The notes under the pieces are model-generated. The model was not told where the DNA came from. It did no database searches and saw only the letters and a list, made by a program, of their open reading frames with translations. Shown here in pieces: positions 1 through 64,000 of a DNA stretch of 64,000 nucleotides. How positions within the stretch are numbered: the stretch's first letter is position 1; each line of letters starts with the position of its first letter. The position numbers were made by a program, and so were the translations under genes. This DNA is from Bifidobacterium sp. N4G05 (GTDB lineage Bacteria; Actinomycetota; Actinomycetes; Actinomycetales; Bifidobacteriaceae): positions 1 to 64,000 of the forward strand of contig NZ_NJNQ01000008.1 in assembly GCF_002742445.1 (NCBI RefSeq), given 5' to 3'.

Positions 1-851
1 CCTCCCACCCGACCCACATGCAGCACCACGTCAAATGCGTCTTGAGCAAGCGCCGAAGTAGCCTGCGGATTCAACCCGGCAAGCAGTCCCAATGCCACCA
101 GTCGCGAAGGGACCGCTGCTACTTGGTTGGCATGCAAGGTGGTCATACCTCCGCGATGCCCGGAATTCAGCGCGCGCAACAGGTCCACGATTTCTCCGCC
201 TCGGCATTCGCCCACCACAATGCGATCAGGTCGCATTCGCAATGTCGCGCATATCAATTGCGACAGTCCTATGGCACCTTTGCCCTCCATGTTGGCGTCT
301 CTCGTCACCAGCGACACGCGATTGTCGTGGTCAAGCATGCCAAGTTCGCGCACCTCTTCCACAGTGATGATGCGCTCCCCCGGCGCACATCGCATGAGCA
401 TTGCCTTGAGCAGAGTGGTTTTGCCAGCTCCGGTGCCACCGGTCACAAGCACGCTAGCCTTGCGTTCCACGAATCCTTCCAGCAAAGGCATCCATTTGAT
501 TGGAAACATGCCGTTTTTCGCCAAGGATTCCAGACTGGGAGCAACCGCGTCCGGCAATCGTATGCTGATGGCCGCGCCTTGTGGAACGAGCGGTGCGATA
601 ACCGCGTGCACGCGCACGCCTTCCACGGTGGAGGCGTCGGCTATCGGGCATGCGTCGTCGAGCCTTCTGCCGAGCTGCGAGCACAATCGTACGGCGAAAT
701 CGCGTATGGCTTGCGGATTGGCGAATGGCACACGCAACGCGTACGGCCGCATCCCTTGGCCGCGATCCGCCCATACGGTGCCGTCGCAGGTCACCGCAAT
801 GTCGGTGACGCCCGGTTCGGATGCGATGTCGCTAAGCGGGCCGAGTTCCAT
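1..851 (-). CDS. tadA: TadA/CpaF-type pilus assembly ATPase (3' end missing)
   Basis: Type II/IV secretion-type ATPase that powers assembly of Tad/Flp pili at the inner face of the membrane. Reading the minus strand from an ATG at 851 gives an open frame to the window edge. It carries a Walker A loop (GGTGAGKTT), then RIITVEEVREL, the AspBox-like LRMRPDRIVVGECRGGE stretch, and SGHRGGMTTLHAN, all typical of TadA/CpaF. About 284 residues are visible and the C-terminus lies beyond position 1. The start overlaps the upstream ssd-like gene by 20 bases, so the two are probably translated together. Further tad genes are expected to the left. Family assignment is firm; the substrate pilus is not visible here. 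Confidence 0.9.
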   Translation of the reverse strand, partial: MELGPLSDIASEPGVTDIAVTCDGTVWADRGQGMRPYALRVPFANPQAIRDFAVRLCSQLGRRLDDACPIADASTVEGVRVHAVIAPLVPQGAAISIRLPDAVAPSLESLAKNGMFPIKWMPLLEGFVERKASVLVTGGTGAGKTTLLKAMLMRCAPGERIITVEEVRELGMLDHDNRVSLVTRDANMEGKGAIGLSQLICATLRMRPDRIVVGECRGGEIVDLLRALNSGHRGGMTTLHANQVAAVPSRLVALGLLAGLNPQATSALAQDAFDVVLHVGRVG

Positions 852-1863
852 GGTTGACGCTCTTTTCTCCCAATGCCTCCTGAATGAGATCAGCCAGCGT
901 TGCGATGGCTTTTGCATTCGCACGATTAGGTTTGCGAAGTCCGAGCCCTTCCAACAGTTCGCTACAAAGTTTGGCGTCCGTTGTGATGAACGCGGTGATA
1001 TCGCAGTCGAGATATTCCGCCGCTTCCTCGACCGCCGTCACACCATGGTCGCGTATGGTTCCGCGCGGTTGCATGCCTACAAGAAACTCCCGTTCCTGCG
1101 TTGCTGCATCGTGTTCTCCGATTGGATCGCTTAGATTACGTTGCGACTGCATGTTCGCTTTGGCACGGGCAAGGCCAAGTACCGTCATTTCGACCACGGT
1201 GATGCGGATGGCCTGTCGTAGTTCTGTCAGATCTTGCAGTCCGTTCCATTGCCCCATGTCGACGATGACCGCGCTACGTACCTGCGATAGCGCACGAATG
1301 CATGCCTGCACTTCCCAGGATTGCGGATTTTCGGTTTTCCAGGGATCGCAGGACAGCAGTGGTACGCCATCCCAGACTGGCAACTCCCGCAGCAACGCCT
1401 TGCCGTCGATGGTGCCAAGCGGTGCACTGATTTCCCCAAGTCGCGAGCCGTCCTCGTTTTCCACGCCGAGAAGCACGTCAAGGCCTCCGCCTTGCAGATC
1501 GGCATCGACAAGTACGCATTTGAGTCCACGCTCGTTCAGCTCACGAGCCAAGATGGCCGCCAGGGTGCTCGCTCCCACTCCCGCCACCACGGAGTCAACG
1601 ATTACCACATTGCTCACATCGCAGCGTTGTTCTCGCACCGTACGGCCACGCTCGGCAACCATGCCGTACGTTCCAGGCATCGCGCCGACCGGTGTCGCTC
1701 CGCCTTGGACTAATCCAGGTGACGTATAGAACCGTTGCGGAGAGACGGTTCTGCGCTGCGCCGGAGGTGCCGATCGCGATGTGGCCGAGCTCGCGACCGG
1801 CATCAGTCCGCCCGACGGCAGTGGTACCGGAGGCATATTAGGAAAAGACGTTGCGTTACTCAT
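832..1863 (-). CDS. Septum-site-determining-like / TadZ-CpaE family ATPase
   Basis: ParA/MinD-like protein of the Ssd (Rv3660c) / TadZ type, which in Tad loci is thought to localise the pilus machine. A proline-rich N-terminus of about 80 residues precedes a P-loop-like NTPase fold: VVIVDSVVAGVGASTLAAIL (a deviant Walker A), then LVDADLQGGGLDVLLG, and VIVDMGQWNG as the Walker B region. It overlaps tadA by 20 bases and is the first visible gene of the operon. The start at 1863 (MSNATSF) is chosen; an ATG nine codons upstream at 1890 is possible, and neither has a strong ribosome site. DnaA-like boxes lie just upstream at 1933-1989. Confidence 0.8.
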   Translation of the reverse strand: MSNATSFPNMPPVPLPSGGLMPVASSATSRSAPPAQRRTVSPQRFYTSPGLVQGGATPVGAMPGTYGMVAERGRTVREQRCDVSNVVIVDSVVAGVGASTLAAILARELNERGLKCVLVDADLQGGGLDVLLGVENEDGSRLGEISAPLGTIDGKALLRELPVWDGVPLLSCDPWKTENPQSWEVQACIRALSQVRSAVIVDMGQWNGLQDLTELRQAIRITVVEMTVLGLARAKANMQSQRNLSDPIGEHDAATQEREFLVGMQPRGTIRDHGVTAVEEAAEYLDCDITAFITTDAKLCSELLEGLGLRKPNRANAKAIATLADLIQEALGEKSVNHGTRPA

Positions 1864-1932
1864 ACCGTCGATTGAAAAGTCCCGATGCATACCATCGCAA
1901 GCCGAACCGGCCCTGTGGTCGGAGGACGCTAG

Positions 1933-1989
1933 TTATCCACAACCACGGCGTGTCATCCACAGCTATCCACAGGGCATCAAGTATCCACG
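1933..1989. promoter_or_regulatory. Cluster of four DnaA-like boxes
   Basis: Four 9-mers related to TTATCCACA lie within 57 bases, all in the same orientation: TTATCCACA at 1933, TCATCCACA at 1953, CTATCCACA at 1963 and GTATCCACG at 1981. The first is a perfect consensus box. The cluster lies in the upstream region of the leftward ssd-tadA operon. It may be a DnaA titration or regulatory site; no replication gene adjoins it. Confidence 0.6.
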
Positions 1990-2036
1990 TCTGTCGATTC
2001 CCTTCGGAAAACGGGACGGACACATGCCAGCACGCT

Positions 2037-2081
2037 TAAAAAAAAAACAAAAAGGAAGACCCGCCGAAGCGGGCCTTCCTT
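2037..2081 (-). terminator. Rho-independent terminator, leftward
   Basis: A 13-bp stem (GCGGG core, CGAA-type tetraloop) is followed on the minus strand by a T-rich run of about 15 bases. The single imperfect pair is G-U when read on the minus strand, which supports leftward use. It lies upstream of ssd-tadA and ends the candidate small RNA. Confidence 0.8.
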
Positions 2082-2216
2082 GCAAGAAACTTTAAAAGCA
2101 GAATCTCTGCACAACAACATCGTCGTAACGGTAAGTCTATCCAATGCCCGTCCAACGTAACGACCTATCTTGGCCATACACTCTTTGTGGGCTCTGCTCT
2201 TAAGTTGTTCTTGTAC
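2040..2216 (-). ncRNA. Candidate small RNA ending in a strong terminator
   Basis: No credible gene explains the leftward terminator at 2037-2081, yet a promoter-like pair sits about 175 bases upstream on the same strand: TTGCGA, a 16-base spacer, CATAAT (plus positions 2223-2228). The predicted RNA contains GCAGA-GAT-TCTGC, a perfect 5-bp hairpin, and a longer pairing of GTCGTTACG with CGTTACGAC (one mismatch) before the terminator. Open frames here run through the terminator, so a short protein is unlikely. The RNA would be divergent from ppk. It matches no family I can name. Confidence 0.45.
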
Positions 2217-2487
2217 TTTGTAATTATGCTCAGCAATCCGGCAATCGCAAACCGAAATCGGCTGATGTTCCCTATTTATCGCAACTGTTGCTTTGCGATC
2301 GCAAGAATCACGAAAATGTTTCATCATGTGCGAAACGCGCGGCGTGTTTGTTTGATTGCGTGCGTTTGCTGCAAAAAGACGGCGTGTCGACACTTTATTT
2401 TGCATACGAACGAACGAATGTTAACTCCTGCTAAATTTTGACGCTTTTGACGGCATGTCCCGCTACTTAAGGATAAAGTAGGAAAGT

Positions 2488-4722
2488 ATGGCACAGATTT
2501 TTGACGCACCCTCAAAGGCGATCTTGCGCAGCCAGATAGCTGAGCATATCGCCGAGACCGATAAAAACGATAAGCGTGAGCTTCAGGCCGGCGAAGAGCC
2601 GTTGCCGAACGACCGCTTCTTCGACCGCGAGTTGAGCTGGCTGAAGTTCAACAAGCGCGTCCTCGAACTCGCTCAGGACGAGGACCTGCCGATCATCGAA
2701 CGCGCAAGCTTCGCCGCAATCTTCGCGAACAACCTCGACGAGTTCTTCATGGTTCGCGTCGCAGGTCTGAAGCGCCGCATCGACACCGGCATCGCCGTGA
2801 CGGCAGCCTCCGGATTGAGCCCAAGGCAGCAGCTGCGCGCCATCAGCGAGCAAGCACACCGTCTGCAGGACGAGCACGCGCACTACATGATCGATCACAT
2901 TCTTCCCGACCTAGCGAAGGAACAGATCGTGCTTCTGAGCTGGGACAAGCTCACCGCAGCCGAACAGGAGCGCCTGTCTCGCTACTACCGTCAGCAGGTA
3001 TTCCCTGTTCTGACGCCACTGGCCGTGGACCCGGCCCACCCGTTCCCGTACATTTCCGGCGGTTCCATCAACCTCGCCGTGCTCGTGGAGAATCCGGCTT
3101 CCGGCAAGTCCCACTTCGCTCGCGTGAAGATTCCTGGAAACCTGAACCGTCTCGTGCCCGTCGACGATATGACCGACGACGATGCCACCAACGTGCGCTA
3201 CGGCTTCATCACCATGGAGAACCTGATCATCGCGCACCTGGAATCCCTGTTCCCGGGCATGATTATCAAGGAAGCACGTTCCTTCCGCGTTACCCGTAAC
3301 GAGGATATCGACGTGGAAGAGGATGATGCAGAGAACCTGCTCAACGCCATGGAGAAGGAGCTGCTGCGCCGTCGTTTCGGACCGCCGATCCGTCTTGAGA
3401 TTTCCGACGAGACCAGCCCGTTCCTTTCCCAGCTGCTCGCCGACCAGCTGCGCGTCAGCGCCGATGAGGTGTACCGTCTGCCGGCACCGCTCGATGCGAC
3501 CGTGCTCTTCGAACTTGGCGGCATCGACCGTCCGGACTTGAAGTACCGTTCGTTCGTGCCGACCACCAATCGTCAGATTGCCGAGGTGGAGTCGTCCCGC
3601 GCGCAAGACATTTTTGCAGCGATTCGCGAACGCGATATCCTCCTGCATCACCCGTATGATTCGTTCTCTACCTCCGTTCAGGCGTTCCTAGCGCAGGCTG
3701 CGGCGGATCCGAAGGTGCTCGCCATCAAGCAGACGTTGTACCGTACGTCCAGCAACTCCCCGATCATCGACGCGCTCATCGACGCGGCGCATGCGGGCAA
3801 GCAGGTGCTGGCACTGGTCGAAATCAAGGCACGCTTCGATGAAGACGCCAACATCGCATGGGCACGCAAGCTGGAACGTGCCGGCGTGCACGTGGTGTAC
3901 GGCATCGTGGGCCTGAAGACCCACTGCAAGCTGAGCCTTGTGGTGCGTCAGGAAGCCGACGGCCTGCGCCGTTACTGCCATGTGGGCACCGGTAACTACA
4001 ATCCGAAGACCGCCCGTATCTACACCGATCTCGGCTTGCTGACCTGCGATCCGGTGGTCGGCCAGGATATGACCCGCCTGTTCAACCAGCTGTCCGGTTA
4101 TGCTCCGAAGTCGAGCTTCCACCGTCTGCTGGTAGCGCCGCGTACCGTGCGTTCCGGCCTGATTCAGCGCATCCGCCGTGAAGAGGATGCCGCACGCGCA
4201 GGCAAGGAAGCATGGATCAAGATCAAGGTCAACTCCATCGTTGACGAGAAGACCATCGACGCGCTGTACCGTGCAAGCCAGGCCGGCGTGAAGATCGACA
4301 TCGTGGAACGCGGTATCTGCGCGCTCAAGCCGGGTGTTCCGGGACTTTCCGAGAACATTCGCGTGCGTTCCATTCTGGGTCGTTTCCTCGAGCACAGCCG
4401 TATCTACGCATTCGCGAACTCTGATGGCCCGCAGATCGGTGAGGGCCCGGCCGCAGGTCCGGAAGTGTGGATCGGTTCCGCCGATCTGATGCACCGTAAT
4501 CTCGACCGTCGAGTCGAAGCGCTGGTGCGCATCACCGCTCCGGAGCAGATCGACGAACTGATCAAGTACGTGGATCTGCAGATGGCCGATTCCACCACCT
4601 CGTGGCATATGGCAGCCGACGGCACCTACGTGCGTCATGCGAAGGATGAGGAGGGTCGCCCGCTGGTCGATTCCCAGGAATATCTCATCAAGAAGCATAC
4701 GCGCCGACCGGCAAGGCACTAA
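2488..4722 (+). CDS. ppk: Polyphosphate kinase 1
   Basis: Cytoplasmic or membrane-associated enzyme that makes inorganic polyphosphate from ATP by way of a phosphohistidine. The 744 residues match the usual length. The N-terminal domain begins [19 protein letters not shown] and continues with [16 protein letters not shown]. The catalytic half has [15 protein letters not shown], and [11 protein letters not shown], whose His479 matches the phosphorylated histidine of the family. [20 protein letters not shown] and [16 protein letters not shown] follow. The ATG is preceded by GTAGGAAAG. A weak promoter (TTGACG near 2448) may lie upstream. The gene stands alone, followed after 87 bases by a Nudix hydrolase gene. 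Confidence 0.97.
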
Positions 4723-4809
4723 GTTTCGCGAAAATGGCCGATTCTGCAATTGCGGGGTCGGCCATTTTCGTTGCGCAATCATGAACGGTAACCGCGCCTA
4801 CCACTTACA

Positions 4810-5907
4810 ATGAAAGATATGAGCGAGAACATGAGACGTGTCGTAGAAGCCGCCGGGGGTATTGTATGGCGGTGGAAAGCCGGTAGCGAAATCGCTGAAA
4901 ATCCAGCAATCGCAGCACAGAAATCTCCAAAAGAACAACTCAACAGCATTGAAGTGTGCATCGTACATCGACCAAAGTACGATGACTGGAGCTGGCCGAA
5001 AGGCAAACTCGAGCAGGGCGAATCACATCGTCATGCCGCAGTACGAGAAATCGGCGAGGAGACAGGCGTTTCCATCGCCCTCGGCCCGTATCTGTGCGAA
5101 GTCGAGTATCCGTTATCCGAAGAAGGCAAGAAAACCCGGCATTCGCACGATCGCACCGTCGACACCAAGCACACGTTGTATTGGATGGCGCAACCGATTT
5201 CCGGAGATGATGCAGAACATCTGCTTGACGCATTCGGCCCTGTGCATCGCGCAGATGTAGGCGAAATCAACGATATCGTGTGGGTTTCCGTGCGTGAAGC
5301 ACGTAAAATCCTCACACATTCCACCGATAAAGACACCCTCGCCATCTTCGTGGACCGCGTACAGGAGGGTGCCGCGACCGCGCAGAATCTGCTGATCGTG
5401 CGCCATGCCAAGGCTGAATCGCGCAAATCATGGAAAGGCACCGACGCGAACCGGCCGATCACTCCGAAAGGCGCGGCCGCGGCATTCGCACTCAACCGCG
5501 AACTTGCCTGCTACAACCCAACCCGCCTCGCAACCTCACCATGGCTACGCTGTCAGGAAACACTGCAGGTGCTTAGCTGGCAGACCGAACGCCCGATGGA
5601 ACACATCGACGCGCTCACGGAAGACGCCTTCGCCGAACACCCGACCATCGCATGGCTGGCGTTCCTCAAGCAGATCCAGCTCACGCTCGAAACCCGCGAA
5701 ACCACGGCAATCTGCATGCACCGACCGGTAATCGGGGGTATGTTTGACCATCTGCGCGGACTGTGCGCTCGCAAAGCGCTCTCAAAGCAGCTCATCGCCA
5801 AAACGCCGTTCATGCCTACCGGCACCGCCGTAGCGCTGTTTATAATCGATACGCCGCAAGGTCCCAGCATTATCGATATTCAAAAGGTTTCACCCATTGT
5901 CTACTAA
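4810..5907 (+). CDS. Nudix hydrolase fused to histidine phosphatase (MutT1-like)
   Basis: Two-domain protein like mycobacterial MutT1. The Nudix domain comes first, with a full Nudix box at residues 65-87 ([20 protein letters not shown], then TGV). A histidine-phosphatase domain of the SixA/phosphoglycerate-mutase type follows, with RHAKA at about residues 198-202 and a second active-site His in CMHRPVIGG. MutT1 relatives hydrolyse 8-oxo-dGTP or diadenosine polyphosphates and then dephosphorylate the product; which activity applies here cannot be read. The start at 4810 or ATG 4819 are both possible; GAAAGAT before 4819 favours the latter slightly. The stop overlaps the next gene by 11 bases. 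Its position after ppk may reflect phosphate or nucleotide-pool housekeeping. Confidence 0.88.
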
Positions 5908-6652
5908 CATGCATTACGGTTCCGGCTCGGTTATTCCAAGCCGTTCCGCCGGTTTCACCAACACTGGATCGCCGCGCCCGGCCCGCCCGGGGCAACTCGA
6001 CCAGATGATGGCCGACAACATTGCGGGAGGTGCCGATCCGGCGCAGATCAACGAGATGAGCCATGCCTCGGCGGCCGCGCTGCTGGACCGCGTGCATCAC
6101 ACGCAGGACGCCGAACTTGTGGAACGCGTGCTCACGCTGGTGGACCGCGAAGGCGTTGACGTGATCGCCGAATTATGGAGCAGATCTGAGCCGGATTCGC
6201 TGCCGGGCATTCTATGGCGACTGTATGTGCTGCGCACGTGGATGCGGAAGAATCGTGAGTCAATCGCACGATTGTGGCGCGTCGGAGAACCGGTTGCAAC
6301 TACCGCTTCGGCAATTGCCGGAGTCGACCAAGCACCCACGGAAGATGACATTGCGCACACCGCCGATTCGATTCTGACGGGCGCATTCACCGGCGATTTC
6401 GCGATTGCGTTGGAACGTGCAGCGGCGTTCACCGACGTGGTTGCGTTGGGATTGCGCATTGAGGCACGAAATATGGCCTCACGCTTGGAGGCGGTGAATT
6501 CAGAGGCCGTACAAGCGGAAAGCTCGGACGCCACGAAAAAGCAAGCACGCACGAAAGCGGCCCGCTTGATGCACACGGGCGGCAATCTGTTTGTCACCGC
6601 CAAGGATTTTCGTCATGGGGCGAATCTGTGGAGGCGAGGAAAACTGGAGTAG
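5897..6652 (+). CDS. Conserved actinobacterial protein, function unknown
   Basis: Protein of 251 residues whose start appears to be TTG at 5897, with AAAGG about 10 bases upstream; an ATG four codons later (5909) is the alternative. It overlaps the Nudix gene by 11 bases and is probably cotranscribed. The N-terminus is low-complexity (Ser, Gly, Pro), followed by a mostly helical acidic region and a basic C-terminus ending [10 protein letters not shown]. No transmembrane segment or enzyme motif is visible. It resembles proteins sometimes labelled DNA-binding in actinobacterial annotations, but I see no recognised DNA-binding motif and assign no function. Confidence 0.75.
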
Positions 6653-6973
6653 CGCAATCTGGAGTAATGCAATCCACTTCTCTTATCCCCTAATAAAAGT
6701 GCCGCACAGCAATCGCAATATCAATTCGCGACACGGTGTACCGTGCGGTCTGCAGCATCTGTAGAATAGGAATTCGCGCCGGGCCATGCATAGCCCCGGG
6801 CTCCATTTTTTGCCGCTGCGAGCGGCCTTTGCGCCGACAGGCGCTTTCGTGGTTCGGCGCTTTCCCTCTTCTTAAATTTCGTTGCTTTTTTCATACGATT
6901 TTTCAGCGTCTTTCTTGACTCCTTTCCCAGCTCCCGCGCTTTTCCTCGCAATTATGGACTACGCTTAGAAAAC
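6653..6973. other. Leader region of upp
   Basis: About 320 bases without a gene. A possible -10 (TAGAAT) lies near 6772. A short GC-rich inverted repeat (CCGGG with CCCGG, about 6779-6800) followed by six T residues could act as a weak transcription attenuator in front of upp. No other structure was recognised. Confidence 0.35.
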
Positions 6974-7615
6974 ATGGATATTCATGTTTTGAACCACCCG
7001 CTGGTGGACCATAAGCTCACCGTTCTTCGAGATAAGAACACCCCGTCCTCCACGTTCCGCGAGCTCGTTTCCGAGCTCGTGATGCTTGAGGCTTACGAAG
7101 CCACCCGCGACATCGAAGTCGTGGACAAGCCGATCGAAACCCCCGTCGCTCCGATGGTAGGCAAGCACATCGCTTCCCCGGCGCCGATCATTGTGCCTGT
7201 GCTGCGCGCGGGCCTGGGCATGCTTGACGGCATGACCAAGATGATTCCGTCCGCCGAAGTCGGCTTCCTCGGCATGAAGCGCGACGAGGAGAACCCGACC
7301 CAGCAGATCACGTATGCGAACCGTCTGCCCGACGATCTGAGCGGCCGTCAGTGCTTCCTGATCGACCCGATGCTCGCCACCGGCGGCACGCTGGTCGCAG
7401 CAACGCATTACCTGGCCGAGCGCGGCGCAAAGGATGTTACCGCCGTGTGCATTCTGGGCGCTCCGGAAGGCCTGAAGTTCGTTGAGGAGAACCTCGATCC
7501 GTCCATCAAGTTCAAGCTGGTGCTGTGCGCCGTCGACGAGAAGCTCAACGACAAGTGCTACATCGTGCCAGGCTTGGGCGACGCCGGCGACCGTCTGTAT
7601 GGCGTGATCGACTGA
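6974..7615 (+). CDS. upp: Uracil phosphoribosyltransferase
   Basis: Pyrimidine salvage enzyme that converts uracil and PRPP to UMP. The 213 residues are full length for the family. [20 protein letters not shown] opens the protein, the [10 protein letters not shown] region contributes to PRPP binding, and the signature PRPP loop is [13 protein letters not shown] (about residues 127-139). The uracil-binding C-terminus is [16 protein letters not shown]. The ribosome site is weak (CTTAGAAAAC). The gene is monocistronic: a leader of over 300 bases precedes it and a bidirectional terminator follows. Confidence 0.97.
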
Positions 7616-7673
7616 CCGCATCAGAGCTCAACCGAATCAACCCAATCAGTCAATCAAGTAAATCGAATAAAAA

Positions 7674-7710
7674 CGGCCTGCCACAACGCAAATCATGCGG
7701 TGGCAGGCCG
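7674..7710. terminator. Bidirectional terminator between upp and the phosphodiesterase gene
   Basis: A perfect 11-bp inverted repeat (CGGCCTGCCAC and GTGGCAGGCCG) sits between two convergent genes. The left flank is A-rich and the right flank weakly so, giving U-rich ends in the leftward direction mainly. Confidence 0.75.
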
Positions 7711-7729
7711 AAATCATATGTAAAAACCT

Positions 7730-8794
7730 CTACTGCTCGTCAGGCACGAACGCCTCGAAAATATGATGGTCGAACCAGTCATCGCACTGGGCGAGCTCAT
7801 CGCGGCTACGCACCGTCCACGACACGGGAACGGCACCCATGAAACGAGCCAGACGCACCTGCGGGCTGTTGCCGCCATGCCAGTCGTAGGCGACGAAATC
7901 AGGGCGAGAAATCCAGTCGAAAATCAACGCACCGGCCGCATATTCCTTGGCGAGCGCAGCAGGATCAGACGGCTTCTCCTCCCCCTGCGGCCACCAGGAA
8001 AGCTGACCACGGCATACTTCCGGACGGTTCTCCTTATACCAGTTGACGGCGGCCGGATTGAACGATTCGATCACGTACGCGCCGGAATAGGCCTGCAGCA
8101 GTGCGTCGCCCTTTTCCATGAGCTCGACGTCGCGCGGATTCCACTTGGAATTGTCGTCGAACTTGTATTCGACGATCAGCGGCACACGGCCCGCCACTAC
8201 CTTGAGCACGTCGGCGAACAGTGGCACATGCTGGAAATACCCTTCCGGAGCGCTGTCAGGCGTGGTGACCAGCGGCGGCTTTTCAAGCGAACCCGGCAAC
8301 GGTGCGGCGACGGCGGCACCAGGGGCGTCGGTTGGGAACAGCGGGATACGGGTCAGCTCATCGTAGGTAAGATCGGCCACACGACGCGGATCTCCGGCGA
8401 CGCGCATCAGATCGCTGTCATGCACCACCACGATTTCGCCGTCGGCGGTCATCTGCAGGTCAAGTTCGATGCCGTAACCCGCCTCGCAGGCCGCGGCAAA
8501 CGCCGCAAGCGAGTTCTCCGGAGCGATCGCACCAGTCACGCTGGGACTGCCATAGCCCGCCTTCATGGCCATACGTCGGGCGAGCGCCACGTATTCGCCG
8601 CTTTCATTGGCATACTGCGCAGTCAGGCCGGAACCTGCGTCGTGCAGGCCGCGGTGCGCGTACCACACGTCGGGAATGGACGGCACGTAATTACGGCGCT
8701 TGTCGGAGAAGGTACGCGGGGCAATCGCCCATACTGCGGCACCTGCGGCGAGCGCACCGCCCGCCAACACTTTATTGACGAATGATTTGGACAT
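7730..8794 (-). CDS. Membrane-anchored glycerophosphodiester phosphodiesterase
   Basis: GDPD-family enzyme expected to release glycerol 3-phosphate from glycerophosphodiesters. The start at 8794 is chosen because GGGAGGAAAG lies just upstream; a longer frame to 8896 lacks such a site. The N-terminus has one hydrophobic helix (VLAGGALAAGAAVWAIAP), suggesting membrane anchoring with the catalytic domain outside. Active-site motifs are YAHRGLHD (His-Arg), APENSLAAF, and ELDLQMTADGEIVVVHD, with the metal-binding Glu and Asp and the second His. DVWYAHRG and YVIESFNP fit the TIM barrel. It is monocistronic with a terminator downstream. Substrate preference cannot be told. Confidence 0.9.
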   Translation of the reverse strand: MSKSFVNKVLAGGALAAGAAVWAIAPRTFSDKRRNYVPSIPDVWYAHRGLHDAGSGLTAQYANESGEYVALARRMAMKAGYGSPSVTGAIAPENSLAAFAAACEAGYGIELDLQMTADGEIVVVHDSDLMRVAGDPRRVADLTYDELTRIPLFPTDAPGAAVAAPLPGSLEKPPLVTTPDSAPEGYFQHVPLFADVLKVVAGRVPLIVEYKFDDNSKWNPRDVELMEKGDALLQAYSGAYVIESFNPAAVNWYKENRPEVCRGQLSWWPQGEEKPSDPAALAKEYAAGALIFDWISRPDFVAYDWHGGNSPQVRLARFMGAVPVSWTVRSRDELAQCDDWFDHHIFEAFVPDEQ

Positions 8795-9125
8795 GGGCTT
8801 TCCTCCCTTACATGGCCGTTCGCGCATTCTCTCGCATTGGTTCGCACCGTTCGCGGCCATCGAATCTGTCTCTTCTGAGATTAGCCCATAAATCACAAAA
8901 AAGCCGTCATCTACGCAATACGCGATCGCCTGTTTGTTGAGCGTCCGTCATCTCCGATAACGTACAAACCCATTTGGTACTTTCGTGGTTCTGAAAACAT
9001 ATATCAGTAGAAAAGATAAAAATCTCAATAGGGCATAGATAAGGCCCGAAGACCGCGTAGCGGTACCTTGCGTGCGTCAAGCACACATATTCAGCCCAGA
9101 GACCGGGGCTAAGAACCACAAAAAA
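8795..9125. other. Intergenic region, nothing firm
   Basis: About 330 bases between two leftward genes. A short hairpin (AGCCC at 9093 with GGGCT at 9106) just past the ABC1 kinase gene could help terminate it. An AT-rich stretch near 8995-9035 may hold the promoter of the phosphodiesterase gene. No repeats or genes were recognised. Confidence 0.35.
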
Positions 9126-10973
9126 CTACCGTTTTTTGTTGGAACGTCCCTTGAAGTAAATGTCGAACACTATCCAGACGGACAAAATGAACGCGATCAC
9201 ATATCCCATGAAACCGACGATCGGAATGCCGAAAATCACCGGTTTGATGCCAGCGTAGTAGACGATCGACGAACCGATGAACAATCCGACCACGATCAGC
9301 GCCATCGTAAGCCTGTTCACCATTTCGGCGAGCATGTGCAGCGGTTCCTGCGAACCTACCATTTCCATGTTGACGCGCAATTGGCCGCGCGTGAGCATGC
9401 GGGACGCCACTTTCAGCTCATTGGCAGCAGCGAGCAGACTGTGTAGCGCCTGATGACCTTCGATAACCAGCGATTTCGCCTCATCCTTGGCGAAATCCTT
9501 CTTCGACGTGCTTGCGGCGATATGGTCGGAGATGATCTGAATCATATTCACGTCTGGAATGAACTCGTCGAGCAGGCCTTCCAAAGTGACCAGCGCACGC
9601 CCGACCGTGGTGACGGTGCTCGGCACTTCAATGCCGTGGCGTTGCGCCATTTGCGTCAATGCGGTGAGCATGGCGGCGATATCCAGCTCGGCCAAATCCA
9701 CTGTGCCGAATTCCTTGACGATCACGTCCAAGTCGGCCAATAACGCCGGATAATCCTCCGGATCGGCCTCGGCACCGGCGAAACGCAGCAGACCGTCGGC
9801 AAGCGCGGGCGAATCCTGTTTGGCGACGGCAAAGATCATGTCCTTCAGCACGGAACGGGTTTTGGCATTAAGCCGACCCGTCATGCCTAGGTCGAGCAGC
9901 ACGATCTGCCCGCCACGCACCATGATGTTGCCCGGGTGCGGATCCGCATGGAAGAAGCCTTCGTCAAGCACTTGCGTGGCATAGTTGTCCACAAGTTTGG
10001 TGCCTATCTCCTTCAGATCGTAGCCCGCTTCGATAAGTTCGTTGGGGTGCGAAACGGAGATGCCCTCCACATAGTCCATGACCACCACATGCTCGGTACA
10101 CAGTTCCGGGTAGGGCTTCGGGCAGTCCATGTATTTGTAGCGTTCGCAGAATCGTTTGAATTCGGCCAAATTGCGGGTTTCGATCAAAAAGTCGGTTTCC
10201 GATTCAAAGGTGTCCCACAATTCCTCGACCACGCCGGAGAGATCGACCACTTGCGCACTGTGCATTGTTTTGGCGGCTATTCGTGCGATGGTGCGCATGA
10301 TGGACACATCCTGTGCCATGGTTTCGCGCACTCCCGGCCGCTGTACTTTTACGGCCACGTCCTCGCCGGTGGAAAGTTTCGCGCGATGCACCTGTGCAAG
10401 ACTCGCTGAGCCAAGCGGCGTGGCGTCGATATGTTCGAAGATCTCGCCAACAGGACGGCCATATTCGTCCTCAAGCACCTGCAGTACCGTACCGTACGGC
10501 ATAGGATCGGCATCGGCGCGCAGTTTGGACAGCTCGTCGCAGAACGATTGGGGCAGGATTTCGGATCGCATGGATAGGATCTGTCCGACTTTCACGAAGG
10601 TCGGGCCGAGCGCTTCGAGCATGAGACGCATTTTGATGGGCGTCAGTCCGTGCACAATGTCGAACTGGTTGACGATTTGTGCGATTTGCGTAAGTCGTTT
10701 CAGTTTGCCACGTCGCGTTAGGTGGTAACGCTGCGAGAAGGAGTCTTTGCGAGAGCCAAACAGTCCGATAGTTTCGGGTTGCGTAAAAGTTGCGCTGTTC
10801 TGTTTGCGCGATTGCGGCATTCCCGTTTTTTCCACGAATTTGGCTGCCGCCGCCGCGTCGGGCGAGGGGTCCGCCGTCGGATGGATCACCGCGTTGACTC
10901 GGTCGGAGAGTGTGACCGGTTCCACGCTTTCGGGGCGGGCCGCGTCCGGCTCGATTGGGGAATTCAAAGACAT
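9126..10973 (-). CDS. ABC1/AarF/UbiB-family atypical kinase, membrane protein
   Basis: UbiB-like protein-kinase-like ATPase, 615 residues. The family hallmarks are present: the KxGQ motif in FVKVGQILSMRSEILPQ, the Ala-rich nucleotide loop region GSASLAQVHRA, VAVKVQRPGV with the conserved Lys, VVMDYVEGISV, the catalytic FFHADPHPGNIMV and metal-binding LLDLGMTGRL. Two transmembrane helices close the protein (residues about 555-605), ending in a basic tail. A low-complexity N-terminus of about 100 residues precedes the domain. In bacteria that make quinones this family supports ubiquinone synthesis. Bifidobacteria do not respire, so a role in lipid or membrane homeostasis is more likely, but that is inference. 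Confidence 0.88.
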   Translation of the reverse strand: MSLNSPIEPDAARPESVEPVTLSDRVNAVIHPTADPSPDAAAAAKFVEKTGMPQSRKQNSATFTQPETIGLFGSRKDSFSQRYHLTRRGKLKRLTQIAQIVNQFDIVHGLTPIKMRLMLEALGPTFVKVGQILSMRSEILPQSFCDELSKLRADADPMPYGTVLQVLEDEYGRPVGEIFEHIDATPLGSASLAQVHRAKLSTGEDVAVKVQRPGVRETMAQDVSIMRTIARIAAKTMHSAQVVDLSGVVEELWDTFESETDFLIETRNLAEFKRFCERYKYMDCPKPYPELCTEHVVVMDYVEGISVSHPNELIEAGYDLKEIGTKLVDNYATQVLDEGFFHADPHPGNIMVRGGQIVLLDLGMTGRLNAKTRSVLKDMIFAVAKQDSPALADGLLRFAGAEADPEDYPALLADLDVIVKEFGTVDLAELDIAAMLTALTQMAQRHGIEVPSTVTTVGRALVTLEGLLDEFIPDVNMIQIISDHIAASTSKKDFAKDEAKSLVIEGHQALHSLLAAANELKVASRMLTRGQLRVNMEMVGSQEPLHMLAEMVNRLTMALIVVGLFIGSSIVYYAGIKPVIFGIPIVGFMGYVIAFILSVWIVFDIYFKGRSNKKR

Positions 10974-11120
10974 ATCGCTGCTCGCAAACGTTGGTCGGAT
11001 TACGATGAGTAGGATTCATAGGAGCTTGCGTCCCGCGTATTTCATGCGATTCGCACGCGATTGTTCGCATGGCACGCATGGCACGCACGTTTCGCATGCC
11101 GTGCAAGTTCCGCATAGCAA

Positions 11121-11158
11121 ATCGCCGTCTGAACGTGATGCGACGCGCAGACGGCGAT
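11121..11158 (-). terminator. Terminator after the phasin-like gene
   Basis: An 11-bp inverted repeat (ATCGCCGTCTG and CAGACGGCGAT) lies just beyond the stop of the small leftward gene. The U-tract is short, so termination may be inefficient. Confidence 0.6.
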
Positions 11159-11173
11159 AGGAACGATTGAACG

Positions 11174-11422
11174 TTACTCGGCTTTGGCTTCAGACTCCGC
11201 TTCCTTGGCTTCCTCTGCAGTCTTGGCTTCGGAGGCTTCCTTGACCTCCGCGACCTTGTGCTTGAGTTCGGCATTGAGGGCCTTGCCCTGTTCGACGGTC
11301 AGCTCGCCCTTCTTGACGAGATCGTCAACGATTTCCTGGCTCTTCTCAACCGTGGTCGCCAAAGCACCAACGCCGGCGAGAAAGACCTTACGCAGGCCGT
11401 CACCAAAATCAAAATCAGCCAT
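11174..11422 (-). CDS. Phasin-like small coiled-coil protein
   Basis: Small protein of 82 residues starting MADFDFGDGLRKVFLAGVGA. The start at 11422 is fixed by CTAAGGAGG upstream; the frame extends further to 11497 but without a ribosome site. A hydrophobic patch (VFLAGVGALATTVEKSQ) is followed by a charged helical stretch (LVKKGELTVEQGKALNAELK) and an Ala/Glu/Lys-rich tail. This pattern matches the phasin / polyhydroxyalkanoate-granule-associated family widely found in bacteria that lack such granules, where the role is unknown. It is monocistronic with its own terminator. Confidence 0.75.
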   Translation of the reverse strand: MADFDFGDGLRKVFLAGVGALATTVEKSQEIVDDLVKKGELTVEQGKALNAELKHKVAEVKEASEAKTAEEAKEAESEAKAE

Positions 11423-11619
11423 GATTACCTCCTTAGGTGATGGTAGTACCCACTCTATCGCACTATCTTCACAAATAAAGTCAACGAAACTGGTCAATCA
11501 TCGCAATTCTGCGGAAAGTTCGCTGCCGTATGCCCACAGCGTACGGAAAAACGAAAACGAAGCCGCAAAACGCAGGACAGTGAGATCGTGCGAAACTCAC
11601 CCAAAAAACGAGCGGCCGA

Positions 11620-12378
11620 TCAGCGCGGACGTGACATGGCCACGCGACGCGCGTTGTCGGCAATTGTATTGATGCGGTCAAGTTCCGAACGCTGCGCCTG
11701 CGTTTGCCCTGCAGCAACCGGATCGAACGAACCATATCGGCGTTCCACGGCGGTACGGATCAGAAAATCGGCGATCGCGGGATTCTTCGGCAGCAGCGAA
11801 CCGTGCATGTATGTGCCAATCACATTGTTGACGCGTGCGCCTTCCGTATGATCCTCGCCATTGTTGCCGGTACCGTCCGCGTCGACGACGCCGAGCGGCT
11901 GCACGCCTTCGCGCAGGAAGGTTTGGCCGGAATGGTTTTCGTAGCCGATGATGTCGCCGAAATCGGCGGAATGCTCGGTCAGATTGCCGATCATGCGCAC
12001 TTCCTGGCCGACCGTGTACGCGCCGATCACGCCGATGCCGTCAAGTCGGGAACCATCCACCGTTTCGAAATATTCGCCGAACAGCTGATACAGGCCGCAG
12101 ATCATGAGCATGGGGGTGCCGTCTGCGGCCAGCGAGCGCAGCAGGTCGGCGCGTTTGAAGAAGTCGTCGACGATTTTCTTCTGGCCGGTGTCTTGCCCGC
12201 CGCCGCCCAGAATCATATCGACGTGTTCGGGCCACGCGTCGCCCTGATTGTAGGCGTGCACATGCGGTTCGTAGCCGTACAGCGCGAGTCGGCGCTGGAT
12301 GGTGAGTACGTTGCCGGAGTCGCCATAGATGTTCATGTCTTTCGGATATAGCGACACGATGTCGATTGCCTGGCTCAT
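11620..12378 (-). CDS. gatD: Lipid II isoglutaminyl synthase, glutamine amidotransferase subunit
   Basis: Class I glutamine amidotransferase-like subunit that supplies ammonia to MurT for amidation of the D-glutamate of lipid II. The 252 residues match GatD. It opens IDIVSLYPKDMNIYGDSGN and has LGGGGQDTGQ and the nucleophile Cys94 in MLMICGLYQLFG. GYENHSGQT and His192 in GTYMHGSLLPKNP follow. It is the third gene of dnaB-murT-gatD, separated from murT by 113 bases that contain imperfect repeats. Its ribosome site is GAGGGAGAC. Assignment is strong given both motifs and neighbour. Confidence 0.93.
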   Translation of the reverse strand: MSQAIDIVSLYPKDMNIYGDSGNVLTIQRRLALYGYEPHVHAYNQGDAWPEHVDMILGGGGQDTGQKKIVDDFFKRADLLRSLAADGTPMLMICGLYQLFGEYFETVDGSRLDGIGVIGAYTVGQEVRMIGNLTEHSADFGDIIGYENHSGQTFLREGVQPLGVVDADGTGNNGEDHTEGARVNNVIGTYMHGSLLPKNPAIADFLIRTAVERRYGSFDPVAAGQTQAQRSELDRINTIADNARRVAMSRPR

Positions 12379-12491
12379 ATCGTCTCCCTCATGCGTTTCA
12401 TACGTTCTTCATACGTTCTTGCGTTTTCATGCGTTGCACCGATTTTCATGCGTTTTTCGCACGTTTTGCCGGATTGTGCGGATGCGCGCCG
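12379..12491 (-). repeat. Short imperfect repeats between murT and gatD
   Basis: On the minus strand the 113-base spacer carries repeated copies of AACGYATGAA (four or five, spaced irregularly) just before the gatD ribosome site. They may be relics of slippage or could influence translation of gatD. No hairpin was evident. Confidence 0.45.
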
Positions 12492-14018
12492 TCACTTGCC
12501 CACGCCAGCGTCGGCGACTTCGGCGATTTTGCCGAGCGCCGCTCGCGTTTTAAGCATCGCCGTGTACGTGCAGTAAATGTGCTTAGGGGTACCCGGATTT
12601 GCGTTCACGAACGTTGAGACGGCCTCTTCAAGTTCCGTGTTGACGCTGTTCACCGGCACTTGGTCGTATTCGAGGCGCAACGCCATATCCCATGCGCGTA
12701 CGCCTGAAACCATGGCTACACCGGTGCCTCGCAGCGAAGAGAAATCCACGTCCCACAACCAGCTCATGTCACGACCGTCGGCGTACTCGTCGTTGATAGC
12801 GATCATGGTGTCGCAGCCTTCGGGAGTGAAGGATGCGAGCGACAGACGGAATCCCATGGGGTTTTTGACGAGTAGCAGTTCTACCGGCGAACCGTTTACG
12901 TCGATGACTTCGCCGCGTCCGAACGCCGGAGTGACTTCGGCTGCCGCGTCGATCATGGCTTGCGTGGTGGCGTGCGCAAAATCGATCATGCGCTGTGAGA
13001 TTCCCACTTGTCGCAATAGTTCGTCGGTCACGTTCTCTTCGAACGGCAGGAACATTGCTTGCGCATCGGCCACGACCGCTCGCACGACGGCCAGTGCGGC
13101 CGCCGCGTTGTACAGGTTGTACACACCTTCCAGTTTCACGCCGGTTTCGTACGTTTCGCCGTCGATGCCGAAGCTAGCACGATGGTCGCCTACAGCAAGC
13201 AGGGTCACGTCAGCCGGAAACTGTTCCGCAGATTCTGTATTTTCCGATTTTTCTGCATTTTCCCCAGTTTTCGCAATTGCCGAGGAATCGTTAATCGCAG
13301 TATTCTCGTCCGATTCTGCAGATTCGGACAAGTCAATACCAACTGACGCTTCAGTATCAGTTGCCGATTCCGTATCAACCGTCGTGCGCATATCATCGTC
13401 GGACGGGAAGAAGCTGCGCAACGACCCGTCAAGACCGAAATAGCGCACTTCCACACCATCTTCAGTATGGGCGACGTCAGCAAGTCGTGCGATGCGCGGA
13501 TCCTCACGATTGAGTACCACGGTTCCGGTGGTCGCTTCGGCGGCTTTGCTCAACAGTTTCGCGGTATTGTCGATTTCGCCGAAACGGTCGAGCTGGTCGC
13601 GCATCACGTTGAGCAGCAGGCAGTAGTCGGGCTGTACTTGTTTGACGAAATGCACCGCGTACGCTTCGTCGAGTTCCAATACGGCGATGTCGGCGTCCAG
13701 TTTGCCGCCGAGCGAAACTTCCGCCAGCAGCGACGAGACCACGCCACGGGTGAAGTTCGATCCGGTCGGATTGGTGAACACCTTTAATCCCAACGATTCC
13801 AGCATGCTTGCCACCATACGAGTGGTGGTGGTTTTGCCGTTCGTTCCGGATACGAGCACCACGCCGAGCGGCAGTTGCTGTAGCGTGCGTGCGAGGAATT
13901 GCGGGTCGATCTGTTCCACGATTTTGCCGGGGAACGCGCTGCCGCCGCCATGCGCCAGGCGTGAGGCCGCACGCACGGCTTTGCCAATCAACGGCGTTGC
14001 GAATGAGTTCCACGTCAT
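12492..14018 (-). CDS. murT: Lipid II isoglutaminyl synthase, Mur-ligase-like subunit
   Basis: ATP-dependent Mur-ligase-like subunit that, with GatD, converts the D-isoglutamate of lipid II to D-isoglutamine. Walker A is SGTNGKTTTT (residues 57-66). PTGSNFTRGV, LELDEAY and LLNVMRDQLDRFGEID follow in order, and the C-terminal domain has the active-site Asp region MSWLWDVDFSSL. Length is 508. Residues about 205-268 form a Ser/Glu/Thr/Asn-rich low-complexity insert with no cysteines, in the region where other MurT proteins carry a four-cysteine zinc ribbon. The gene begins two bases after the dnaB stop, so cotranscription is certain in practice. Confidence 0.93.
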   Translation of the reverse strand: MTWNSFATPLIGKAVRAASRLAHGGGSAFPGKIVEQIDPQFLARTLQQLPLGVVLVSGTNGKTTTTRMVASMLESLGLKVFTNPTGSNFTRGVVSSLLAEVSLGGKLDADIAVLELDEAYAVHFVKQVQPDYCLLLNVMRDQLDRFGEIDNTAKLLSKAAEATTGTVVLNREDPRIARLADVAHTEDGVEVRYFGLDGSLRSFFPSDDDMRTTVDTESATDTEASVGIDLSESAESDENTAINDSSAIAKTGENAEKSENTESAEQFPADVTLLAVGDHRASFGIDGETYETGVKLEGVYNLYNAAAALAVVRAVVADAQAMFLPFEENVTDELLRQVGISQRMIDFAHATTQAMIDAAAEVTPAFGRGEVIDVNGSPVELLLVKNPMGFRLSLASFTPEGCDTMIAINDEYADGRDMSWLWDVDFSSLRGTGVAMVSGVRAWDMALRLEYDQVPVNSVNTELEEAVSTFVNANPGTPKHIYCTYTAMLKTRAALGKIAEVADAGVGK

Positions 14019-14020
14019 GC

Positions 14021-15469
14021 TTATACCTCCTGCTGGCTCTGATAGTCCTGCGGCATATCTTTGAACTTGGAGTATGCGCCAAGGAACGCGAGATTGAAGG
14101 TATCGGTCGGGCCGTTACGGTGCTTCGCCATGATGATGTCGGCCTCGCCTGGGCGGTCCTCCTTGTCGTAGGCGTCCGGCCTGTGCACGAGAAACACCAC
14201 GTCGGCGTCCTGCTCGATAGAACCAGATTCACGCAGGTCGGAAAGCTGCGGCTTCTTGTCCTGACGCATTTCGGGGCCACGGTTCAGCTGGCTCAGCGCC
14301 ACCACCGGCACTTCCAATTCCTTGGCAAGCAGCTTCAATGCACGCGAGAAGTCAGACACTTCCTGCTGGCGGCTTTCCACGGCCTTGCCGGAAGTCATGA
14401 GCTGCAGGTAGTCGATCACCACCAATTTCAGATCGTTCGTCTGCTTCAATCGACGGCATTTCGCACGGATCTCCATCAAACTCATGTTCGGACTATCGTC
14501 GATGAATAATGGCGCGTTCTGCAGTTTATCTTGCAGATTATTAAGGATATTCCAACGTTCCTGCGTAATATCTTCCGCTCGGCGCATGGCTGCCAACGGA
14601 ATATTCGTTTCCGCGGAGATAATTCGTTGCGCAAGTTCGTTTTTGCTCATTTCCAAGCTGAAGATCACGGATGTCATATTGTGGTGCAACGCGGCGGATC
14701 TTGCGAAATCGACGCCGAGCGTGGACTTGCCCATGGCGGGGCGTCCTGCCACAACGATCATCTGGCCTGGCTGCAGACCTTGCGTCACTTCGTCGATGTC
14801 GCGGAATCCGGTTGGTACGCCCTTGGAGACTTCGCCGTTCTGCAGTCGGTCGATTTGGTCAAGGGTGTCGGTGATGACGGTGCCGATCGGCGCGTAATCC
14901 TGCCTCACTTTGCCGGTCGACATTTCGTAGACTTCGGCCTGTGCCAGGTTGACGACGTCTTCGGCTTGGGATCCTTCGGCCGTGTAGCCGAGCTGCGCTA
15001 TTTTGGTGCCGGCTGCGATTACATTGCGCAAGATGGCGCGCTGGTGGATGATGTCGGCATAGAAGGTTGCGTTGGCTGCGGTCGGCACGGATGCGACGAG
15101 GCTGTGCAGATAGTCGGATCCCCCCACTTTTTCGAGGTCGCCGTCTTTGAGCAGTTGATTGGCTACCAGCACCGCGTCGACGGGTTGCGATGCGGAAAAC
15201 AGGTTGATGATGGCTTCGTACACGGTTTGGTTACGCGGCTGGTAGAAGTCGGTGATGTCGATCATCTGTGAGACTTCGCCGATGGCGTCTTTGCTCATGA
15301 GCATGCCGCCGAGCACCGCCATTTCGGCGGCGTCGTCATGTGGCGGCACACGGTCGAAGATGGCGTCGCGAATGGCCGCTCCAGATGTTCCGGAAGTGCT
15401 GCCATTGCCTGAAAAACCGCGGTTTTGCCCTTGATTCAGGCCGTTGTTCCAAGAATTGCTCTCCGCCAT
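14021..15469 (-). CDS. dnaB: Replicative DNA helicase
   Basis: Hexameric 5'-3' helicase of the replisome. The start at 15469 (MAESNSWNNG) has CTGGAGAAG upstream; the frame runs further to 15595 without support. The protein has 482 residues. The N-terminal DnaB domain starts RVPPHDDAAEMAVLGGML, the RecA-like domain has Walker A GRPAMGKSTLGVDFA and Walker B region LVVIDYLQLM. SRALKLLAKEL, PVVALSQLNRG and the arginine-finger segment AKHRNGPTDTFNLAF follow. No intein is present. It heads dnaB-murT-gatD. Seven DnaA-like boxes lie 140-250 bases upstream. Confidence 0.97.
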   Translation of the reverse strand: MAESNSWNNGLNQGQNRGFSGNGSTSGTSGAAIRDAIFDRVPPHDDAAEMAVLGGMLMSKDAIGEVSQMIDITDFYQPRNQTVYEAIINLFSASQPVDAVLVANQLLKDGDLEKVGGSDYLHSLVASVPTAANATFYADIIHQRAILRNVIAAGTKIAQLGYTAEGSQAEDVVNLAQAEVYEMSTGKVRQDYAPIGTVITDTLDQIDRLQNGEVSKGVPTGFRDIDEVTQGLQPGQMIVVAGRPAMGKSTLGVDFARSAALHHNMTSVIFSLEMSKNELAQRIISAETNIPLAAMRRAEDITQERWNILNNLQDKLQNAPLFIDDSPNMSLMEIRAKCRRLKQTNDLKLVVIDYLQLMTSGKAVESRQQEVSDFSRALKLLAKELEVPVVALSQLNRGPEMRQDKKPQLSDLRESGSIEQDADVVFLVHRPDAYDKEDRPGEADIIMAKHRNGPTDTFNLAFLGAYSKFKDMPQDYQSQQEV

Positions 15470-15611
15470 GCTTCTCCAGCTCTTCGATGTGTAGTGTACC
15501 GGGAAAAACCATAATACCTGTGCCGCTTCACGAATGATGTTGCGATGAGATTCTGGAGGAATCTCCGCATTGGCAGGATCGAAATCACCCGACACGCGCG
15601 AATCGATTCGC

Positions 15612-15715
15612 TGTGGATAAGAAAGCCGAAAAAACCCGAGTTATCCACATACTGGGGATAACTATGTGGAAAACATATCGAGTTATCCACCAAATGGGGA
15701 TAACCAAGTGGACAA
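15612..15715. promoter_or_regulatory. Seven DnaA-like boxes upstream of dnaB
   Basis: Within 104 bases there are TGTGGATAA (15612), a perfect TTATCCACA (15641), TGGGGATAA (15653), TGTGGAAAA (15665), TTATCCACC (15683), TGGGGATAA (15695) and AGTGGACAA (15707). The two orientations are mixed. This lies in the 419-base gene-free stretch between glnD and dnaB. It may let DnaA regulate dnaB or act as a DnaA reservoir. The rest of the stretch (15716-15888) shows nothing else. Confidence 0.7.
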
Positions 15716-15888
15716 CTTGGGGACATCTTTCGTACGGGTGCCCATTCCCCTGGTTTTGACTTGCTTAAGTGAACTGAAGGTGATATGTTCCCCACTTTTT
15801 CTTAAACGATGAGTTTCCGACGACGCGGCGGGTAGCGCATCGGCAATCATGTCGCTTTGCCGGGCATTCGCTCACAGCCTACGCGGCC

Positions 15889-17715
15889 TCACATGTGGTA
15901 GCGGGTGGCGTCGTACATGGTTCGGACGAGGGCTTCACGCCATTTACTCCAGCCGTACTGTTTGGAAATAGTCTCGCCGGACGTGGCACCCAACGACGAA
16001 CCGTCAGCACGAGTCAGGTCAAAGAGCATGTCAAGCAGCAGCGGATCATGATCAAGACGAGAGGCCAATTCGTCGCCGACATTCGGATCATTAGGATTCT
16101 GACCAGTCGCAAACTCCGACAACGTAAGATGCTCGCGCACCAGCAACGTGACCCACCAAATAATGTCACGGTCAAAACCCATACGTTTCAACACCGTAGA
16201 CGCATGGCGGGCACCCTCCGCAGCATGATCGGCAACCCCCGGACGCTTGCCGATATCATGCAAAATACCAGCCAACAGCAACGCCTGATAATGCCGATCA
16301 TCATAACGGTTTCCACGAGGTGTTTCACGGCCAAGCCGCGTGACCACCTCAACCGAATGACGGTCAATCGTGTAACGATGCACGGCCGAAGCGCTCGGAC
16401 GATTACGAATCGCCAACCATTCCGGAATCAAACGACCCGGAATATCAACAAAATCAATCTCCTCCCACACCTGCAACAATGCGGGACCGCTCGCAAGCAA
16501 ACGCAAGAACAGACTACGCGACTCATCATTCCACGTGCGATCATCAATCGGACATGACTTCAGATTCTGCAACGTGCCGGGCGCAATCGGCAGACCAAAC
16601 TCAGCCGCAGCAACAGCCGCACGCAACGCAAGGCACGGATCAGACTTCGGATCGGCACCCGGCGCAAGTACGATCTCCTCCTCATGCTTGGCAATACCGG
16701 GTGCGACCACATCAAACGTAGGCGCCTGACGCTTGCCACCGCCACGAGGCTGGAACACCTGGAAAAACGCAAAACGAGGCTTCTCATGAGTCAACGAATG
16801 CTCGGCACGGGAAGCCGTGGAATCAAGCGAAAACGCAATCTGACGGCCAACACGCGCAAGCAACGTCTGCAAATCATCAATCGACTTCACCTCACGCTCG
16901 CCACTCGGCAACGTCGGATCAGCCAAACCCAACATCGCCGAAACCCTCGCCTGATAGGGGGCCAGCAGCATATTCGTGTCTTTATTGGCAACCAAATGAA
17001 TGCAGTCACGCACATCCAGCAACCGTTCGACAGCATCGTCATACTGGCCGTGCGGGCGGTCGGCAAGCCAAGAAGCGGCAAGCGCGGAGACCAGCACGGA
17101 ATCTCGCAAACCACCGCGAGACTCCTTAATATCAGGCTGATTGCCGTACGCCATACGTCCGAACTCGTCCAAACGAGACTTGGCGGAACTCAACAATTCG
17201 GGCAAGCGCTTGCGGGCGGCCCTACGCCAACGTTCCAAAATGGAGACAGCCGTGGATTCGATCAACTGCGCGTCGCCCGCAATCGGCACCACATCCAGCC
17301 AACCCATCGCGGCAGGCAGATCATGGTCGGTGACAGCCTCGCACTGCGCGCGGGTACGCACCGACTGGTCAAGATCAAGACCAGAATCCCAAATCGGATA
17401 CCACAATTTGTTGGCAAGCTCATTGAGCTGCTGGTCAGTGAGCGCGTGAGGCTCATAAATGACCACCAAGTCAAGATCGGAACTCGGACCAACCTGGCCG
17501 CGAGCCAACGAGCCCACCGCACCAAGACCAATACCAACTTGCGGAACGTCAAAAGAAACCGTCTGGCAGGCCTCCTGCCACAACTTCGTCAGGCAATCCA
17601 TGGCCAAATCCGTACGAGCCTTGCGCTTCGCCGCACCATTGCGGTACACGCCGTCGGCATCCGACTGACTCATATCCATGAAACGTTGTTTAAGACCATC
17701 AACCGCTGAAGTCAT
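15889..17715 (-). CDS. glnD: PII nucleotidyltransferase GlnD without ACT domains
   Basis: Bifunctional enzyme that modifies and demodifies the PII protein in response to nitrogen status. The nucleotidyltransferase motif is GLGAVGSLARGQVGPSSDLD (about residues 64-83). GRMAYGNQPDIKESRGGLRD follows. The HD hydrolase domain has LLAGILHDIGKRPG and REHLTLSEFATG. The protein stops at 608 residues, soon after the HD domain. Enterobacterial GlnD (about 890 residues) continues with two ACT domains that sense glutamine, and these are missing here. The stop codon is clean with no ACT-like sequence after it. The gene follows glnB, separated by a terminator hairpin, so it may be expressed at a lower level than amtB-glnB. 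Confidence 0.9.
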   Translation of the reverse strand: MTSAVDGLKQRFMDMSQSDADGVYRNGAAKRKARTDLAMDCLTKLWQEACQTVSFDVPQVGIGLGAVGSLARGQVGPSSDLDLVVIYEPHALTDQQLNELANKLWYPIWDSGLDLDQSVRTRAQCEAVTDHDLPAAMGWLDVVPIAGDAQLIESTAVSILERWRRAARKRLPELLSSAKSRLDEFGRMAYGNQPDIKESRGGLRDSVLVSALAASWLADRPHGQYDDAVERLLDVRDCIHLVANKDTNMLLAPYQARVSAMLGLADPTLPSGEREVKSIDDLQTLLARVGRQIAFSLDSTASRAEHSLTHEKPRFAFFQVFQPRGGGKRQAPTFDVVAPGIAKHEEEIVLAPGADPKSDPCLALRAAVAAAEFGLPIAPGTLQNLKSCPIDDRTWNDESRSLFLRLLASGPALLQVWEEIDFVDIPGRLIPEWLAIRNRPSASAVHRYTIDRHSVEVVTRLGRETPRGNRYDDRHYQALLLAGILHDIGKRPGVADHAAEGARHASTVLKRMGFDRDIIWWVTLLVREHLTLSEFATGQNPNDPNVGDELASRLDHDPLLLDMLFDLTRADGSSLGATSGETISKQYGWSKWREALVRTMYDATRYHM

Positions 17716-17818
17716 AGCAAATCCTTATGAATCTTCGCAAAAGCAAGCTAATCTGAGCAGGTAAAAAGCGAAAGTGGGAAATCCGAGGCAGAAAAACTGA
17801 CTCGAAAATCGTATGAAA

Positions 17819-17850
17819 ATCCCCGCACGGCGCGAAGCACGTACGGGGAT
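17819..17850 (-). terminator. Terminator hairpin between glnB and glnD
   Basis: An inverted repeat (ATCCCCG-ACG arms with one bulge) is followed on the minus strand by TTTTCATACGATTTT. It would partly separate amtB-glnB from glnD. Confidence 0.65.
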
Positions 17851-17909
17851 CTGTCTATCGATAGCCCGAGCCTAAGCCCGGGGCCCTTAATATCTATCCG
17901 AATGAATTA

Positions 17910-19545
<1,636 letters not shown>

Positions 19546-19635
19546 GTCACCCTCCTCTTTCTTTCTTTTTGAGTTCACATTTCCGGCCCCATCGTATGGG
19601 GCTGACAAAACGGTATGGAACGCCGCCCGCGTTTT

Positions 19636-19667
19636 GAAAACGTTACGACGTGTTACAGCAAGGTAAC
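19636..19667. promoter_or_regulatory. GlnR-like half-sites upstream of amtB
   Basis: GTTAC (19642), GTTAC (19652) and GTAAC (19663) occur at 10- and 11-base steps, preceded by GAAAA. This resembles the GTNAC-n6-GAAAC half-site series bound by actinobacterial GlnR, and it lies upstream of the ammonium transporter. Whether a GlnR regulator exists in this genome is not visible. Confidence 0.4.
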
Positions 19668-19780
19668 GCCATCTCGCCATTACGCCAACCGAAAATGGCG
19701 GAATAAAGCGGCTGGCACGTTTTGTTTCAGATTGCGCACCGCTCCCAGACAAAACCAATATCAGACCATTTTTCAGCGTA

Positions 19781-19801
19781 TCTGCCATATATAGGCGAGA
19801 T
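19781..19801 (+). repeat. Family A intergenic repeat, solo copy
   Basis: TCTGCCATATATAGGCGAGA followed by T is one copy of the motif that forms four-copy elements at 24.0 and 58.9 kb. Outside the core, the minus strand reads ACCCCCGAC and then about seven bases before the motif. The 58.9-kb element has a similar ACCCCC lead-in, so this may be one end of a larger element. Confidence 0.75.
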
Positions 19802-19821
19802 AGGACTGGTCGGGGGTAAAA

Positions 19822-19850
19822 AGAAAGCCTCCCACGCGGGGAGGCTTTCT
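19822..19850 (-). terminator. Terminator of ftsY
   Basis: An 11-bp perfect stem (AGAAAGCCTCC with GGAGGCTTTCT) and a 7-base loop, followed on the minus strand by TTTTTACCCCC. It sits 17 bases past the ftsY stop. Confidence 0.85.
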
Positions 19851-19866
19851 CGAGAGCGCAATCATC

Positions 19867-21129
19867 TCAGGCGAGGATGCCGTCGACGAAGCCTTCCGGA
19901 TCGAACGGGGCGAGATCGTCCGGGCCTTCGCCGAGGCCGACGAGCTTGACGGGCACGCCAAGCTCTTTCTGCACGGAAATCACGATGCCGCCCTTTGCGG
20001 AACCGTCAAGCTTGGAGAGCACCACACCGGTAATGCCGATGGCTTCGGCGAACACCTTGGCCTGCGTCATGCCATTCTGGCCGGTGGTAGCGTCGAGCAC
20101 GAGCAGCACCTCGTCGACCGGAAGGTTCTTTTCGATAACGCGGCGGATCTTGCCGAGCTCGTCCATGAGGTTCGCCTTGTTCTGCAGGCGGCCGGCGGTG
20201 TCGATGATGAGCACGTCGGCGTTCTCTTCCTTGGCCTTGACACTGGCCTCGAATGCGACGGACGCCGGATCGGCACCGTCCTTGTCGGAACGCACGACCG
20301 GAACGCCGACCTTGGCACCCCAAGTTTCCAACTGGTCGGCGGCCGCCGCGCGGAAGGTATCGGCAGCTCCCAACATGACCTGCTTGCCTTCGGAAACAAG
20401 CAGACGAGAAAGCTTGCCCGCAGTGGTGGTTTTGCCCGTGCCGTTCACGCCGACCATGATGATGACGCTTGGCTTGTTGGCACCCTCCTTATTAGCATTG
20501 AGGCGGCGATCCGTGTCAGTGCCTACGAGCTTCAACAGCTTGTCCTTCAACGCGGCACGCACTTCGGCCGGATCGGACTGGCCCGCGATTCGGGCGTCGT
20601 TGCGTAGTTCCTCGACGAGCTGTTCGCTGGCTTCCGCGCCCACATCGGCAAGCAGGAGGGTGTCTTCGACGTCCTCCCAATCGGCTTCGGAAAGCTGATC
20701 CTTCGCAAGAATGTTGAACAGAGCCTTGCCGAACGGATTGCCGGATTTCGACAGGCGCGCCTTAAGACGCTGCATGCGCGTGCCGGCGGATTCGGGGGTT
20801 TCATGAACCGGTTCGGGCTTGGCTTCGGTGGCTGGTGCAGGAGTCGCCGTTTCGGAAGAGGAAGCTTGAGCTGAGGACTTCTGCTGACTTTCAGCCGGAG
20901 CTTTTTCCGCTGCATCAACATTGGAATCAACGGACGGCTTCACCGTGGAAGAATCAGCCGCAGCCAACTTTGCTTCCGTAGCAAGACGGGCGTCAGCCTT
21001 GGCTTTCGCATCCTCCGTGGACTTATCGACGGCGTTCTTGCGGGTCTTACCGAGCCACCAACCGCCAATCACCAGAATTGCCGCGATAACGACAACGGCG
21101 ACAATCGCAATAATCACATTCGTATCCAT
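19867..21129 (-). CDS. ftsY: Signal recognition particle receptor
   Basis: SRP receptor GTPase that docks ribosome-nascent chains on the membrane. An N-terminal transmembrane helix (residues 4-24, VIIAIVAVVVIAAILVIGGW) is followed by an Ala/Glu/Lys-rich acidic linker of about 90 residues, typical of actinobacterial FtsY. The NG domain has G1 GVNGTGKTTTAGKLSRL, DTFRAAAADQLETW, G3 DTAGRLQNKANLM, VLDATTGQNGM, and G4 SKLDGSAKGG. It closes with PVKLVGLGEGPDDLAPFDPE. The length of 420 is normal. It is monocistronic with a strong terminator, next to amtB-glnB-glnD. Confidence 0.97.
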   Translation of the reverse strand: MDTNVIIAIVAVVVIAAILVIGGWWLGKTRKNAVDKSTEDAKAKADARLATEAKLAAADSSTVKPSVDSNVDAAEKAPAESQQKSSAQASSSETATPAPATEAKPEPVHETPESAGTRMQRLKARLSKSGNPFGKALFNILAKDQLSEADWEDVEDTLLLADVGAEASEQLVEELRNDARIAGQSDPAEVRAALKDKLLKLVGTDTDRRLNANKEGANKPSVIIMVGVNGTGKTTTAGKLSRLLVSEGKQVMLGAADTFRAAAADQLETWGAKVGVPVVRSDKDGADPASVAFEASVKAKEENADVLIIDTAGRLQNKANLMDELGKIRRVIEKNLPVDEVLLVLDATTGQNGMTQAKVFAEAIGITGVVLSKLDGSAKGGIVISVQKELGVPVKLVGLGEGPDDLAPFDPEGFVDGILA

Positions 21130-21262
21130 GACTCCAGCCTAAAAAGCGCAACGGACACTCCGGCTCCGCCCTGCGGACGCACCACGAATGTCCGATCCGC
21201 CAGGGGAATAAGGTGCTCTGCCATGCAAGGCATCGATAATGCGTTTTGACCTGGTAACGTTT

Positions 21263-21436
21263 TTATAAATCATGAAGAGTGATTTTTTTGTCTTCTGCTG
21301 CCTGCTTTGAAGGACTGCCTCCTTTCTTTAGGGAATTTGCGTAGCGAATCAGGCTCCTCGCGATGAGGAAGACCAGAACGAATACGGCGATTACGCCTAG
21401 GATCTCAATCAACAATGCGATCCATGTCCAGCTCAT
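21263..21436 (-). CDS. Small membrane protein coupled to DUF2089 gene
   Basis: A 57-residue protein, MSWTWIALLIEILGVIAVFV then LVFLIARSLIRY and a polar tail. One strong transmembrane helix (residues 5-26) is followed by a basic region. The ATG overlaps the stop of the DUF2089 gene by four bases (ATGA), and GAAGGGATG gives a ribosome site, so translational coupling is likely. Function is unknown; the tight coupling suggests it works with the DUF2089 protein, perhaps as a membrane partner or sensor. Confidence 0.7.
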   Translation of the reverse strand: MSWTWIALLIEILGVIAVFVLVFLIARSLIRYANSLKKGGSPSKQAAEDKKITLHDL

Positions 21437-21726
21437 GATTCATCCCTTCTCTTTCTGTACTCGTCTATGAGTATTCGAGCCGTGTCGACGTCGTATCTAT
21501 CGTCGATGGCGAGACTCTTCACCAAGAGGATGAATGGATCCTCCGTCTCGTTGTCGTTCAACCGTATTTTTTCGATAAGCCTGTCAAGCCGGAGCCTCAT
21601 GGTCGGGTAGGAGACTTGATACAGCTGAGACATTTGCTTCAGAGATCCTGACGATAGCACGAAGTTCTTGATGAAGGCCAAATCCTCCTCCGCAAGGTTG
21701 GCCAACCATTCTGGTAGACGGTCCAC
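21433..21726 (-). CDS. DUF2089-family protein
   Basis: A 97-residue protein starting at GTG 21726 with AAGGGGGTGAT upstream. MDRLPEWLANLAEEDLAFIK, FVLSSGSLKQMSQLYQVSYP and MRLRLDRLIEKI match the DUF2089 family. The middle part reads as a helix-turn-helix (SLKQMSQLYQVSYPTMRLRL), so a DNA-binding role is likely. It is divergent from the tetR gene across an AT-rich region that holds an inverted repeat at 21786. The downstream gene is a coupled small membrane protein. Confidence 0.8.
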   Translation of the reverse strand: MDRLPEWLANLAEEDLAFIKNFVLSSGSLKQMSQLYQVSYPTMRLRLDRLIEKIRLNDNETEDPFILLVKSLAIDDRYDVDTARILIDEYRKRRDES

Positions 21727-21785
21727 ATCACCCCCTTCAATAAAATTTATTATTTATTAAATATATTAAAGCTGCAATGAAACAT

Positions 21786-21798
21786 TGTCAATATGACA
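21786..21798. promoter_or_regulatory. Inverted repeat in the DUF2089/tetR divergent promoter region
   Basis: TGTCA-ATA-TGACA is a perfect 5-bp-arm inverted repeat at the edge of an AT-rich run (21727-21785) between divergent genes. It is a plausible operator for the TetR or DUF2089 protein. Confidence 0.4.
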
Positions 21799-21802
21799 CA
21801 CG

Positions 21803-21825
21803 TGTCCGATTCACCAGAATCGGAC
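21803..21825. repeat. Family B intergenic repeat, solo copy
   Basis: Left arm TGTCCGATTC, centre ACCA, right arm GAATCGGAC. This is the same unit that forms the four-copy arrays at 54.8 and 59.1 kb. It lies directly upstream of the tetR ribosome site region. Confidence 0.8.
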
Positions 21826-21862
21826 GATACGTGGGGGTCGGACGGTCAAGGAGCTATCCACG

Positions 21863-22693
21863 GTGCGTGAAAAACTGGACGGCATGGCCAATACATCCAG
21901 AATGACGTCGTATCAGCGGCGTGAGCAGCTCATCGAAATCGGTCGTTCGCTGTTCGCGTCGAAGGGTTTCGAAGCAGTGAGCGTGGAGGAGATCGCCTCC
22001 ACCGCAAAAGTGTCGAAACCCATTGTGTACGAGCATTTCGGAGGTAAAGAGGGCCTGTACGCCGTGGTGGTGGACCGCGAAATGCGCGCGCTCACCGACA
22101 CCCTCATCAACGCGCTGTCTGATCCACAGGCGCATCCGCGGCAGATCGTCGAACGCACCGCCCTCGCGCTGCTCACCTATGTCGAGGAGAACGCCGAGGG
22201 ATTCCGCGTGCTCACCCGCGATTCGCCGAAAACCGATCCCGCGGGATCATTCAACTCGCTGCTCGGCGACATCTCCATCCGCGTCGAAGACATACTCACC
22301 GAGGCGTTCAAGCGGCAGCATCTGCCCGCCAAGGGCGTGCCGTACTACGCGCAGATGCTCATCGGCATGACCGTCTACACCTGCCAATATTGGGCCGACC
22401 AGCGCAAGCTCAGCAAGGAGCAGCTCGCCGCGCACATCGTGAATCTGGCCTGGCATGGCTTGAGCCGCATGGAAGCCAAGCCGGAGCTGCGTTTCGAAAG
22501 CGACAAAGCCGCAAAAGAGGCGGAAAAGCAGGAAAGGCGCGAAATCAAGGAAATCGCGAAACGCGAGCGCAAGGCCGCAAAAGAAGCACAATCACAAAAC
22601 GATACGGAAAGCCCAGTCGGGCAGAACGCTGAACAGAATACCGAACAAGGCGCAGCCGGAAGCCAAGGCACGCAAGCCGAACAGCAGTCGTAA
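21863..22693 (+). CDS. TetR-family transcriptional regulator with charged tail
   Basis: One-component repressor of 276 residues. Start is GTG at 21863 with CAAGGAG 8 bases upstream. The N-terminal HTH is RREQLIEIGRSLFASKGFEA, VSVEEIASTAKVSKPIVYEH and FGGKEGLYAVV. The ligand domain follows to about residue 200. The last 75 residues are a Lys/Glu-rich then Gln/Asn/Gly-rich low-complexity tail, unusual for the family. Actinobacterial relatives often regulate lipid or envelope genes. The divergent DUF2089 pair and the downstream glycosyltransferase are candidate targets, but nothing in the sequence proves it. Confidence 0.9.
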   Translation: MREKLDGMANTSRMTSYQRREQLIEIGRSLFASKGFEAVSVEEIASTAKVSKPIVYEHFGGKEGLYAVVVDREMRALTDTLINALSDPQAHPRQIVERTALALLTYVEENAEGFRVLTRDSPKTDPAGSFNSLLGDISIRVEDILTEAFKRQHLPAKGVPYYAQMLIGMTVYTCQYWADQRKLSKEQLAAHIVNLAWHGLSRMEAKPELRFESDKAAKEAEKQERREIKEIAKRERKAAKEAQSQNDTESPVGQNAEQNTEQGAAGSQGTQAEQQS

Positions 22694-22996
22694 ACCCAGC
22701 CGCCCCCAGTCATCGTAAGCATCGCAGCCCACGCCAACAGGCGCCAAACGCAAGAATTGAACAGTGCCCGCAACAAGGGAATCGCAAGCAGCGCAACAGC
22801 CAATAAACATCGACGAAAACTGACGAATCGTCAACAACGGTACCCTTAAGGGAAATTTCAGGTGCAGATTGCGCTATTCAGGGTGCCGATTGCGTACAAA
22901 CCGTTCCTCTGAAGCGAACAAGGTGCTACGTTAGTTTCGTTACGCAGTGACCACGCGCCGCGCGCGGAAGGTCACCTCGGCCAACCAAGGAAGACT
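22694..22996. other. Intergenic region before the glycosyltransferase
   Basis: About 300 bases. GACGAATCGTC, an 11-base palindrome near 22813, and an imperfect direct repeat of CAGGTGCAGATTGCG and CAGGGTGCCGATTGCG near 22860-22894 are the only structures seen. Either could be an operator for the tetR product upstream. Confidence 0.3.
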
Positions 22997-24028
22997 ATGC
23001 AGGAGAAGAAGACGCTCACCTTTGTGGTGCCCGCGTACAACATGACCGAATATTTGGAACGATGCGTCATGTCGTTAATCGCAGCGAAGCGCAACGACGA
23101 CATCGAAGTGCTGATCGTGGATGACGGCTCGTCCGACGGCACGCTGGAAATGGCACAGAAATTCGAGGCCCGCTATCCGGGCATCGTGCGCGCCATCCAC
23201 CAGGCGAACAAGGGACACGGCGGGGCCGTCAACACCGGCATCGCGGCGGCACACGGCATGTATGTGAAGGTTGTGGACGCCGACGATTGGGTTGGCCCCG
23301 AATCGCTCGAACAGGTCATGGCCGTGCTGCGCGAAGAGGCCGATTCCACCGAGCCGATCGACATGCTCGTCACTAATTATGTGTATGACAAGGTTGGCAA
23401 GCGCAACAAGCATGTAGTGAACTTCCGACATGCCATGAAGGCCGGCGAGCGCCTGACTTGGAACGATCTTGGGCATTTCGGCTTGGCTGAATACATTCTC
23501 ATGCACGCGCTGACGTACCGCACCGCCGTGGTGCGAGAGTCCGGTATGCAGCTGCCGGAGCACACGTTCTACGTGGACTTCATTTATGCGTACCAGCCGT
23601 TCCCGTGGGTGAAGACCATGAAGTATTTGGATACGCCGTTCTACCACTATTTCATCGGGCGCGACGGGCAAAGCGTGCAGACCGATGTGATGATCCGCCG
23701 CGTCGACCAGCTGCGCCTCGTCAACCAGTGCATGGTGCGTGCAACTCCGGAACGCGGCACGGTGCCGGACGGCCTGTACCGTTATATGATCCACTTCCTG
23801 GCGATTGAAAGTTCCGTGGCAAGTGTGTTCATGATTTTGTCTCGCGATCCGGAAAATTATGAGAAGAAAAAGGATATGTGGGACGACATTAAGGCGTACT
23901 CCCCCACTATTTACAAGGATGTGCGCAAGAAGGCCATGTCTCGTGCGTTGAATTTGCGCGGGTCGATTGGTCGTTTCGTGATTCGCAAGGGATATTTCGT
24001 GGCAGAACACGTCGTCGGGTTCAACTGA
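22997..24028 (+). CDS. Family 2 glycosyltransferase
   Basis: GT-A fold glycosyltransferase of 343 residues, probably cytoplasmic and acting on cell-envelope polysaccharide or teichoic-type polymer. It starts KTLTFVVPAYNMTEYLERCV, with VLIVDDGSSDGTLEMA (first Asp of the nucleotide-sugar site), ANKGHGGAVNTGI and VKVVDADDWVGPESL (the DxD-like DADD). No transmembrane helix is evident. The ribosome site is AAGGAAG. It stands alone, followed by a family A repeat element. Donor and acceptor cannot be told. Confidence 0.92.
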   Translation: MQEKKTLTFVVPAYNMTEYLERCVMSLIAAKRNDDIEVLIVDDGSSDGTLEMAQKFEARYPGIVRAIHQANKGHGGAVNTGIAAAHGMYVKVVDADDWVGPESLEQVMAVLREEADSTEPIDMLVTNYVYDKVGKRNKHVVNFRHAMKAGERLTWNDLGHFGLAEYILMHALTYRTAVVRESGMQLPEHTFYVDFIYAYQPFPWVKTMKYLDTPFYHYFIGRDGQSVQTDVMIRRVDQLRLVNQCMVRATPERGTVPDGLYRYMIHFLAIESSVASVFMILSRDPENYEKKKDMWDDIKAYSPTIYKDVRKKAMSRALNLRGSIGRFVIRKGYFVAEHVVGFN

Positions 24029-24037
24029 TCGGCACTA

Positions 24038-24230
24038 TCTGCCTTATATATGGCAGATTCCACAGTTCGTCCGCTGACATCTCGCTTATATATGGCAGAT
24101 GCCTCGATAACAAGGTGACTTAGAGGGCATATTTTTACCCCCGAAGTCGCCTTGTTACCAAGCACGAGTGCCATATATAAGCGAAATGCCTCATGCCAGC
24201 TCTCGAAATCTGCCATATATAAGCGAGATA
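24038..24230. repeat. Family A four-copy palindromic element
   Basis: Four copies of TCTGCCATATATAAGCGAGA(T), two reversed (5' ends at plus 24057 and 24099) then two forward (24167 and 24209). Same-orientation copies are exactly 42 bases apart in both pairs. The centre (24106-24160) is itself an inverted repeat, AACAAGG-GACTT arms around GAGGGCATATTTTTACCCCC. Spacers between copies are unrelated to one another. The element lies between convergent genes and matches the one at 58889-59071 in layout. Confidence 0.85.
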
Positions 24231-24270
24231 TGGGCAAAAACTGACGTACGGGGGTGAGGATGCAGTCGTG

Positions 24271-24307
24271 AGGCTGTTGGAAGCAGCACTGACGCTTCCA
24301 ACAGCCT
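24271..24307. terminator. Long hairpin between convergent genes
   Basis: A 14-bp perfect stem (AGGCTGTTGGAAGC and its complement) with a 9-base loop, between the glycosyltransferase and the dipeptidase gene. There is no clear U-tract, so it may be a weak terminator or RNA 3'-end stabiliser for either gene. Confidence 0.6.
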
Positions 24308-24380
24308 ACGTTCATGCGGCCCCCGAGTGCGAAAACCTGGCTCATTGGGACGGGTTTTGCCGGATTTCGGGACTTTATGC

Positions 24381-26042
24381 TCAGTTCCAGCGGTCGGACA
24401 TGGCGAAACTGTTGTGCATGAGATTGCTGGATGTGTAGAGCACGTCGTTGAGCAGTTTCGTAACGTGAGTGCGCAAGTATTCCGCCATTTCTTCGTTGGA
24501 CCGCTGCAGTCTGGCGATGGTTGCAATACTTGTATTTTCCGTAATCTCCGCGGCCTCTGCACTCTCTTGCGATTCGGACGCGCTCGGTTGCGCGGACATC
24601 GCACGCAATTCGGCATCAGTACGTTCCACCAGACGATGGCCGTAAGCGCGGGCCGATTCCGCAAATTCTTCGATCGCATTGCTGGTTTCGTAGAAATGCG
24701 CGTCGGCGAGCGCGGCGATCAAACGGTTCGCCCAGTACAGATTGTCGGTCGAGACTTCCGGCGTGGTGTCGCGCAGGTAGGCTGGCGTATCGTTGACGTT
24801 CGCATAGAACGGCGTGGCCGCGGTGAAGGGGCCGGAACCGTACGAAATCCACATGATCGAGCGGCTGGTTTCCGGCGCGTACGGGCGGATCTGCATGGCC
24901 ACCATATGCCCGGTGCGGTTGATGCCAATCGGACGGTAGCGATGGCGGCTTTCCGACGTTCCGAGCGTGCCATACGGATCATAAGGGGTCCCTTCGAAGT
25001 GCGCGCTCATCAGAAAATCGACGTCTTCGAGCGTCACAGCGTTCTCAGGCACACGACACCACGGAATATCGTCGGACGCGGGTGTGTAGCGGGCGGCTGG
25101 CGAATCCCAATCCTCGCTTGGATTGAGGTAGCGCTGCATGTACCAGGCGCGCGGCGTGTTGTAGATGCGGTCTTTGGTGGTGGCGGTGCCGAAGGCTGTG
25201 CGCGGATTGAAATGGTTGCGTCCCAGCGCCGCGCCGCTACTGCTACTGCTACTGCCGCCACCGTTCATGCTGACGTTTCCGAAAGCGCTCGTCGGCTGGA
25301 ATCCGAAGCCGCTACTTGCAGCCGCGCTCATAGTGCGGTCAAGGTGGTGCGCGTCCATGAATTCGCGCAAATCGGCACTGCACATGAATTCGCGTTGGGC
25401 GTTGAAGGCATCGTCGAAGTCGAAATCGTCGATGCCGAGCTGGTTGGGGATGGTCGCATAGCAGTCGTCCGGCACGCGGCGGGCGATCCAATGGTGCCCG
25501 CCGATCGTTTCGACATACCAGATTTCGTTTACGTCGGAAATGATGATGCCGTTCGATTCGTAGGTGCCGTATGTTTCAAGCAGTTCGGCGAGACGTGCGA
25601 CGCCTTCGCGTGCCGTGGTTACGTAAGGCAGCACGAGGGTGATGACATCTTCTTCTCCGATTCCACCCGGAACTTCGGGGGTGCTAGTGGCTTCGTTCGC
25701 CGGTTGCAGTTCAACGAGTGGATCAGCGGCTAGCACGCGCTCGTTGACTGCGATGGTTTCAGTGGCGCTCATCGCCACATTGTGCTCGTTGACGCCCGCT
25801 TCCGCGAGAATTCCGCGATTCGGCAGCACGTTCGGCACAATGCTGTATCGGCATGGATTGTCGGGAAGGTCAATTTCGACATGACTGAGCACACTGCGGT
25901 AATGCCGCGGCTGGTCTTGCGGTGCTACCGCAATGAATTTCTTGGGGTCGTAACGGCCGGAACCGGAATCATCGTCGCGTGCGATGATGGTGGAGCCGTC
26001 GTAGCTGGCTTTCTTTCCTACAAGAATCGTGGTACATGACAT
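24381..26042 (-). CDS. C69-family dipeptidase
   Basis: N-terminal-nucleophile dipeptidase (PepD type) that splits dipeptides in the cytoplasm. The start at 26042 gives MSCTTILVGKKASYDGSTII, placing the catalytic Cys at position 3, as in lactic acid bacterial PepD enzymes that begin near the nucleophile. ARDDDSG, LAEAGVNEHNVAMSATETIA, and GEEDVITLVLPYVTTAREGV, NGIIISDVNEIWYVETIGGHHW complete the fold. The 553 residues include a Ser/Gly-rich insert near residue 280, more variable than the family norm. GTGGAA upstream is a modest ribosome site. Family assignment is strong; peptide specificity is unknown. Confidence 0.92.
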   Translation of the reverse strand: MSCTTILVGKKASYDGSTIIARDDDSGSGRYDPKKFIAVAPQDQPRHYRSVLSHVEIDLPDNPCRYSIVPNVLPNRGILAEAGVNEHNVAMSATETIAVNERVLAADPLVELQPANEATSTPEVPGGIGEEDVITLVLPYVTTAREGVARLAELLETYGTYESNGIIISDVNEIWYVETIGGHHWIARRVPDDCYATIPNQLGIDDFDFDDAFNAQREFMCSADLREFMDAHHLDRTMSAAASSGFGFQPTSAFGNVSMNGGGSSSSSSGAALGRNHFNPRTAFGTATTKDRIYNTPRAWYMQRYLNPSEDWDSPAARYTPASDDIPWCRVPENAVTLEDVDFLMSAHFEGTPYDPYGTLGTSESRHRYRPIGINRTGHMVAMQIRPYAPETSRSIMWISYGSGPFTAATPFYANVNDTPAYLRDTTPEVSTDNLYWANRLIAALADAHFYETSNAIEEFAESARAYGHRLVERTDAELRAMSAQPSASESQESAEAAEITENTSIATIARLQRSNEEMAEYLRTHVTKLLNDVLYTSSNLMHNSFAMSDRWN

Positions 26043-26172
26043 GCGTTCCACTGTACGAGCAGATATGCAGAAATGGTATTGTGATTCGCGGAAATTTGAT
26101 GATATTTCGACGATGATTCGCGTTTTTCGTCACTTCCGACTTATTCGTGTGGCGTTTTGCGTAAATATGCTG

Positions 26173-26178
26173 TATACT
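26173..26178 (+). promoter_or_regulatory. Probable -10 element of tRNA-Lys
   Basis: TATACT ends 11 bases before the mature tRNA 5' end. No convincing -35 is present at 16-18 bases, so the promoter call rests on the -10 and position. Confidence 0.4.
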
Positions 26179-26189
26179 AGCTCTCTGTT

Positions 26190-26262
26190 GCCCCTCTAGC
26201 TCAACGGTTAGAGCAGCGTCCTTTTAAGTCGTGGGTTGTGGGTTCGAATCCCACGGGGGGCA
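26190..26262 (+). tRNA. tRNA-Lys (UUU anticodon)
   Basis: A complete 73-base cloverleaf: acceptor GCCCCTC pairing with GGGGGGC (one G-U), D-arm GCTC/GAGC, anticodon loop CTTTTAA with TTT at 26223-26225, and T-arm GTGGG TTCGAAT CCCAC. CCA is not encoded. The anticodon stem has one U-U mismatch. A -10-like TATACT lies 12-17 bases upstream of the mature 5' end. Confidence 0.97.
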
Positions 26263-26267
26263 CATCG

Positions 26268-26302
26268 AAACCCTTGGAAACATTAGCTTCCAAGGGTTTT
26301 TC
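26268..26302 (+). terminator. Terminator of tRNA-Lys
   Basis: A 12-bp stem (AAACCCTTGGAA with TTCCAAGGGTTT) and an 8-base loop followed by a run of T. It starts six bases after the tRNA. Confidence 0.88.
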
Positions 26303-26475
26303 AATTCCCGCGATTTTTGACTCCAGACGCAATTAGTCATACTCACTGCAACACGACTCGCATCCCACAGCTTGCAGACCAAGCGACCCGCACGATCCAA
26401 GACGCTCAAGCGATCCTCATAACCCACAATTGCACCCACGGTTCAAAGCCCGAAACCCAGAGCACATATGCCCAT

Positions 26476-26844
26476 TCAGCCGAGCGCCTTAAGCGTGGGA
26501 GCCACCTGTTCCACAATCGCATTGCCCCGATCTGACGCGGACGACGGATACTCGATCCATACCGCACGCACCACGCCGTCGCCTACCAGCTCGCGCACGT
26601 ACACAATGGTGCCGTTTCCCTCCCAAGTAGTCACAAAACTGTTTTCGCCCAAATTTTTGTAACCGATGTCATGTTCCGCACAGTATGCGTCAAGCGCGCT
26701 GCGTGACACGACGTCCTTCAACGCCGGCCGAGGCTCCACCACCGACATAACGCACTCCAGATATGCCCTTGCCGGTTTCAAAGGACTCCCGCCAATACGG
26801 CCATAATCGGAAAGTGGGGAATCGAGAAAAGATTGTAATTCCAA
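26476..26844 (-). CDS. Small protein, function unknown
   Basis: A 122-residue acidic protein starting MELQSFLDSPLSDYGRIGGS. No signal peptide, transmembrane helix or family motif was recognised. The alternation of beta-like segments (NSFVTTWEGNGTIVYVREL and VRAVWIEYPSSASDR) suggests a small globular alpha/beta fold. It lies alone between tRNA-Lys and the repeat-containing surface protein, on the opposite strand to both. Codon use looks normal, which supports it being a real gene. Confidence 0.6.
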   Translation of the reverse strand: MELQSFLDSPLSDYGRIGGSPLKPARAYLECVMSVVEPRPALKDVVSRSALDAYCAEHDIGYKNLGENSFVTTWEGNGTIVYVRELVGDGVVRAVWIEYPSSASDRGNAIVEQVAPTLKALG

Positions 26845-26998
26845 CGAACACGCCCTAGCCTCTTGAAAAAGTCACTAGGGGGCAGCTATCATAGCTTTCT
26901 GGAATTCTTATGAGGGGGAGCTCCACGCATTCAGGGCGGTATTTCGAAGGCATCGCTTTGGGGCAACTAGTTACGTAACTAAGAAAGGGTTTCCCCAA

Positions 26999-28858
26999 AT
27001 GTCTTTTAGCAAAAAGATTATTGCGGGCGTTGCAGCTGTAGCAACTCTGGCTGCCTTGGCACCGGCAGTCGCAATGGCTGAAGGCGATGCCCCAGCCACT
27101 CAGCAGCAGACTCAGGCTGCTGACGCATTCATTACCGTAAACAGCAATGGCGGCACTTGGGCCGGCGGCGCCCGCGGCGACGCGTCGGCATCCGGCAAGG
27201 TCGGCGACAAGTTTGCGACTTTCGCGTCCCAACTTCCAACCATCTCTCGCGCCGGCTACACCTTCGCCGGCTACAGCAAAACCAAAGATGGAAGCTCCAT
27301 CATCTCCAACAACGCTGTCATTACCAAGAACTGGACGCAGTTGTGGGCCGCTTGGACCAAGAATGACGCCAAGCAGTTCAACGTGACTGTCAGCACGAAC
27401 GGTGGCACCATCGCCGACGGCGACCATAAGGGCGAAGCCGGAGACATCCAGGTATCTGCAGCACAGGACAGCGTGCTGGTAAACGCTCTGCCGCAGGTAC
27501 AGCTTGATGGTTACCTGTTTGCTGGATGGTCCTACGACAAGGACGGCAAGAGCCCGGTCGTCGCAACTGACTTCGTCTCCGCCGACACCAGGGTCTACGC
27601 CCAGTGGACCAAGCAGAAGCCGGTCGTTGACGCCAAGCAGTTCAACGTGACTGTCAGCACGAACGGTGGCACCATCGCCGACGGCGACCATAAGGGCGAA
27701 GCCGGAGACATCCAGGTATCTGCAGCACAGGACAGCGTGCTGGTAAACGCTCTGCCGCAGGTACAGCTTGATGGTTACCTGTTTGCTGGATGGTCCTACG
27801 ACAAGGACGGCAAGAGCCCGGTCGTCGCAACTGACTTCGTCTCCGCCGACACCAGGGTCTACGCCCAGTGGGTCAAGAAGGTTGAAGAAGCGCAGTTCTT
27901 CAACGTCAAGGTCAACTCCAACGGCGGCACTTTCATCGATGGCACCGATGCTGGATGCGCGGGCGACACCATGGTTTCCGTAAAGAAGGACAGCAGCCTG
28001 GTCTCCGCTCTGCCGCAGGTACAGCGTGATGGTTACCTGTTTGCTGGATGGTCCTACGACAAGGACGGCAAGAGCCCGGTCGTCGCAACTGACTTCGTCT
28101 CCGCCTACACCGAGGTCTACGCCCAGTGGACCAAGCAGAAGCCGGTCGTTGACGCCAAGCAGTTCAACGTGACTGTCAGCACGAACGGTGGCACCATCGC
28201 CGACGGCGACCATAAGGGCGAAGCCGGAGATATCCAGGTATCTGCAGCACAGGACAGCGTGCTGGTAAACGCTCTGCCGACTGTGACTCGCGAGGGCTAC
28301 ACCTTCGCCGGCTGGTCCTATGACAAGGACGGCAACAGCAAGGTCCTCGACACCGATTTCGTCTCCGCCAACACCTGGGTGTACGCCCAGTGGCAGGAAG
28401 TCACGAAGTTCAACGTGATCGCCAACACTAATGGTGGATATTTCGCCAATGGCACCACCGCGGGTGACGCCATGGTTGAAGCTGTCGAGGATGGCGCCAA
28501 CCTCGTTGACTCCTTGAAGGGCGAAGAATTCCCGTTCGTGCGTCCGGGCTACACCTTCGCCGGCTGGTCCTATGACAAGGACGGCAACAGCAAGGTCCTC
28601 GACACCGATTTCGTCTCCGCCAACACCTTCGTCTACGCACAGTGGACCAAGGCCGACGACTCCAAGAAGGATGACAGCAAGCCGGCCGACACCACCAAGA
28701 AGAATGACACCAAGGGCAACACCAAGAAGACCGTTGCCCAGAAGATCAAGAAGGCCGTTCTCGGCAACACCGGCGCTACCGTCGGCGGTGTTGCGGCGTT
28801 CGCCGTGCTTGCCCTGCTCGGCTTCGCTGGCATCACCGTGCTCCGCAAGCGCGCCTGA
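26999..28858 (+). CDS. Cell-wall protein with six InlB-type repeats
   Basis: Secreted surface protein of 619 residues. A signal peptide (MSFSKKIIAGVAAVATLAAL, cleavage near AMAEG) is followed by six repeats of about 75-88 residues of the InlB B-repeat / Listeria-Bacteroides type, each with N-x-NGGT-like start, GYxFAGWSYDKDG core and VYAQW end. A Lys/Asp/Thr linker follows, then LGNTGATVGG, a hydrophobic helix and LRKRA. That layout is a sortase signal, but the motif is LGNTG in place of LPxTG. Repeats 2 and 3 are nearly identical at DNA level. The ribosome site is AGAAAGGG. A hairpin at 28898 terminates it. Adhesion is the likely role by analogy only. Confidence 0.85.
   Translation: MSFSKKIIAGVAAVATLAALAPAVAMAEGDAPATQQQTQAADAFITVNSNGGTWAGGARGDASASGKVGDKFATFASQLPTISRAGYTFAGYSKTKDGSSIISNNAVITKNWTQLWAAWTKNDAKQFNVTVSTNGGTIADGDHKGEAGDIQVSAAQDSVLVNALPQVQLDGYLFAGWSYDKDGKSPVVATDFVSADTRVYAQWTKQKPVVDAKQFNVTVSTNGGTIADGDHKGEAGDIQVSAAQDSVLVNALPQVQLDGYLFAGWSYDKDGKSPVVATDFVSADTRVYAQWVKKVEEAQFFNVKVNSNGGTFIDGTDAGCAGDTMVSVKKDSSLVSALPQVQRDGYLFAGWSYDKDGKSPVVATDFVSAYTEVYAQWTKQKPVVDAKQFNVTVSTNGGTIADGDHKGEAGDIQVSAAQDSVLVNALPTVTREGYTFAGWSYDKDGNSKVLDTDFVSANTWVYAQWQEVTKFNVIANTNGGYFANGTTAGDAMVEAVEDGANLVDSLKGEEFPFVRPGYTFAGWSYDKDGNSKVLDTDFVSANTFVYAQWTKADDSKKDDSKPADTTKKNDTKGNTKKTVAQKIKKAVLGNTGATVGGVAAFAVLALLGFAGITVLRKRA
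27365..28380 (+). repeat. Near-identical DNA repeats inside the surface protein gene
   Basis: The unit starting GACGCCAAGCAGTTCAACGT begins at 27365, 27629 and 28151, steps of 264 and 522 (twice 261) bases. Units at 27365 and 27629 are identical over about 240 bases. The intervening unit (27890-28135) differs in its first half but is nearly identical in its second half, a mosaic that suggests recombination or gene conversion. Confidence 0.9.
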
Positions 28859-28897
28859 GTCTAACTCAGTCAAGGTGGCATTCGCCTGAAAGCGATT

Positions 28898-28950
28898 AAT
28901 TTGGGTCCGTGCAACGGCTCCTCTCTGGAGTACTTGCGCGGACCCAAATT
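28898..28950 (+). terminator. Terminator after the surface protein gene
   Basis: A stem of 12 bp (AATTTGGGTCCG with CGGACCCAAATT), extended by TGCAA/TTGCG, about 40 bases after the stop codon. The trailing T content is low. Confidence 0.7.
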
Positions 28951-29022
28951 GCCGTATTTAATGGCACGTTATGGCTTTATTGAACACACCCCGCAATAAG
29001 GTCACCGACATAGCTAAGGGTG

Positions 29023-29028
29023 TATAAG
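29023..29028 (+). promoter_or_regulatory. Possible -10 of the candidate RNA
   Basis: TATAAG lies about 7 bases before the first predicted base of the structured RNA. The -35 region at 17 bases (GTCACC) is a poor match. Confidence 0.3.
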
Positions 29029-29032
29029 ATAA

Positions 29033-29180
29033 GACTTGGCTGGCTGCCGGCGAGGGCTATACCTCAAACGCAGTTGATAGGTGAGGAAGAGCCTTCGAAA
29101 ACACTTCTTCACCCTGATGCGCTGCCCTAGCCAGCGACCAACCATCCACCCCTGGGAATCGTACGATTTCCAGGGGTTTC
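29033..29180 (+). ncRNA. Candidate structured RNA with terminator
   Basis: Nested pairings: outer GCTGGCT (29039-29045) with AGCCAGC (29129-29135), AGGGC (29053-29057) with GCCCT (29124-29128), and a 10-bp hairpin GGTGAGGAAG (29080) with CTTCTTCACC (29104). A 13-bp terminator-like hairpin follows at 29149-29176 with a 2-base loop and TTT. In both the 10-bp and 13-bp stems the only imperfect pair is G-U on the plus strand (A-C on the minus), which supports a plus-strand RNA. I cannot match it to a named family. Confidence 0.5.
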
Positions 29181-29580
29181 CTGCATTCAGCGGAAAACCG
29201 CCGAACCTCAGCATACCGTAGAGCAAATTCCCGCGAATATGCTCACAGCCCCCTCAGAATTTCCTGTCAGCCCAACAGTCCTTAAAACAGTAGGCAAATC
29301 GGAATCATCAAGGTTTTTCAACACGCCCACGCAAATTCGCGCTACGCATACTTATCATTTTAGGGGGGGGGGGTGACAACTGAGGTCATTTGCGGTATAT
29401 TACCGGCGTTTTACATATGAATAAACAGCTTTCGCGGTACTATCAGACAGGCATTGACGTCACCAAGTCACCCCTATATACACCCCTCTCCATAAAACAC
29501 GCACGACATGCGCTTGGACGCGAATTCCGTGGTTTGGGGTACACTAGACATATTCGAACAAACGTTCGTATTTTAGGGAA
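29181..29580. other. Gene-free stretch with an 11-G tract
   Basis: No convincing gene. A run of 11 G residues lies at 29363-29373, about 230 bases before the nrdH promoter elements. An open frame from 29390 to 29677 has no ribosome site, overlaps the NrdR boxes, and looks non-coding. Confidence 0.5.
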
Positions 29581-29594
29581 TTCCGGGGAATTCC

Positions 29595-29642
29595 CCACTA
29601 TATACAGTGAGGAAACTCACGACACACCACTACCTGTAGTGT
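29595..29642 (+). promoter_or_regulatory. Pair of NrdR boxes upstream of nrdH
   Basis: CCACTATATACAGTGA (29595-29610) matches the NrdR consensus ACACTATATATAGTGT at 13 of 16 bases. CCACTACCTGTAGTGT (29627-29642) matches at 12 of 16 and is part of a longer inverted repeat. Their centres are 32 bases apart, about three helical turns, the usual arrangement for NrdR repression of ribonucleotide reductase genes. Confidence 0.75.
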
Positions 29643-29742
29643 GTATGCTAGATAGTGGCTTGCGTAAGCGAGCATAACCGAAGAACGTGGCCGACACGGC
29701 TTTCGCAAACGACGGAAGCCATTTGCATAGGGAGGAAATCGA

Positions 29743-29979
29743 ATGACCGTGACCGTCTTCACCAATCCGAGCAACCCGCAATGCGAAGCCACCGAACAGG
29801 AGCTTGCAAAGCTGGGCGTGCGTTACGATACCGTTGACCTGACGAAGAACCCGTCCACCTTCGAACAGATCAAAAACGCTGGCTTCAAGCAGATTCCGGT
29901 AGTCATCTCACCAAACTCCTCGTGGAGCGGACACAGGCCAGATCTGATCCGCCAGCTCGCACAAAGCTTCGCCGCATAA
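29743..29979 (+). CDS. nrdH: NrdH-like glutaredoxin lacking the first redox cysteine
   Basis: Small thioredoxin-fold protein of 78 residues, like the NrdH redoxins that reduce class Ib ribonucleotide reductase. The fold is intact: MTVTVFTNPSNPQCEATEQE, YDTVDLTKNPSTFEQIKNAG, QIPVV and the NrdH signature WSGHRPDLIRQLA. The usual CxxC (often CVQC) reads NPQC, so only the second cysteine remains. GGGAGGAAATCG precedes the ATG. Two NrdR boxes lie upstream. nrdI, nrdE and nrdF do not follow; the next gene is on the opposite strand. It may be a paralogue working by a monothiol mechanism, or a decayed copy with its regulation still intact. Confidence 0.8.
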   Translation: MTVTVFTNPSNPQCEATEQELAKLGVRYDTVDLTKNPSTFEQIKNAGFKQIPVVISPNSSWSGHRPDLIRQLAQSFAA

Positions 29980-30140
29980 GCAAGTAGAAGTCGCAGTGCA
30001 CCGAGTCCGCGAAGGCAGTGCGGGCACAGGTCACATGCAGCCGCGCAGGGCGCGACCAACAGCGGACGTCACCATCCGCGTTCTTCCACGAAGCTTCGCC
30101 ATCTAGTCCATAAAGCAGTCATCCATAAAACAGTCAGACA

Positions 30141-31412
30141 CTACATGCGGCTGGCCGTGGACGGGTCGAGCGTCATGGTCTGGAACCGATTGGCCATGAA
30201 GTCGTCGTCGAAATACGTGGCGAAGAATTGCGAAACAGGCGAATTCTGCGCAATACCCGCCATACGCGAATACCAGGAATCCAGCGCCATCAACGTCATC
30301 ACACCGTCAACGAAAATCAGAGCGAAACACACCGCCGTCAACGTATAGCGAATCTTCCACGGAATACGCTGAATCATCGCAAGCAAATGCGGCAGAATCA
30401 GCTTCACCCACACCAAGCCGAGTATTCCCCAGAAAAACATGTATTTGCCGGATGTACGCCCATCAATCGACAGCCATTGACCCGTGTAATCCCACGCGCG
30501 AATACCGAACGCAACCTCCATGAACCAGCTAGTGAAATATTCGAACGCGCCGCCAATCACCGCGCTCGCGCAGAAAATCAGCATCCAATTCGACCGCCAC
30601 AAGTGGTTGAGCAACACCGTCAGAATCACCGCGCCAAAACCGTAGATAGGCGAGAACGGCCCCCACAAAAAACCGGCGCGATCCTGCCATACGCCGAACA
30701 GCACATAGTGGTACAGCGTCTCCACTACCAGACCAAACACGCAACCGACCACAAACAGCCAGAACAAGTTGAAGAAATCCAACGAAATGTAGCCCTTGCC
30801 AGTCAGATCACGGCCGGCCATACCCTTCGAAACAGCCGTCTCATACTCGCTGCGCGCATCCAAACGACGAAGCGCGAACCGCAAACGTCGTTCCTCGCGC
30901 AGCGACGGATCAGCCGTGATATGCAACGCAACCAATACGAGCAGCTGCACGGTCGGACTGATCAAATTCACGCCCAAACCCTGCAACGCCAACGACAATA
31001 GGCCTTCCGCAAGCGTGAGCGGAATCATCAAATACGTCCATTGCGCGATATGCCGACGCTTGTTGAGAATCAGCAGCACGCCGAAAATCGCAAGGCATGC
31101 GGTGGAGACCAGCAGCACTGCAGCATGAATAATCGACAGAATAGTGGTGAGATTCAGCGCGCCAAACGCCAGTTTGCCGGAAAGCGCGGCGTGGACTGCG
31201 TACAGGCAGGAAATCACGATGATCGGCAACGTCACCACGCCTTCGACCAGCATGACGATGCCGTAGATGCGTGCAATCAGCGGCAGTCTGCGATCAGCCG
31301 GATTGTCATCATCTTCTGCTGATTGCGATTGCGTAATAATGCCCGCTTCTTCGATGGCTGCGATTTTGGTTTCGTCGGCGATGGCCTCGCTCACATCTTC
31401 AATCTTGCTCAT
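30141..31412 (-). CDS. CmpB-like (putative ABC-transporter type IV) membrane protein
   Basis: Integral membrane protein of 423 residues. After a soluble acidic N-terminus (about 45 residues) come some four helices, a cytoplasmic loop (REERRLRFALRRLDARSEYE), and then the conserved block FWLFVVGCVFGLVVETLYHY, QDRAGFLWGPFSPIYGFGAV, NWMLIFCASAVIGGAFEYFT and AWDYTGQWLSIDGRTSGKYM. That block is the CmpB / putative ABC-transporter type IV domain common in Firmicutes and Actinobacteria. No transport partner is adjacent, and function is unknown. TAGGGAGGAC is the ribosome site. It is divergent from the pip operon over a 372-base region. Confidence 0.85.
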   Translation of the reverse strand: MSKIEDVSEAIADETKIAAIEEAGIITQSQSAEDDDNPADRRLPLIARIYGIVMLVEGVVTLPIIVISCLYAVHAALSGKLAFGALNLTTILSIIHAAVLLVSTACLAIFGVLLILNKRRHIAQWTYLMIPLTLAEGLLSLALQGLGVNLISPTVQLLVLVALHITADPSLREERRLRFALRRLDARSEYETAVSKGMAGRDLTGKGYISLDFFNLFWLFVVGCVFGLVVETLYHYVLFGVWQDRAGFLWGPFSPIYGFGAVILTVLLNHLWRSNWMLIFCASAVIGGAFEYFTSWFMEVAFGIRAWDYTGQWLSIDGRTSGKYMFFWGILGLVWVKLILPHLLAMIQRIPWKIRYTLTAVCFALIFVDGVMTLMALDSWYSRMAGIAQNSPVSQFFATYFDDDFMANRFQTMTLDPSTASRM

Positions 31413-31784
31413 GCTTGTTCGTCCTCCCTAGAACAACGCTACCAAAACCCAATCGCAGTGCGCTACACGAGATGATTGTTTGCGCGCAACGCGCACAACC
31501 TGCGATTTCTGTCTGCGCAAGTCACATGTCATCCCGCAATCACAAGATGTGCAGACAGCAGACTCGACGTGCACATACACAGAATGCAAGTTACGCGGTC
31601 GCCAACAGCAAGATTCACAGTCCTGCCGCGGTTTGTCGTGTTTATTTCAGTCATGGACGGAGCGCATTTACGCCTGTGCCCAAATTTGTCCGAGAGCGGG
31701 TATTACGATACGGGAGGCGTAGCGCTACGAATAACGTATCGCTACGTGCCAACACGGTCGAACATCCATTGGACTGGGGAGACA
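31413..31784. other. Divergent promoter region, CmpB-like gene and pip operon
   Basis: A 372-base gap. Apart from the large dyad at 31706-31741 no repeat or gene was seen. Promoter elements could not be placed with confidence. Confidence 0.4.
31706..31741. promoter_or_regulatory. Nested dyad operator of the pip-tetR operon
   Basis: An inner perfect 12-bp palindrome CGTAGCGCTACG (31718-31729) is flanked by CGATACG (31706-31712) and CGTATCG (31735-31741). Both dyads share the centre 31723.5, giving a 36-base operator with five-base gaps. It lies 44 bases before the first pip start. The operon ends with a TetR gene, the obvious candidate ligand. Confidence 0.7.
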
Positions 31785-34532
31785 ATGCGCAACGTACTGC
31801 AGATTCTGCGTCGCGACCTCAAACGACTCGTCACCGTACCTGCCGCTTGGGTCATCATGATCGGCATAACCATCATTCCGCCGCTGTACGCATGGTTCAA
31901 CATCTACGGATTCTGGAATCCGTATGGCAATACCCAAGGCATCAAAGTTGCCGTAGCCAACGTCGACAAAGGCACCGACAACGCCCTGCTCGGCAAAATG
32001 AACCTCGGCGACCAGATCGAAGACACGCTGAAAGACAACGACCAGCTTGGCTGGGAATTCATGGGCAAGGCCGAAGCGATGGAAGCGGTACAGTCCGGCG
32101 ACTGCTATGCGGCGATCATCATCCCCTCCGATTTCAGCGAGGATCTCGCCAACGTCGTGACCGACAGCAAGAACCGGCCGACGCTGGAATACTATGTCAA
32201 CGAAAAATCGAGCCCGATCTCCCCGAAAATCACCGATCAAGGCGCGACCACCGTCGACCGTACCGTCAACAACACCTTCGTCTCCACCGTCAGCGAAGTA
32301 CTCACTAAAGCCGTGAACTCCGCGAATGACACCATCAACGGCAAAACCAACTCCTTCGTCAACGAAACCACAGCAGAACTCGACAAAACCCAGAAGAACG
32401 TAAGCCTCATCCGCTCCACCATCGAAGATCTTGACGCACAGCTCGCCAACGTGCCGCAACAAACGCAATCCGCCCGTCAGGCAATGAACGACGTGCAGCT
32501 GGCCGCAGCAAGCGCAGGCAAGGGCCTGGCGAACACCGCCACCGCCATCAGCACCGCACAAAACGGCCTCAATACCTTCACTTCCAACGCCAACACCGCT
32601 TTGGAGAACGGTTCCGGTCTGATTTCGCAGGCCGCCAGCGACACCACCACCAGCATCAACAAGGTGACCACGGCCGTCTCTTCCGCAAGCGGCACCGCAC
32701 AGCAGGCCGTTAGCAACATGCAAAGCGTGACCGACAGCAACGCCCAGCTCATCGAGAAGCTCAAGAACGTCAGCGACAACGCGCAGTACCAAGACATCAT
32801 CAAGAAGCTCGAAGACACTAACAACACGGCCGCTGGCACGCTCAACGACCTCAAAACGTTGAGCGAGAACACACAATCCACGTCCGACAGCGTGTCCAAA
32901 CTCGCCACCGACTTCAACAACAGCACGCAAAATTCGCTGAAAAGCATGGGAGATGCCCGCAACACGTTGAATTCCGGTGCGCTCCCCCAGCTCAACTCCG
33001 GTCTGAGCTCGCTCGCCATGACCGCCGGCACACTGTCCGGCACCGTAACCAGCCAGACCACCGTGGTCAACCAGACCTCCGCCGTGCTCGACCAACTCGA
33101 CCAGGTGGCGAACGACACCCGTACCACGTTGCAGAACACCGACAAGCAGCTCGAGCAGGTGGAGAACAAACTCATCACCGTCAGCACCGATCTGAAAGCG
33201 CTCGGCAGCGTCGACATGCTGAAAAGCCTGACCGGCGGCAGCTCCCTCGACACGGAGAAAATCGCCTCGTTCATGCAGTCCCCCACCGTGATCGACACGA
33301 AGAACGTGTACCCGATAAACTCCTACGGTTCCGGCATGGCTCCGCTCATGACCAATCTGGCCCTGTGGGTGGGCGCGTTCGCCTTCGTGGTGATCTTCAA
33401 GGTAGAAGTCGACGATGAAGGCCTCGAAGGCCTCGACCTGACCGCTTCCGAAAAATATTTCGCCCGATACATGCTGCTCGGCATCATGGGCGCGGCCCAA
33501 GGCACGATCACCACCATCGGAGACCTGCTGCTTGGCGTGCAGACCGTGAACGCACCGCTGTTCGTACTTACCGGCGCCATCACATCGCTGGTATATCTGA
33601 GCATCACATTCGCACTATCGACCACGTTCATGCATATCGGCAAGGGATTGTGCGTCGCGTTGATTATCGTGCAGATTCCGGGCGCTTCCGGCCTGTATCC
33701 GATTGAGATGATGCCGAAATTCTTCCGCATGGTCTACCCGTTCGTGCCATTCAGTTATTCGATTGACGCGTTCCGCGAGACGATTGCCGGCTTCTACGAT
33801 GGGCATTGGCTCAAGTCGATTGGCACGCTGCTGCTGTTCGCCGTGGCCGCGTTCTTCATTGGACTTGCGATTCGACCGCTGCTGGTTAATCTCAACCGCC
33901 TGTTCGCCCGTCAGATCAAGGAAAGCGACATGATCATCGGCGAGGAAGTGCAGCTTCCGGAACGCGGATACAACGTATCCCAAGCCATTCAGGTGCTTGC
34001 CGACAAGGGCGGCTACCGTGAGGCGATCGAAGAACGCGCAAGCCGTTTCGCCGAACTGTATCCGAAGTTCAAGCGTGGCGCGCTCATCGCCGGTTTCATT
34101 GTGCCGGTGATTCTGGTGCTGATTTTCTCCTTCACCAACGGCGAGAAGAGCGTGGTGCTTGCCACCTGGATCATCTGGGTGCTGCTCATCATCGGATTCC
34201 TGATGGTCATCGAATATATGCGTTTCAGCCTGCAACGCCAGGTGGAACTCGGCAGCCTCAGTGACGAAGCGATTCGCGAACAGCTGGTGGAACGCCAAGC
34301 TGCAAGGCTGCGCCGCAAGAAGCGCGCGCAACAAATCAGGCGAGACAAGCTGATGCGCAAGGCACAACGAAGAAAACACGAAACCAAACAGGCGATCGCC
34401 AACGTCGCAAGCACCAGCCAAGCCGATGCCGACGGCATCGCAACACTGGTACAGGCCATGAACGCGACCGGCAACACCGGCACAGCAAACAACACCAATT
34501 CCAACGGTAACAGCGAAAGGAGCAACGCATGA
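31785..34532 (+). CDS. YhgE/Pip-domain membrane protein (first of pair)
   Basis: Large envelope protein of the phage-infection-protein / YhgE family, 915 residues. The start at 31785 (MRNVLQILRRDL) has ACTGGGGAGAC upstream; the longer frame to 31476 is not supported. One N-terminal helix (VIMIGITIIPPLYAWFNIYG) anchors a long extracellular region with heptad-like, Ser/Thr/Asn-rich segments. The C-terminus has a six-helix ABC-2-permease-like block starting MAPLMTNLALWVGAFAFVVI, and a further cytoplasmic basic tail. The gene overlaps the next pip by four bases (ATGA). Relatives act in phage adsorption, ESX-like secretion or membrane export; no specific role can be given here. Confidence 0.9.
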   Translation: MRNVLQILRRDLKRLVTVPAAWVIMIGITIIPPLYAWFNIYGFWNPYGNTQGIKVAVANVDKGTDNALLGKMNLGDQIEDTLKDNDQLGWEFMGKAEAMEAVQSGDCYAAIIIPSDFSEDLANVVTDSKNRPTLEYYVNEKSSPISPKITDQGATTVDRTVNNTFVSTVSEVLTKAVNSANDTINGKTNSFVNETTAELDKTQKNVSLIRSTIEDLDAQLANVPQQTQSARQAMNDVQLAAASAGKGLANTATAISTAQNGLNTFTSNANTALENGSGLISQAASDTTTSINKVTTAVSSASGTAQQAVSNMQSVTDSNAQLIEKLKNVSDNAQYQDIIKKLEDTNNTAAGTLNDLKTLSENTQSTSDSVSKLATDFNNSTQNSLKSMGDARNTLNSGALPQLNSGLSSLAMTAGTLSGTVTSQTTVVNQTSAVLDQLDQVANDTRTTLQNTDKQLEQVENKLITVSTDLKALGSVDMLKSLTGGSSLDTEKIASFMQSPTVIDTKNVYPINSYGSGMAPLMTNLALWVGAFAFVVIFKVEVDDEGLEGLDLTASEKYFARYMLLGIMGAAQGTITTIGDLLLGVQTVNAPLFVLTGAITSLVYLSITFALSTTFMHIGKGLCVALIIVQIPGASGLYPIEMMPKFFRMVYPFVPFSYSIDAFRETIAGFYDGHWLKSIGTLLLFAVAAFFIGLAIRPLLVNLNRLFARQIKESDMIIGEEVQLPERGYNVSQAIQVLADKGGYREAIEERASRFAELYPKFKRGALIAGFIVPVILVLIFSFTNGEKSVVLATWIIWVLLIIGFLMVIEYMRFSLQRQVELGSLSDEAIREQLVERQAARLRRKKRAQQIRRDKLMRKAQRRKHETKQAIANVASTSQADADGIATLVQAMNATGNTGTANNTNSNGNSERSNA

Positions 34533-36721
34533 AAAACATCTGGAAACTGTTCGTCGGCGACGTTCGACGCCTGACCAGCAACATCGTCTCCATCATCATC
34601 GTTACCGGACTGGTGGTGATTCCAGGTCTGTTCTCTTGGTTCAACATCAGCGCAAGCTGGGATCCGTTCGCCAACACCGGCAATCTGAAATTCGCCGTCG
34701 CCAACGACGATGAAGGCTACAAGTCCGACCTCATTCCAGTGAAGATCAGTATTGGCGACCAGGTGGTCAATACCTTGCGCGCCAACGACCAGATGGACTG
34801 GACCTTCACCACCAAAAAAGAGGCCATCGACGGCACCAAATCCGGCAAATACTATGCGGCAGTGGTGATTCCGAAGGATTTCAGCACCCGCATGATGACG
34901 TTCTTCACCGCAGACGGCGACCATGCCACGCTCACCTACTACAACAACGAGAAGAAGAACGCACTCGCTCCGAAGATCACCGGCCAAGGAGCCGACACCG
35001 TGGCAGCACAGATCAACGAAATGTTCTCCGAAACGTTGACGAGCACCGCGCTCAACATCGCCTCGCAGCTGGCCGATGAGCTTGACAAACCGGAATCGCA
35101 GGCCACGCTCACCAACTTCAGCAACAACATGGGCAATTTCGCGAACACGCTTACAGACACGTCGTCCGCGTTGACCACGTTCAGCTCGCTGACGTTGAGC
35201 GCGCAGAACCTGCTTGACAGTTCCAACAGCCTGCTCTCCAACGTGAGCGGCAGCGCGAAGAACGCCGTCAACGAGCTCAAACAGTCGAAGAACGGCATCG
35301 ACGAGCTGACCGGAGCCGTCAAAACCAGCACGAATGCGTTGAGCACCGCGTTGAGCAGCTCGTCGAACAGCTTCGGCGCGGTCTCCACCGATATTGACAG
35401 CGTATTCAACAATGCGGGCACTCAAGCCGGCAATACGGCCACCGCCCTGCGCAATCAGGCTGCGAACGTATCCAAGCAGGCGCAAAGCTATCAGAACATC
35501 TACGATGCCCTCGACGAACTCAGCAACAACAATCTGGTGCCGGAAGTCGCGAAAATCGCCATCAATCATCTCAAAACCAACGTGGGCGCGACCATTACGC
35601 AACTCAACGATTTAGCGAATTCACTCAACACCAGCGCCGACAATATCGACGCGAAAGTGAGCGACACCACAGCCGACCGCGAGCGCGTGAGCCAGCTTGC
35701 CCAGCAGGCGAAGGCCTCCATCGACGGCATCAAAACCGATTTCGACAGCCAGCTCAAGCCGCAGCTCAACGATATTTCCGATTCAATCAGCAGCACGGCC
35801 ACCGCATTGAGCAGCACGGCCGCCGATCTGAAGGGCGCGTTGGGAGATCTCAACAGCACCACGAAATCGGCAGACAAGCAGCTGACCAATATTCGCACAG
35901 TGCTTGATTCCACCGCCGAAAGCCTCACCAAGGCGAGCACCGCGCTGTCTTCGTTCAATGGCACACTTTCCGACGCGCTGAACAGCGGCGATATGGGCAC
36001 CGTCAAGGAAGTGCTCGGCAACAACACGGATTCGCTGGCGGCAGCTCTTGCGGCGCCCGTCCAGGTGAAGCGCACGGCTGTGTTCCCTGTTAAGAATTTC
36101 GGCTCGCAGCTGGCGCCGTTCTACACGATTCTTCCGCTGTTCGTAGGTTCGTTGCTTATGGCTGTGACGCTGAAACCCGGTATTTCACGCAAGAACCGTG
36201 AGGGTCTCGACAATCCGAAGCCGCATCAGCTATTCCTCGGCCATTATGGCGTGTTCGGTGTGATCGCGCTGCTGCAGAGCACGTTCTCGCTGGGCGGCAA
36301 TCTCCTGTTTCTGCATGTGCAGGCGGTGCATCCGTGGCTGTTCATGCTGGCTGGCTGGACGAGCTCCTTGGTGTTCTCGTTCTTCACGTACACGATGGTG
36401 GCGAGTTTCGGCAATGTGGGCAAGGCTATTGGCGTGCTGGTGCTGGTGGCGCAGATTTCCGGTTCGAATGGCGCGTATCCGCTTGCCGTGCTGCCGAAGA
36501 TTATCAGCGATATCAGCCCGTTCCTGCCGGCCACGCATTCGATTGTGGCGTTGCGTGCGGCAATTGCCGGTATTTACAACAACGATTACTGGCATGCGCT
36601 CGGCTCGCTGCTGTTGTTCCTGATTCCGCTGTTGCTGATTGGCCTGGTGCTGCGTATTCCTCTGGTCAAGTTCAACAAGTGGTATGTGGCAAAGGTGGAA
36701 AGCACCAAGGTGATCTCATGA
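34529..36721 (+). CDS. YhgE/Pip-domain membrane protein (second of pair)
   Basis: A paralogue of the preceding gene, 730 residues. It starts MKNIWKLFVGDVRRLTSNIV with helix IIIVTGLVVIPGLFSWFNIS. A coiled-coil-like extracellular stretch rich in Ser, Thr and Asn runs from about residue 130 to 510. Then comes an ABC-2-like block from LAPFYTILPLFVGSLLMAVT. It lacks the long C-terminal extension of the first protein. It overlaps both neighbours by four bases (ATGA at each junction), so the three-gene operon is translationally coupled. The two Pip proteins may form a heterodimer in the membrane. Confidence 0.9.
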   Translation: MKNIWKLFVGDVRRLTSNIVSIIIVTGLVVIPGLFSWFNISASWDPFANTGNLKFAVANDDEGYKSDLIPVKISIGDQVVNTLRANDQMDWTFTTKKEAIDGTKSGKYYAAVVIPKDFSTRMMTFFTADGDHATLTYYNNEKKNALAPKITGQGADTVAAQINEMFSETLTSTALNIASQLADELDKPESQATLTNFSNNMGNFANTLTDTSSALTTFSSLTLSAQNLLDSSNSLLSNVSGSAKNAVNELKQSKNGIDELTGAVKTSTNALSTALSSSSNSFGAVSTDIDSVFNNAGTQAGNTATALRNQAANVSKQAQSYQNIYDALDELSNNNLVPEVAKIAINHLKTNVGATITQLNDLANSLNTSADNIDAKVSDTTADRERVSQLAQQAKASIDGIKTDFDSQLKPQLNDISDSISSTATALSSTAADLKGALGDLNSTTKSADKQLTNIRTVLDSTAESLTKASTALSSFNGTLSDALNSGDMGTVKEVLGNNTDSLAAALAAPVQVKRTAVFPVKNFGSQLAPFYTILPLFVGSLLMAVTLKPGISRKNREGLDNPKPHQLFLGHYGVFGVIALLQSTFSLGGNLLFLHVQAVHPWLFMLAGWTSSLVFSFFTYTMVASFGNVGKAIGVLVLVAQISGSNGAYPLAVLPKIISDISPFLPATHSIVALRAAIAGIYNNDYWHALGSLLLFLIPLLLIGLVLRIPLVKFNKWYVAKVESTKVIS

Positions 36722-37359
36722 TTACCGGGGTGCATGAGGCGGTTTCCGGAGCCGTTTCCGACGCGGTCAGTGACGTGCATGAGGCTGTTTGCAAGGCGCA
36801 TAGCCGCCGCGAGCAGCTTCGTGAGCAGACCGATCATAAGATTATGAAGGCCACGCTTGCGATTGTGATTTCCGATGGTGTCGGCGCGGTGACCATCGAA
36901 GAGGTCGCTCGTCGTTCCGGCGTTGCGAAGACCACGATTTATCGCCGCTATAAGAATGCGGATGATCTGTTGCGCCGCGTGCAGCTGGAAGTTGCGGGAT
37001 TGCCGGATTTCAGCGATGTCGAGTTGTCGAAAAACGGTTTGCTGACGATATTGCAACGCATTCAAGGTTGTTTTTTCGACAGCGATTTTGGTTTGAAGGC
37101 CGTTGGCGTGGTGCTTTCGTCCGATAACACTTCGTTGAATGCGATTGCCGATCAAGTGCTTGTTCCTGCGGAAAAGCGTTTTTCTGAGTTTGTTGAACGC
37201 GGCATGAAAGCCGGAATGTTCCGTAATGGATTGGACCCGCAATTCCTGTTCAGCACGATACTCGGCTCCATGCTCGCCTGTAAGGCGTTGCATGGCGACG
37301 CGAGTATTCCTTGGCCTGAGAACATGGCGGCTGTTCTGTGGCCCGTTATGGCCGTCTGA
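36718..37359 (+). CDS. TetR-family regulator of the pip operon
   Basis: A 213-residue repressor. Start ATG 36718 overlaps the second pip stop. The helix-turn-helix is GVGAVTIEEVARRSGVAKTT and IYRRYKNADDLLRRV. An N-terminal stretch of about 35 residues (HEAVSGAVSDAVSDVHEAV) is a repeated, Val/Ala-rich motif of unknown role. The C-terminal domain is the usual ligand-binding bundle. As the last gene of the operon it probably represses its own transcription through the dyad at 31706-31741. Confidence 0.9.
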   Translation: MITGVHEAVSGAVSDAVSDVHEAVCKAHSRREQLREQTDHKIMKATLAIVISDGVGAVTIEEVARRSGVAKTTIYRRYKNADDLLRRVQLEVAGLPDFSDVELSKNGLLTILQRIQGCFFDSDFGLKAVGVVLSSDNTSLNAIADQVLVPAEKRFSEFVERGMKAGMFRNGLDPQFLFSTILGSMLACKALHGDASIPWPENMAAVLWPVMAV

Positions 37360-37402
37360 AAGGCATTGCAGAGCAGAGTTGCACGTAGTAGTATCTGAAA
37401 CT

Positions 37403-37466
37403 AATGAGCGCCCCCGCTACGGCCTTTAATCACTCTTTGGGTGAGGCTGTAGCCGGGGCGCTCATT
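37403..37466. terminator. Bidirectional terminator, pip-tetR operon and FMN lipoprotein
   Basis: A long imperfect stem: AATGAGCGCCCC and its complement GGGGCGCTCATT at the base, CGCTAC/GTAGC above. It lies between convergent genes. Confidence 0.8.
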
Positions 37467-37498
37467 GTACGTTTGCAGACTTTTCGCCGCTACTGGGC

Positions 37499-38056
37499 CT
37501 ACTGGATCGACGCTTCCTGACGGGCCACGTCCAACGCCTTGTTGAACGCTTCCGACGTCCAGCTGGCACCGGCCACCTTGTCTACCTTGAGATCTTTGAG
37601 CGGCTTGCCGTCCACCACGCCGTTGATGGCTTCGGCGAATGCATTCTGGTGCTTTTTGGAGATGGACGTGAACGGATGCCCGATAACCTCCACATTGGTG
37701 ACGGTCTGATCTTTGACCGTCACATGCACGTCGATGGTGTCTTCACCCACAGGCCCGTACTGGCCGTTGATCGAATAGGTACCGTCGGCATAGTTGCCGG
37801 TGTCTTGCTTGTCGGATGTAGTGCTGTTCGGATCGTCGGCATGGTTTTTGACGTCCGTATCCGCAGAATCGCCGGAGTCGGTGGCGCTACCGCTGTTCTT
37901 CGAATTTTTTTCCTGCGATTGCACGCTTTCGCCGGAATTTCCGGCATATTCGTCGTCCATTGGCGTCGCCTTGGGTTCGCCGCATGCCGACAGCAATGCA
38001 AGGCTTGCCGCAGACAGTGCGATTACTTTGATCGCATTCGATGATTCGTTGCTCAT
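37499..38056 (-). CDS. FMN-binding-domain lipoprotein
   Basis: Exported lipoprotein of 185 residues. The signal peptide ends with the lipobox LLSAC (Cys at about 25). A Ser/Asp/Asn-rich linker of about 60 residues follows, then an FMN-binding domain with YADGTYSINGQYGPVGEDTI, DVHVTVKDQTVTNVEVIGHP and the attachment-like motif AGASWTSEAFNKAL. In covalently flavinylated relatives the SGAT threonine receives FMN from ApbE; here the matching residue is Ser (GAS). It is the last gene of the leftward iron-uptake block. An apbE gene lies 10 kb away. A role in reducing iron at the cell surface is inferred from context. Confidence 0.85.
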   Translation of the reverse strand: MSNESSNAIKVIALSAASLALLSACGEPKATPMDDEYAGNSGESVQSQEKNSKNSGSATDSGDSADTDVKNHADDPNSTTSDKQDTGNYADGTYSINGQYGPVGEDTIDVHVTVKDQTVTNVEVIGHPFTSISKKHQNAFAEAINGVVDGKPLKDLKVDKVAGASWTSEAFNKALDVARQEASIQ

Positions 38057-38144
38057 GTTCGCTCCGTACGATTCGTCAGTGCTATGGCTTGGATTGTTCG
38101 GCTGATTTCAGTACGATTTCAACGCGATTTCGGCTGATTTCAGC

Positions 38145-38966
38145 TTATTCCTCACCACCGGTTTTCGCGGCTTTGGTCGGGTCGGCGAAGCTGATGGCCG
38201 TCTCGCCATTCTGTGCGCCTTCCGCAGCGGAACCGGTATATGCCGGCTTGCCACCCGCCTGCTCATAGGCTTTCTTTGCGGCTTCATCATTCCACTTCTC
38301 ACCGACGAGCACGCCATGGTTGAGCATGATCTCGCGCTGGGCACAAGATGCGACAAGCGCATCATGGGTCACAACGATGATGGTAGTGCCCTGCTCGTGC
38401 AACTGACGAAACAGGTCAAGCACGATCTTCTCGTTCTTCTCATCCAAATTGCCGGTCGGTTCGTCGGCAAGAATCAGTTTCGGACAGTTGATGAGCGCAC
38501 GTGCGATGCACACACGCTGCTGTTCGCCACCAGAAAGCTGACCGGGCAAATGGTGGGCACGCTCCTTCAGACCGACGCGCTCCAACGCTTCCAACGCCTG
38601 CTGCTCGTTGACTACGGAATGGTAGTACTGCGCCACCATCACGTTTTCCACAGCCGTCAGATGCGGCACCAAATAGAACTTCTGGAACACCAAGCCAATC
38701 ATGTTCTTGCGCACGTCGGCAAGCTGCTTGGCGTTCAAATCCTCCAACTTGCGGCCTTCCAGCATGACGGAACCCTTCGAAGGAGTATCCATGCAGCCAA
38801 TCATGTTCATCAGCGTGGTTTTGCCGGAACCCGACGAACCGACAATCGCAAGCCATTCACCTTGCGGAACCGTCAAAGTCAAATCGTCGACGGCACGCAA
38901 ATCGCCGTAAATCTTGGAAATATGATCCAATTCAAGCAACGTATTCAACGTATTCTCGGAACTCAT
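38145..38966 (-). CDS. ABC transporter ATPase of the iron-uptake block
   Basis: MacB/LolD-type ATPase, 273 residues. The start at 38966 has GAGGGAGGAATAATC upstream; an upstream extension is not supported. Walker [17 protein letters not shown]-loop [11 protein letters not shown], signature [15 protein letters not shown], Walker [13 protein letters not shown] and the switch VVTHD are all present. A C-terminal extension of about 45 residues is Ala/Gly/Lys-rich. It pairs with the two FtsX permeases directly upstream (two-base gap), as in the Campylobacter P19/FTR1 gene cluster. The likely role is energising a step of ferrous/ferric iron import or of cofactor transfer. Confidence 0.93.
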
Positions 38967-38968
38967 GA

Positions 38969-40228
38969 TTATTCCTCCCTCAAAACGATGGCGGGGTCGA
39001 TACGGGTTGCGCGGCGAACCGGCGGAATGGATGCGATGACGGCGATGAGCACGCTCAACAGCAACGAGGCGACGCCCAACAGCCAGTTGAAGCCGATGGC
39101 ACGCTCGAATACGGACACGCACAGCACGCGGGCCAGCAGGTAGCCGATGGCAGTGCCGACCAGTCCGCCAATCAGTCCGTAGATGGCGGATTCCACATAG
39201 AATTCAATGCCAATGGCCTGCGACGATGCGCCCAACGCTTTGCGCAAGCCGATTTCATTGCGTCGCTGAGACACGATGGAACTGATGGTGGTGCCCACGC
39301 CGACCAGCGTCAGCACGAGCACGACCAGCGACACAATCCAGAACAGGGTTTGCAGCATGGCGATGATGCGGGTGTCGGATGAGGTGATTTTGGTGACGGT
39401 CTGCGCTTTTACGCCGGTTGACGGATTCGCATTGATTGATTTGACGACGTCGTTGAGTTCGCTGCCTACCGCATTGACGGAATATTCGATCACGTCCGCA
39501 CCGCGTTTGGAACCGGCCAGTTTGGCCACGTCAGCGTTGACTGCATAGACGATTTCGTCTTCGCTGCCGCCCGTATCGACGATGCCTCCGACACGGAATT
39601 CGGTGCCGGTGTTCTCCATAATGTCGGACGAAACGCGGCCGTTTTCCGTGGCTTGCGCTTCGGTTTGGCCAAGAGCGCCGGGATTCTGCGTATCGTCGGA
39701 TGCGCGGTAGCCGATGGTTACGGTCGAACCGATGGAGACGCCGAGCGCGTCGGCCACGTCACGGCCGAGCATCACATTGCCTTCGCTGGGCCAATCGCCA
39801 GTCACATTCCAATGATGGTTGAGCGCTTTCACGTCTTTGGTCGTGATGCCGGCCAGCGTGTATGGCGCCGAGTTGATGCGGACGCTTTCATACCGGTAGG
39901 CGGCGGAACGGGCACTGTATGAGCCTTTCACCATCTGGTTCAACGCTTTGGCGGTATCGGCGTCGATGCCGTTGGACTTTTCGGTTGATTCGGACGGCGT
40001 GACGATAAGATTCGCGCCATACGCACGCATTTCCTCGTTCATCTGCTGTGGAACGGCAATACACGTTGCAGCAAGGCAGAACAGCGTGGCAGCGCCCACC
40101 ATGGAGGCGATTACGGCCATAACGGCTCGCGAACGACGGCGGAACACCGCGCCCCACAGCATGGTGAAGAACATCTTGCGATTAGTCATCTCATGCCCCT
40201 TACGGACTGTCTTGAACTCACCTACCAT
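38969..40228 (-). CDS. FtsX-like permease of the iron-uptake block (second)
   Basis: MacB/FtsX-family permease of 419 residues. Four transmembrane helices: one near the N-terminus (AVMAVIASMVGAATLFCLAA), then a large extracellular domain, and three at the C-terminus (IVSLVVLVLTLVGVGTTISS, AIYGLIGGLVGTAIGYLLAR and LLGVASLLLSVLIAVIASIP). The EIGLRKALGAS motif is typical of the family. The start at 40228 is supported by GGAGGTG; an internal start at 40189 also has AAGGGG. It forms a transporter with the adjacent ATPase and the second permease. Confidence 0.92.
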   Translation of the reverse strand: MVGEFKTVRKGHEMTNRKMFFTMLWGAVFRRRSRAVMAVIASMVGAATLFCLAATCIAVPQQMNEEMRAYGANLIVTPSESTEKSNGIDADTAKALNQMVKGSYSARSAAYRYESVRINSAPYTLAGITTKDVKALNHHWNVTGDWPSEGNVMLGRDVADALGVSIGSTVTIGYRASDDTQNPGALGQTEAQATENGRVSSDIMENTGTEFRVGGIVDTGGSEDEIVYAVNADVAKLAGSKRGADVIEYSVNAVGSELNDVVKSINANPSTGVKAQTVTKITSSDTRIIAMLQTLFWIVSLVVLVLTLVGVGTTISSIVSQRRNEIGLRKALGASSQAIGIEFYVESAIYGLIGGLVGTAIGYLLARVLCVSVFERAIGFNWLLGVASLLLSVLIAVIASIPPVRRATRIDPAIVLREE

Positions 40229-40243
40229 GCAACACCTCCGCGG

Positions 40244-40268
40244 ACGAACAGCACAGTGTGCTGTTCGT
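40244..40268. repeat. Hairpin between the two FtsX permease genes
   Basis: An 11-bp perfect stem (ACGAACAGCAC and GTGCTGTTCGT) with a three-base loop in the 86-base intercistronic gap. It may adjust RNA stability between the two genes. Confidence 0.6.
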
Positions 40269-40314
40269 GACCGAGGCCGCAGCCGCGGCCGAGTTTACGG
40301 AACTCAAGTTGAAA

Positions 40315-41670
40315 TCAGCGGCCATGCAAGACCTCCGCAGGTTTGAGTCCCAGAATCGAACGGATCGACGAGAACGAGGCGATCAGCACGGTGAGCGTCA
40401 GCAGCACAAACACCAGCACAAACACCATCGGACGCATCGTAATGCCGGAGCCGAATACCACATGTCCCACAATCTGCGCAACACCGGAACCCAACAGCGC
40501 ACCGACAATCGCGCCAATCAACGAAATCACAGCCGTTTCAGCAAGCATCAGGCGAGAAACCGCGCCATCGGTGGCACCGATCGCCTTCAGCAACGCCAAT
40601 TCGGAACCGCGCTCACCAATCGAGGCGGCCATCAGATTCGCCACTGCAATAGCGGCCGCGACCAACGAAAGCACGGTCATCAGCACCATCACCGCCTGCG
40701 TTTTCTGCAGCACATCGCCCTGCAATGCGGCCACCTGACGCACCTGCTTGGCTACGGAACCGGGAATAACCTCTTCGATCTGGTAGGCGATGGACGAAGG
40801 GTACGCGGTGCAATACCATGTTTCCCACTCGTCTTGCGTGAGCGCATTCGGATTCTTCGACGCCTTACGCGCCAAATCATTGTCTGGCGTGGTCAGAGCC
40901 TTGACTTCGATCTTGTCGATGGAATCAGGCAGATTCGCAAGCACCTGCGCGGTGGATGACGGAATGTACATCGCATTGTTGTCGCTATCGCCGGAATCGT
41001 AAATGCCGGTGATGGTGATCCGCTGCTTGTTGCGGCTGCCGTCGGCGGTGGTTTTGTAGAGGGTTACGGCATCTCCCTTGGTTACGCCGAGTTTGGATGC
41101 GAGCGTAGTGCCGATCAGGCCTTGCGCGCTATCGTCTTTCGGCCAGGAGCCGTCAAGCTTCCACCACGAACGCATGCCGTTCATGCCCGCCACGGTAGAT
41201 TCGCCGGAATCCATATGCAGGGTCTTCGCGAACCATGTGCCCACGATCGGCACACTGGAAGCCTTGCAGGAGCTGGAATCCGCCGATTCGGACGCGCAGT
41301 TCACGTCAGCATGGATATTAAGTTCGGGGGCGAAATTCGTGATGTTGAACGCCCAGAAGATGGTTTTGATCTTCGGTGCATCCGATTCCTTCAAAAATGT
41401 GGTCGGATCGGATTCGGAAGTGCCGGAAGCGCTGCTATCCGCGTCACCGCCCGTGTTGTACAGGTCGTTGACGACGGCATCGGCCTTGGGCTGCACGGTG
41501 ATGTTGGAACCGTACGTCGACAGTTCGGCGTTCAGCTTGTCTCCAACGTCGAACACCACGCCCAGCATGGCCACGCTGACCGTAGCCGACAGGCACACGG
41601 TGACCGCGATCAGCAGTCTGCGTTTGAACTGTCTGCTGAACGAGCGGAAGATCATTCGAAAAAAGAACAT
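40315..41670 (-). CDS. FtsX-like permease of the iron-uptake block (first)
   Basis: FtsX-family permease, 451 residues. N-terminal helix LLIAVTVCLSATVSVAMLGV, then an extracellular domain of about 260 residues containing a Ser/Asp/Ala-rich region and two cysteines (CASESADSSSC). The C-terminal block has VLMTVLSLVAAAIAVANLMA, the family motif ERGSELALLKAIGATDGAV, and ISLIGAIVGALLGSGVAQIV. The ribosome site is AAGAGGTAGTC. The two permeases are distinct enough to form a heterodimer. The upstream gene is the DUF2318 protein, 16 bases away. Confidence 0.92.
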   Translation of the reverse strand: MFFFRMIFRSFSRQFKRRLLIAVTVCLSATVSVAMLGVVFDVGDKLNAELSTYGSNITVQPKADAVVNDLYNTGGDADSSASGTSESDPTTFLKESDAPKIKTIFWAFNITNFAPELNIHADVNCASESADSSSCKASSVPIVGTWFAKTLHMDSGESTVAGMNGMRSWWKLDGSWPKDDSAQGLIGTTLASKLGVTKGDAVTLYKTTADGSRNKQRITITGIYDSGDSDNNAMYIPSSTAQVLANLPDSIDKIEVKALTTPDNDLARKASKNPNALTQDEWETWYCTAYPSSIAYQIEEVIPGSVAKQVRQVAALQGDVLQKTQAVMVLMTVLSLVAAAIAVANLMAASIGERGSELALLKAIGATDGAVSRLMLAETAVISLIGAIVGALLGSGVAQIVGHVVFGSGITMRPMVFVLVFVLLTLTVLIASFSSIRSILGLKPAEVLHGR

Positions 41671-41686
41671 GACTACCTCTTTCCGC

Positions 41687-42958
41687 TCACTGGAAATGCG
41701 TCGACAATGCGTCGAGCGTCGAAGTTTGAATTACGATTTTGCCGGATTCAACCTGATAATCGAACGGCACAGGATTGCAGCCGCCCTTGAATCCGATAGT
41801 GGCGAGGTTGATGGCGACATCGCACTTCTTGCAGATGATCTTGCCATCCTTCTCGTAATAGCCCGCGTCACCGCAGTTATCACAAGCGTCAAGACCGACA
41901 CCGTAAGCTCCACCATTCTTCTTGATGATGATGAAACGCATCACCGTGCCGTCTTTCGCCTTGTATTGGAAGCGATGCAGATGACCGTCGTTGATTTGGC
42001 TGAATTTAATAATGGCCACGCCGTCGCTCAGCGAATAATCCTCAGGCGGAGACAGCGTAATAACCCTCTTCGTTTGCGCCACACCATACGTAAGCGCGAA
42101 CGTGATGCCGATCATCGCAACAAGGCTCCATGCGCCGGCCGCCTTCGCACGACGACGGAACGCGATATGCGATCGCACAATGGCCTCATTGGCGCCTTCC
42201 GGCTTGATTTTGAAGCCCATCACAATGCTGGCAACCACCGGAATAATGAACACCAACACCATGGCAATGACCATATGACGCTGATGATTAATGCACCACA
42301 CCAACGCCAGAAACGCTTCCGTAGGGAAATGAACGACGCGCTTGGACTGCAGAATCTGCGCAAGATCAGTGAAATGCGAAACAAACAGCAGCGCAATCAG
42401 CAGCAGCACAGCCGTAGTGAACGACCAACGAATCGCAGTGGAACGCATCGTACGGAAAATCAACGCCGCAACAATCGCAGTGGCCGCACCCAATGCGAAA
42501 CCAAGCGCACGAAGCAGCATATCCGAAGTGAAAATCGGATCTCCCGGCTCCACGAAAATCGTCAAACGCAAAATAACATCAGGCAACGCACGGAAGGTGG
42601 TGGCGGCAATCGCAAGAGCGCCAATCGCATTCGCAATATCAAGCAACGCGCGATGATCATGCCAATCCGTAGTGATGCGACGCGCGAACAGCACAACAAC
42701 GAACACTGCGATATCGAAAATCACACAACACCACAACGTGGGGTAATTGACGAACGTACGCTGATTGATCACCGCGGACGCACGCAACGCGGCGAACACA
42801 ATGGCACCCGCGAATCCAATAATGAAGCCCGCAAGACGCCAGTACGCACTCAACGGCTTGTCACGCCCCTCGCCGACCGTGAGCATCACGTTCAGCGCCA
42901 TAATCAGCAAAGCCGGTGCCAGCGTTCCCTGCAACACCGTGACGTACTGCGTCAGCAT
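41687..42958 (-). CDS. DUF2318-family membrane protein with cysteine motifs
   Basis: Membrane protein of 423 residues from the start at 42958 (MLTQYVTVLQ; AAAGGTG upstream). Nine or ten hydrophobic helices are followed by an exported C-terminal DUF2318 domain. It has MRFIIIKKNGGAYGVGLDAC, then CDNC, CKKC and GGCNPVPF, with the same cysteine spacing as the DUF2318 proteins of P19/FTR1 clusters, thought to bind metal or an Fe-S/haem centre. It is first in the second half of the iron cluster, after a 345-base gap downstream of the P19-like gene. A redox role beside the FMN lipoprotein is inferred. Confidence 0.88.
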   Translation of the reverse strand: MLTQYVTVLQGTLAPALLIMALNVMLTVGEGRDKPLSAYWRLAGFIIGFAGAIVFAALRASAVINQRTFVNYPTLWCCVIFDIAVFVVVLFARRITTDWHDHRALLDIANAIGALAIAATTFRALPDVILRLTIFVEPGDPIFTSDMLLRALGFALGAATAIVAALIFRTMRSTAIRWSFTTAVLLLIALLFVSHFTDLAQILQSKRVVHFPTEAFLALVWCINHQRHMVIAMVLVFIIPVVASIVMGFKIKPEGANEAIVRSHIAFRRRAKAAGAWSLVAMIGITFALTYGVAQTKRVITLSPPEDYSLSDGVAIIKFSQINDGHLHRFQYKAKDGTVMRFIIIKKNGGAYGVGLDACDNCGDAGYYEKDGKIICKKCDVAINLATIGFKGGCNPVPFDYQVESGKIVIQTSTLDALSTHFQ

Positions 42959-43084
42959 CTCACACCTTTCGTCGTATATCCCAGTCAAAGCCTAGTGAAT
43001 TCGGCACGCAAAAGGAACCCCCTTACCAAGATTCCCAAAAAAGCGCGTTATCTCCCAAAAGCGTATCCCCTAAAACGCAAGAGA

Positions 43085-43163
43085 GCGGTTGCTTGGATGG
43101 TTGTTCGACCGTAGGCTCGGCCGAACGGCCTTGAGTGCGTCGAACGACTATCCAAGCAACCGC
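43085..43163. repeat. Long inverted repeat between the P19 and DUF2318 genes
   Basis: Two 25-base arms (starting GCGGTTGCTTGGAT on the left) pair at 23 positions. The two others are G-U on plus-strand RNA and C-A on minus. The loop contains GGCC-GAAC-GGCC. It could terminate bfeO-type transcripts in the leftward direction or be an RNA element read rightward. The remaining gap (42959-43084 and 43164-43303) shows nothing else. Confidence 0.65.
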
Positions 43164-43303
43164 GAACGCCGTACCCATATTCGCGCTACTTGCATACGTT
43201 TCGCGATATGTGAACGGCGTTAACTACGAGTTGAATCCCAACATGAATTCAGGCTTACATCCAAACCGTTTCGCTTGGCATATGCCGGAACTCGAGTTTC
43301 AGA

Positions 43304-43960
43304 TCACCACTCCTGCGGGGTGTAGTTCCAATCCGGGAAAGTGACCTCGATCGGCTCGGTCCAGAAGCGGCCCTTGACACCGGTCTCCGGATCAACGTGC
43401 AGCATCCAACCCTTCTTCTCCGGAGATTCGATCTTCAGCACGAGCTTGTAAGAGCCGGCCTTGTCGAGCTTGACGTTGGCGCCGTAATGCGGGCCATCAG
43501 AGGCGTTCATCTGCATGAAGGTGCCGGAGCCTACGGACTCGTTGGACGTCTTGTCGATGATGTCGTAGTTCACGGTGAGGTCCGGCACGAAATCGCCCTT
43601 GCCGTAGCCGAGCTCAGTGCCCTTCTTGTTGGCGTGGATGTCGGCTTCGAGGTGGAAGCTCGCGTCGGCGGCCTTCAGGCCCATGCCGGACGGTTCCATA
43701 TCGATCGGCTGGAAGTACACGGCGTTGACGGTCAGCGGGCCGACTTCCTGGTCGGAATGGTTCTCATCGACCTGGATCTCCTCGAAGCCCGCGCCGGAAT
43801 CGCTGGAGCTGGAGTCGTCGGCACCCTTGGTCTCCGACGTGGAGGTGCTGGACTTGCCGCTGGATGCGGCATTGTCGGAATTGCCGCATGCGGACAGGGA
43901 GAAGGCCATGGAGCCTGCCAACAGGATGCCGAGCAGGGCGGCGATCTTCTTATTCTTCAT
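43304..43960 (-). CDS. P19-like iron-binding lipoprotein
   Basis: Exported lipoprotein of 218 residues in the P19/Tpd family (periplasmic iron-binding). A signal peptide with lipobox SLSAC is followed by a Ser/Thr/Asp linker, then QEVGPLTVNAVYFQPIDMEP, ADASFHLEADIHANKKGTEL, YGKGDFVPDLTVNYDI and GPHYGANVKLDKAGSYKLVL. Met and His residues in VYFQPIDMEP, HLEADIHA and DGPHYGANV match the metal ligands of the family. It sits directly downstream of the FTR1 permease, as in Campylobacter and in the B. breve bfeUO locus as I recall it. Capture of iron for the permease is the likely role. GGAAGAG precedes the start. Confidence 0.92.
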   Translation of the reverse strand: MKNKKIAALLGILLAGSMAFSLSACGNSDNAASSGKSSTSTSETKGADDSSSSDSGAGFEEIQVDENHSDQEVGPLTVNAVYFQPIDMEPSGMGLKAADASFHLEADIHANKKGTELGYGKGDFVPDLTVNYDIIDKTSNESVGSGTFMQMNASDGPHYGANVKLDKAGSYKLVLKIESPEKKGWMLHVDPETGVKGRFWTEPIEVTFPDWNYTPQEW

Positions 43961-44049
43961 TGTGTTCTCTTCCTTTTCTTTGGTTCCTTGAGGAACGTTG
44001 GAAACTTATGGAAATCTCTAAATCTTTACTTGTGATTATTGATTGGCGC

Positions 44050-45813
44050 TTACTTAGCCTGTTCCACCTGCGCGGCCAACTTCATCCTGTGTTTCTTGAT
44101 GAAACCGACCACGAACAGCACAACCACCGCGATCGCGGCAATCACCTGCGCCGTAATCGTTTCGACGTACGGATACAAGCCGATCCAATCGTTAGTTGGC
44201 ACAGTGCTCAAGTAGGTGCCTTCAATAAGATCACCCTCGATGAGCGCGTGGATGCCGCCACCCGCGAAAATGACAACCAATGCGGCCATCAAAATCGAAG
44301 TTACGAGGAAGAACGGGCCGATCGGAATCTTCACCGAAGTGAATCGCAGAATCAGGAAGATGACGATCAGCACCGCGGCGGCGGCCAGACCGCCGACCCA
44401 CATGCCGTGCGCATCCTGGCTCATGGAGTAGATGGACTCGTAGAAGATCACCGTTTCGGCACCCTCACGGAACACGGCGAGGAAGCTCAACATGGCAAGC
44501 GAGGCGATCATGCCCAAGCCCAGGCCCTGACCGGATTCGACCTTGTTTTGCGCGCCTGCCACAGCCGCTTCGGTTTTGTTCCTGATGTAGTTGTTCCACG
44601 CTTCCACGGAGCTCTTGTTGAGCATCCAGTTACTGGTCCACAGCAGCATGAGAGTGGCGATAAGCGCGCACACGCCTTCGGAAATCTCCTGGATCGGGCC
44701 GGAACCGCCGAATAGGAACGTAAAGAGTACGGCGACCAGACCGGAGCCGGCCAGACCTGCGACCACACCAAGGTAGATCCACTTGGCGAAACGCTTGTTG
44801 CCGGACTTCACCAGGTAGGCGATCACTGCGGCCACCACCAGCAGCGCTTCGAGGCCCTCACGGATCAGAATGAGGAACGCCTGCCCGGCGGAGCTGGTGA
44901 CGAGTTTGGTGAAGCCGTTGACATTGCCGGACGCACCACCGTCGAGGATAGCCGCGTCTTTCACAAGCCAGCTTTTCAAATCGTCGACGAGCTGCTTGAT
45001 TTCCTTGTCGGAACCGCCGTCGCGCATGGTCTTGCGAGTCATCTTGAACTGGTATTCGACTTGCGAGACACGGTCGCCGGAAATCGCGTTCATCACGTTC
45101 TTTTCGAAGCCGAGCTTCTCGTAATACTGGTAGTACGCGTTGTTGACCAAAGCGGAGCCTTCATCGCCATTGCCAGAAGTGGCCGCCTTGTATGCCTTGT
45201 CGAGAATGGCGGTCATTTCGCTGGCAACCTCACTCCACGTGCGGTCGCCTTTGCCTTTGGATGAATTCTTCTTGGCCGCGTCGAGCTTCTTGCGCTCTTC
45301 CGCGGTTTGCGCGGCACGCTGCTTCGCGTATTCCTTAGGATTGGCGAGGTCTGCGTTCGCGTCGAGCGTTTGCGCGGTTGCGTTGATTTCGGCGGTCAGC
45401 GCGCCGATTTTGGCTGCGATGGCGTCGCCTTGGTCCCGCTGGTAGGCAAGACCTTCAAGATCGGTGAATTGCTGTAGCAGTTCCTTCTGCTTGTCGGCGC
45501 TGATGGTGTCGTTGACGACTTTCGAGAAGTTGGATGCGTCGTAACCGATCCAATGCGCGGTCTGGAAATCGGTGCCAGCCTGACCGTAATTGCCGTCATT
45601 GTAGTCTTTTTCGGCAGTCGCAAGCTGGTCTTCGATGTTCTTCGCAGCGGCAGTCCAGGAATCAAAATTCGTTTGACCGTCATCGGCGGCGGACGCCGAC
45701 TGCGGGACTACGGTAGTCGCGAAAAGCGTGGCCAACGCGATCATCAAGGCCGCAATGAACGCGACAAGGCGACCGAACACACTTGTAGCCCGCTGCGTAT
45801 CGCAGGATGACAT
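44050..45813 (-). CDS. FTR1-family iron permease with extracellular N-terminal domain
   Basis: Iron/lead transporter of 587 residues. A signal peptide (RLVAFIAALMIALATLFATT) leads into an extracellular helical domain of about 230 residues, then seven transmembrane helices. The two RExxE iron motifs are REGLEALLVVAAVIAYLVK and REGAETVIFYESIY. YLKSG-type polar residues and IPIGPFFLVTSILMAALVVI follow. The ribosome site is GAGAGGAAG. It is first gene of a leftward run with the P19-like lipoprotein, DUF2318 protein, FtsX permeases, ATPase and FMN lipoprotein. Together they resemble the Campylobacter cj1658-1663 iron system. Confidence 0.93.
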   Translation of the reverse strand: MSSCDTQRATSVFGRLVAFIAALMIALATLFATTVVPQSASAADDGQTNFDSWTAAAKNIEDQLATAEKDYNDGNYGQAGTDFQTAHWIGYDASNFSKVVNDTISADKQKELLQQFTDLEGLAYQRDQGDAIAAKIGALTAEINATAQTLDANADLANPKEYAKQRAAQTAEERKKLDAAKKNSSKGKGDRTWSEVASEMTAILDKAYKAATSGNGDEGSALVNNAYYQYYEKLGFEKNVMNAISGDRVSQVEYQFKMTRKTMRDGGSDKEIKQLVDDLKSWLVKDAAILDGGASGNVNGFTKLVTSSAGQAFLILIREGLEALLVVAAVIAYLVKSGNKRFAKWIYLGVVAGLAGSGLVAVLFTFLFGGSGPIQEISEGVCALIATLMLLWTSNWMLNKSSVEAWNNYIRNKTEAAVAGAQNKVESGQGLGLGMIASLAMLSFLAVFREGAETVIFYESIYSMSQDAHGMWVGGLAAAAVLIVIFLILRFTSVKIPIGPFFLVTSILMAALVVIFAGGGIHALIEGDLIEGTYLSTVPTNDWIGLYPYVETITAQVIAAIAVVVLFVVGFIKKHRMKLAAQVEQAK

Positions 45814-46113
45814 AAGACCGCTTCCTCTCTCAGCCGTTCATAATCCGATTCACGAGTGCGCCACCTTTGCCATACGCACAGTGCGCACCGACTTCACAAG
45901 ATAGAACGAAAAAAATCGAAATAACAGTCTTGATTTTTTGGCAGTTTTGTTGTAAACACCCACAAAACGGTGGAATTCCGCCATTCTTATTTTCTGTAAT
46001 CCGCGCGTGTCGTCTCACATAGTGATTTTTTGAAAGTTTTGGTGCGACGAAAAGCGGGAATCGTGCGGTCCGGAGGACGAAAAACCGCAAATCGTGAGGT
46101 CGGAAAAATGCAA
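45814..46113. other. Upstream region of the FTR1 gene
   Basis: Three hundred bases holding the FTR1 promoter and the end of the GPH gene. An AT-rich stretch (45905-45960) precedes GGTGGAATTCCGCC, a near-palindrome near 45972. Two family C repeats lie at 46058-46101. No iron-regulator box was recognised with confidence. Confidence 0.4.
46058..46101 (+). repeat. Family C repeats downstream of the GPH transporter gene
   Basis: GAATCGTGCGGTC (46058-46070) and AAATCGTGAGGTC (46089-46101), 31 bases apart. Three more copies lie on the other side of the transporter gene (47648-47712). Confidence 0.6.
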
Positions 46114-47538
46114 TCAGGATTCGAGCACGTCAAGCACCTTGCGTTCGTTGTAGAACGCGAACACCACACCGCCGATGCCGCACAAAACCGCGGCGCAGAT
46201 GGCCGCAATGCGATAGCCGGCGCCCGACGCCATGCCAATCGTGCTCACGCCGGTAAACAGCAGCATCGCCACCGACTGACCCATCTTCATCGCAAACGTG
46301 CGAGCCGCATAAAACATGCCCTGACGATCCTGACCGGTCGTTTTCGAACTCGCATCAGCAATATTCGCAACAATCGCCTGCGGAAGAATACCGAATGCAG
46401 CCATCGGAATCGCACCGACAATCGAAAGAATCAAGCCCTGTGCCATTGGCGGAATCGCAGCAAGCAAGCCGGAACCAAGCGCACCGGCAAATGCGAACGC
46501 GCATGTGAAAATCACGAAAGCAACCAGTAGAATCCGCTTCTTGCCAACACGGTTCGCCAACAGATTCACCGGCAGATAGAACAGCACGGAAACCGCGGTC
46601 ATGAGCACGAAATAGATGGTGGTCGTGGTTTCCGGAAGCTTGAGCAGACTCGTCACAAAGAACGGCAAACCGGTCTGGAACGTGGTGATCGCAACCCAGT
46701 AGACCACATCGGAGCAAACGAACTTGCGGAATTCGCCGTCGCCGAACGTCTGCTTCAGCGATTCGATGGTCGACTCGGACGTGGGCTGCGAGTTGACGTA
46801 ATCGCTTTCCTTGATGGTGAGTGGCGGAACCAGCATGCACACGAATGCGATGGCCGCCATGATGGTGAACGTCAGACGGATGGCGTTCACGCGCCCCAAG
46901 CCAGGCACGAAACCAGCCCAGATCACCGGTGCCACATACGCGATGGCGGTGCCGGCCACCCACGTGAACGAGATGGCTGTGGAGATGGTGAGCTGCTGCT
47001 TGGAATCGTGGCCAAGCTCGGCAATCAGCGCGTTATAAGGCGTGCAGTAGAACGTGAGCGCAATGTAATAGCCGATCACCGTAACGAACAGGAACGCGCC
47101 GTTGATCCAGCTTGTGTTGTTGATTGGACTCCAAAACACGAGCACGGTGACGAGTGCGAGCGGAAGGGCCGCGAACTTGAGGAACGGCATGCGACGGCCG
47201 GATTTCGACGTGCAACGGTCGGAAAGGCTTGCCACTGCCGGATCCACGAATGCGTCGAAGAAGCGGGCGAACGCGGTGATGCCGCCGACCACTGTCACTA
47301 TGCCAAGCACGGCAAGGCCTTGCGGCACGAACACGGTTTGCCCTTGCGAAATGGTTTCGTTGTCGGGCTGGTAGAAGTAGACAAGCCAGTTCGAAATAAT
47401 GCCGGAAAGCAGAGCCCAGCCGAATTGACCGACGGCGAAGGCCCAGATTTTGGGCATCGGCAGGTTCTTCACTGCTTTTGTTGTGCGCGTGGTTGTGTTT
47501 GCGTTCGTGACCGTACCTGCGTTATCGACGTGCCCCAT
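46114..47538 (-). CDS. GPH-family sugar:cation symporter
   Basis: Major-facilitator-type transporter of 474 residues with twelve helices. It has the glycoside-pentoside-hexuronide family features: IWAFAVGQFGWALLSGIISN at the start, FDAFVDPAVASLSDRCTSKSGRRMP (the cation-site DP and SD-x-x-x-SGRR loop), PYNALIAELGHD, and AIVANIADASSKTTGQDRQGM (a second conserved loop). The start at 47538 has AACAGGGAGGTTGG. It is flanked by family C repeats, and GTTGACACCTTGTCAAC lies 13 bases upstream. The sugar is not predictable from sequence; the absence of adjacent glycosidases is unusual for the genus. Confidence 0.9.
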   Translation of the reverse strand: MGHVDNAGTVTNANTTTRTTKAVKNLPMPKIWAFAVGQFGWALLSGIISNWLVYFYQPDNETISQGQTVFVPQGLAVLGIVTVVGGITAFARFFDAFVDPAVASLSDRCTSKSGRRMPFLKFAALPLALVTVLVFWSPINNTSWINGAFLFVTVIGYYIALTFYCTPYNALIAELGHDSKQQLTISTAISFTWVAGTAIAYVAPVIWAGFVPGLGRVNAIRLTFTIMAAIAFVCMLVPPLTIKESDYVNSQPTSESTIESLKQTFGDGEFRKFVCSDVVYWVAITTFQTGLPFFVTSLLKLPETTTTIYFVLMTAVSVLFYLPVNLLANRVGKKRILLVAFVIFTCAFAFAGALGSGLLAAIPPMAQGLILSIVGAIPMAAFGILPQAIVANIADASSKTTGQDRQGMFYAARTFAMKMGQSVAMLLFTGVSTIGMASGAGYRIAAICAAVLCGIGGVVFAFYNERKVLDVLES

Positions 47539-47550
47539 ACCAACCTCCCT

Positions 47551-47567
47551 GTTGACACCTTGTCAAC
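47551..47567. promoter_or_regulatory. Palindromic operator upstream of the GPH gene
   Basis: GTTGACACCTTGTCAAC: two perfect 7-bp arms around CCT. It also contains a TTGACA -35-like word on both strands. It lies 13 bases before the start codon, so it would block transcription or early translation of the transporter. Confidence 0.6.
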
Positions 47568-47644
47568 CACTGTACCACCTGACTTACAGCTTCGTCTCTT
47601 TCTCGACACTGCCGACCTCGCGATTTTGTTTTTCGCCGCTTTTT

Positions 47645-47712
47645 TAAAATCGTGCGGTCAAATAATCGAAATCATGCGATCAGAAAGAGCGAAACCCTGA
47701 ATCGTGCGGTCA
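47645..47712 (+). repeat. Family C repeats upstream of the GPH transporter gene
   Basis: Three copies of the AATCGTGCGGTCAGAA-like motif, AAATCGTGCGGTCAAA (47647), AAATCATGCGATCAGAA (47669) and GAATCGTGCGGTCAGAA (47699), at 22 and 30 base steps, in the gap between the transporter and apbE. Confidence 0.65.
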
Positions 47713-47755
47713 GAATCAGCTGATTTCTCATTGCACACACGCTAGCATCGGAAGC

Positions 47756-48772
47756 ATGGATTTTTTGGGGCAACGCATGCCGTATGTTACGGCGTTTTCC
47801 AAAGCACTCGGCACCGGCATGATGATTTCCGCGGATTCGCCGATCGGTGACGAGTCGCGTTCCGCAATGGAATCGCTCATTGAAGATTACGAACGCGTGC
47901 TGTCTCGATTCCGCAATAATTCGCTGATCGCAACGATTGGCAAGGCCGAGCATGGCGGAAGTTTCGATTTTCCGGATTGGTGCGCGCCGCTGTTCGACCT
48001 GTATGATGCGCTATTTTCCGCCACTTCCGGTGCGATTGATCCATGCGTCGGCGAGGATTTGATCCGACTTGGATACGATGCGTCGATGAGTTTTACGGTT
48101 ACGCAGGATGCACCCGAGCATTTGGGGGCATTGCGTGGACGCGCCACATGGGGGCAGGATGTGGAGCGTCACGGAACAACACTGGTCACGCGAGGCCCGG
48201 TGCAGTTGGATTTCGGCGCATGCGGCAAAGGCTATCTTGTCGATTTGCTTGGGCGCATGTTGCGGTCGACACAGTTTGTGATTGATGCGGGGGGTGATTT
48301 GCTGATTCATGCGGAACAGCCTATTTCCATCGCACTTGAGGATCCGGAAGATTCATCTCGTGCGATTGGAGTTGCACACATCGTAAATGGTGCATTGTGC
48401 GCGAGCGCACCCAGCCGACGCCACTGGAACGTAGCCGTCAACGAGCGCACCCAAATCGCCATTCATCATCTGCTCAATGCCATCGACGGACTGCCAGCAC
48501 AGCAGACCGAAGCCAGCTGGGCATACATTCCCTGCAATCCGCAGCATTTCAACAAGTTGCACCATACTGCCGATAAGTCGGCAAACGCAACGCCCGACAT
48601 TGCGCGCGACTACCCCGCCGCCGTCGCGGACGGCCTGGCCACAGCCTTGTTCGTTTCCGACGCAACGCAATTGCAGCGCACGTTCGATTTCGCATACGCA
48701 ACATTGAACGAATCCCGTCAAATCGCAGCCAGCCGCAACTTCCCGGCCGAACTTTTCCTGCGATCCGCATAA
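47756..48772 (+). CDS. ApbE-family FMN transferase
   Basis: FAD:protein FMN transferase that attaches FMN covalently to Ser or Thr of target proteins. The 338 residues contain MPYVTAFSKALGTGMMISAD, LIEDYERVLSRFRNNSLIAT, SGAIDPCVGEDLIRLGYD, LDFGACGKGYLVDLLGRML, FVIDAGGDLLIHA and AVADGLATALFVSDA, in the family order. No signal peptide is evident, so it might act inside the cell, or lack the usual anchor. It could flavinylate the FMN-binding lipoprotein of the nearby iron block, though that motif carries Ser in place of Thr. The ribosome site is weak (GGAAG). It is divergent from the GPH gene. Confidence 0.88.
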   Translation: MDFLGQRMPYVTAFSKALGTGMMISADSPIGDESRSAMESLIEDYERVLSRFRNNSLIATIGKAEHGGSFDFPDWCAPLFDLYDALFSATSGAIDPCVGEDLIRLGYDASMSFTVTQDAPEHLGALRGRATWGQDVERHGTTLVTRGPVQLDFGACGKGYLVDLLGRMLRSTQFVIDAGGDLLIHAEQPISIALEDPEDSSRAIGVAHIVNGALCASAPSRRHWNVAVNERTQIAIHHLLNAIDGLPAQQTEASWAYIPCNPQHFNKLHHTADKSANATPDIARDYPAAVADGLATALFVSDATQLQRTFDFAYATLNESRQIAASRNFPAELFLRSA

Positions 48773-48802
48773 CAGCCGAATAACAGCCGAAATAAACAAA
48801 GA

Positions 48803-48827
48803 CCGCACGCCTTTGGGGAGCGTGCGG
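48803..48827. terminator. Bidirectional terminator, apbE and the ABC exporter
   Basis: An 8-bp stem (CCGCACGC and GCGTGCGG) with a 9-base loop between convergent genes. Confidence 0.7.
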
Positions 48828-48853
48828 CTCCGTGAACCAGTCGACCCCGTGAA

Positions 48854-50671
48854 TCAGTCGGTGAGGGCGAACTGGCTGTTGTAGATGTCGGCGTAGAAGC
48901 CGCCCTTGGCGAGCAGCTCCTCATGCGTGCCGCTTTCCACAATGTCGCCATGGTTCATGACCAAAATCATGTCCGCATCGCGGATTGTGGACAGGCGGTG
49001 CGCGATCACGAACGACGTGCGATCCACGGTCAGCGCGTCCATGGCCTTCTGAATCAGCTCTTCCGTACGCGTATCAACCGAAGAAGTAGCTTCGTCGAGA
49101 ATCAGGATCGGCGCATCCTCAACCATGGCTCGCGCAATGGTGAGCAACTGCTTCTGACCCTGCGAAAGCGTGGCCTTGTCGTCAAGCACCGTGTCATAGC
49201 CGTTCGGCAGCGACATGATGTAGTGATGCAGACCCACGGCCTTGCATGCGTCCTCGATCTGCTTGTCAGTGACGCCCGGCTTCGAATACGCGATGTTTTC
49301 ACGCACCGTTCCACGGAACACCCACGTATCCTGCAACACCATGGAGAACTGGTCATGCACGTTCCAGCGTGGCACGGACTTCGTATCCACACCATCAATC
49401 GCAATCGAACCGCCCGAAATCTCATAGAAACGCATCAGCAGATTCACCATCGTGGTCTTGCCGGCACCGGTCGGACCAACAATCGCAACCTTCTGGCCAG
49501 ACTTCACCGAAGCGGAGAAATCGTTGATGATAGTCTTGCTCGGATCATAACCGAACTTCACATGGCTGAACTCAACGTCGCCGCGCACCGGCTTGCCGTT
49601 CACGCCAAGCAGCGCCTGCTTGTCGGCTTCGTCGGCCATCTCCGGCTCTTCAAGGAAGCCGAACACGCGCTCGGAAGCGGCCGCGCAACGCTGCAGATTC
49701 TGGAACGCCTGCGCGAACTGGGAAAGCGGCTGGGTGAACAGTCGAATGTACATCATGAACGCAACGATCACGCCAAACTCGATCTTGCCATCCATCGCAA
49801 GCACAGCGCCAACCACGCACACGACCACGTAACCGAAATTGCCGACGAAATTCATCAACGGCATCATCAAGCCGGAAAGGAACTGGCTCTTCCATCCCGA
49901 ATCGTACAAATCGTCGTTGTACTTTTCGAACGCGCGAATCGAATCAGCCTCACCGCAATACGCCTTGACCACGGTGTGGCCGGCATACATCTCTTCGACG
50001 TGACCGTTGACATCACCCAACGCGATCTGCTGGCGCGAGAAGTACTTCTGCGAAACCTTCATGATCGCACCCATGATGAGCAGGCCAACCAGGCTGGAAA
50101 CGATGGCGCACACCGTCATAATCACATTGTTGTAGAACATCATGATCAGCGCGCCCACGAACAGTGTGACCGACGTGATCAGCGAGCCGACTGACTGGCC
50201 GAGCGTCTGGCCGATGGCGTCCACATCGTTGGTGATGCGGCTGAGCACGTCGCCGTAGCTGACCTTGTCGAAATACTTGAGCGGCAGCTTGTTGATCTTC
50301 ACGCTGATGGCTTCGCGCAGCTCCTGTGCAGTGCGCTGCGTGACGTTCGCCATCATCCAGCTTTGCACGTAGCACAGCACCGCGTACCCCACATACAGCG
50401 CCACCAGCAGCCATGCGATGTGCGTGACCGCGTCCATATCGATCGCACCGAGCACCGGCTTGCCGTTGACTAGCGCAGGCAGGCCTTTGGCGATCTCGTT
50501 GGTCATGTCCTTGAGCTTGTCCGGGCCGACGATCTGGCATACCGTGCCAATCGCGCCCAATACGAGCGCCACAATGATGGCGGGAATGTAGTGGCGGCAG
50601 AAATGCACCAGTTTCTTCATCACACCGCTGAAATCCTGCGGTTTTTCAACGGCTCCGCGGCCGCGTCCCAT
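48854..50671 (-). CDS. ABC exporter half-transporter, canonical NBD subunit
   Basis: Multidrug-type ABC exporter with six transmembrane helices (residues about 25-320) and a C-terminal NBD. The NBD has Walker A GPTGAGKTTMVNLLMRF, signature LSQGQKQLLTIARAM, Walker B ILILDEATSSVD with the catalytic Glu, and the switch VIAHRLST. The start at 50671 follows AGGAGG; an ATG five codons upstream (50686) is also possible. It begins at the end of the gene upstream, which encodes its partner with a degenerate site. Heterodimeric exporters of this kind pump drugs or lipids outward. A MarR gene heads the operon. Confidence 0.93.
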   Translation of the reverse strand: MGRGRGAVEKPQDFSGVMKKLVHFCRHYIPAIIVALVLGAIGTVCQIVGPDKLKDMTNEIAKGLPALVNGKPVLGAIDMDAVTHIAWLLVALYVGYAVLCYVQSWMMANVTQRTAQELREAISVKINKLPLKYFDKVSYGDVLSRITNDVDAIGQTLGQSVGSLITSVTLFVGALIMMFYNNVIMTVCAIVSSLVGLLIMGAIMKVSQKYFSRQQIALGDVNGHVEEMYAGHTVVKAYCGEADSIRAFEKYNDDLYDSGWKSQFLSGLMMPLMNFVGNFGYVVVCVVGAVLAMDGKIEFGVIVAFMMYIRLFTQPLSQFAQAFQNLQRCAAASERVFGFLEEPEMADEADKQALLGVNGKPVRGDVEFSHVKFGYDPSKTIINDFSASVKSGQKVAIVGPTGAGKTTMVNLLMRFYEISGGSIAIDGVDTKSVPRWNVHDQFSMVLQDTWVFRGTVRENIAYSKPGVTDKQIEDACKAVGLHHYIMSLPNGYDTVLDDKATLSQGQKQLLTIARAMVEDAPILILDEATSSVDTRTEELIQKAMDALTVDRTSFVIAHRLSTIRDADMILVMNHGDIVESGTHEELLAKGGFYADIYNSQFALTD

Positions 50672-50687
50672 AGATCCTCCTGGCATA

Positions 50688-52619
<1,932 letters not shown>

Positions 52620-52728
52620 GCTTGGATTCCTTCTCTTGTGTTGCGTTGTTTGAAGCTTGCTTGATTGATAAAGATGATTGGATTGGTTGGATTACTTGCG
52701 ATCGATGATTTACATATGGTCCTATCGA

Positions 52729-52768
52729 ATTGTCTTACAGTATTTAATTACTTACAGTGTAAGACAAT
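52729..52768. promoter_or_regulatory. MarR-type operator upstream of the ABC exporter
   Basis: Perfect 11-bp arms ATTGTCTTACA and TGTAAGACAAT, with an 18-base AT-rich centre that repeats CTTACAG. It lies between the MarR gene and the exporter (gap 52620-52917), in the promoter position of the exporter. The rest of the gap shows nothing else. Confidence 0.7.
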
Positions 52769-52917
52769 CTCATATTCCTGTGTGTTTGCTGAGAGCGATT
52801 CTTGGTTCGGTCGCATGCGGCAAACATGTACCGTTCACGACACACTCAAGACCGTTTGGCCAAACTTACAGTCATGAACGGCACATGGTGGCCGCACACT
52901 TATGCGACGGGCAGTCC

Positions 52918-53412
52918 CTACGCCGGATCTTCAGTATTGGCCTGCGCGAAAGCCCGCTTCACCTCTTCGGCGGTAGGGCGGGGCCGACCGGGGATGCAGA
53001 TGGTCATATATGTGGCGAATTCTTCGGTAAGGTCTACAAATTCGCGCGTGCGACGCTCCCCCATCTGCGAAAAGACCCAGCAAATGGCGTCGTACATATC
53101 CTCACGCTGCTGCTTGGCCTTCGCCCGTCCCTGCTCGGTGAGATTCACATGCACAATGCGGCGGTCGTTGGGATCGACTTCACGCTCGATCAGACCCTTT
53201 TTTTCCAACGCAGCCAACAGCGTGGAAATCCTGCCAGACGTGACTTTCAACGCAGCGGCCAACTGCGACGGCGTCTGCGCACCCCTGAACTCGAGCTCGC
53301 GAATAATGAATGGCTCACCCTTGGAATCGCGCGACATCGCCTGCTGCATCTGCGACTTCTTGCCCCAGACCGCTTTCATCAACCTGTCAAACGACTCCCG
53401 CTCGAAGCCCAC
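52918..53412 (-). CDS. MarR-family transcriptional regulator
   Basis: A 164-residue winged-helix repressor. Start GTG 53412, with GCGAGGTGAAGC upstream. AQTPSQLAAALKVTSGRIST and LLAALEKKGLIEREVDPNDR, RRIVHVNLTEQGRAKA form the HTH and wing. It is transcribed in the same direction as the ABC exporter, 298 bases upstream of it. The operator at 52729-52768 is the likely binding site, giving drug-inducible control of the pump, as in other MarR-exporter pairs. Confidence 0.93.
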   Translation of the reverse strand: MGFERESFDRLMKAVWGKKSQMQQAMSRDSKGEPFIIRELEFRGAQTPSQLAAALKVTSGRISTLLAALEKKGLIEREVDPNDRRIVHVNLTEQGRAKAKQQREDMYDAICWVFSQMGERRTREFVDLTEEFATYMTICIPGRPRPTAEEVKRAFAQANTEDPA

Positions 53413-53538
53413 GCTTCACCTCGCCTTATTCAATGCTCGCTAGTTACATCTTGATAATATCTTTTATTATAAACATTTTTCTCCGATCGCAGCATGCAAG
53501 TACAGAAAAACGCGCAAAAAGGAAACGATAAACGATAA

Positions 53539-54504
53539 TCATCGAGGAAGAATCACGAGTTCTTCTTGAGTGAGCTGAAGTTGCGTCGCAGCGAAGGAAT
53601 CATTGATTTCCTGCGGATTGCGAGCGCTGGGAATGGTGAACAGACGTTCGTAACGAGTCAATTCCCACGCCAGCACCACACGCTGGTAGGAGCAACCACG
53701 TTGCGCGGCAACCGTGCGGAACGGATCGTACGCGCTCTGATCGAACGTATCGAGGAATCCGCCGAGCGGCGACCAACAGACGAATGCGAGCCCCAATTCG
53801 GCGCAATGCTCCATCGTATGTTCCGGATCGGGATGCGACGGCGAGAACTGGTTTTGCACGGCAACCAATCCGCTGCCAATAATGCTGCGTGCAAGGTCGA
53901 TCTGCTCGTTATTCACACGGGAAATGCCCGCATATTTGATCACGCCTTCGTCGAGCAGCTGTTTCAACGCGCCGCATTGGTCTTCGTAAGGCACCGCGGG
54001 GTCGGGGCCATGCGAATACAACAGGTCGAGCGTATCGGCGCCCAAGTGCAGTGCGGATTCCTTGGCGTCACGAATCATGGTTTCGGGGCGGGAGTCGGCA
54101 ATCCAACCGTAACGGCTGCCTTCGGCCTGCAAACGCTGACTTTGCGGGCGACTCTCATCAGCACCCACCGCATGCGTGCCATCAGTGGCCGCGATGGCCT
54201 CGCAAGTACGGCGATAGCCGGTTTTGGTGGCGACGAGCACTTCATCTCTGGAGCCATTCCACGAAGCGAGCGCATCACGCACCAACTTTTCGCCGTACCC
54301 CAAATCTTCCGCAGTGCCGGTGCCAGGCTCGCTCGGCAGATAATATGACCAAGCCGTGTCCAAATAGCGAACACCCGCGTCCAAACCGGCATGAATCGTA
54401 CGAATCGCAGTATCACGATCCGGGCGCCCCTCAATCGCCAAAGCCATTGTTCCCATGCCAAGCCGAGGAATCGTAAATCCTGCCAATTCGTTGTTCATCA
54501 TCAT
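53539..54504 (-). CDS. Aldo/keto reductase
   Basis: NADPH-dependent TIM-barrel oxidoreductase. Start among three consecutive ATGs, of which 54504 is used here (GGAAGGGG upstream). The 321 residues have LGMGTMALAIEGRPDRDTAI, GVRYLDTAWSYY with the catalytic Asp and Tyr, VATKTGY (catalytic Lys), LYSHGPDP (His), and LGLAFVCWSPLGG. A polar insert (GTHAVGADESRPQSQRLQAE) sits between strands 4 and 5. It has no operon partner. Its native substrate cannot be told. Confidence 0.9.
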   Translation of the reverse strand: MMMNNELAGFTIPRLGMGTMALAIEGRPDRDTAIRTIHAGLDAGVRYLDTAWSYYLPSEPGTGTAEDLGYGEKLVRDALASWNGSRDEVLVATKTGYRRTCEAIAATDGTHAVGADESRPQSQRLQAEGSRYGWIADSRPETMIRDAKESALHLGADTLDLLYSHGPDPAVPYEDQCGALKQLLDEGVIKYAGISRVNNEQIDLARSIIGSGLVAVQNQFSPSHPDPEHTMEHCAELGLAFVCWSPLGGFLDTFDQSAYDPFRTVAAQRGCSYQRVVLAWELTRYERLFTIPSARNPQEINDSFAATQLQLTQEELVILPR

Positions 54505-54612
54505 CTTCCCCTTCCTTGCAAGCACGCTGTCAATTCACACATGTTCACATCAAGACTAACCCAACGTGAACCGGCGCAAGCTTGTCGGGCGCGTGCGCGA
54601 AGATAAAAACAC

Positions 54613-54702
54613 AACCGAACGGGAGCCGAAAGGCTGAGAGGGAGCTCATAGAGCTTCGACCGAGGACTTGATGCGGGTAATGCCGCCGTAAGGAGACGGG
54701 TT
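54613..54702 (+). promoter_or_regulatory. TPP riboswitch
   Basis: The thi-box consensus is clear: GGGAGCC, GGCTGAGAGGGAGC, then GACCGAGGACTTGATGCGGG, TAATGCCGCCGTAAGGAGAC. The aptamer closes with CCG/CGG-type P1 pairing. It precedes thiS-thiF-thiG and a terminator hairpin, so it should reduce transcription when thiamine pyrophosphate is bound. Confidence 0.93.
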
Positions 54703-54788
54703 GTTCACGCCGCAAAGCGTATCTCATCTTCCGTTCGCGATAACCGAATATCGCGTGATTAGGGTCACGGAGGGGCGCACCACCTCAT

Positions 54789-54818
54789 AGGGTACGGTTC
54801 CTTCGGCGACCCTTTTTT
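54789..54818 (+). terminator. Attenuator terminator of the TPP riboswitch
   Basis: AGGGT-A-CG pairs with CG-ACCCT, followed by TTTTTT. It lies 87 bases after the aptamer and 242 bases before thiS. The array of family B repeats starts 16 bases after it. Confidence 0.8.
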
Positions 54819-54833
54819 CGTACCAACCTTGAG

Positions 54834-55010
54834 TGTCCGATTCTGCAGAAACGGACGCACAAGCGGCTCAAACAAGCACCTAAGTGTCCGATTCACCAGA
54901 AACGGACATCCGTGGACTGAAATAGATGCCGTGCGTGTCCGATTCTGCAGAATCGGACATTGAGAGACCAAAAATGAACCTCCGGATGTCCGATTCACCA
55001 GAAACGGACA
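54834..55010. repeat. Family B repeat array, four units at 51-base steps (thi leader)
   Basis: Four 24-base near-palindromes starting at 54834, 54885, 54936 and 54987. Each has left arm TGTCCGATTC, a centre (TGCA or ACCA, alternating) and right arm GAAWCGGACR. The third is a perfect palindrome. The 27-base spacers are unrelated to one another. The array lies in the 5' leader of thiS-thiF-thiG between the riboswitch terminator and the thiS ribosome site. Confidence 0.93.
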
Positions 55011-55059
55011 TTTGGAGTGCAGGAAGCATGTGCCACGACAGACACAGAAGGGAACCGCA

Positions 55060-55254
55060 ATGATCATCAACGGTAAGGAAGAGGACGTCGCCACGCCAAT
55101 CACCGTGGCCGAACTCATCGAAAACAAGGGATTGCGCGCCGACCGCGTGGCTGTCGAGCTCAACGGCGAAATCGTGCCTCGCGCCCAGCGTGCGCAGACG
55201 CAGCTCAAGGGCACCGATACGTTGGAAATCGTCACGTTCGTGCAGGGCGGCTGA
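55060..55254 (+). CDS. thiS: Thiamine biosynthesis sulfur-carrier protein
   Basis: Ubiquitin-like carrier of 64 residues that bears the sulfur for thiazole synthesis as a C-terminal thiocarboxylate. It starts [20 protein letters not shown] with GAAGGGAACC upstream (the longer frame to 55012 is not supported). [12 protein letters not shown] and the terminal VTFVQGG match ThiS. It is first gene of thiS-thiF-thiG and directly controlled by the upstream TPP riboswitch. A 127-base gap separates it from thiF. Confidence 0.95.
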
Positions 55255-55381
55255 ACTACTTTCAAAATTTCTTGCGATTACGACCGGCGCAATACACGCG
55301 TAACAATCGCAAGAACATACAAAACACGGCCAACCCCGCAAAAACAACGCACGAACGGAAAGCGAGAATACGAGAACAACC

Positions 55382-56095
55382 ATGACTCTTGAACCATCCG
55401 CATCGCAGGCGCAGATCGACGCCCGCCAGCACGCTTTCGACAACCAGCCCGACCCGACCACGCTCGTCAGCCGCGAAGAAATCCGCGCAGCCCTGCTCGA
55501 CCGCCATACCGCAGCCACGCAAGACAAGCTCGACGCGGCGCACGTGGCCATTTGTGGCTGCGGTGGTCTCGGATCGACGATTGCGGTGGCATTGACCCGC
55601 ATTGGCGTCGGCCACCTGCATTTGATTGATTTTGATCGCGTGGATATGACGAATCTGAATCGTCAACAGTATTTTTTGAAGGATCTCGGCCAGTACAAAA
55701 CGGAAGCATTGCGCAGCAACTTGCGTCAGATCAATCCTTTTATCGATATCACCATTGATACCGTGAAAGTGACCGACGAGAACGTACCGACGCTGTTCGA
55801 CAATGAAGATATTATTTGTGAAGCGTTCGACGTGCCGGAAAACAAGACGATGCTGGTGAACGCCGTGCTTGAGAATCTGCCGAATAAGAAGTTGGTGAGC
55901 GCTTCGGGAATGGCAGGATTCCGCAGCTCCAATTTGGTGAATACTCGTCGCGTTTCAAAGAATTTCTACTTCTGCGGCGATGGCGAAACCGCTCCGGTAC
56001 CGGGCGCAGGTTTGATGGCACCGCGTGTGGGCGTGGTCGCCTGCCATGAAGCCAATATGATCACTCGCTTGATTCTTGGCGAAGAAGACGCCTGA
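55382..56095 (+). CDS. thiF: ThiF-family adenylyltransferase
   Basis: E1-like enzyme that adenylates ThiS. The 237 residues have the nucleotide loop ICGCGGLGSTIAVALTRIGV, LHLIDFDRVDMTNLNRQQYF and KTEALRSNLRQINPFI, with the catalytic Arg/Lys pair. CGDGETAPVPGAGLMAPRVG follows. The zinc-binding CxxC pairs of E. coli ThiF are absent, as in the shorter ThiF2-like form. It lies between thiS and thiG. The N-terminus of about 40 residues is poorly conserved. No rhodanese domain is present, so the sulfur donor is another protein. Confidence 0.9.
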   Translation: MTLEPSASQAQIDARQHAFDNQPDPTTLVSREEIRAALLDRHTAATQDKLDAAHVAICGCGGLGSTIAVALTRIGVGHLHLIDFDRVDMTNLNRQQYFLKDLGQYKTEALRSNLRQINPFIDITIDTVKVTDENVPTLFDNEDIICEAFDVPENKTMLVNAVLENLPNKKLVSASGMAGFRSSNLVNTRRVSKNFYFCGDGETAPVPGAGLMAPRVGVVACHEANMITRLILGEEDA

Positions 56096-56165
56096 CAGCG
56101 AAACGCAACCACAAACGCAAATTACAACGAATAACACGACACTGATCGCATAGTAAGGATTAACC

Positions 56166-57080
56166 ATGAGCACCGAAAACACGATCACCACCGCGGAAAA
56201 GGACTTCGCGGCAGCACCGAACGCCACACTCGACGAGCTGGTCGGCACCACCACGAATACCGCACTGCTGCCGGAGCCGGATGCGCACGCGTATGACGAA
56301 ATCGCCACCGGTGACGCCGATCCGCTGATTCTCGGCGGCCACAAGTTCACAAGCCGTTTCATTCTCGGATCCGGCCGCTACGATCTGAACCTCATCAAGG
56401 CGACCATTGAGAACGCAGGCACGCAGATCGTCACCATGGCGTTGCGCCGCTGCCGCACCACCGAAAACAATCTACTCGACTACATTCCGAAGGGCATCAC
56501 CATGCTGCCGAACACGTCCGGCGCACGCAATGCCGAAGAGGCGGTGCGCATTGCCCGTCTCGCGCGCGAAGTGTGCCAGACGGATTTCGTGAAGGTGGAG
56601 ATCGAGCATGAGGCGAAGTATCTGCTGCCCGACAATGAGGAAACCATCAAAGCCACGAAACAGCTGGCAAAAGAAGGCTTCGTGGTCATGCCGTACATGT
56701 TCCCCGATCCGATTGCGGCGAAGCGTCTTGAAGACGCAGGTGCGGCTTGCGTAATGCCGCTTGGCGCGATGATCGGCTCGAATAAGGGCCTGCGTGCACG
56801 CGATTTCATTGAAGTGATTATCAAGAATTCCAATGTTCCGGTGATCATCGACGCTGGTATTGGCCGTCCGAGCCAGGCTGCGGAAGCCATGGAAATGGGC
56901 GCGGACGCGGTGATGGCTTATACGGCCATCGCTTCCGCCGGCAATATTCCGCTGATGGCACGCGCGTTCAAGAAGGCGATCGAAGCGGGTCGTGAAGCGT
57001 ATTTGTCTGGCTTGGGCAAGGTTACGGAAGATCATGCCGTGCCGTCCAGTCCGACGAACGAAGCCGACTACATCGGCTGA
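56166..57080 (+). CDS. thiG: Thiazole synthase
   Basis: TIM-barrel enzyme that forms the thiazole from DXP, dehydroglycine and ThiS thiocarboxylate. The 304 residues include an N-terminal extension of about 50 over the usual length. Core motifs are [80 protein letters not shown] (with the Schiff-base Lys in the VKVE strand), [18 protein letters not shown] and [21 protein letters not shown] 70-base gap follows thiF. No glycine oxidase (thiO) or thiH gene follows, so dehydroglycine must come from elsewhere. Confidence 0.95.
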
Positions 57081-57126
57081 CGTGCGCTAAATCCCGTAAG
57101 GGGATTCGCGCAAAGACCATATTGAA

Positions 57127-57179
57127 AAGGGGCGTTTGCCGAACGTACGTGATGCCCCCACGTTCGGCAAACGCCCCTT
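57127..57179. terminator. Bidirectional terminator after thiG
   Basis: A 20-bp perfect stem (AAGGGGCGTTTGCCGAACGT and its complement) with a 13-base loop between the thi operon and the convergent permease gene. Confidence 0.9.
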
Positions 57180-57206
57180 ACTCGTATCCTGCGTTACCTG
57201 CGAACG

Positions 57207-58721
57207 CTACCGATGCAAGGCTTCCTTAAGATCACGATTCTGGAATCGCTCGTGCAGCAGGCAATATCCGCCGAACGTAACCAGCCAAATCAGACCGGCA
57301 ATCGCAGAACCAATCGTGTCCGTCGACAGGAACAACGTGACATACACGAGCACAAAGAACGCGACCGCAATCCAATCAAACACCTGCCAAGCGGGCATGA
57401 CGAAACCGTCCGGCAGAAAATCGCTGCTCTGACGATACTTGCAGTGGGCGAGCATCGTCAGCACATAAATGAAAATCACCACGGCGCTAGCGGCCGAAGC
57501 GAACAGCACGAACGCGCCGGAAATGCCCGGAATCGCGTTGATGATCGGGGAGAACAGAATCATGCAACCTGAAGCGACGATCGCCTTCGCAGGCACCTTG
57601 TGATCGGAAACTTCAGCCAAACGTGCCATCGCAGGCGACTCAGAATCAGAAGCCAGCTGATACAAGTGGCGACCTGCCGAATAAATCAGCGAATTCAATG
57701 CCGACGCGGCCGCCGTAATCACCACGAAGAAGACCAGTGCGGCAGCCCAATCAAGACCCGCATATTTGAACACCATGATGAACGGAGATCCGAACGAACC
57801 GTCGGAATTCTCGTGGAAATTGCGCCACGGCACAATAGCCATGATCGCAATCAGGGCACCCACGTAGAAGATCAGAATACGCATGATCAGCTCGTTCACG
57901 GCCTTCGGCAGCACCTTGCGCGGATTTTGCGTTTCCGACACCGTGACGCCCACGAATTCGATGAGCTGGTAGGCGAAGAATACCATTTGGAAGCTCATGA
58001 AGAAGTTCATCCAGCCGTTCGGCGCGAGCTGGAAGCCGTCGGTGATATTCGTGAGGCTCACCGCGGCGCCCGACACCGTGCCGTCCACGCCTTCGATGTG
58101 CGTGGCGGGGTAGCTGAAGCCGATGATCAGCATCACGATGGCGGTAACGATCAGACCGACGATCAGCGTGATTTTGATCATGGAGAACCAGAATTCCGCC
58201 TCGCCGAACACTTTCACCGCAATCAGATTGATACCAGTGAGCGCCACGAGGAAGCATAGTTCGATCAACCACTTCCACGAGTTCAGGTCTATGCCGAATG
58301 TGCCGAAGAACGTTACGAAATATGTGCTTACGGCGGTGATTTCGGTCATGCCGGTCAGAATGAGCACGATCCAATACGTCCAGCCGGCGAATTTGCCCCA
58401 CCCGCGGCCGAGGTAGCGTGTGATGAAGTTAATGAACGTGTGCTGGCTGGGGTCGCTGTACATCATTTCTCCGATGGCACGCATCAGCAGGAACATGATG
58501 AGGCCGACGCCAATGTACACGAAAATGATGCTCGGCCCGGTCAGCGCGATCGACTTGCCGGAGCCTAGAAACAGGCCGGTGCCGATGGTGCCTCCGATGG
58601 CGATGAACTGAACGTGACGGTTTTTCAGGCCTCGCTCCATTTCATTGCTTTGGTCGAGGCTTTCGACGGTTTTAATGTTCGCGGCGCTTGAGCCCGCGGA
58701 ATTAGTGTTCTCGGAAGTCAT
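57207..58721 (-). CDS. Amino-acid permease, CycA/AAT-like
   Basis: APC-superfamily amino-acid:cation symporter, 504 residues with twelve helices. The start at 58721 (MTSENTNSAG) is used; GTG at 58730 is an alternative. ERGLKNRHVQFIAIGGTIGT and GLFLGSGKSIALTGPSIIFV match the AAT family closely, and KVFGEAEFWFSMIKI, FFAYQLIEFVGVTVSETQNP resemble D-alanine/glycine/D-serine (CycA) and related permeases. Substrate is not certain. Its upstream region (58722-59307) carries both repeat families A and B and no gene. Confidence 0.9.
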   Translation of the reverse strand: MTSENTNSAGSSAANIKTVESLDQSNEMERGLKNRHVQFIAIGGTIGTGLFLGSGKSIALTGPSIIFVYIGVGLIMFLLMRAIGEMMYSDPSQHTFINFITRYLGRGWGKFAGWTYWIVLILTGMTEITAVSTYFVTFFGTFGIDLNSWKWLIELCFLVALTGINLIAVKVFGEAEFWFSMIKITLIVGLIVTAIVMLIIGFSYPATHIEGVDGTVSGAAVSLTNITDGFQLAPNGWMNFFMSFQMVFFAYQLIEFVGVTVSETQNPRKVLPKAVNELIMRILIFYVGALIAIMAIVPWRNFHENSDGSFGSPFIMVFKYAGLDWAAALVFFVVITAAASALNSLIYSAGRHLYQLASDSESPAMARLAEVSDHKVPAKAIVASGCMILFSPIINAIPGISGAFVLFASAASAVVIFIYVLTMLAHCKYRQSSDFLPDGFVMPAWQVFDWIAVAFFVLVYVTLFLSTDTIGSAIAGLIWLVTFGGYCLLHERFQNRDLKEALHR

Positions 58722-58888
58722 AGTGTTCACTACCCTACCCCGCGAGCCGCACATTGCGCCCGCCGAAGCTTTGTTTTTGGGCACGTACGCAGATTTTGCG
58801 GCACTGGTGCATCCCGTTTGCGGCCAACCGTGCCCAGCCAACCACCCTATTTTCGTATTTCCACCTCGCCATACCCCCATACTGCCCT

Positions 58889-59071
58889 ATCTCGCCTATA
58901 TATGGCAGATTCACGAGGTTGACCGCTGCTTTCTCGCTTATATATGGCACTTGCTCACGGCAAAACACCACTTAGGGGGTACGTTTTGGGCGTATTTCCG
59001 TAAGTTGTCTGCCATATATAAGCGAAATAGCTCATGACACATGTGCAAATCTGCCATATATAGGCGAAATA
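58889..59071. repeat. Family A four-copy palindromic element (second)
   Basis: Two reversed copies (5' ends at plus 58909 and 58951) then two forward copies (59008 and 59050) of TCTGCCATATATAAGCGARA(T). Same-orientation copies are 42 bases apart in both pairs. The centre, CACTTAGGGGGTACGTTTTG, resembles the 24-kb element (ACTTAGAGGGCATATTTTT). Family B units follow 34 bases later. Confidence 0.85.
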
Positions 59072-59104
59072 CGCCCAACCGCTCGACCCAAATCGCGCCT
59101 TGCT

Positions 59105-59281
59105 TGTCTGATTCTGCAGAAACGGACACCCACAGCACACTTTCAGTACTCCAGTTGTCCGATTCTGGAGAAACGGACATCCGCAACGCACTTTCGCCGC
59201 ATTACTTGTCCGATTCACCAGAAACGGACAACTGAGACCCGTTTTTGCCTGTGTACTTGTCCGATTCTGCAGAATCGGACA
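59105..59281. repeat. Family B repeat array, four units at 51-base steps (permease upstream region)
   Basis: Units start at 59105, 59156, 59207 and 59258, again exactly 51 bases apart. Left arm TGTCYGATTC, centre TGCA, TGGA, ACCA or TGCA, right arm GAAWCGGACA. The last unit is a perfect palindrome. Spacers are unrelated to those of the thi array. Confidence 0.93.
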
Positions 59282-59307
59282 CTTATGAGGCATAACGATG
59301 GTCTGGG

Positions 59308-59814
59308 TCAGGCGGTGGCGGCGATTTGCCCGCGCAGTTCGGCGTTCACACGTTCCAGTTCATCGATACGGCGTGCCTGCTGCTTGATGATGATGCTCGC
59401 CGTTCCCATGTCGATACCGTCGCCGCCTTGCGTTTTGACGGGAATATGTTCCATCGGCCTGTTGGCGATGCTGTCGAGGTTGCGTCTCATCATGAACGCA
59501 TGCTCATACCGGTTGACGAGTTGCGCGATGATCTCGCTGTCGCTCATGTTACCGCTGCCGGTCACGGATTTGATGGCCGATGTTTTCCAACGGTCCACGC
59601 ACCGCTCGATGCGCTTATATCCGATGAGATCCGGCGGAAGTCCCGCTTCCCGGAAGATTTTGGTTGGCGATTCGCCTGTCAAATAGCGGATGGTGCACAC
59701 TTGCTTGAACGAATCGGCGTAGGTGATGCGATTACGCGTTACGTTGGCGACCGCCGGCAGTCCGCGCAATAGTTGGATTTCCTCGTCGCTGAATGCTCCC
59801 CCACCTCGTGCCAT
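59308..59814 (-). CDS. HTH protein, possibly transposase-associated
   Basis: A 168-residue basic protein with GGTGTC preceded by GAAAGGCGGG as its ribosome site. LPAVANVTRNRITYADSFKQ and VCTIRYLTGESPTKIFREAG, LPPDLIGYKRIERCVDRWK form two helical HTH-like segments of the kind seen in accessory proteins of IS3-type elements. The C-terminal third is a coiled coil (IIIKQQARRIDELERVNAEL). No transposase catalytic gene or terminal inverted repeats lie nearby, so it is an orphan. It sits between the family B array and the pilus operon. Confidence 0.75.
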   Translation of the reverse strand: MARGGGAFSDEEIQLLRGLPAVANVTRNRITYADSFKQVCTIRYLTGESPTKIFREAGLPPDLIGYKRIERCVDRWKTSAIKSVTGSGNMSDSEIIAQLVNRYEHAFMMRRNLDSIANRPMEHIPVKTQGGDGIDMGTASIIIKQQARRIDELERVNAELRGQIAATA

Positions 59815-60146
59815 GACACCCGCCTTTCCTCTGTTTTCATGGACGTGCTTGCGATTGTAGGGTGGTATTGTCGCGAAATACCCCCACCCGTAACCCCTGT
59901 ATGGTTGCTTTTTAACGACTGTTTTGCCACCTAGTTGCCACTTGCGGATACCTTTTTCATGCCGGATTTCGCCGTTTGGTACCGAATTTCACCCGCTTCG
60001 ATCCCATATTGCCCCATACAAAACCTTCACCCCTAAAAAGTATGGAAAGGCACGAAAAGACATGAAAAGCGGGCATCCACGGATGGTTTCCGCGAATGCC
60101 CGCTTATTTCGTTTTTGCGCTTATTGTTTCAGCGATTGAGCGCGTA
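59815..60146. other. Region between the HTH gene and the pilin gene
   Basis: Over 330 bases. The left part may hold the HTH gene promoter; a GGGTGGTATTGTCG stretch is seen near 59858. The right part contains the pilin operon terminator (60067-60105). No gene was recognised. Confidence 0.4.
60067..60105 (-). terminator. Terminator of the pilus operon
   Basis: A 10-bp stem (AAGCGGGCAT with ATGCCCGCTT) followed on the minus strand by TTTTCATGTCTTTTC, 42 bases past the pilin stop. Confidence 0.8.
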
Positions 60147-61766
60147 TCAGCGCATGCGCTGGCGCGACTTGAGCGCGACGGCAACGCCGGCACCTGCCAC
60201 GAGCAGCGCCACCACGGTGAAGAGGGTCGTACCCGCAGCACCGGTGAGCGGCAGCTGGGTGACGTTCTTCACGTTCTTGACCTTGATCACCTTGTCGACG
60301 GTGCTGGCAAGGCCAAGCTTGTTATTGTCCGTGGTCAGATTGTAGGTGACCGCGCCATCGTTAGCGATCGCCACTTTGATGGTGAACTCCGGCACGATGT
60401 TCTTGGCGTAGCCGGCAACGAAACCGGTTTCCTTGAAGGTGTACTTGCCTGCGGCGAGACCGTTCAGCACGACCTTGCCGTCGGCGCCGGAAACAACGGC
60501 TGGGGAACCGCTGACATCGAACTTGTACACACCGTTCACGCCGGTTGTAATGTTCGAGAACTTCAGCGGAGTGCCTTCGGCCTTGTCTCCTGCGTACACG
60601 TTGAAAGTTGCGCCTGCGAGCTTGCTGGTATCGGTGTCAACGCCGTACTTCAGGAATTCGAGATTACCGGTGTACAGTGTCACGGTCTTGCCAGCGCCGT
60701 CGAACATGCCGTCATGGGAGGCCTTGGCTGTGTTGGTGACCCTGTTGGTATTGCCGAGGATCTGATCGTTGACGGTCGCGTTGTAGGTGACGACCAGCTG
60801 CTGGCCCGCGTAATCCTTGGCATTGGCGAAGGTGATGGTCGTGGTGGTCTCGCCGGTGTTTTGGTCGACGGTCGAGGTAATCTCATAGTCGTTCGCGACC
60901 TTGTTGCCAGCCATCACCTTGATGGAGTCTTTGTGGATGGTCAGGCCTTTGGATGCGACGTCCTGAATGTAATACGGGTAGGAATCGTAGCCGGCTGCGG
61001 TTTTCGGCACGATCGCCTTGACGGTGTAGGTCAGCTGCTGGCCAATCTTCACGGTCTTGCCGTCGAACGAGACATTCGGATCAGCTGAATCGACGGTCTT
61101 ACTGTCAATGGTCGGGGTGTTCTCGTTCTTGGCGACGAACATGCCAACGGCATGGATGGTGCCTTGGCCAGTGCCCTTGTCACCAACTACCTTGAAGTCG
61201 CTGGCGATGCCACTCAGCGTGGTTGCGACGATCGCGTTGACACCGGTCGTCTGCTGGTCGTCCTTCATGTACGTATCGGTGACGAGATACCAGCCTTCGC
61301 CCAAACCGTTGATCGCAACGTCATCGCCTTTGCCAGAAACCGTGCCATTGGCGTCCGCGCCTTGCGGCACATTCATGTTGGCCGCGAACGCGCGGAACCA
61401 AGCCTCGTCGGCGGGGCCGGTCTTCATGGCCACGTATGCGGCCGGGTTGCCCGCATATTCAGCCGGCATGGTCTGCACAGGCTGCTGAGCATTATTGGCC
61501 GCGTTCACGGCCTGCCGCACAGCCGTCTTCCAAGCCGTGTCGGTGCCAACCTGCACCGACTTGCCCTTGTTGTCCGTATCCACCGTCAGCGTGGCGAACT
61601 TGTAGGCAGAGTACGTATGACCTGTCTGCGAGTTCTTCACCGTGATGGCCGCAGTACCAGCGGTCGTCGCGGCGCCATCAGCCTGTGCGCTGGTTGCGCC
61701 CAGGGCCATGCCGCCCAGCAACGTCGCAGCGGCGGCGATGCCTGCGAAAAGTTTCCTCATCTTCAT
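60147..61766 (-). CDS. SpaA-type pilin backbone subunit with LPLTG anchor
   Basis: Sortase-assembled major pilin. The start at 61766 (MKMRKLFAGIAAAATLLGGM) has GAGAGGGGATTCTC; a longer upstream frame is not supported. The 539 residues comprise a signal peptide (cleaved near SAQADG), several Ig-like domains with YTVKAIVPKTA and TYNATVNDQILGNTN strands, a SpaA-like Cna B domain near the C-terminus (LEFLKYGVDTDTSKLAGATF and GKYTFKETGFVAGYA, which contains the E-box Glu), and LPLTGAAGTTLFTVVALLVA with a basic tail. It follows a von Willebrand tip adhesin gene. Together they make a sortase pilus, but the class C sortase gene does not follow within the window. Confidence 0.93.
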   Translation of the reverse strand: MKMRKLFAGIAAAATLLGGMALGATSAQADGAATTAGTAAITVKNSQTGHTYSAYKFATLTVDTDNKGKSVQVGTDTAWKTAVRQAVNAANNAQQPVQTMPAEYAGNPAAYVAMKTGPADEAWFRAFAANMNVPQGADANGTVSGKGDDVAINGLGEGWYLVTDTYMKDDQQTTGVNAIVATTLSGIASDFKVVGDKGTGQGTIHAVGMFVAKNENTPTIDSKTVDSADPNVSFDGKTVKIGQQLTYTVKAIVPKTAAGYDSYPYYIQDVASKGLTIHKDSIKVMAGNKVANDYEITSTVDQNTGETTTTITFANAKDYAGQQLVVTYNATVNDQILGNTNRVTNTAKASHDGMFDGAGKTVTLYTGNLEFLKYGVDTDTSKLAGATFNVYAGDKAEGTPLKFSNITTGVNGVYKFDVSGSPAVVSGADGKVVLNGLAAGKYTFKETGFVAGYAKNIVPEFTIKVAIANDGAVTYNLTTDNNKLGLASTVDKVIKVKNVKNVTQLPLTGAAGTTLFTVVALLVAGAGVAVALKSRQRMR

Positions 61767-61863
61767 GAGAATCCCCTCTCCTTGTGTTGTTGATGTTGTG
61801 TTTGTTTTTGCTAACGGGATCTGAAGCCCAACATGCTCTGGATCCACAAAATTTGTGATGTGC

Positions 61864-61903
61864 GGCTGGACTGCCCTGTGAAGGTTGGTAGGGCAGTCCA
61901 GCC
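61864..61903 (-). terminator. Intercistronic hairpin in the pilus operon
   Basis: A 14-bp perfect stem (GGCTGGACTGCCCT with AGGGCAGTCCAGCC) and a 12-base loop in the 149-base gap between tip adhesin and backbone pilin. It may partly terminate the upstream transcript or protect the pilin message, setting subunit ratios. Confidence 0.7.
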
Positions 61904-61915
61904 CGAGGAACCGTC

Positions 61916-64000
61916 TCAGACGAGACGCTTCTTGCTGTTCCAGATGCCAGCCGCGCCAACCAGCAGTATTGCGAGTCCGCCGATCGAGCCGCCAACCAGC
62001 AGCCATTGACGATCCGTGGTTCCGCCCGTCAACGGCAACGCCGACACCGCCACATACGTATTGGTGAATGCGATCGGATTGTCGGTTTTCTGCGAGTCGG
62101 AAACGTTCTTGCCGTTGTCGTCGAGCAGTTTCGTCACGGATTTCACCGAAGCCGTCCATATGCCGTCCTTTTCGTCAACGGTGACCACGATCTGGTATTT
62201 CGCGCCCGAATAGTGCAGGGCTGCGATATTGCCGTTGCTTTCCGTAATGGTGTACGTGTAGTCGGCTTTTCCAGCGTTGTAGGTGATGTCACCGAACGTT
62301 GCGGAATGCTGGCTATCCGGGGAATCAGCATCATAGGCGACCGTCACCTTGCACGACGGTTGCGCCTGTTGCGCGCAATCGGACGGCAGCGGCGCGTTAC
62401 CGTCTGCAGTCAGTTCGAAATCGAACGAATCATCTGCTTTCCAATTGCGTCCTTCGAGGTTTTTCCGCACGGTGATCGCGTTGGACAGCGTCGTAGTCTT
62501 CAACGTGTTGGTCAACGTAGCTGTCATATTGCCGCCATTGCCGTCACTCTGCCAGACCATGGCTTTGGTGAGGGCCACGCCGGTCGCGTCGGCTGCAGCG
62601 TTGCCGTACTGGTAGGAGACCACATAACGGCTATCTTCCGATATTTCCGCCACACTGTAGGTGTATCCGGGCTGCAGGTTGCCGACGGTGGCCGTCCAAT
62701 TATTCGACGTGTTCAACTTGATCGAAGCTACATTTTCCGTCTGTGCGGTCGCTTCACCGGTCTTCGTACGCTGCAGCTGGACCTTCACCGTGTCATCCGC
62801 ATGCTTGTTCACATCGTCGGACCACGTTTTGTTGATGGTGATTTGGCCAAGTTTGACTTGCACGACCGGCTTAGCATAGTTAAGCGTCTGCTGTTTGGTG
62901 CATTCCGATTCCTGGTCGTTGACGGATGTGACCACGCAGTAGTTCAAATGCGCTTCGGCATTGGAGAAGTAGCCCTGCTTTCCTGCAGATTCGTCACCTG
63001 TAGCAGCTTCTCCCGTGTTCGGATATTGCTGCTTGGTTGCGTAGTCCGCATATGCGGCGTCGTTTGGTTTGACCTTGAAGGAGACGTCGATGGTTTCGTT
63101 TTTGCCGACAATCATGCCGTCGTCATTGTTGAAGGTCACGGTGATCGTGCGATTGCCGTTGCCGTCGACGTGGTAGAGGGCCGTATATCCGCTTATGGCT
63201 GCGCCATTGTTGGTTGCCGTCACATATTTCGTAATGTCGGTGCCGTCTACCGCATTTGCGAAATCGACTGGGTCAACCCATTGCGACAGGGCGTCGGTGA
63301 TGGAATACGCCCTGATTTTCGCAGTAGTGGTGATGGTGTTGTAGATCTGTTCAAATGCATTCGTCAGATTTTCCGCGGACGTTCCGTCGTATTCCTTGCC
63401 GGTGACGGCGTGCGCGCCTTTGGCGAGGTCGCTCATCTTATTGGCGTCTTTCGAAACCTTCACCACGTACAGGGCTGCGTTCCCACGTTCGTTGGCTGCC
63501 GCCAGCGCGGCCGCATAGTTGTAACCGTAGCCATCGTCACTGCCGTTGCCGTGGATGTTTCCGTCCGAGCCGTCCGGGTCGGTTTTCCACTGGTAGGAGG
63601 GGAACGGTTCCCACCACTCATTGTTAGCCTCGCACGCTGCCTGGGTCTTGTATTCCGGATGCTCCTTCCCCCACGCGAAGCATCCGGAATAGGATGTGCT
63701 TCTGAAGGTTGGATTGCCGTCAGACAGGAAGACGATATACTTCTGCACACCAGCACGCCCTGACGATAGACTGTTCGCCGTTCTCAGAGCGTCTTCCCAG
63801 TTGGTTCCGCCGTCTGGAGCCGCACTGACAGCCCCGCTGATAGCGTCAGAGGAAGTCGTGAAATTCGAAGTCGTTTGCGCCTCCTTGCTGAACGTCACCA
63901 CAGCCATCTGCACCTGCTGATTGGGTGAAAGAGCGTTATTCGCACCCGTCAGAAGCTTCTGGGCCAATGCCGTGGCTGCGTTTTTCGCATTCGTGTCACG
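61916..64000 (-). CDS. von Willebrand factor A-domain pilus tip adhesin, 5' end missing
   Basis: Large surface protein, at least 695 residues, whose reading frame is open to the right edge of the window, so the start lies beyond 64000. The visible N-terminal part is a vWA domain (VQMAVVTFSKEA, GGTNWEDALRTA, YIVFLSDGNPTFRSTS). Then come Cna-B/pilin-like domains (ITINKTWSDDVNKHADDTVK, LQRTKTG, YTYSVAEISEDSRYVVSYQY), a FctA-like domain (FDFELTADGN, YTYTITESNGN), and LPLTGGTTDRQWLLVGGSIG with a hydrophobic helix and KKRLV. It precedes the backbone pilin gene. Such proteins mediate binding to host matrix. Confidence 0.93.
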   Translation of the reverse strand, partial: RDTNAKNAATALAQKLLTGANNALSPNQQVQMAVVTFSKEAQTTSNFTTSSDAISGAVSAAPDGGTNWEDALRTANSLSSGRAGVQKYIVFLSDGNPTFRSTSYSGCFAWGKEHPEYKTQAACEANNEWWEPFPSYQWKTDPDGSDGNIHGNGSDDGYGYNYAAALAAANERGNAALYVVKVSKDANKMSDLAKGAHAVTGKEYDGTSAENLTNAFEQIYNTITTTAKIRAYSITDALSQWVDPVDFANAVDGTDITKYVTATNNGAAISGYTALYHVDGNGNRTITVTFNNDDGMIVGKNETIDVSFKVKPNDAAYADYATKQQYPNTGEAATGDESAGKQGYFSNAEAHLNYCVVTSVNDQESECTKQQTLNYAKPVVQVKLGQITINKTWSDDVNKHADDTVKVQLQRTKTGEATAQTENVASIKLNTSNNWTATVGNLQPGYTYSVAEISEDSRYVVSYQYGNAAADATGVALTKAMVWQSDGNGGNMTATLTNTLKTTTLSNAITVRKNLEGRNWKADDSFDFELTADGNAPLPSDCAQQAQPSCKVTVAYDADSPDSQHSATFGDITYNAGKADYTYTITESNGNIAALHYSGAKYQIVVTVDEKDGIWTASVKSVTKLLDDNGKNVSDSQKTDNPIAFTNTYVAVSALPLTGGTTDRQWLLVGGSIGGLAILLVGAAGIWNSKKRLV

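Follow-up and report, generated by a model that had tools for sequence, protein, structure and literature searches.

Palindromes phased at 51 bp beside oriC in Bifidobacterium point to an undescribed chromosome-binding system or repeat family

Palindromes of 24 bases, strung mostly at steps of exactly 51 bp both between and inside genes and concentrated beside oriC, were found in a group of Bifidobacterium genomes, and these phased arrays point to an undescribed chromosome-binding system or an undescribed repeat family. The interpretation tentatively preferred here, from the patterns in the sequence, is that the palindromes are phased operator arrays of a putative DNA-binding protein that may organise the origin region. 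The window, which is the whole stretch of 64,000 nucleotides analysed here, is part of contig C11 of the Bifidobacterium sp. N4G05 assembly (genome G000; 2.07 Mb, 12 contigs). Its features are as follows, with the strand where one was assigned.

13307..13330, single site within a MurT-like ligase gene (12492-14018, minus strand), reading LSESAESD
21803..21826, single site, intergenic
54609..54712, plus strand, TPP riboswitch aptamer, upstream neighbour of the array and outside the element; 48.6 bits, below the Rfam gathering score of 54.3, E 1.7e-8
54834..54857, palindrome unit 1, centre TGCA; final base G, not A
54885..54908, palindrome unit 2, centre ACCA; 51 bp past unit 1
54936..54959, palindrome unit 3, centre TGCA; perfect palindrome; 51 bp past unit 2
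54987..55010, palindrome unit 4, centre ACCA; 51 bp past unit 3
55060..55254, plus strand, thiS (Pfam ThiS), neighbour downstream of the array
55382-56095, thiF (Pfam ThiF), after thiS
56166-57080, thiG (Pfam ThiG), after thiF
59105..59281, second array, four units at 59105, 59156, 59207 and 59258; 51-bp steps

Arrays in the window and across the genus

A pattern scan of the window gave four copies of the palindrome at 54834-55010 with every step exactly 51, and both this step and the alternation of the unit centre (TGCA/ACCA/TGCA/ACCA) bear out the original prediction. The array had also been placed between a TPP-riboswitch terminator and thiS. The aptamer upstream, scoring below the gathering score, and thiS downstream agree with this placement; the terminator is putative and comes from the fold and a reading of the sequence, in which a long stem upstream of the array closes directly before TTTTTT, and a simple terminator scan gave none ahead of the array. 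The second array is intergenic and ends 27 bp from a small HTH gene according to our own gene caller. Searching the window with TGTCCGATTC-N4-GAAWCGGACA and up to 3 mismatches returned 20 strand-matches at 10 places (shuffle mean 0.01), namely the two four-unit arrays and the single sites at 13307 and 21803. The site at 13307 is retained in genome G060, has one further change in G019 and is more decayed in G020, and the site at 21803 has the same sequence in G019.

The window array is not a thiamine feature, because relatives have 1, 1, 2 or 0 units at the locus. Four units in G000 correspond to two in G020 and to one each in G060 and G019, the lone site of the latter two starting like unit 1 and ending in the flank of unit 4, and the same place in G006 has no site, the best match there having 8 mismatches. 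G028 has two units in the corresponding region. The suggested role in the thiamine leader is thus unsupported, with the unit number at the locus running 4/2/1/1/0 across relatives and the same palindromes lying beside or inside many unrelated genes. No single array is essential, since unit number varies freely between close relatives.

Throughout G000 the strict pattern gave 45 forward and 35 reverse matches with none for the reversed control, and a looser pattern gave 78 sites (control 0). The strict motif is present in 17 of 112 Bifidobacterium genomes. By the looser pattern 16 of the 112 have at least 22 sites and six more have 7-12, the control always giving 4 or fewer. Family-wide, with one mismatch allowed, the motif occurs in 20 of 189 genomes and in one of 16 genera. 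Two adjacent units were found in 27 stretches of named records, all Bifidobacterium, namely erythrocebi, moukalabense, catenulatum subsp. kashiwanohense, ruminantium, pongonis and merycicum. Seven stretches from six genomes, with 263 sites in total, served for the comparisons below. These sites fall into 126 groups (47 single sites, 43 pairs, 22 triplets, and 8, 4 and 2 groups of four, five and six sites respectively), and a string of nine units, read from two-unit matches, lies at C10:67.4-67.8 kb in G030.

Spacing, flanks and half-sites

Among intergenic neighbours 26-110 bp apart in the six genomes the step is exactly 51 in 85 of 97 cases, the other steps being 48 (twice), 49 (twice), 50 (three times), 52 (three times) and 102 (twice). 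Coding neighbours show the 51-bp step in 42 of 42. As the intergenic step is exact where no reading frame requires one, coding selection cannot explain the intergenic spacing. The 27-base spacers, originally taken to be unrelated, share a symmetric pattern in the six genomes (n = 127). A pyrimidine-purine step stands at positions 3-4 in 113 and at positions 24-25 in 117 of them, against a background of 27%, so that the two steps mirror each other about 15 bp from each dyad, alike in intergenic and coding spacers. Spacer positions 13-15 read AAA or TTT in 49 of 127 (background 2.2%). Complementarity of the spacer ends to each other is not above chance. The first two flanking bases on each side do complement above chance (71 vs 48.8 and 54 vs 41.0, of 160), hence the dyad extends slightly beyond the site, and the symmetrised profile of the 263 sites has loose NNYR flanks with no fixed tetranucleotide.

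The two arms of the palindrome vary nearly independently. At the variable arm pair the 263 sites have A-T in 181, A-A in 41, T-T in 38 and other combinations in three; T-A, of which the column counts predict about 6, occurs 0 times, and both half-sites are weak at this position in 0 of 263. A maintained stem would show T-A. Changes on both sides that still pair occur four times at the outermost pair and once at the second pair and never at arm pairs 3-10, where pairing is as expected, or below, for independent halves. Such variation, with no more than one weak half-site per palindrome, favours a DNA-binding dimer over an RNA stem. In the original prediction the arrays were proposed to be a phased binding site on DNA or RNA; these data favour the DNA part and, with no paired changes at arm pairs 3-10, speak against the RNA part.

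Two further observations concern the palindrome and its surroundings. In the centre the two middle bases are nearly always G/C, and their pairing is far below that expected (66 observed vs 137 of 263). At about 5929-6003 of one stretch (L003, contig C9 of G000) and at its G019 counterpart, the sites lie within a longer perfect inverted repeat, gcgtcttggg-site-cccaagacgc, in which the outer flank recurs as its reverse complement in the spacer half, as template switching would produce.

Position beside oriC and other palindromes of the same geometry

The sites are concentrated beside the origin. In five single-contig genomes 71-78% of the sites lie in 8-11% of the chromosome beside oriC: 28 of 37 within 200 kb in G020, 59 of 77 within 200 kb in G028, 25 of 35 within 200 kb in G019, 49 of 63 within 260 kb in G060, and 35 of 45 within 220 kb, left of oriC, in G006. 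Enrichment in this domain was found in all five, with binomial p of 3e-18 to 3e-50, values that are too small because arrays and shared descent make the sites dependent. In G000 dnaA lies on contig C9 at 112,699 on the minus strand; this contig has 50 sites at 1.6-79.7 kb, and the rest of it, which extends past dnaA to 143 kb, has none. Contigs C9 and C11 together carry 62 of the 78 sites, and the pieces of C4 and C5 examined carry 9. C9 and C11 are unjoined in the assembly and the window array was placed by synteny, its orthologous place in G019, G060 and G020 being 109-147 kb along the chromosome with dnaA at 1.2 kb. Two-unit matches gave the same picture on the dnaA contigs of G051 (54 of 59, 57-152 kb right of dnaA) and G030 (68 of 88, 29-124 kb left of dnaA). 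Overall, distances of roughly 10-240 kb from oriC are where the strings concentrate. This bias partly reflects common descent of the gene block, since many array positions are inherited between species; in G006 the same gene block lies on the opposite chromosome arm. The arrays of G028 at 10.6-35 kb, and those within genes at 123-127 kb, have no aligned counterpart there in G000. It had been proposed that phasing by chance would appear as a lack of preferred spacing and position across the genus. Spacing is strongly preferred and position strongly origin-biased in the genomes measured, and the phasing is accordingly not of that kind.

Palindromes of other spellings show the same geometry. G072 has a drifted motif beginning GTCCGATNC at 68 sites. 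Among the 50 of these that were listed, the steps are mostly multiples of 51 (51, 102, 153, 204); a few deviate by one to three and a single step is 124. Of the 50, 24 are on the dnaA contig at 19-119 kb right of dnaA and the other 26 are on unplaced contigs. Nine genomes that lack the window motif (G007, G011, G013, G024, G031, G074, G085, G090 and G104) were scanned without a preset motif, over 100-200 kb beside oriC in each and further stretches of G007, and clear 51/52-bp palindrome arrays appeared in two of them, G090 and G007. A few candidate 52-bp repeats were present in G024, and in the stretches examined of the other six no comparable 51/52 arrays were found. In several scanned genomes 51 or 102 was among the commoner repeat distances, like many other multiples of three, and was taken as coding noise.

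The core in G090 is GACGGTAGCGTC at exact 51-bp steps, and at about 13-17 bp from the dyad it has T/A tracts and TGCA on its flanks. Across the genus this core has 27 matches in G090, 18 in G083, 9 in G082, 8 in G089 and at most 5 elsewhere, with steps of 50-52 and 102-103. Its origin bias is uneven: G090 has 14 of its 27 matches in the 130 kb to the right of oriC, and in G083, whose dnaA is at the chromosome end, 9 of 18 fall at 65-99 kb; the near-origin share is low in G082 (about 1 of 9) and in G089 (2 of 8). The core also contains GTAG and CGTC, listed as tetranucleotide tags of REP superfamilies in the relevant section of PMC3733652, possibly by chance. G007 has the core CGGAAGCTTCCG, of which as many as eight units follow one another at 52 bp (occasionally 51, once 40), a step not divisible by three; GG and CC are conserved at 15.5-16.5 bp from the dyad. 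By our own gene calls all six arrays of at least two units in its right-hand 100 kb are intergenic. Steps of 48-55 bp from one core hit to the next in G007 number 23 per 100 kb at 20-120 kb right of oriC and 14 at 0-100 kb left, falling to 7 at 220-320 kb and to 0 at both 900-1000 kb and 1400-1500 kb. No 51/52 pairs of CGGAAGCTTCCG were found in ten regions of other genomes. Three unrelated palindrome spellings thus have one geometry, the window motif and GACGGTAGCGTC at 51 bp and CGGAAGCTTCCG at 52 bp. Neither GACGGTAGCGTC nor CGGAAGCTTCCG was found in the main texts of the bifidobacterial literature searched.

Sites in genes, turnover and possible explanations

By a codon-usage gene caller, whose coding and intergenic labels are not an annotation, 97 of the 263 sites are in predicted coding sequence (coding fraction 0.82). 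All 97 are in one codon phase, 60 read exactly [MLV]SDS[AGP]ESD and the remainder are close variants, with a repeat period of 17 residues. Among the host proteins, four have Pfam matches (E1-E2 ATPase, FtsX, sortase and MurT) and another is THUMP-like. The unused frames of the consensus would read CPILQNRT or VRFCRIG, and the frame in use is the hydrophilic one. With a naive caller most arrays were spanned by open reading frames, since the palindrome has no stop in any frame and the step of 51 is divisible by three; such open frames called across arrays may be wrong. Intergenic regions of 40-1500 bp have sites in 19 of 143 convergent, 14 of 152 divergent and 25 of 390 tandem cases. One FtsX-like gene (1726-4920 of stretch L001) holds three arrays, two with the similar spacers NQTGENGSQ and NQSGKNGSQ, and one of the three places is empty in G060.

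Comparison of G000, G060, G019 and G020 at orthologous loci showed a length between matching flanks of exactly 24+51k in 22 of 37 comparisons, the remaining 15 ending in diverged flanks or indels; 7 of 24 loci had no usable comparison and gaps above 600 bp were left out. The recognised unit number differs from G000 in 15 of the 22, once through decay of a site and not through length. Hybrid palindromes mark deletions, so some losses are recombination between palindromes. In full-versus-empty comparisons of the four related genomes there were no clean insertion ends and no target duplication; empty sites exist, with flanks that differ over tens of bases, and such replaced flanks conceal any ends or duplications. 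Differences per position amounted to 20/702 in the arms, 34/594 in the spacers, 10/78 at the variable W and 26/156 in the centre, counted over 39 non-independent palindrome pairs next to orthologous spacers with at most 7 differences. The arms thus change about half as fast as the spacers and the centre about three times faster than the spacers, exchange between copies being one possibility for the fast centre.

On the preferred reading, each palindrome would be a double-stranded site for a putative dimeric DNA-binding protein, a 24-bp dyad with half-site TGTCCGWTTC around a loose four-base centre and with probable kinks or secondary contacts about 15 bp out on each side. A step of 51 bp is about five helical turns and would set neighbouring dimers on one helix face, where they may bind cooperatively or wrap the DNA, and the strings may mark or fold the chromosome near oriC. 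We infer protein binding, cooperative binding and a chromosome-organising job near the origin; the exact phase, mirrored flanks, nearly independent halves, origin bias and shared geometry are what would be expected of cooperative binding-site strings. Against such arrays speak the failure to find a binder among the protein families searched, the inheritance of array positions, the variable unit number, the 26 sites of G072 on unplaced contigs, the uneven origin bias of GACGGTAGCGTC, the arms being only about twice as conserved as the spacers, and the six of nine scanned genomes with no 51/52 arrays in the stretches covered. A wider proposal, possible and rather doubtful, is an undescribed origin-domain system in which a family of binders with clade-specific half-sites (TGTCCGATTC, GACGGT and CGGAAG) shares one geometry, in which dyads recur every 51-52 bp and each has secondary contacts at a distance of about 15-16 bp. 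Its strings would fold, anchor or segregate the origin region, and selection would keep sites in genes as 17-residue inserts.

It is also quite conceivable that the palindromes are a selfish or neutral repeat of the REP or RPE kind, spread and lost by recombination between palindromes, with gene copies surviving only in the frame that gives a hydrophilic, flexible peptide. Such a repeat explains the in-frame copies and the changes in copy number as well as or better than binding sites do: the single phase of all coding sites is as in the Rickettsia RPEs treated in PMC3733652, locus length follows 24+51k with unit numbers that mostly differ, hybrid palindromes mark deletions, the rapid change of the centre suggests exchange between copies, and clustering in one gene block fits local spread. 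Alone it has no account of the exact intergenic spacing, the mirrored flanks or the geometry of 51-52 bp shared by three sequences, clean insertion ends and target duplications were not found in the four related genomes, and the window genome has no Y1 transposase. The binding-site and selfish readings are compatible, as binding sites could have been recruited from a repeat family. Operators of a gene regulon that lies near oriC by chance are an unlikely source of the arrays; sites of this kind are palindromic, phased and often intergenic and the window array is in a leader, but the palindromes occur in convergent, divergent and tandem regions and in coding sequence alike, beside unrelated genes, and relatives differ in how many units a given gene has. 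Transcript-level RNA hairpins, with a role in mRNA stability or leader folding, are very improbable. The region 54740-55070 folds far above shuffled sequence (z -6.75), as expected of any palindrome array, and the two outermost pairs have the five double changes that still pair, but pairs 3-10 have none, T-A is missing and the spacer ends are not paired beyond chance. A CRISPR-like repeat-spacer array, with a 24-base repeat, a 27-base spacer and a regular step, is barely credible. In Table 1 of PMC4521832 the window repeat is entered as an 'Undetermined' CRISPR with 8 repeats in B. dentium and 16 in B. ruminantium, 'Undetermined' being used there for arrays without annotated cas genes. In the stretches of the six genomes the sites instead form 126 small groups of 1-6 units, many in frame in genes, with variation in both repeat halves and patterned spacers, and not near-identical directional repeats at one locus between unrelated spacers, so that the original view of them as not CRISPR-like was right.

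Among known systems, the sites of RacA/ram, Noc/NBS, MatP/matS and ParB/parS resemble the palindromes in their domain concentration, many copies lying in one chromosomal domain independent of gene function. To our knowledge those sites are not strung at a fixed step, whereas here there are strings of 2-6 sites in the stretches measured, and of nine in G030. Mycobacterial interspersed repetitive units resemble the palindromes as tandem units of actinobacteria, about 46-101 bp long, that are dispersed between genes; as far as we know they are not palindromic, unlike those here. The REP palindromes described in PMC3733652 are of 20-40 bp and high copy, and REP are often in composite groups as outlined in PMC2817692. 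The present palindromes share both properties with REP/BIME with RAYT but have no GTAG tag, no Y1 in the window genome, a fixed 51-bp step, diverged spacers and an origin bias; GTAG/CGTC end tags were not found on the window palindromes (263 sites). RPE, according to the part of PMC3733652 devoted to them, are short palindromic repeats that end in CGTC, many in frame inside ORFs likely encoding functional proteins. The palindromes here are similarly short with in-frame copies in protein genes, but differ in their 51-bp phase, multi-unit arrays, symmetric flanks, origin clustering and lack of a CGTC end. PARCEL, as summarised in PMC2996958, are tandem coding repeats with DNA dyad symmetry, unit-to-unit variation and a 25-residue amphipathic unit; here the unit is of 17 residues, acidic and serine-rich, and most sites are non-coding. 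In the main texts searched, the window repeat was found described only in PMC4521832.

If a protein binds the strings, bifidobacteria have an origin-region organiser outside ParB/parS, and three families with one geometry are a natural experiment in the joint change of protein and site specificity. If the repeat is selfish, it combines a maintained 51-bp step with entry into proteins in a single frame, which we know of in no REP or RPE family of palindromic elements. Either way, the two survey entries in Table 1 of PMC4521832 need another explanation than CRISPR.

The search for a binder covered selected protein families in the 112 genomes, and none of these (neighbouring HTH genes, ParB and Y1 transposases) tracks the sites; no binder was found among them, and one may well belong to another family. 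Paralogous small HTH proteins with weak HTH_Tnp_2 matches, below the curated cut-off, are encoded directly beside arrays at 59308-59814 of the window and at 5882-6343 of stretch L008. The HTH_Tnp_2-like gene of the window has matches in 72 of 112 genomes, often several, and is no marker because it is also in genomes without sites. Y1_Tnp is in 7 of 112 genomes and in four of the 16 with at least 22 sites (G019, G059, G060 and G069); the genomes with the repeat do not share a dedicated RAYT transposase. ParB_N is in 110 of 112 genomes with no difference seen, and the palindromes are not parS, being of different sequence; with one mismatch allowed, four parS-like sites are at C9 116-122 kb near dnaA in G000, separate from the palindromes. 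In many Bifidobacterium genomes, among the matches listed, the ParB_N Pfam match of the parB near dnaA is split in two, which suggests an insertion inside the ParB N-terminal domain.
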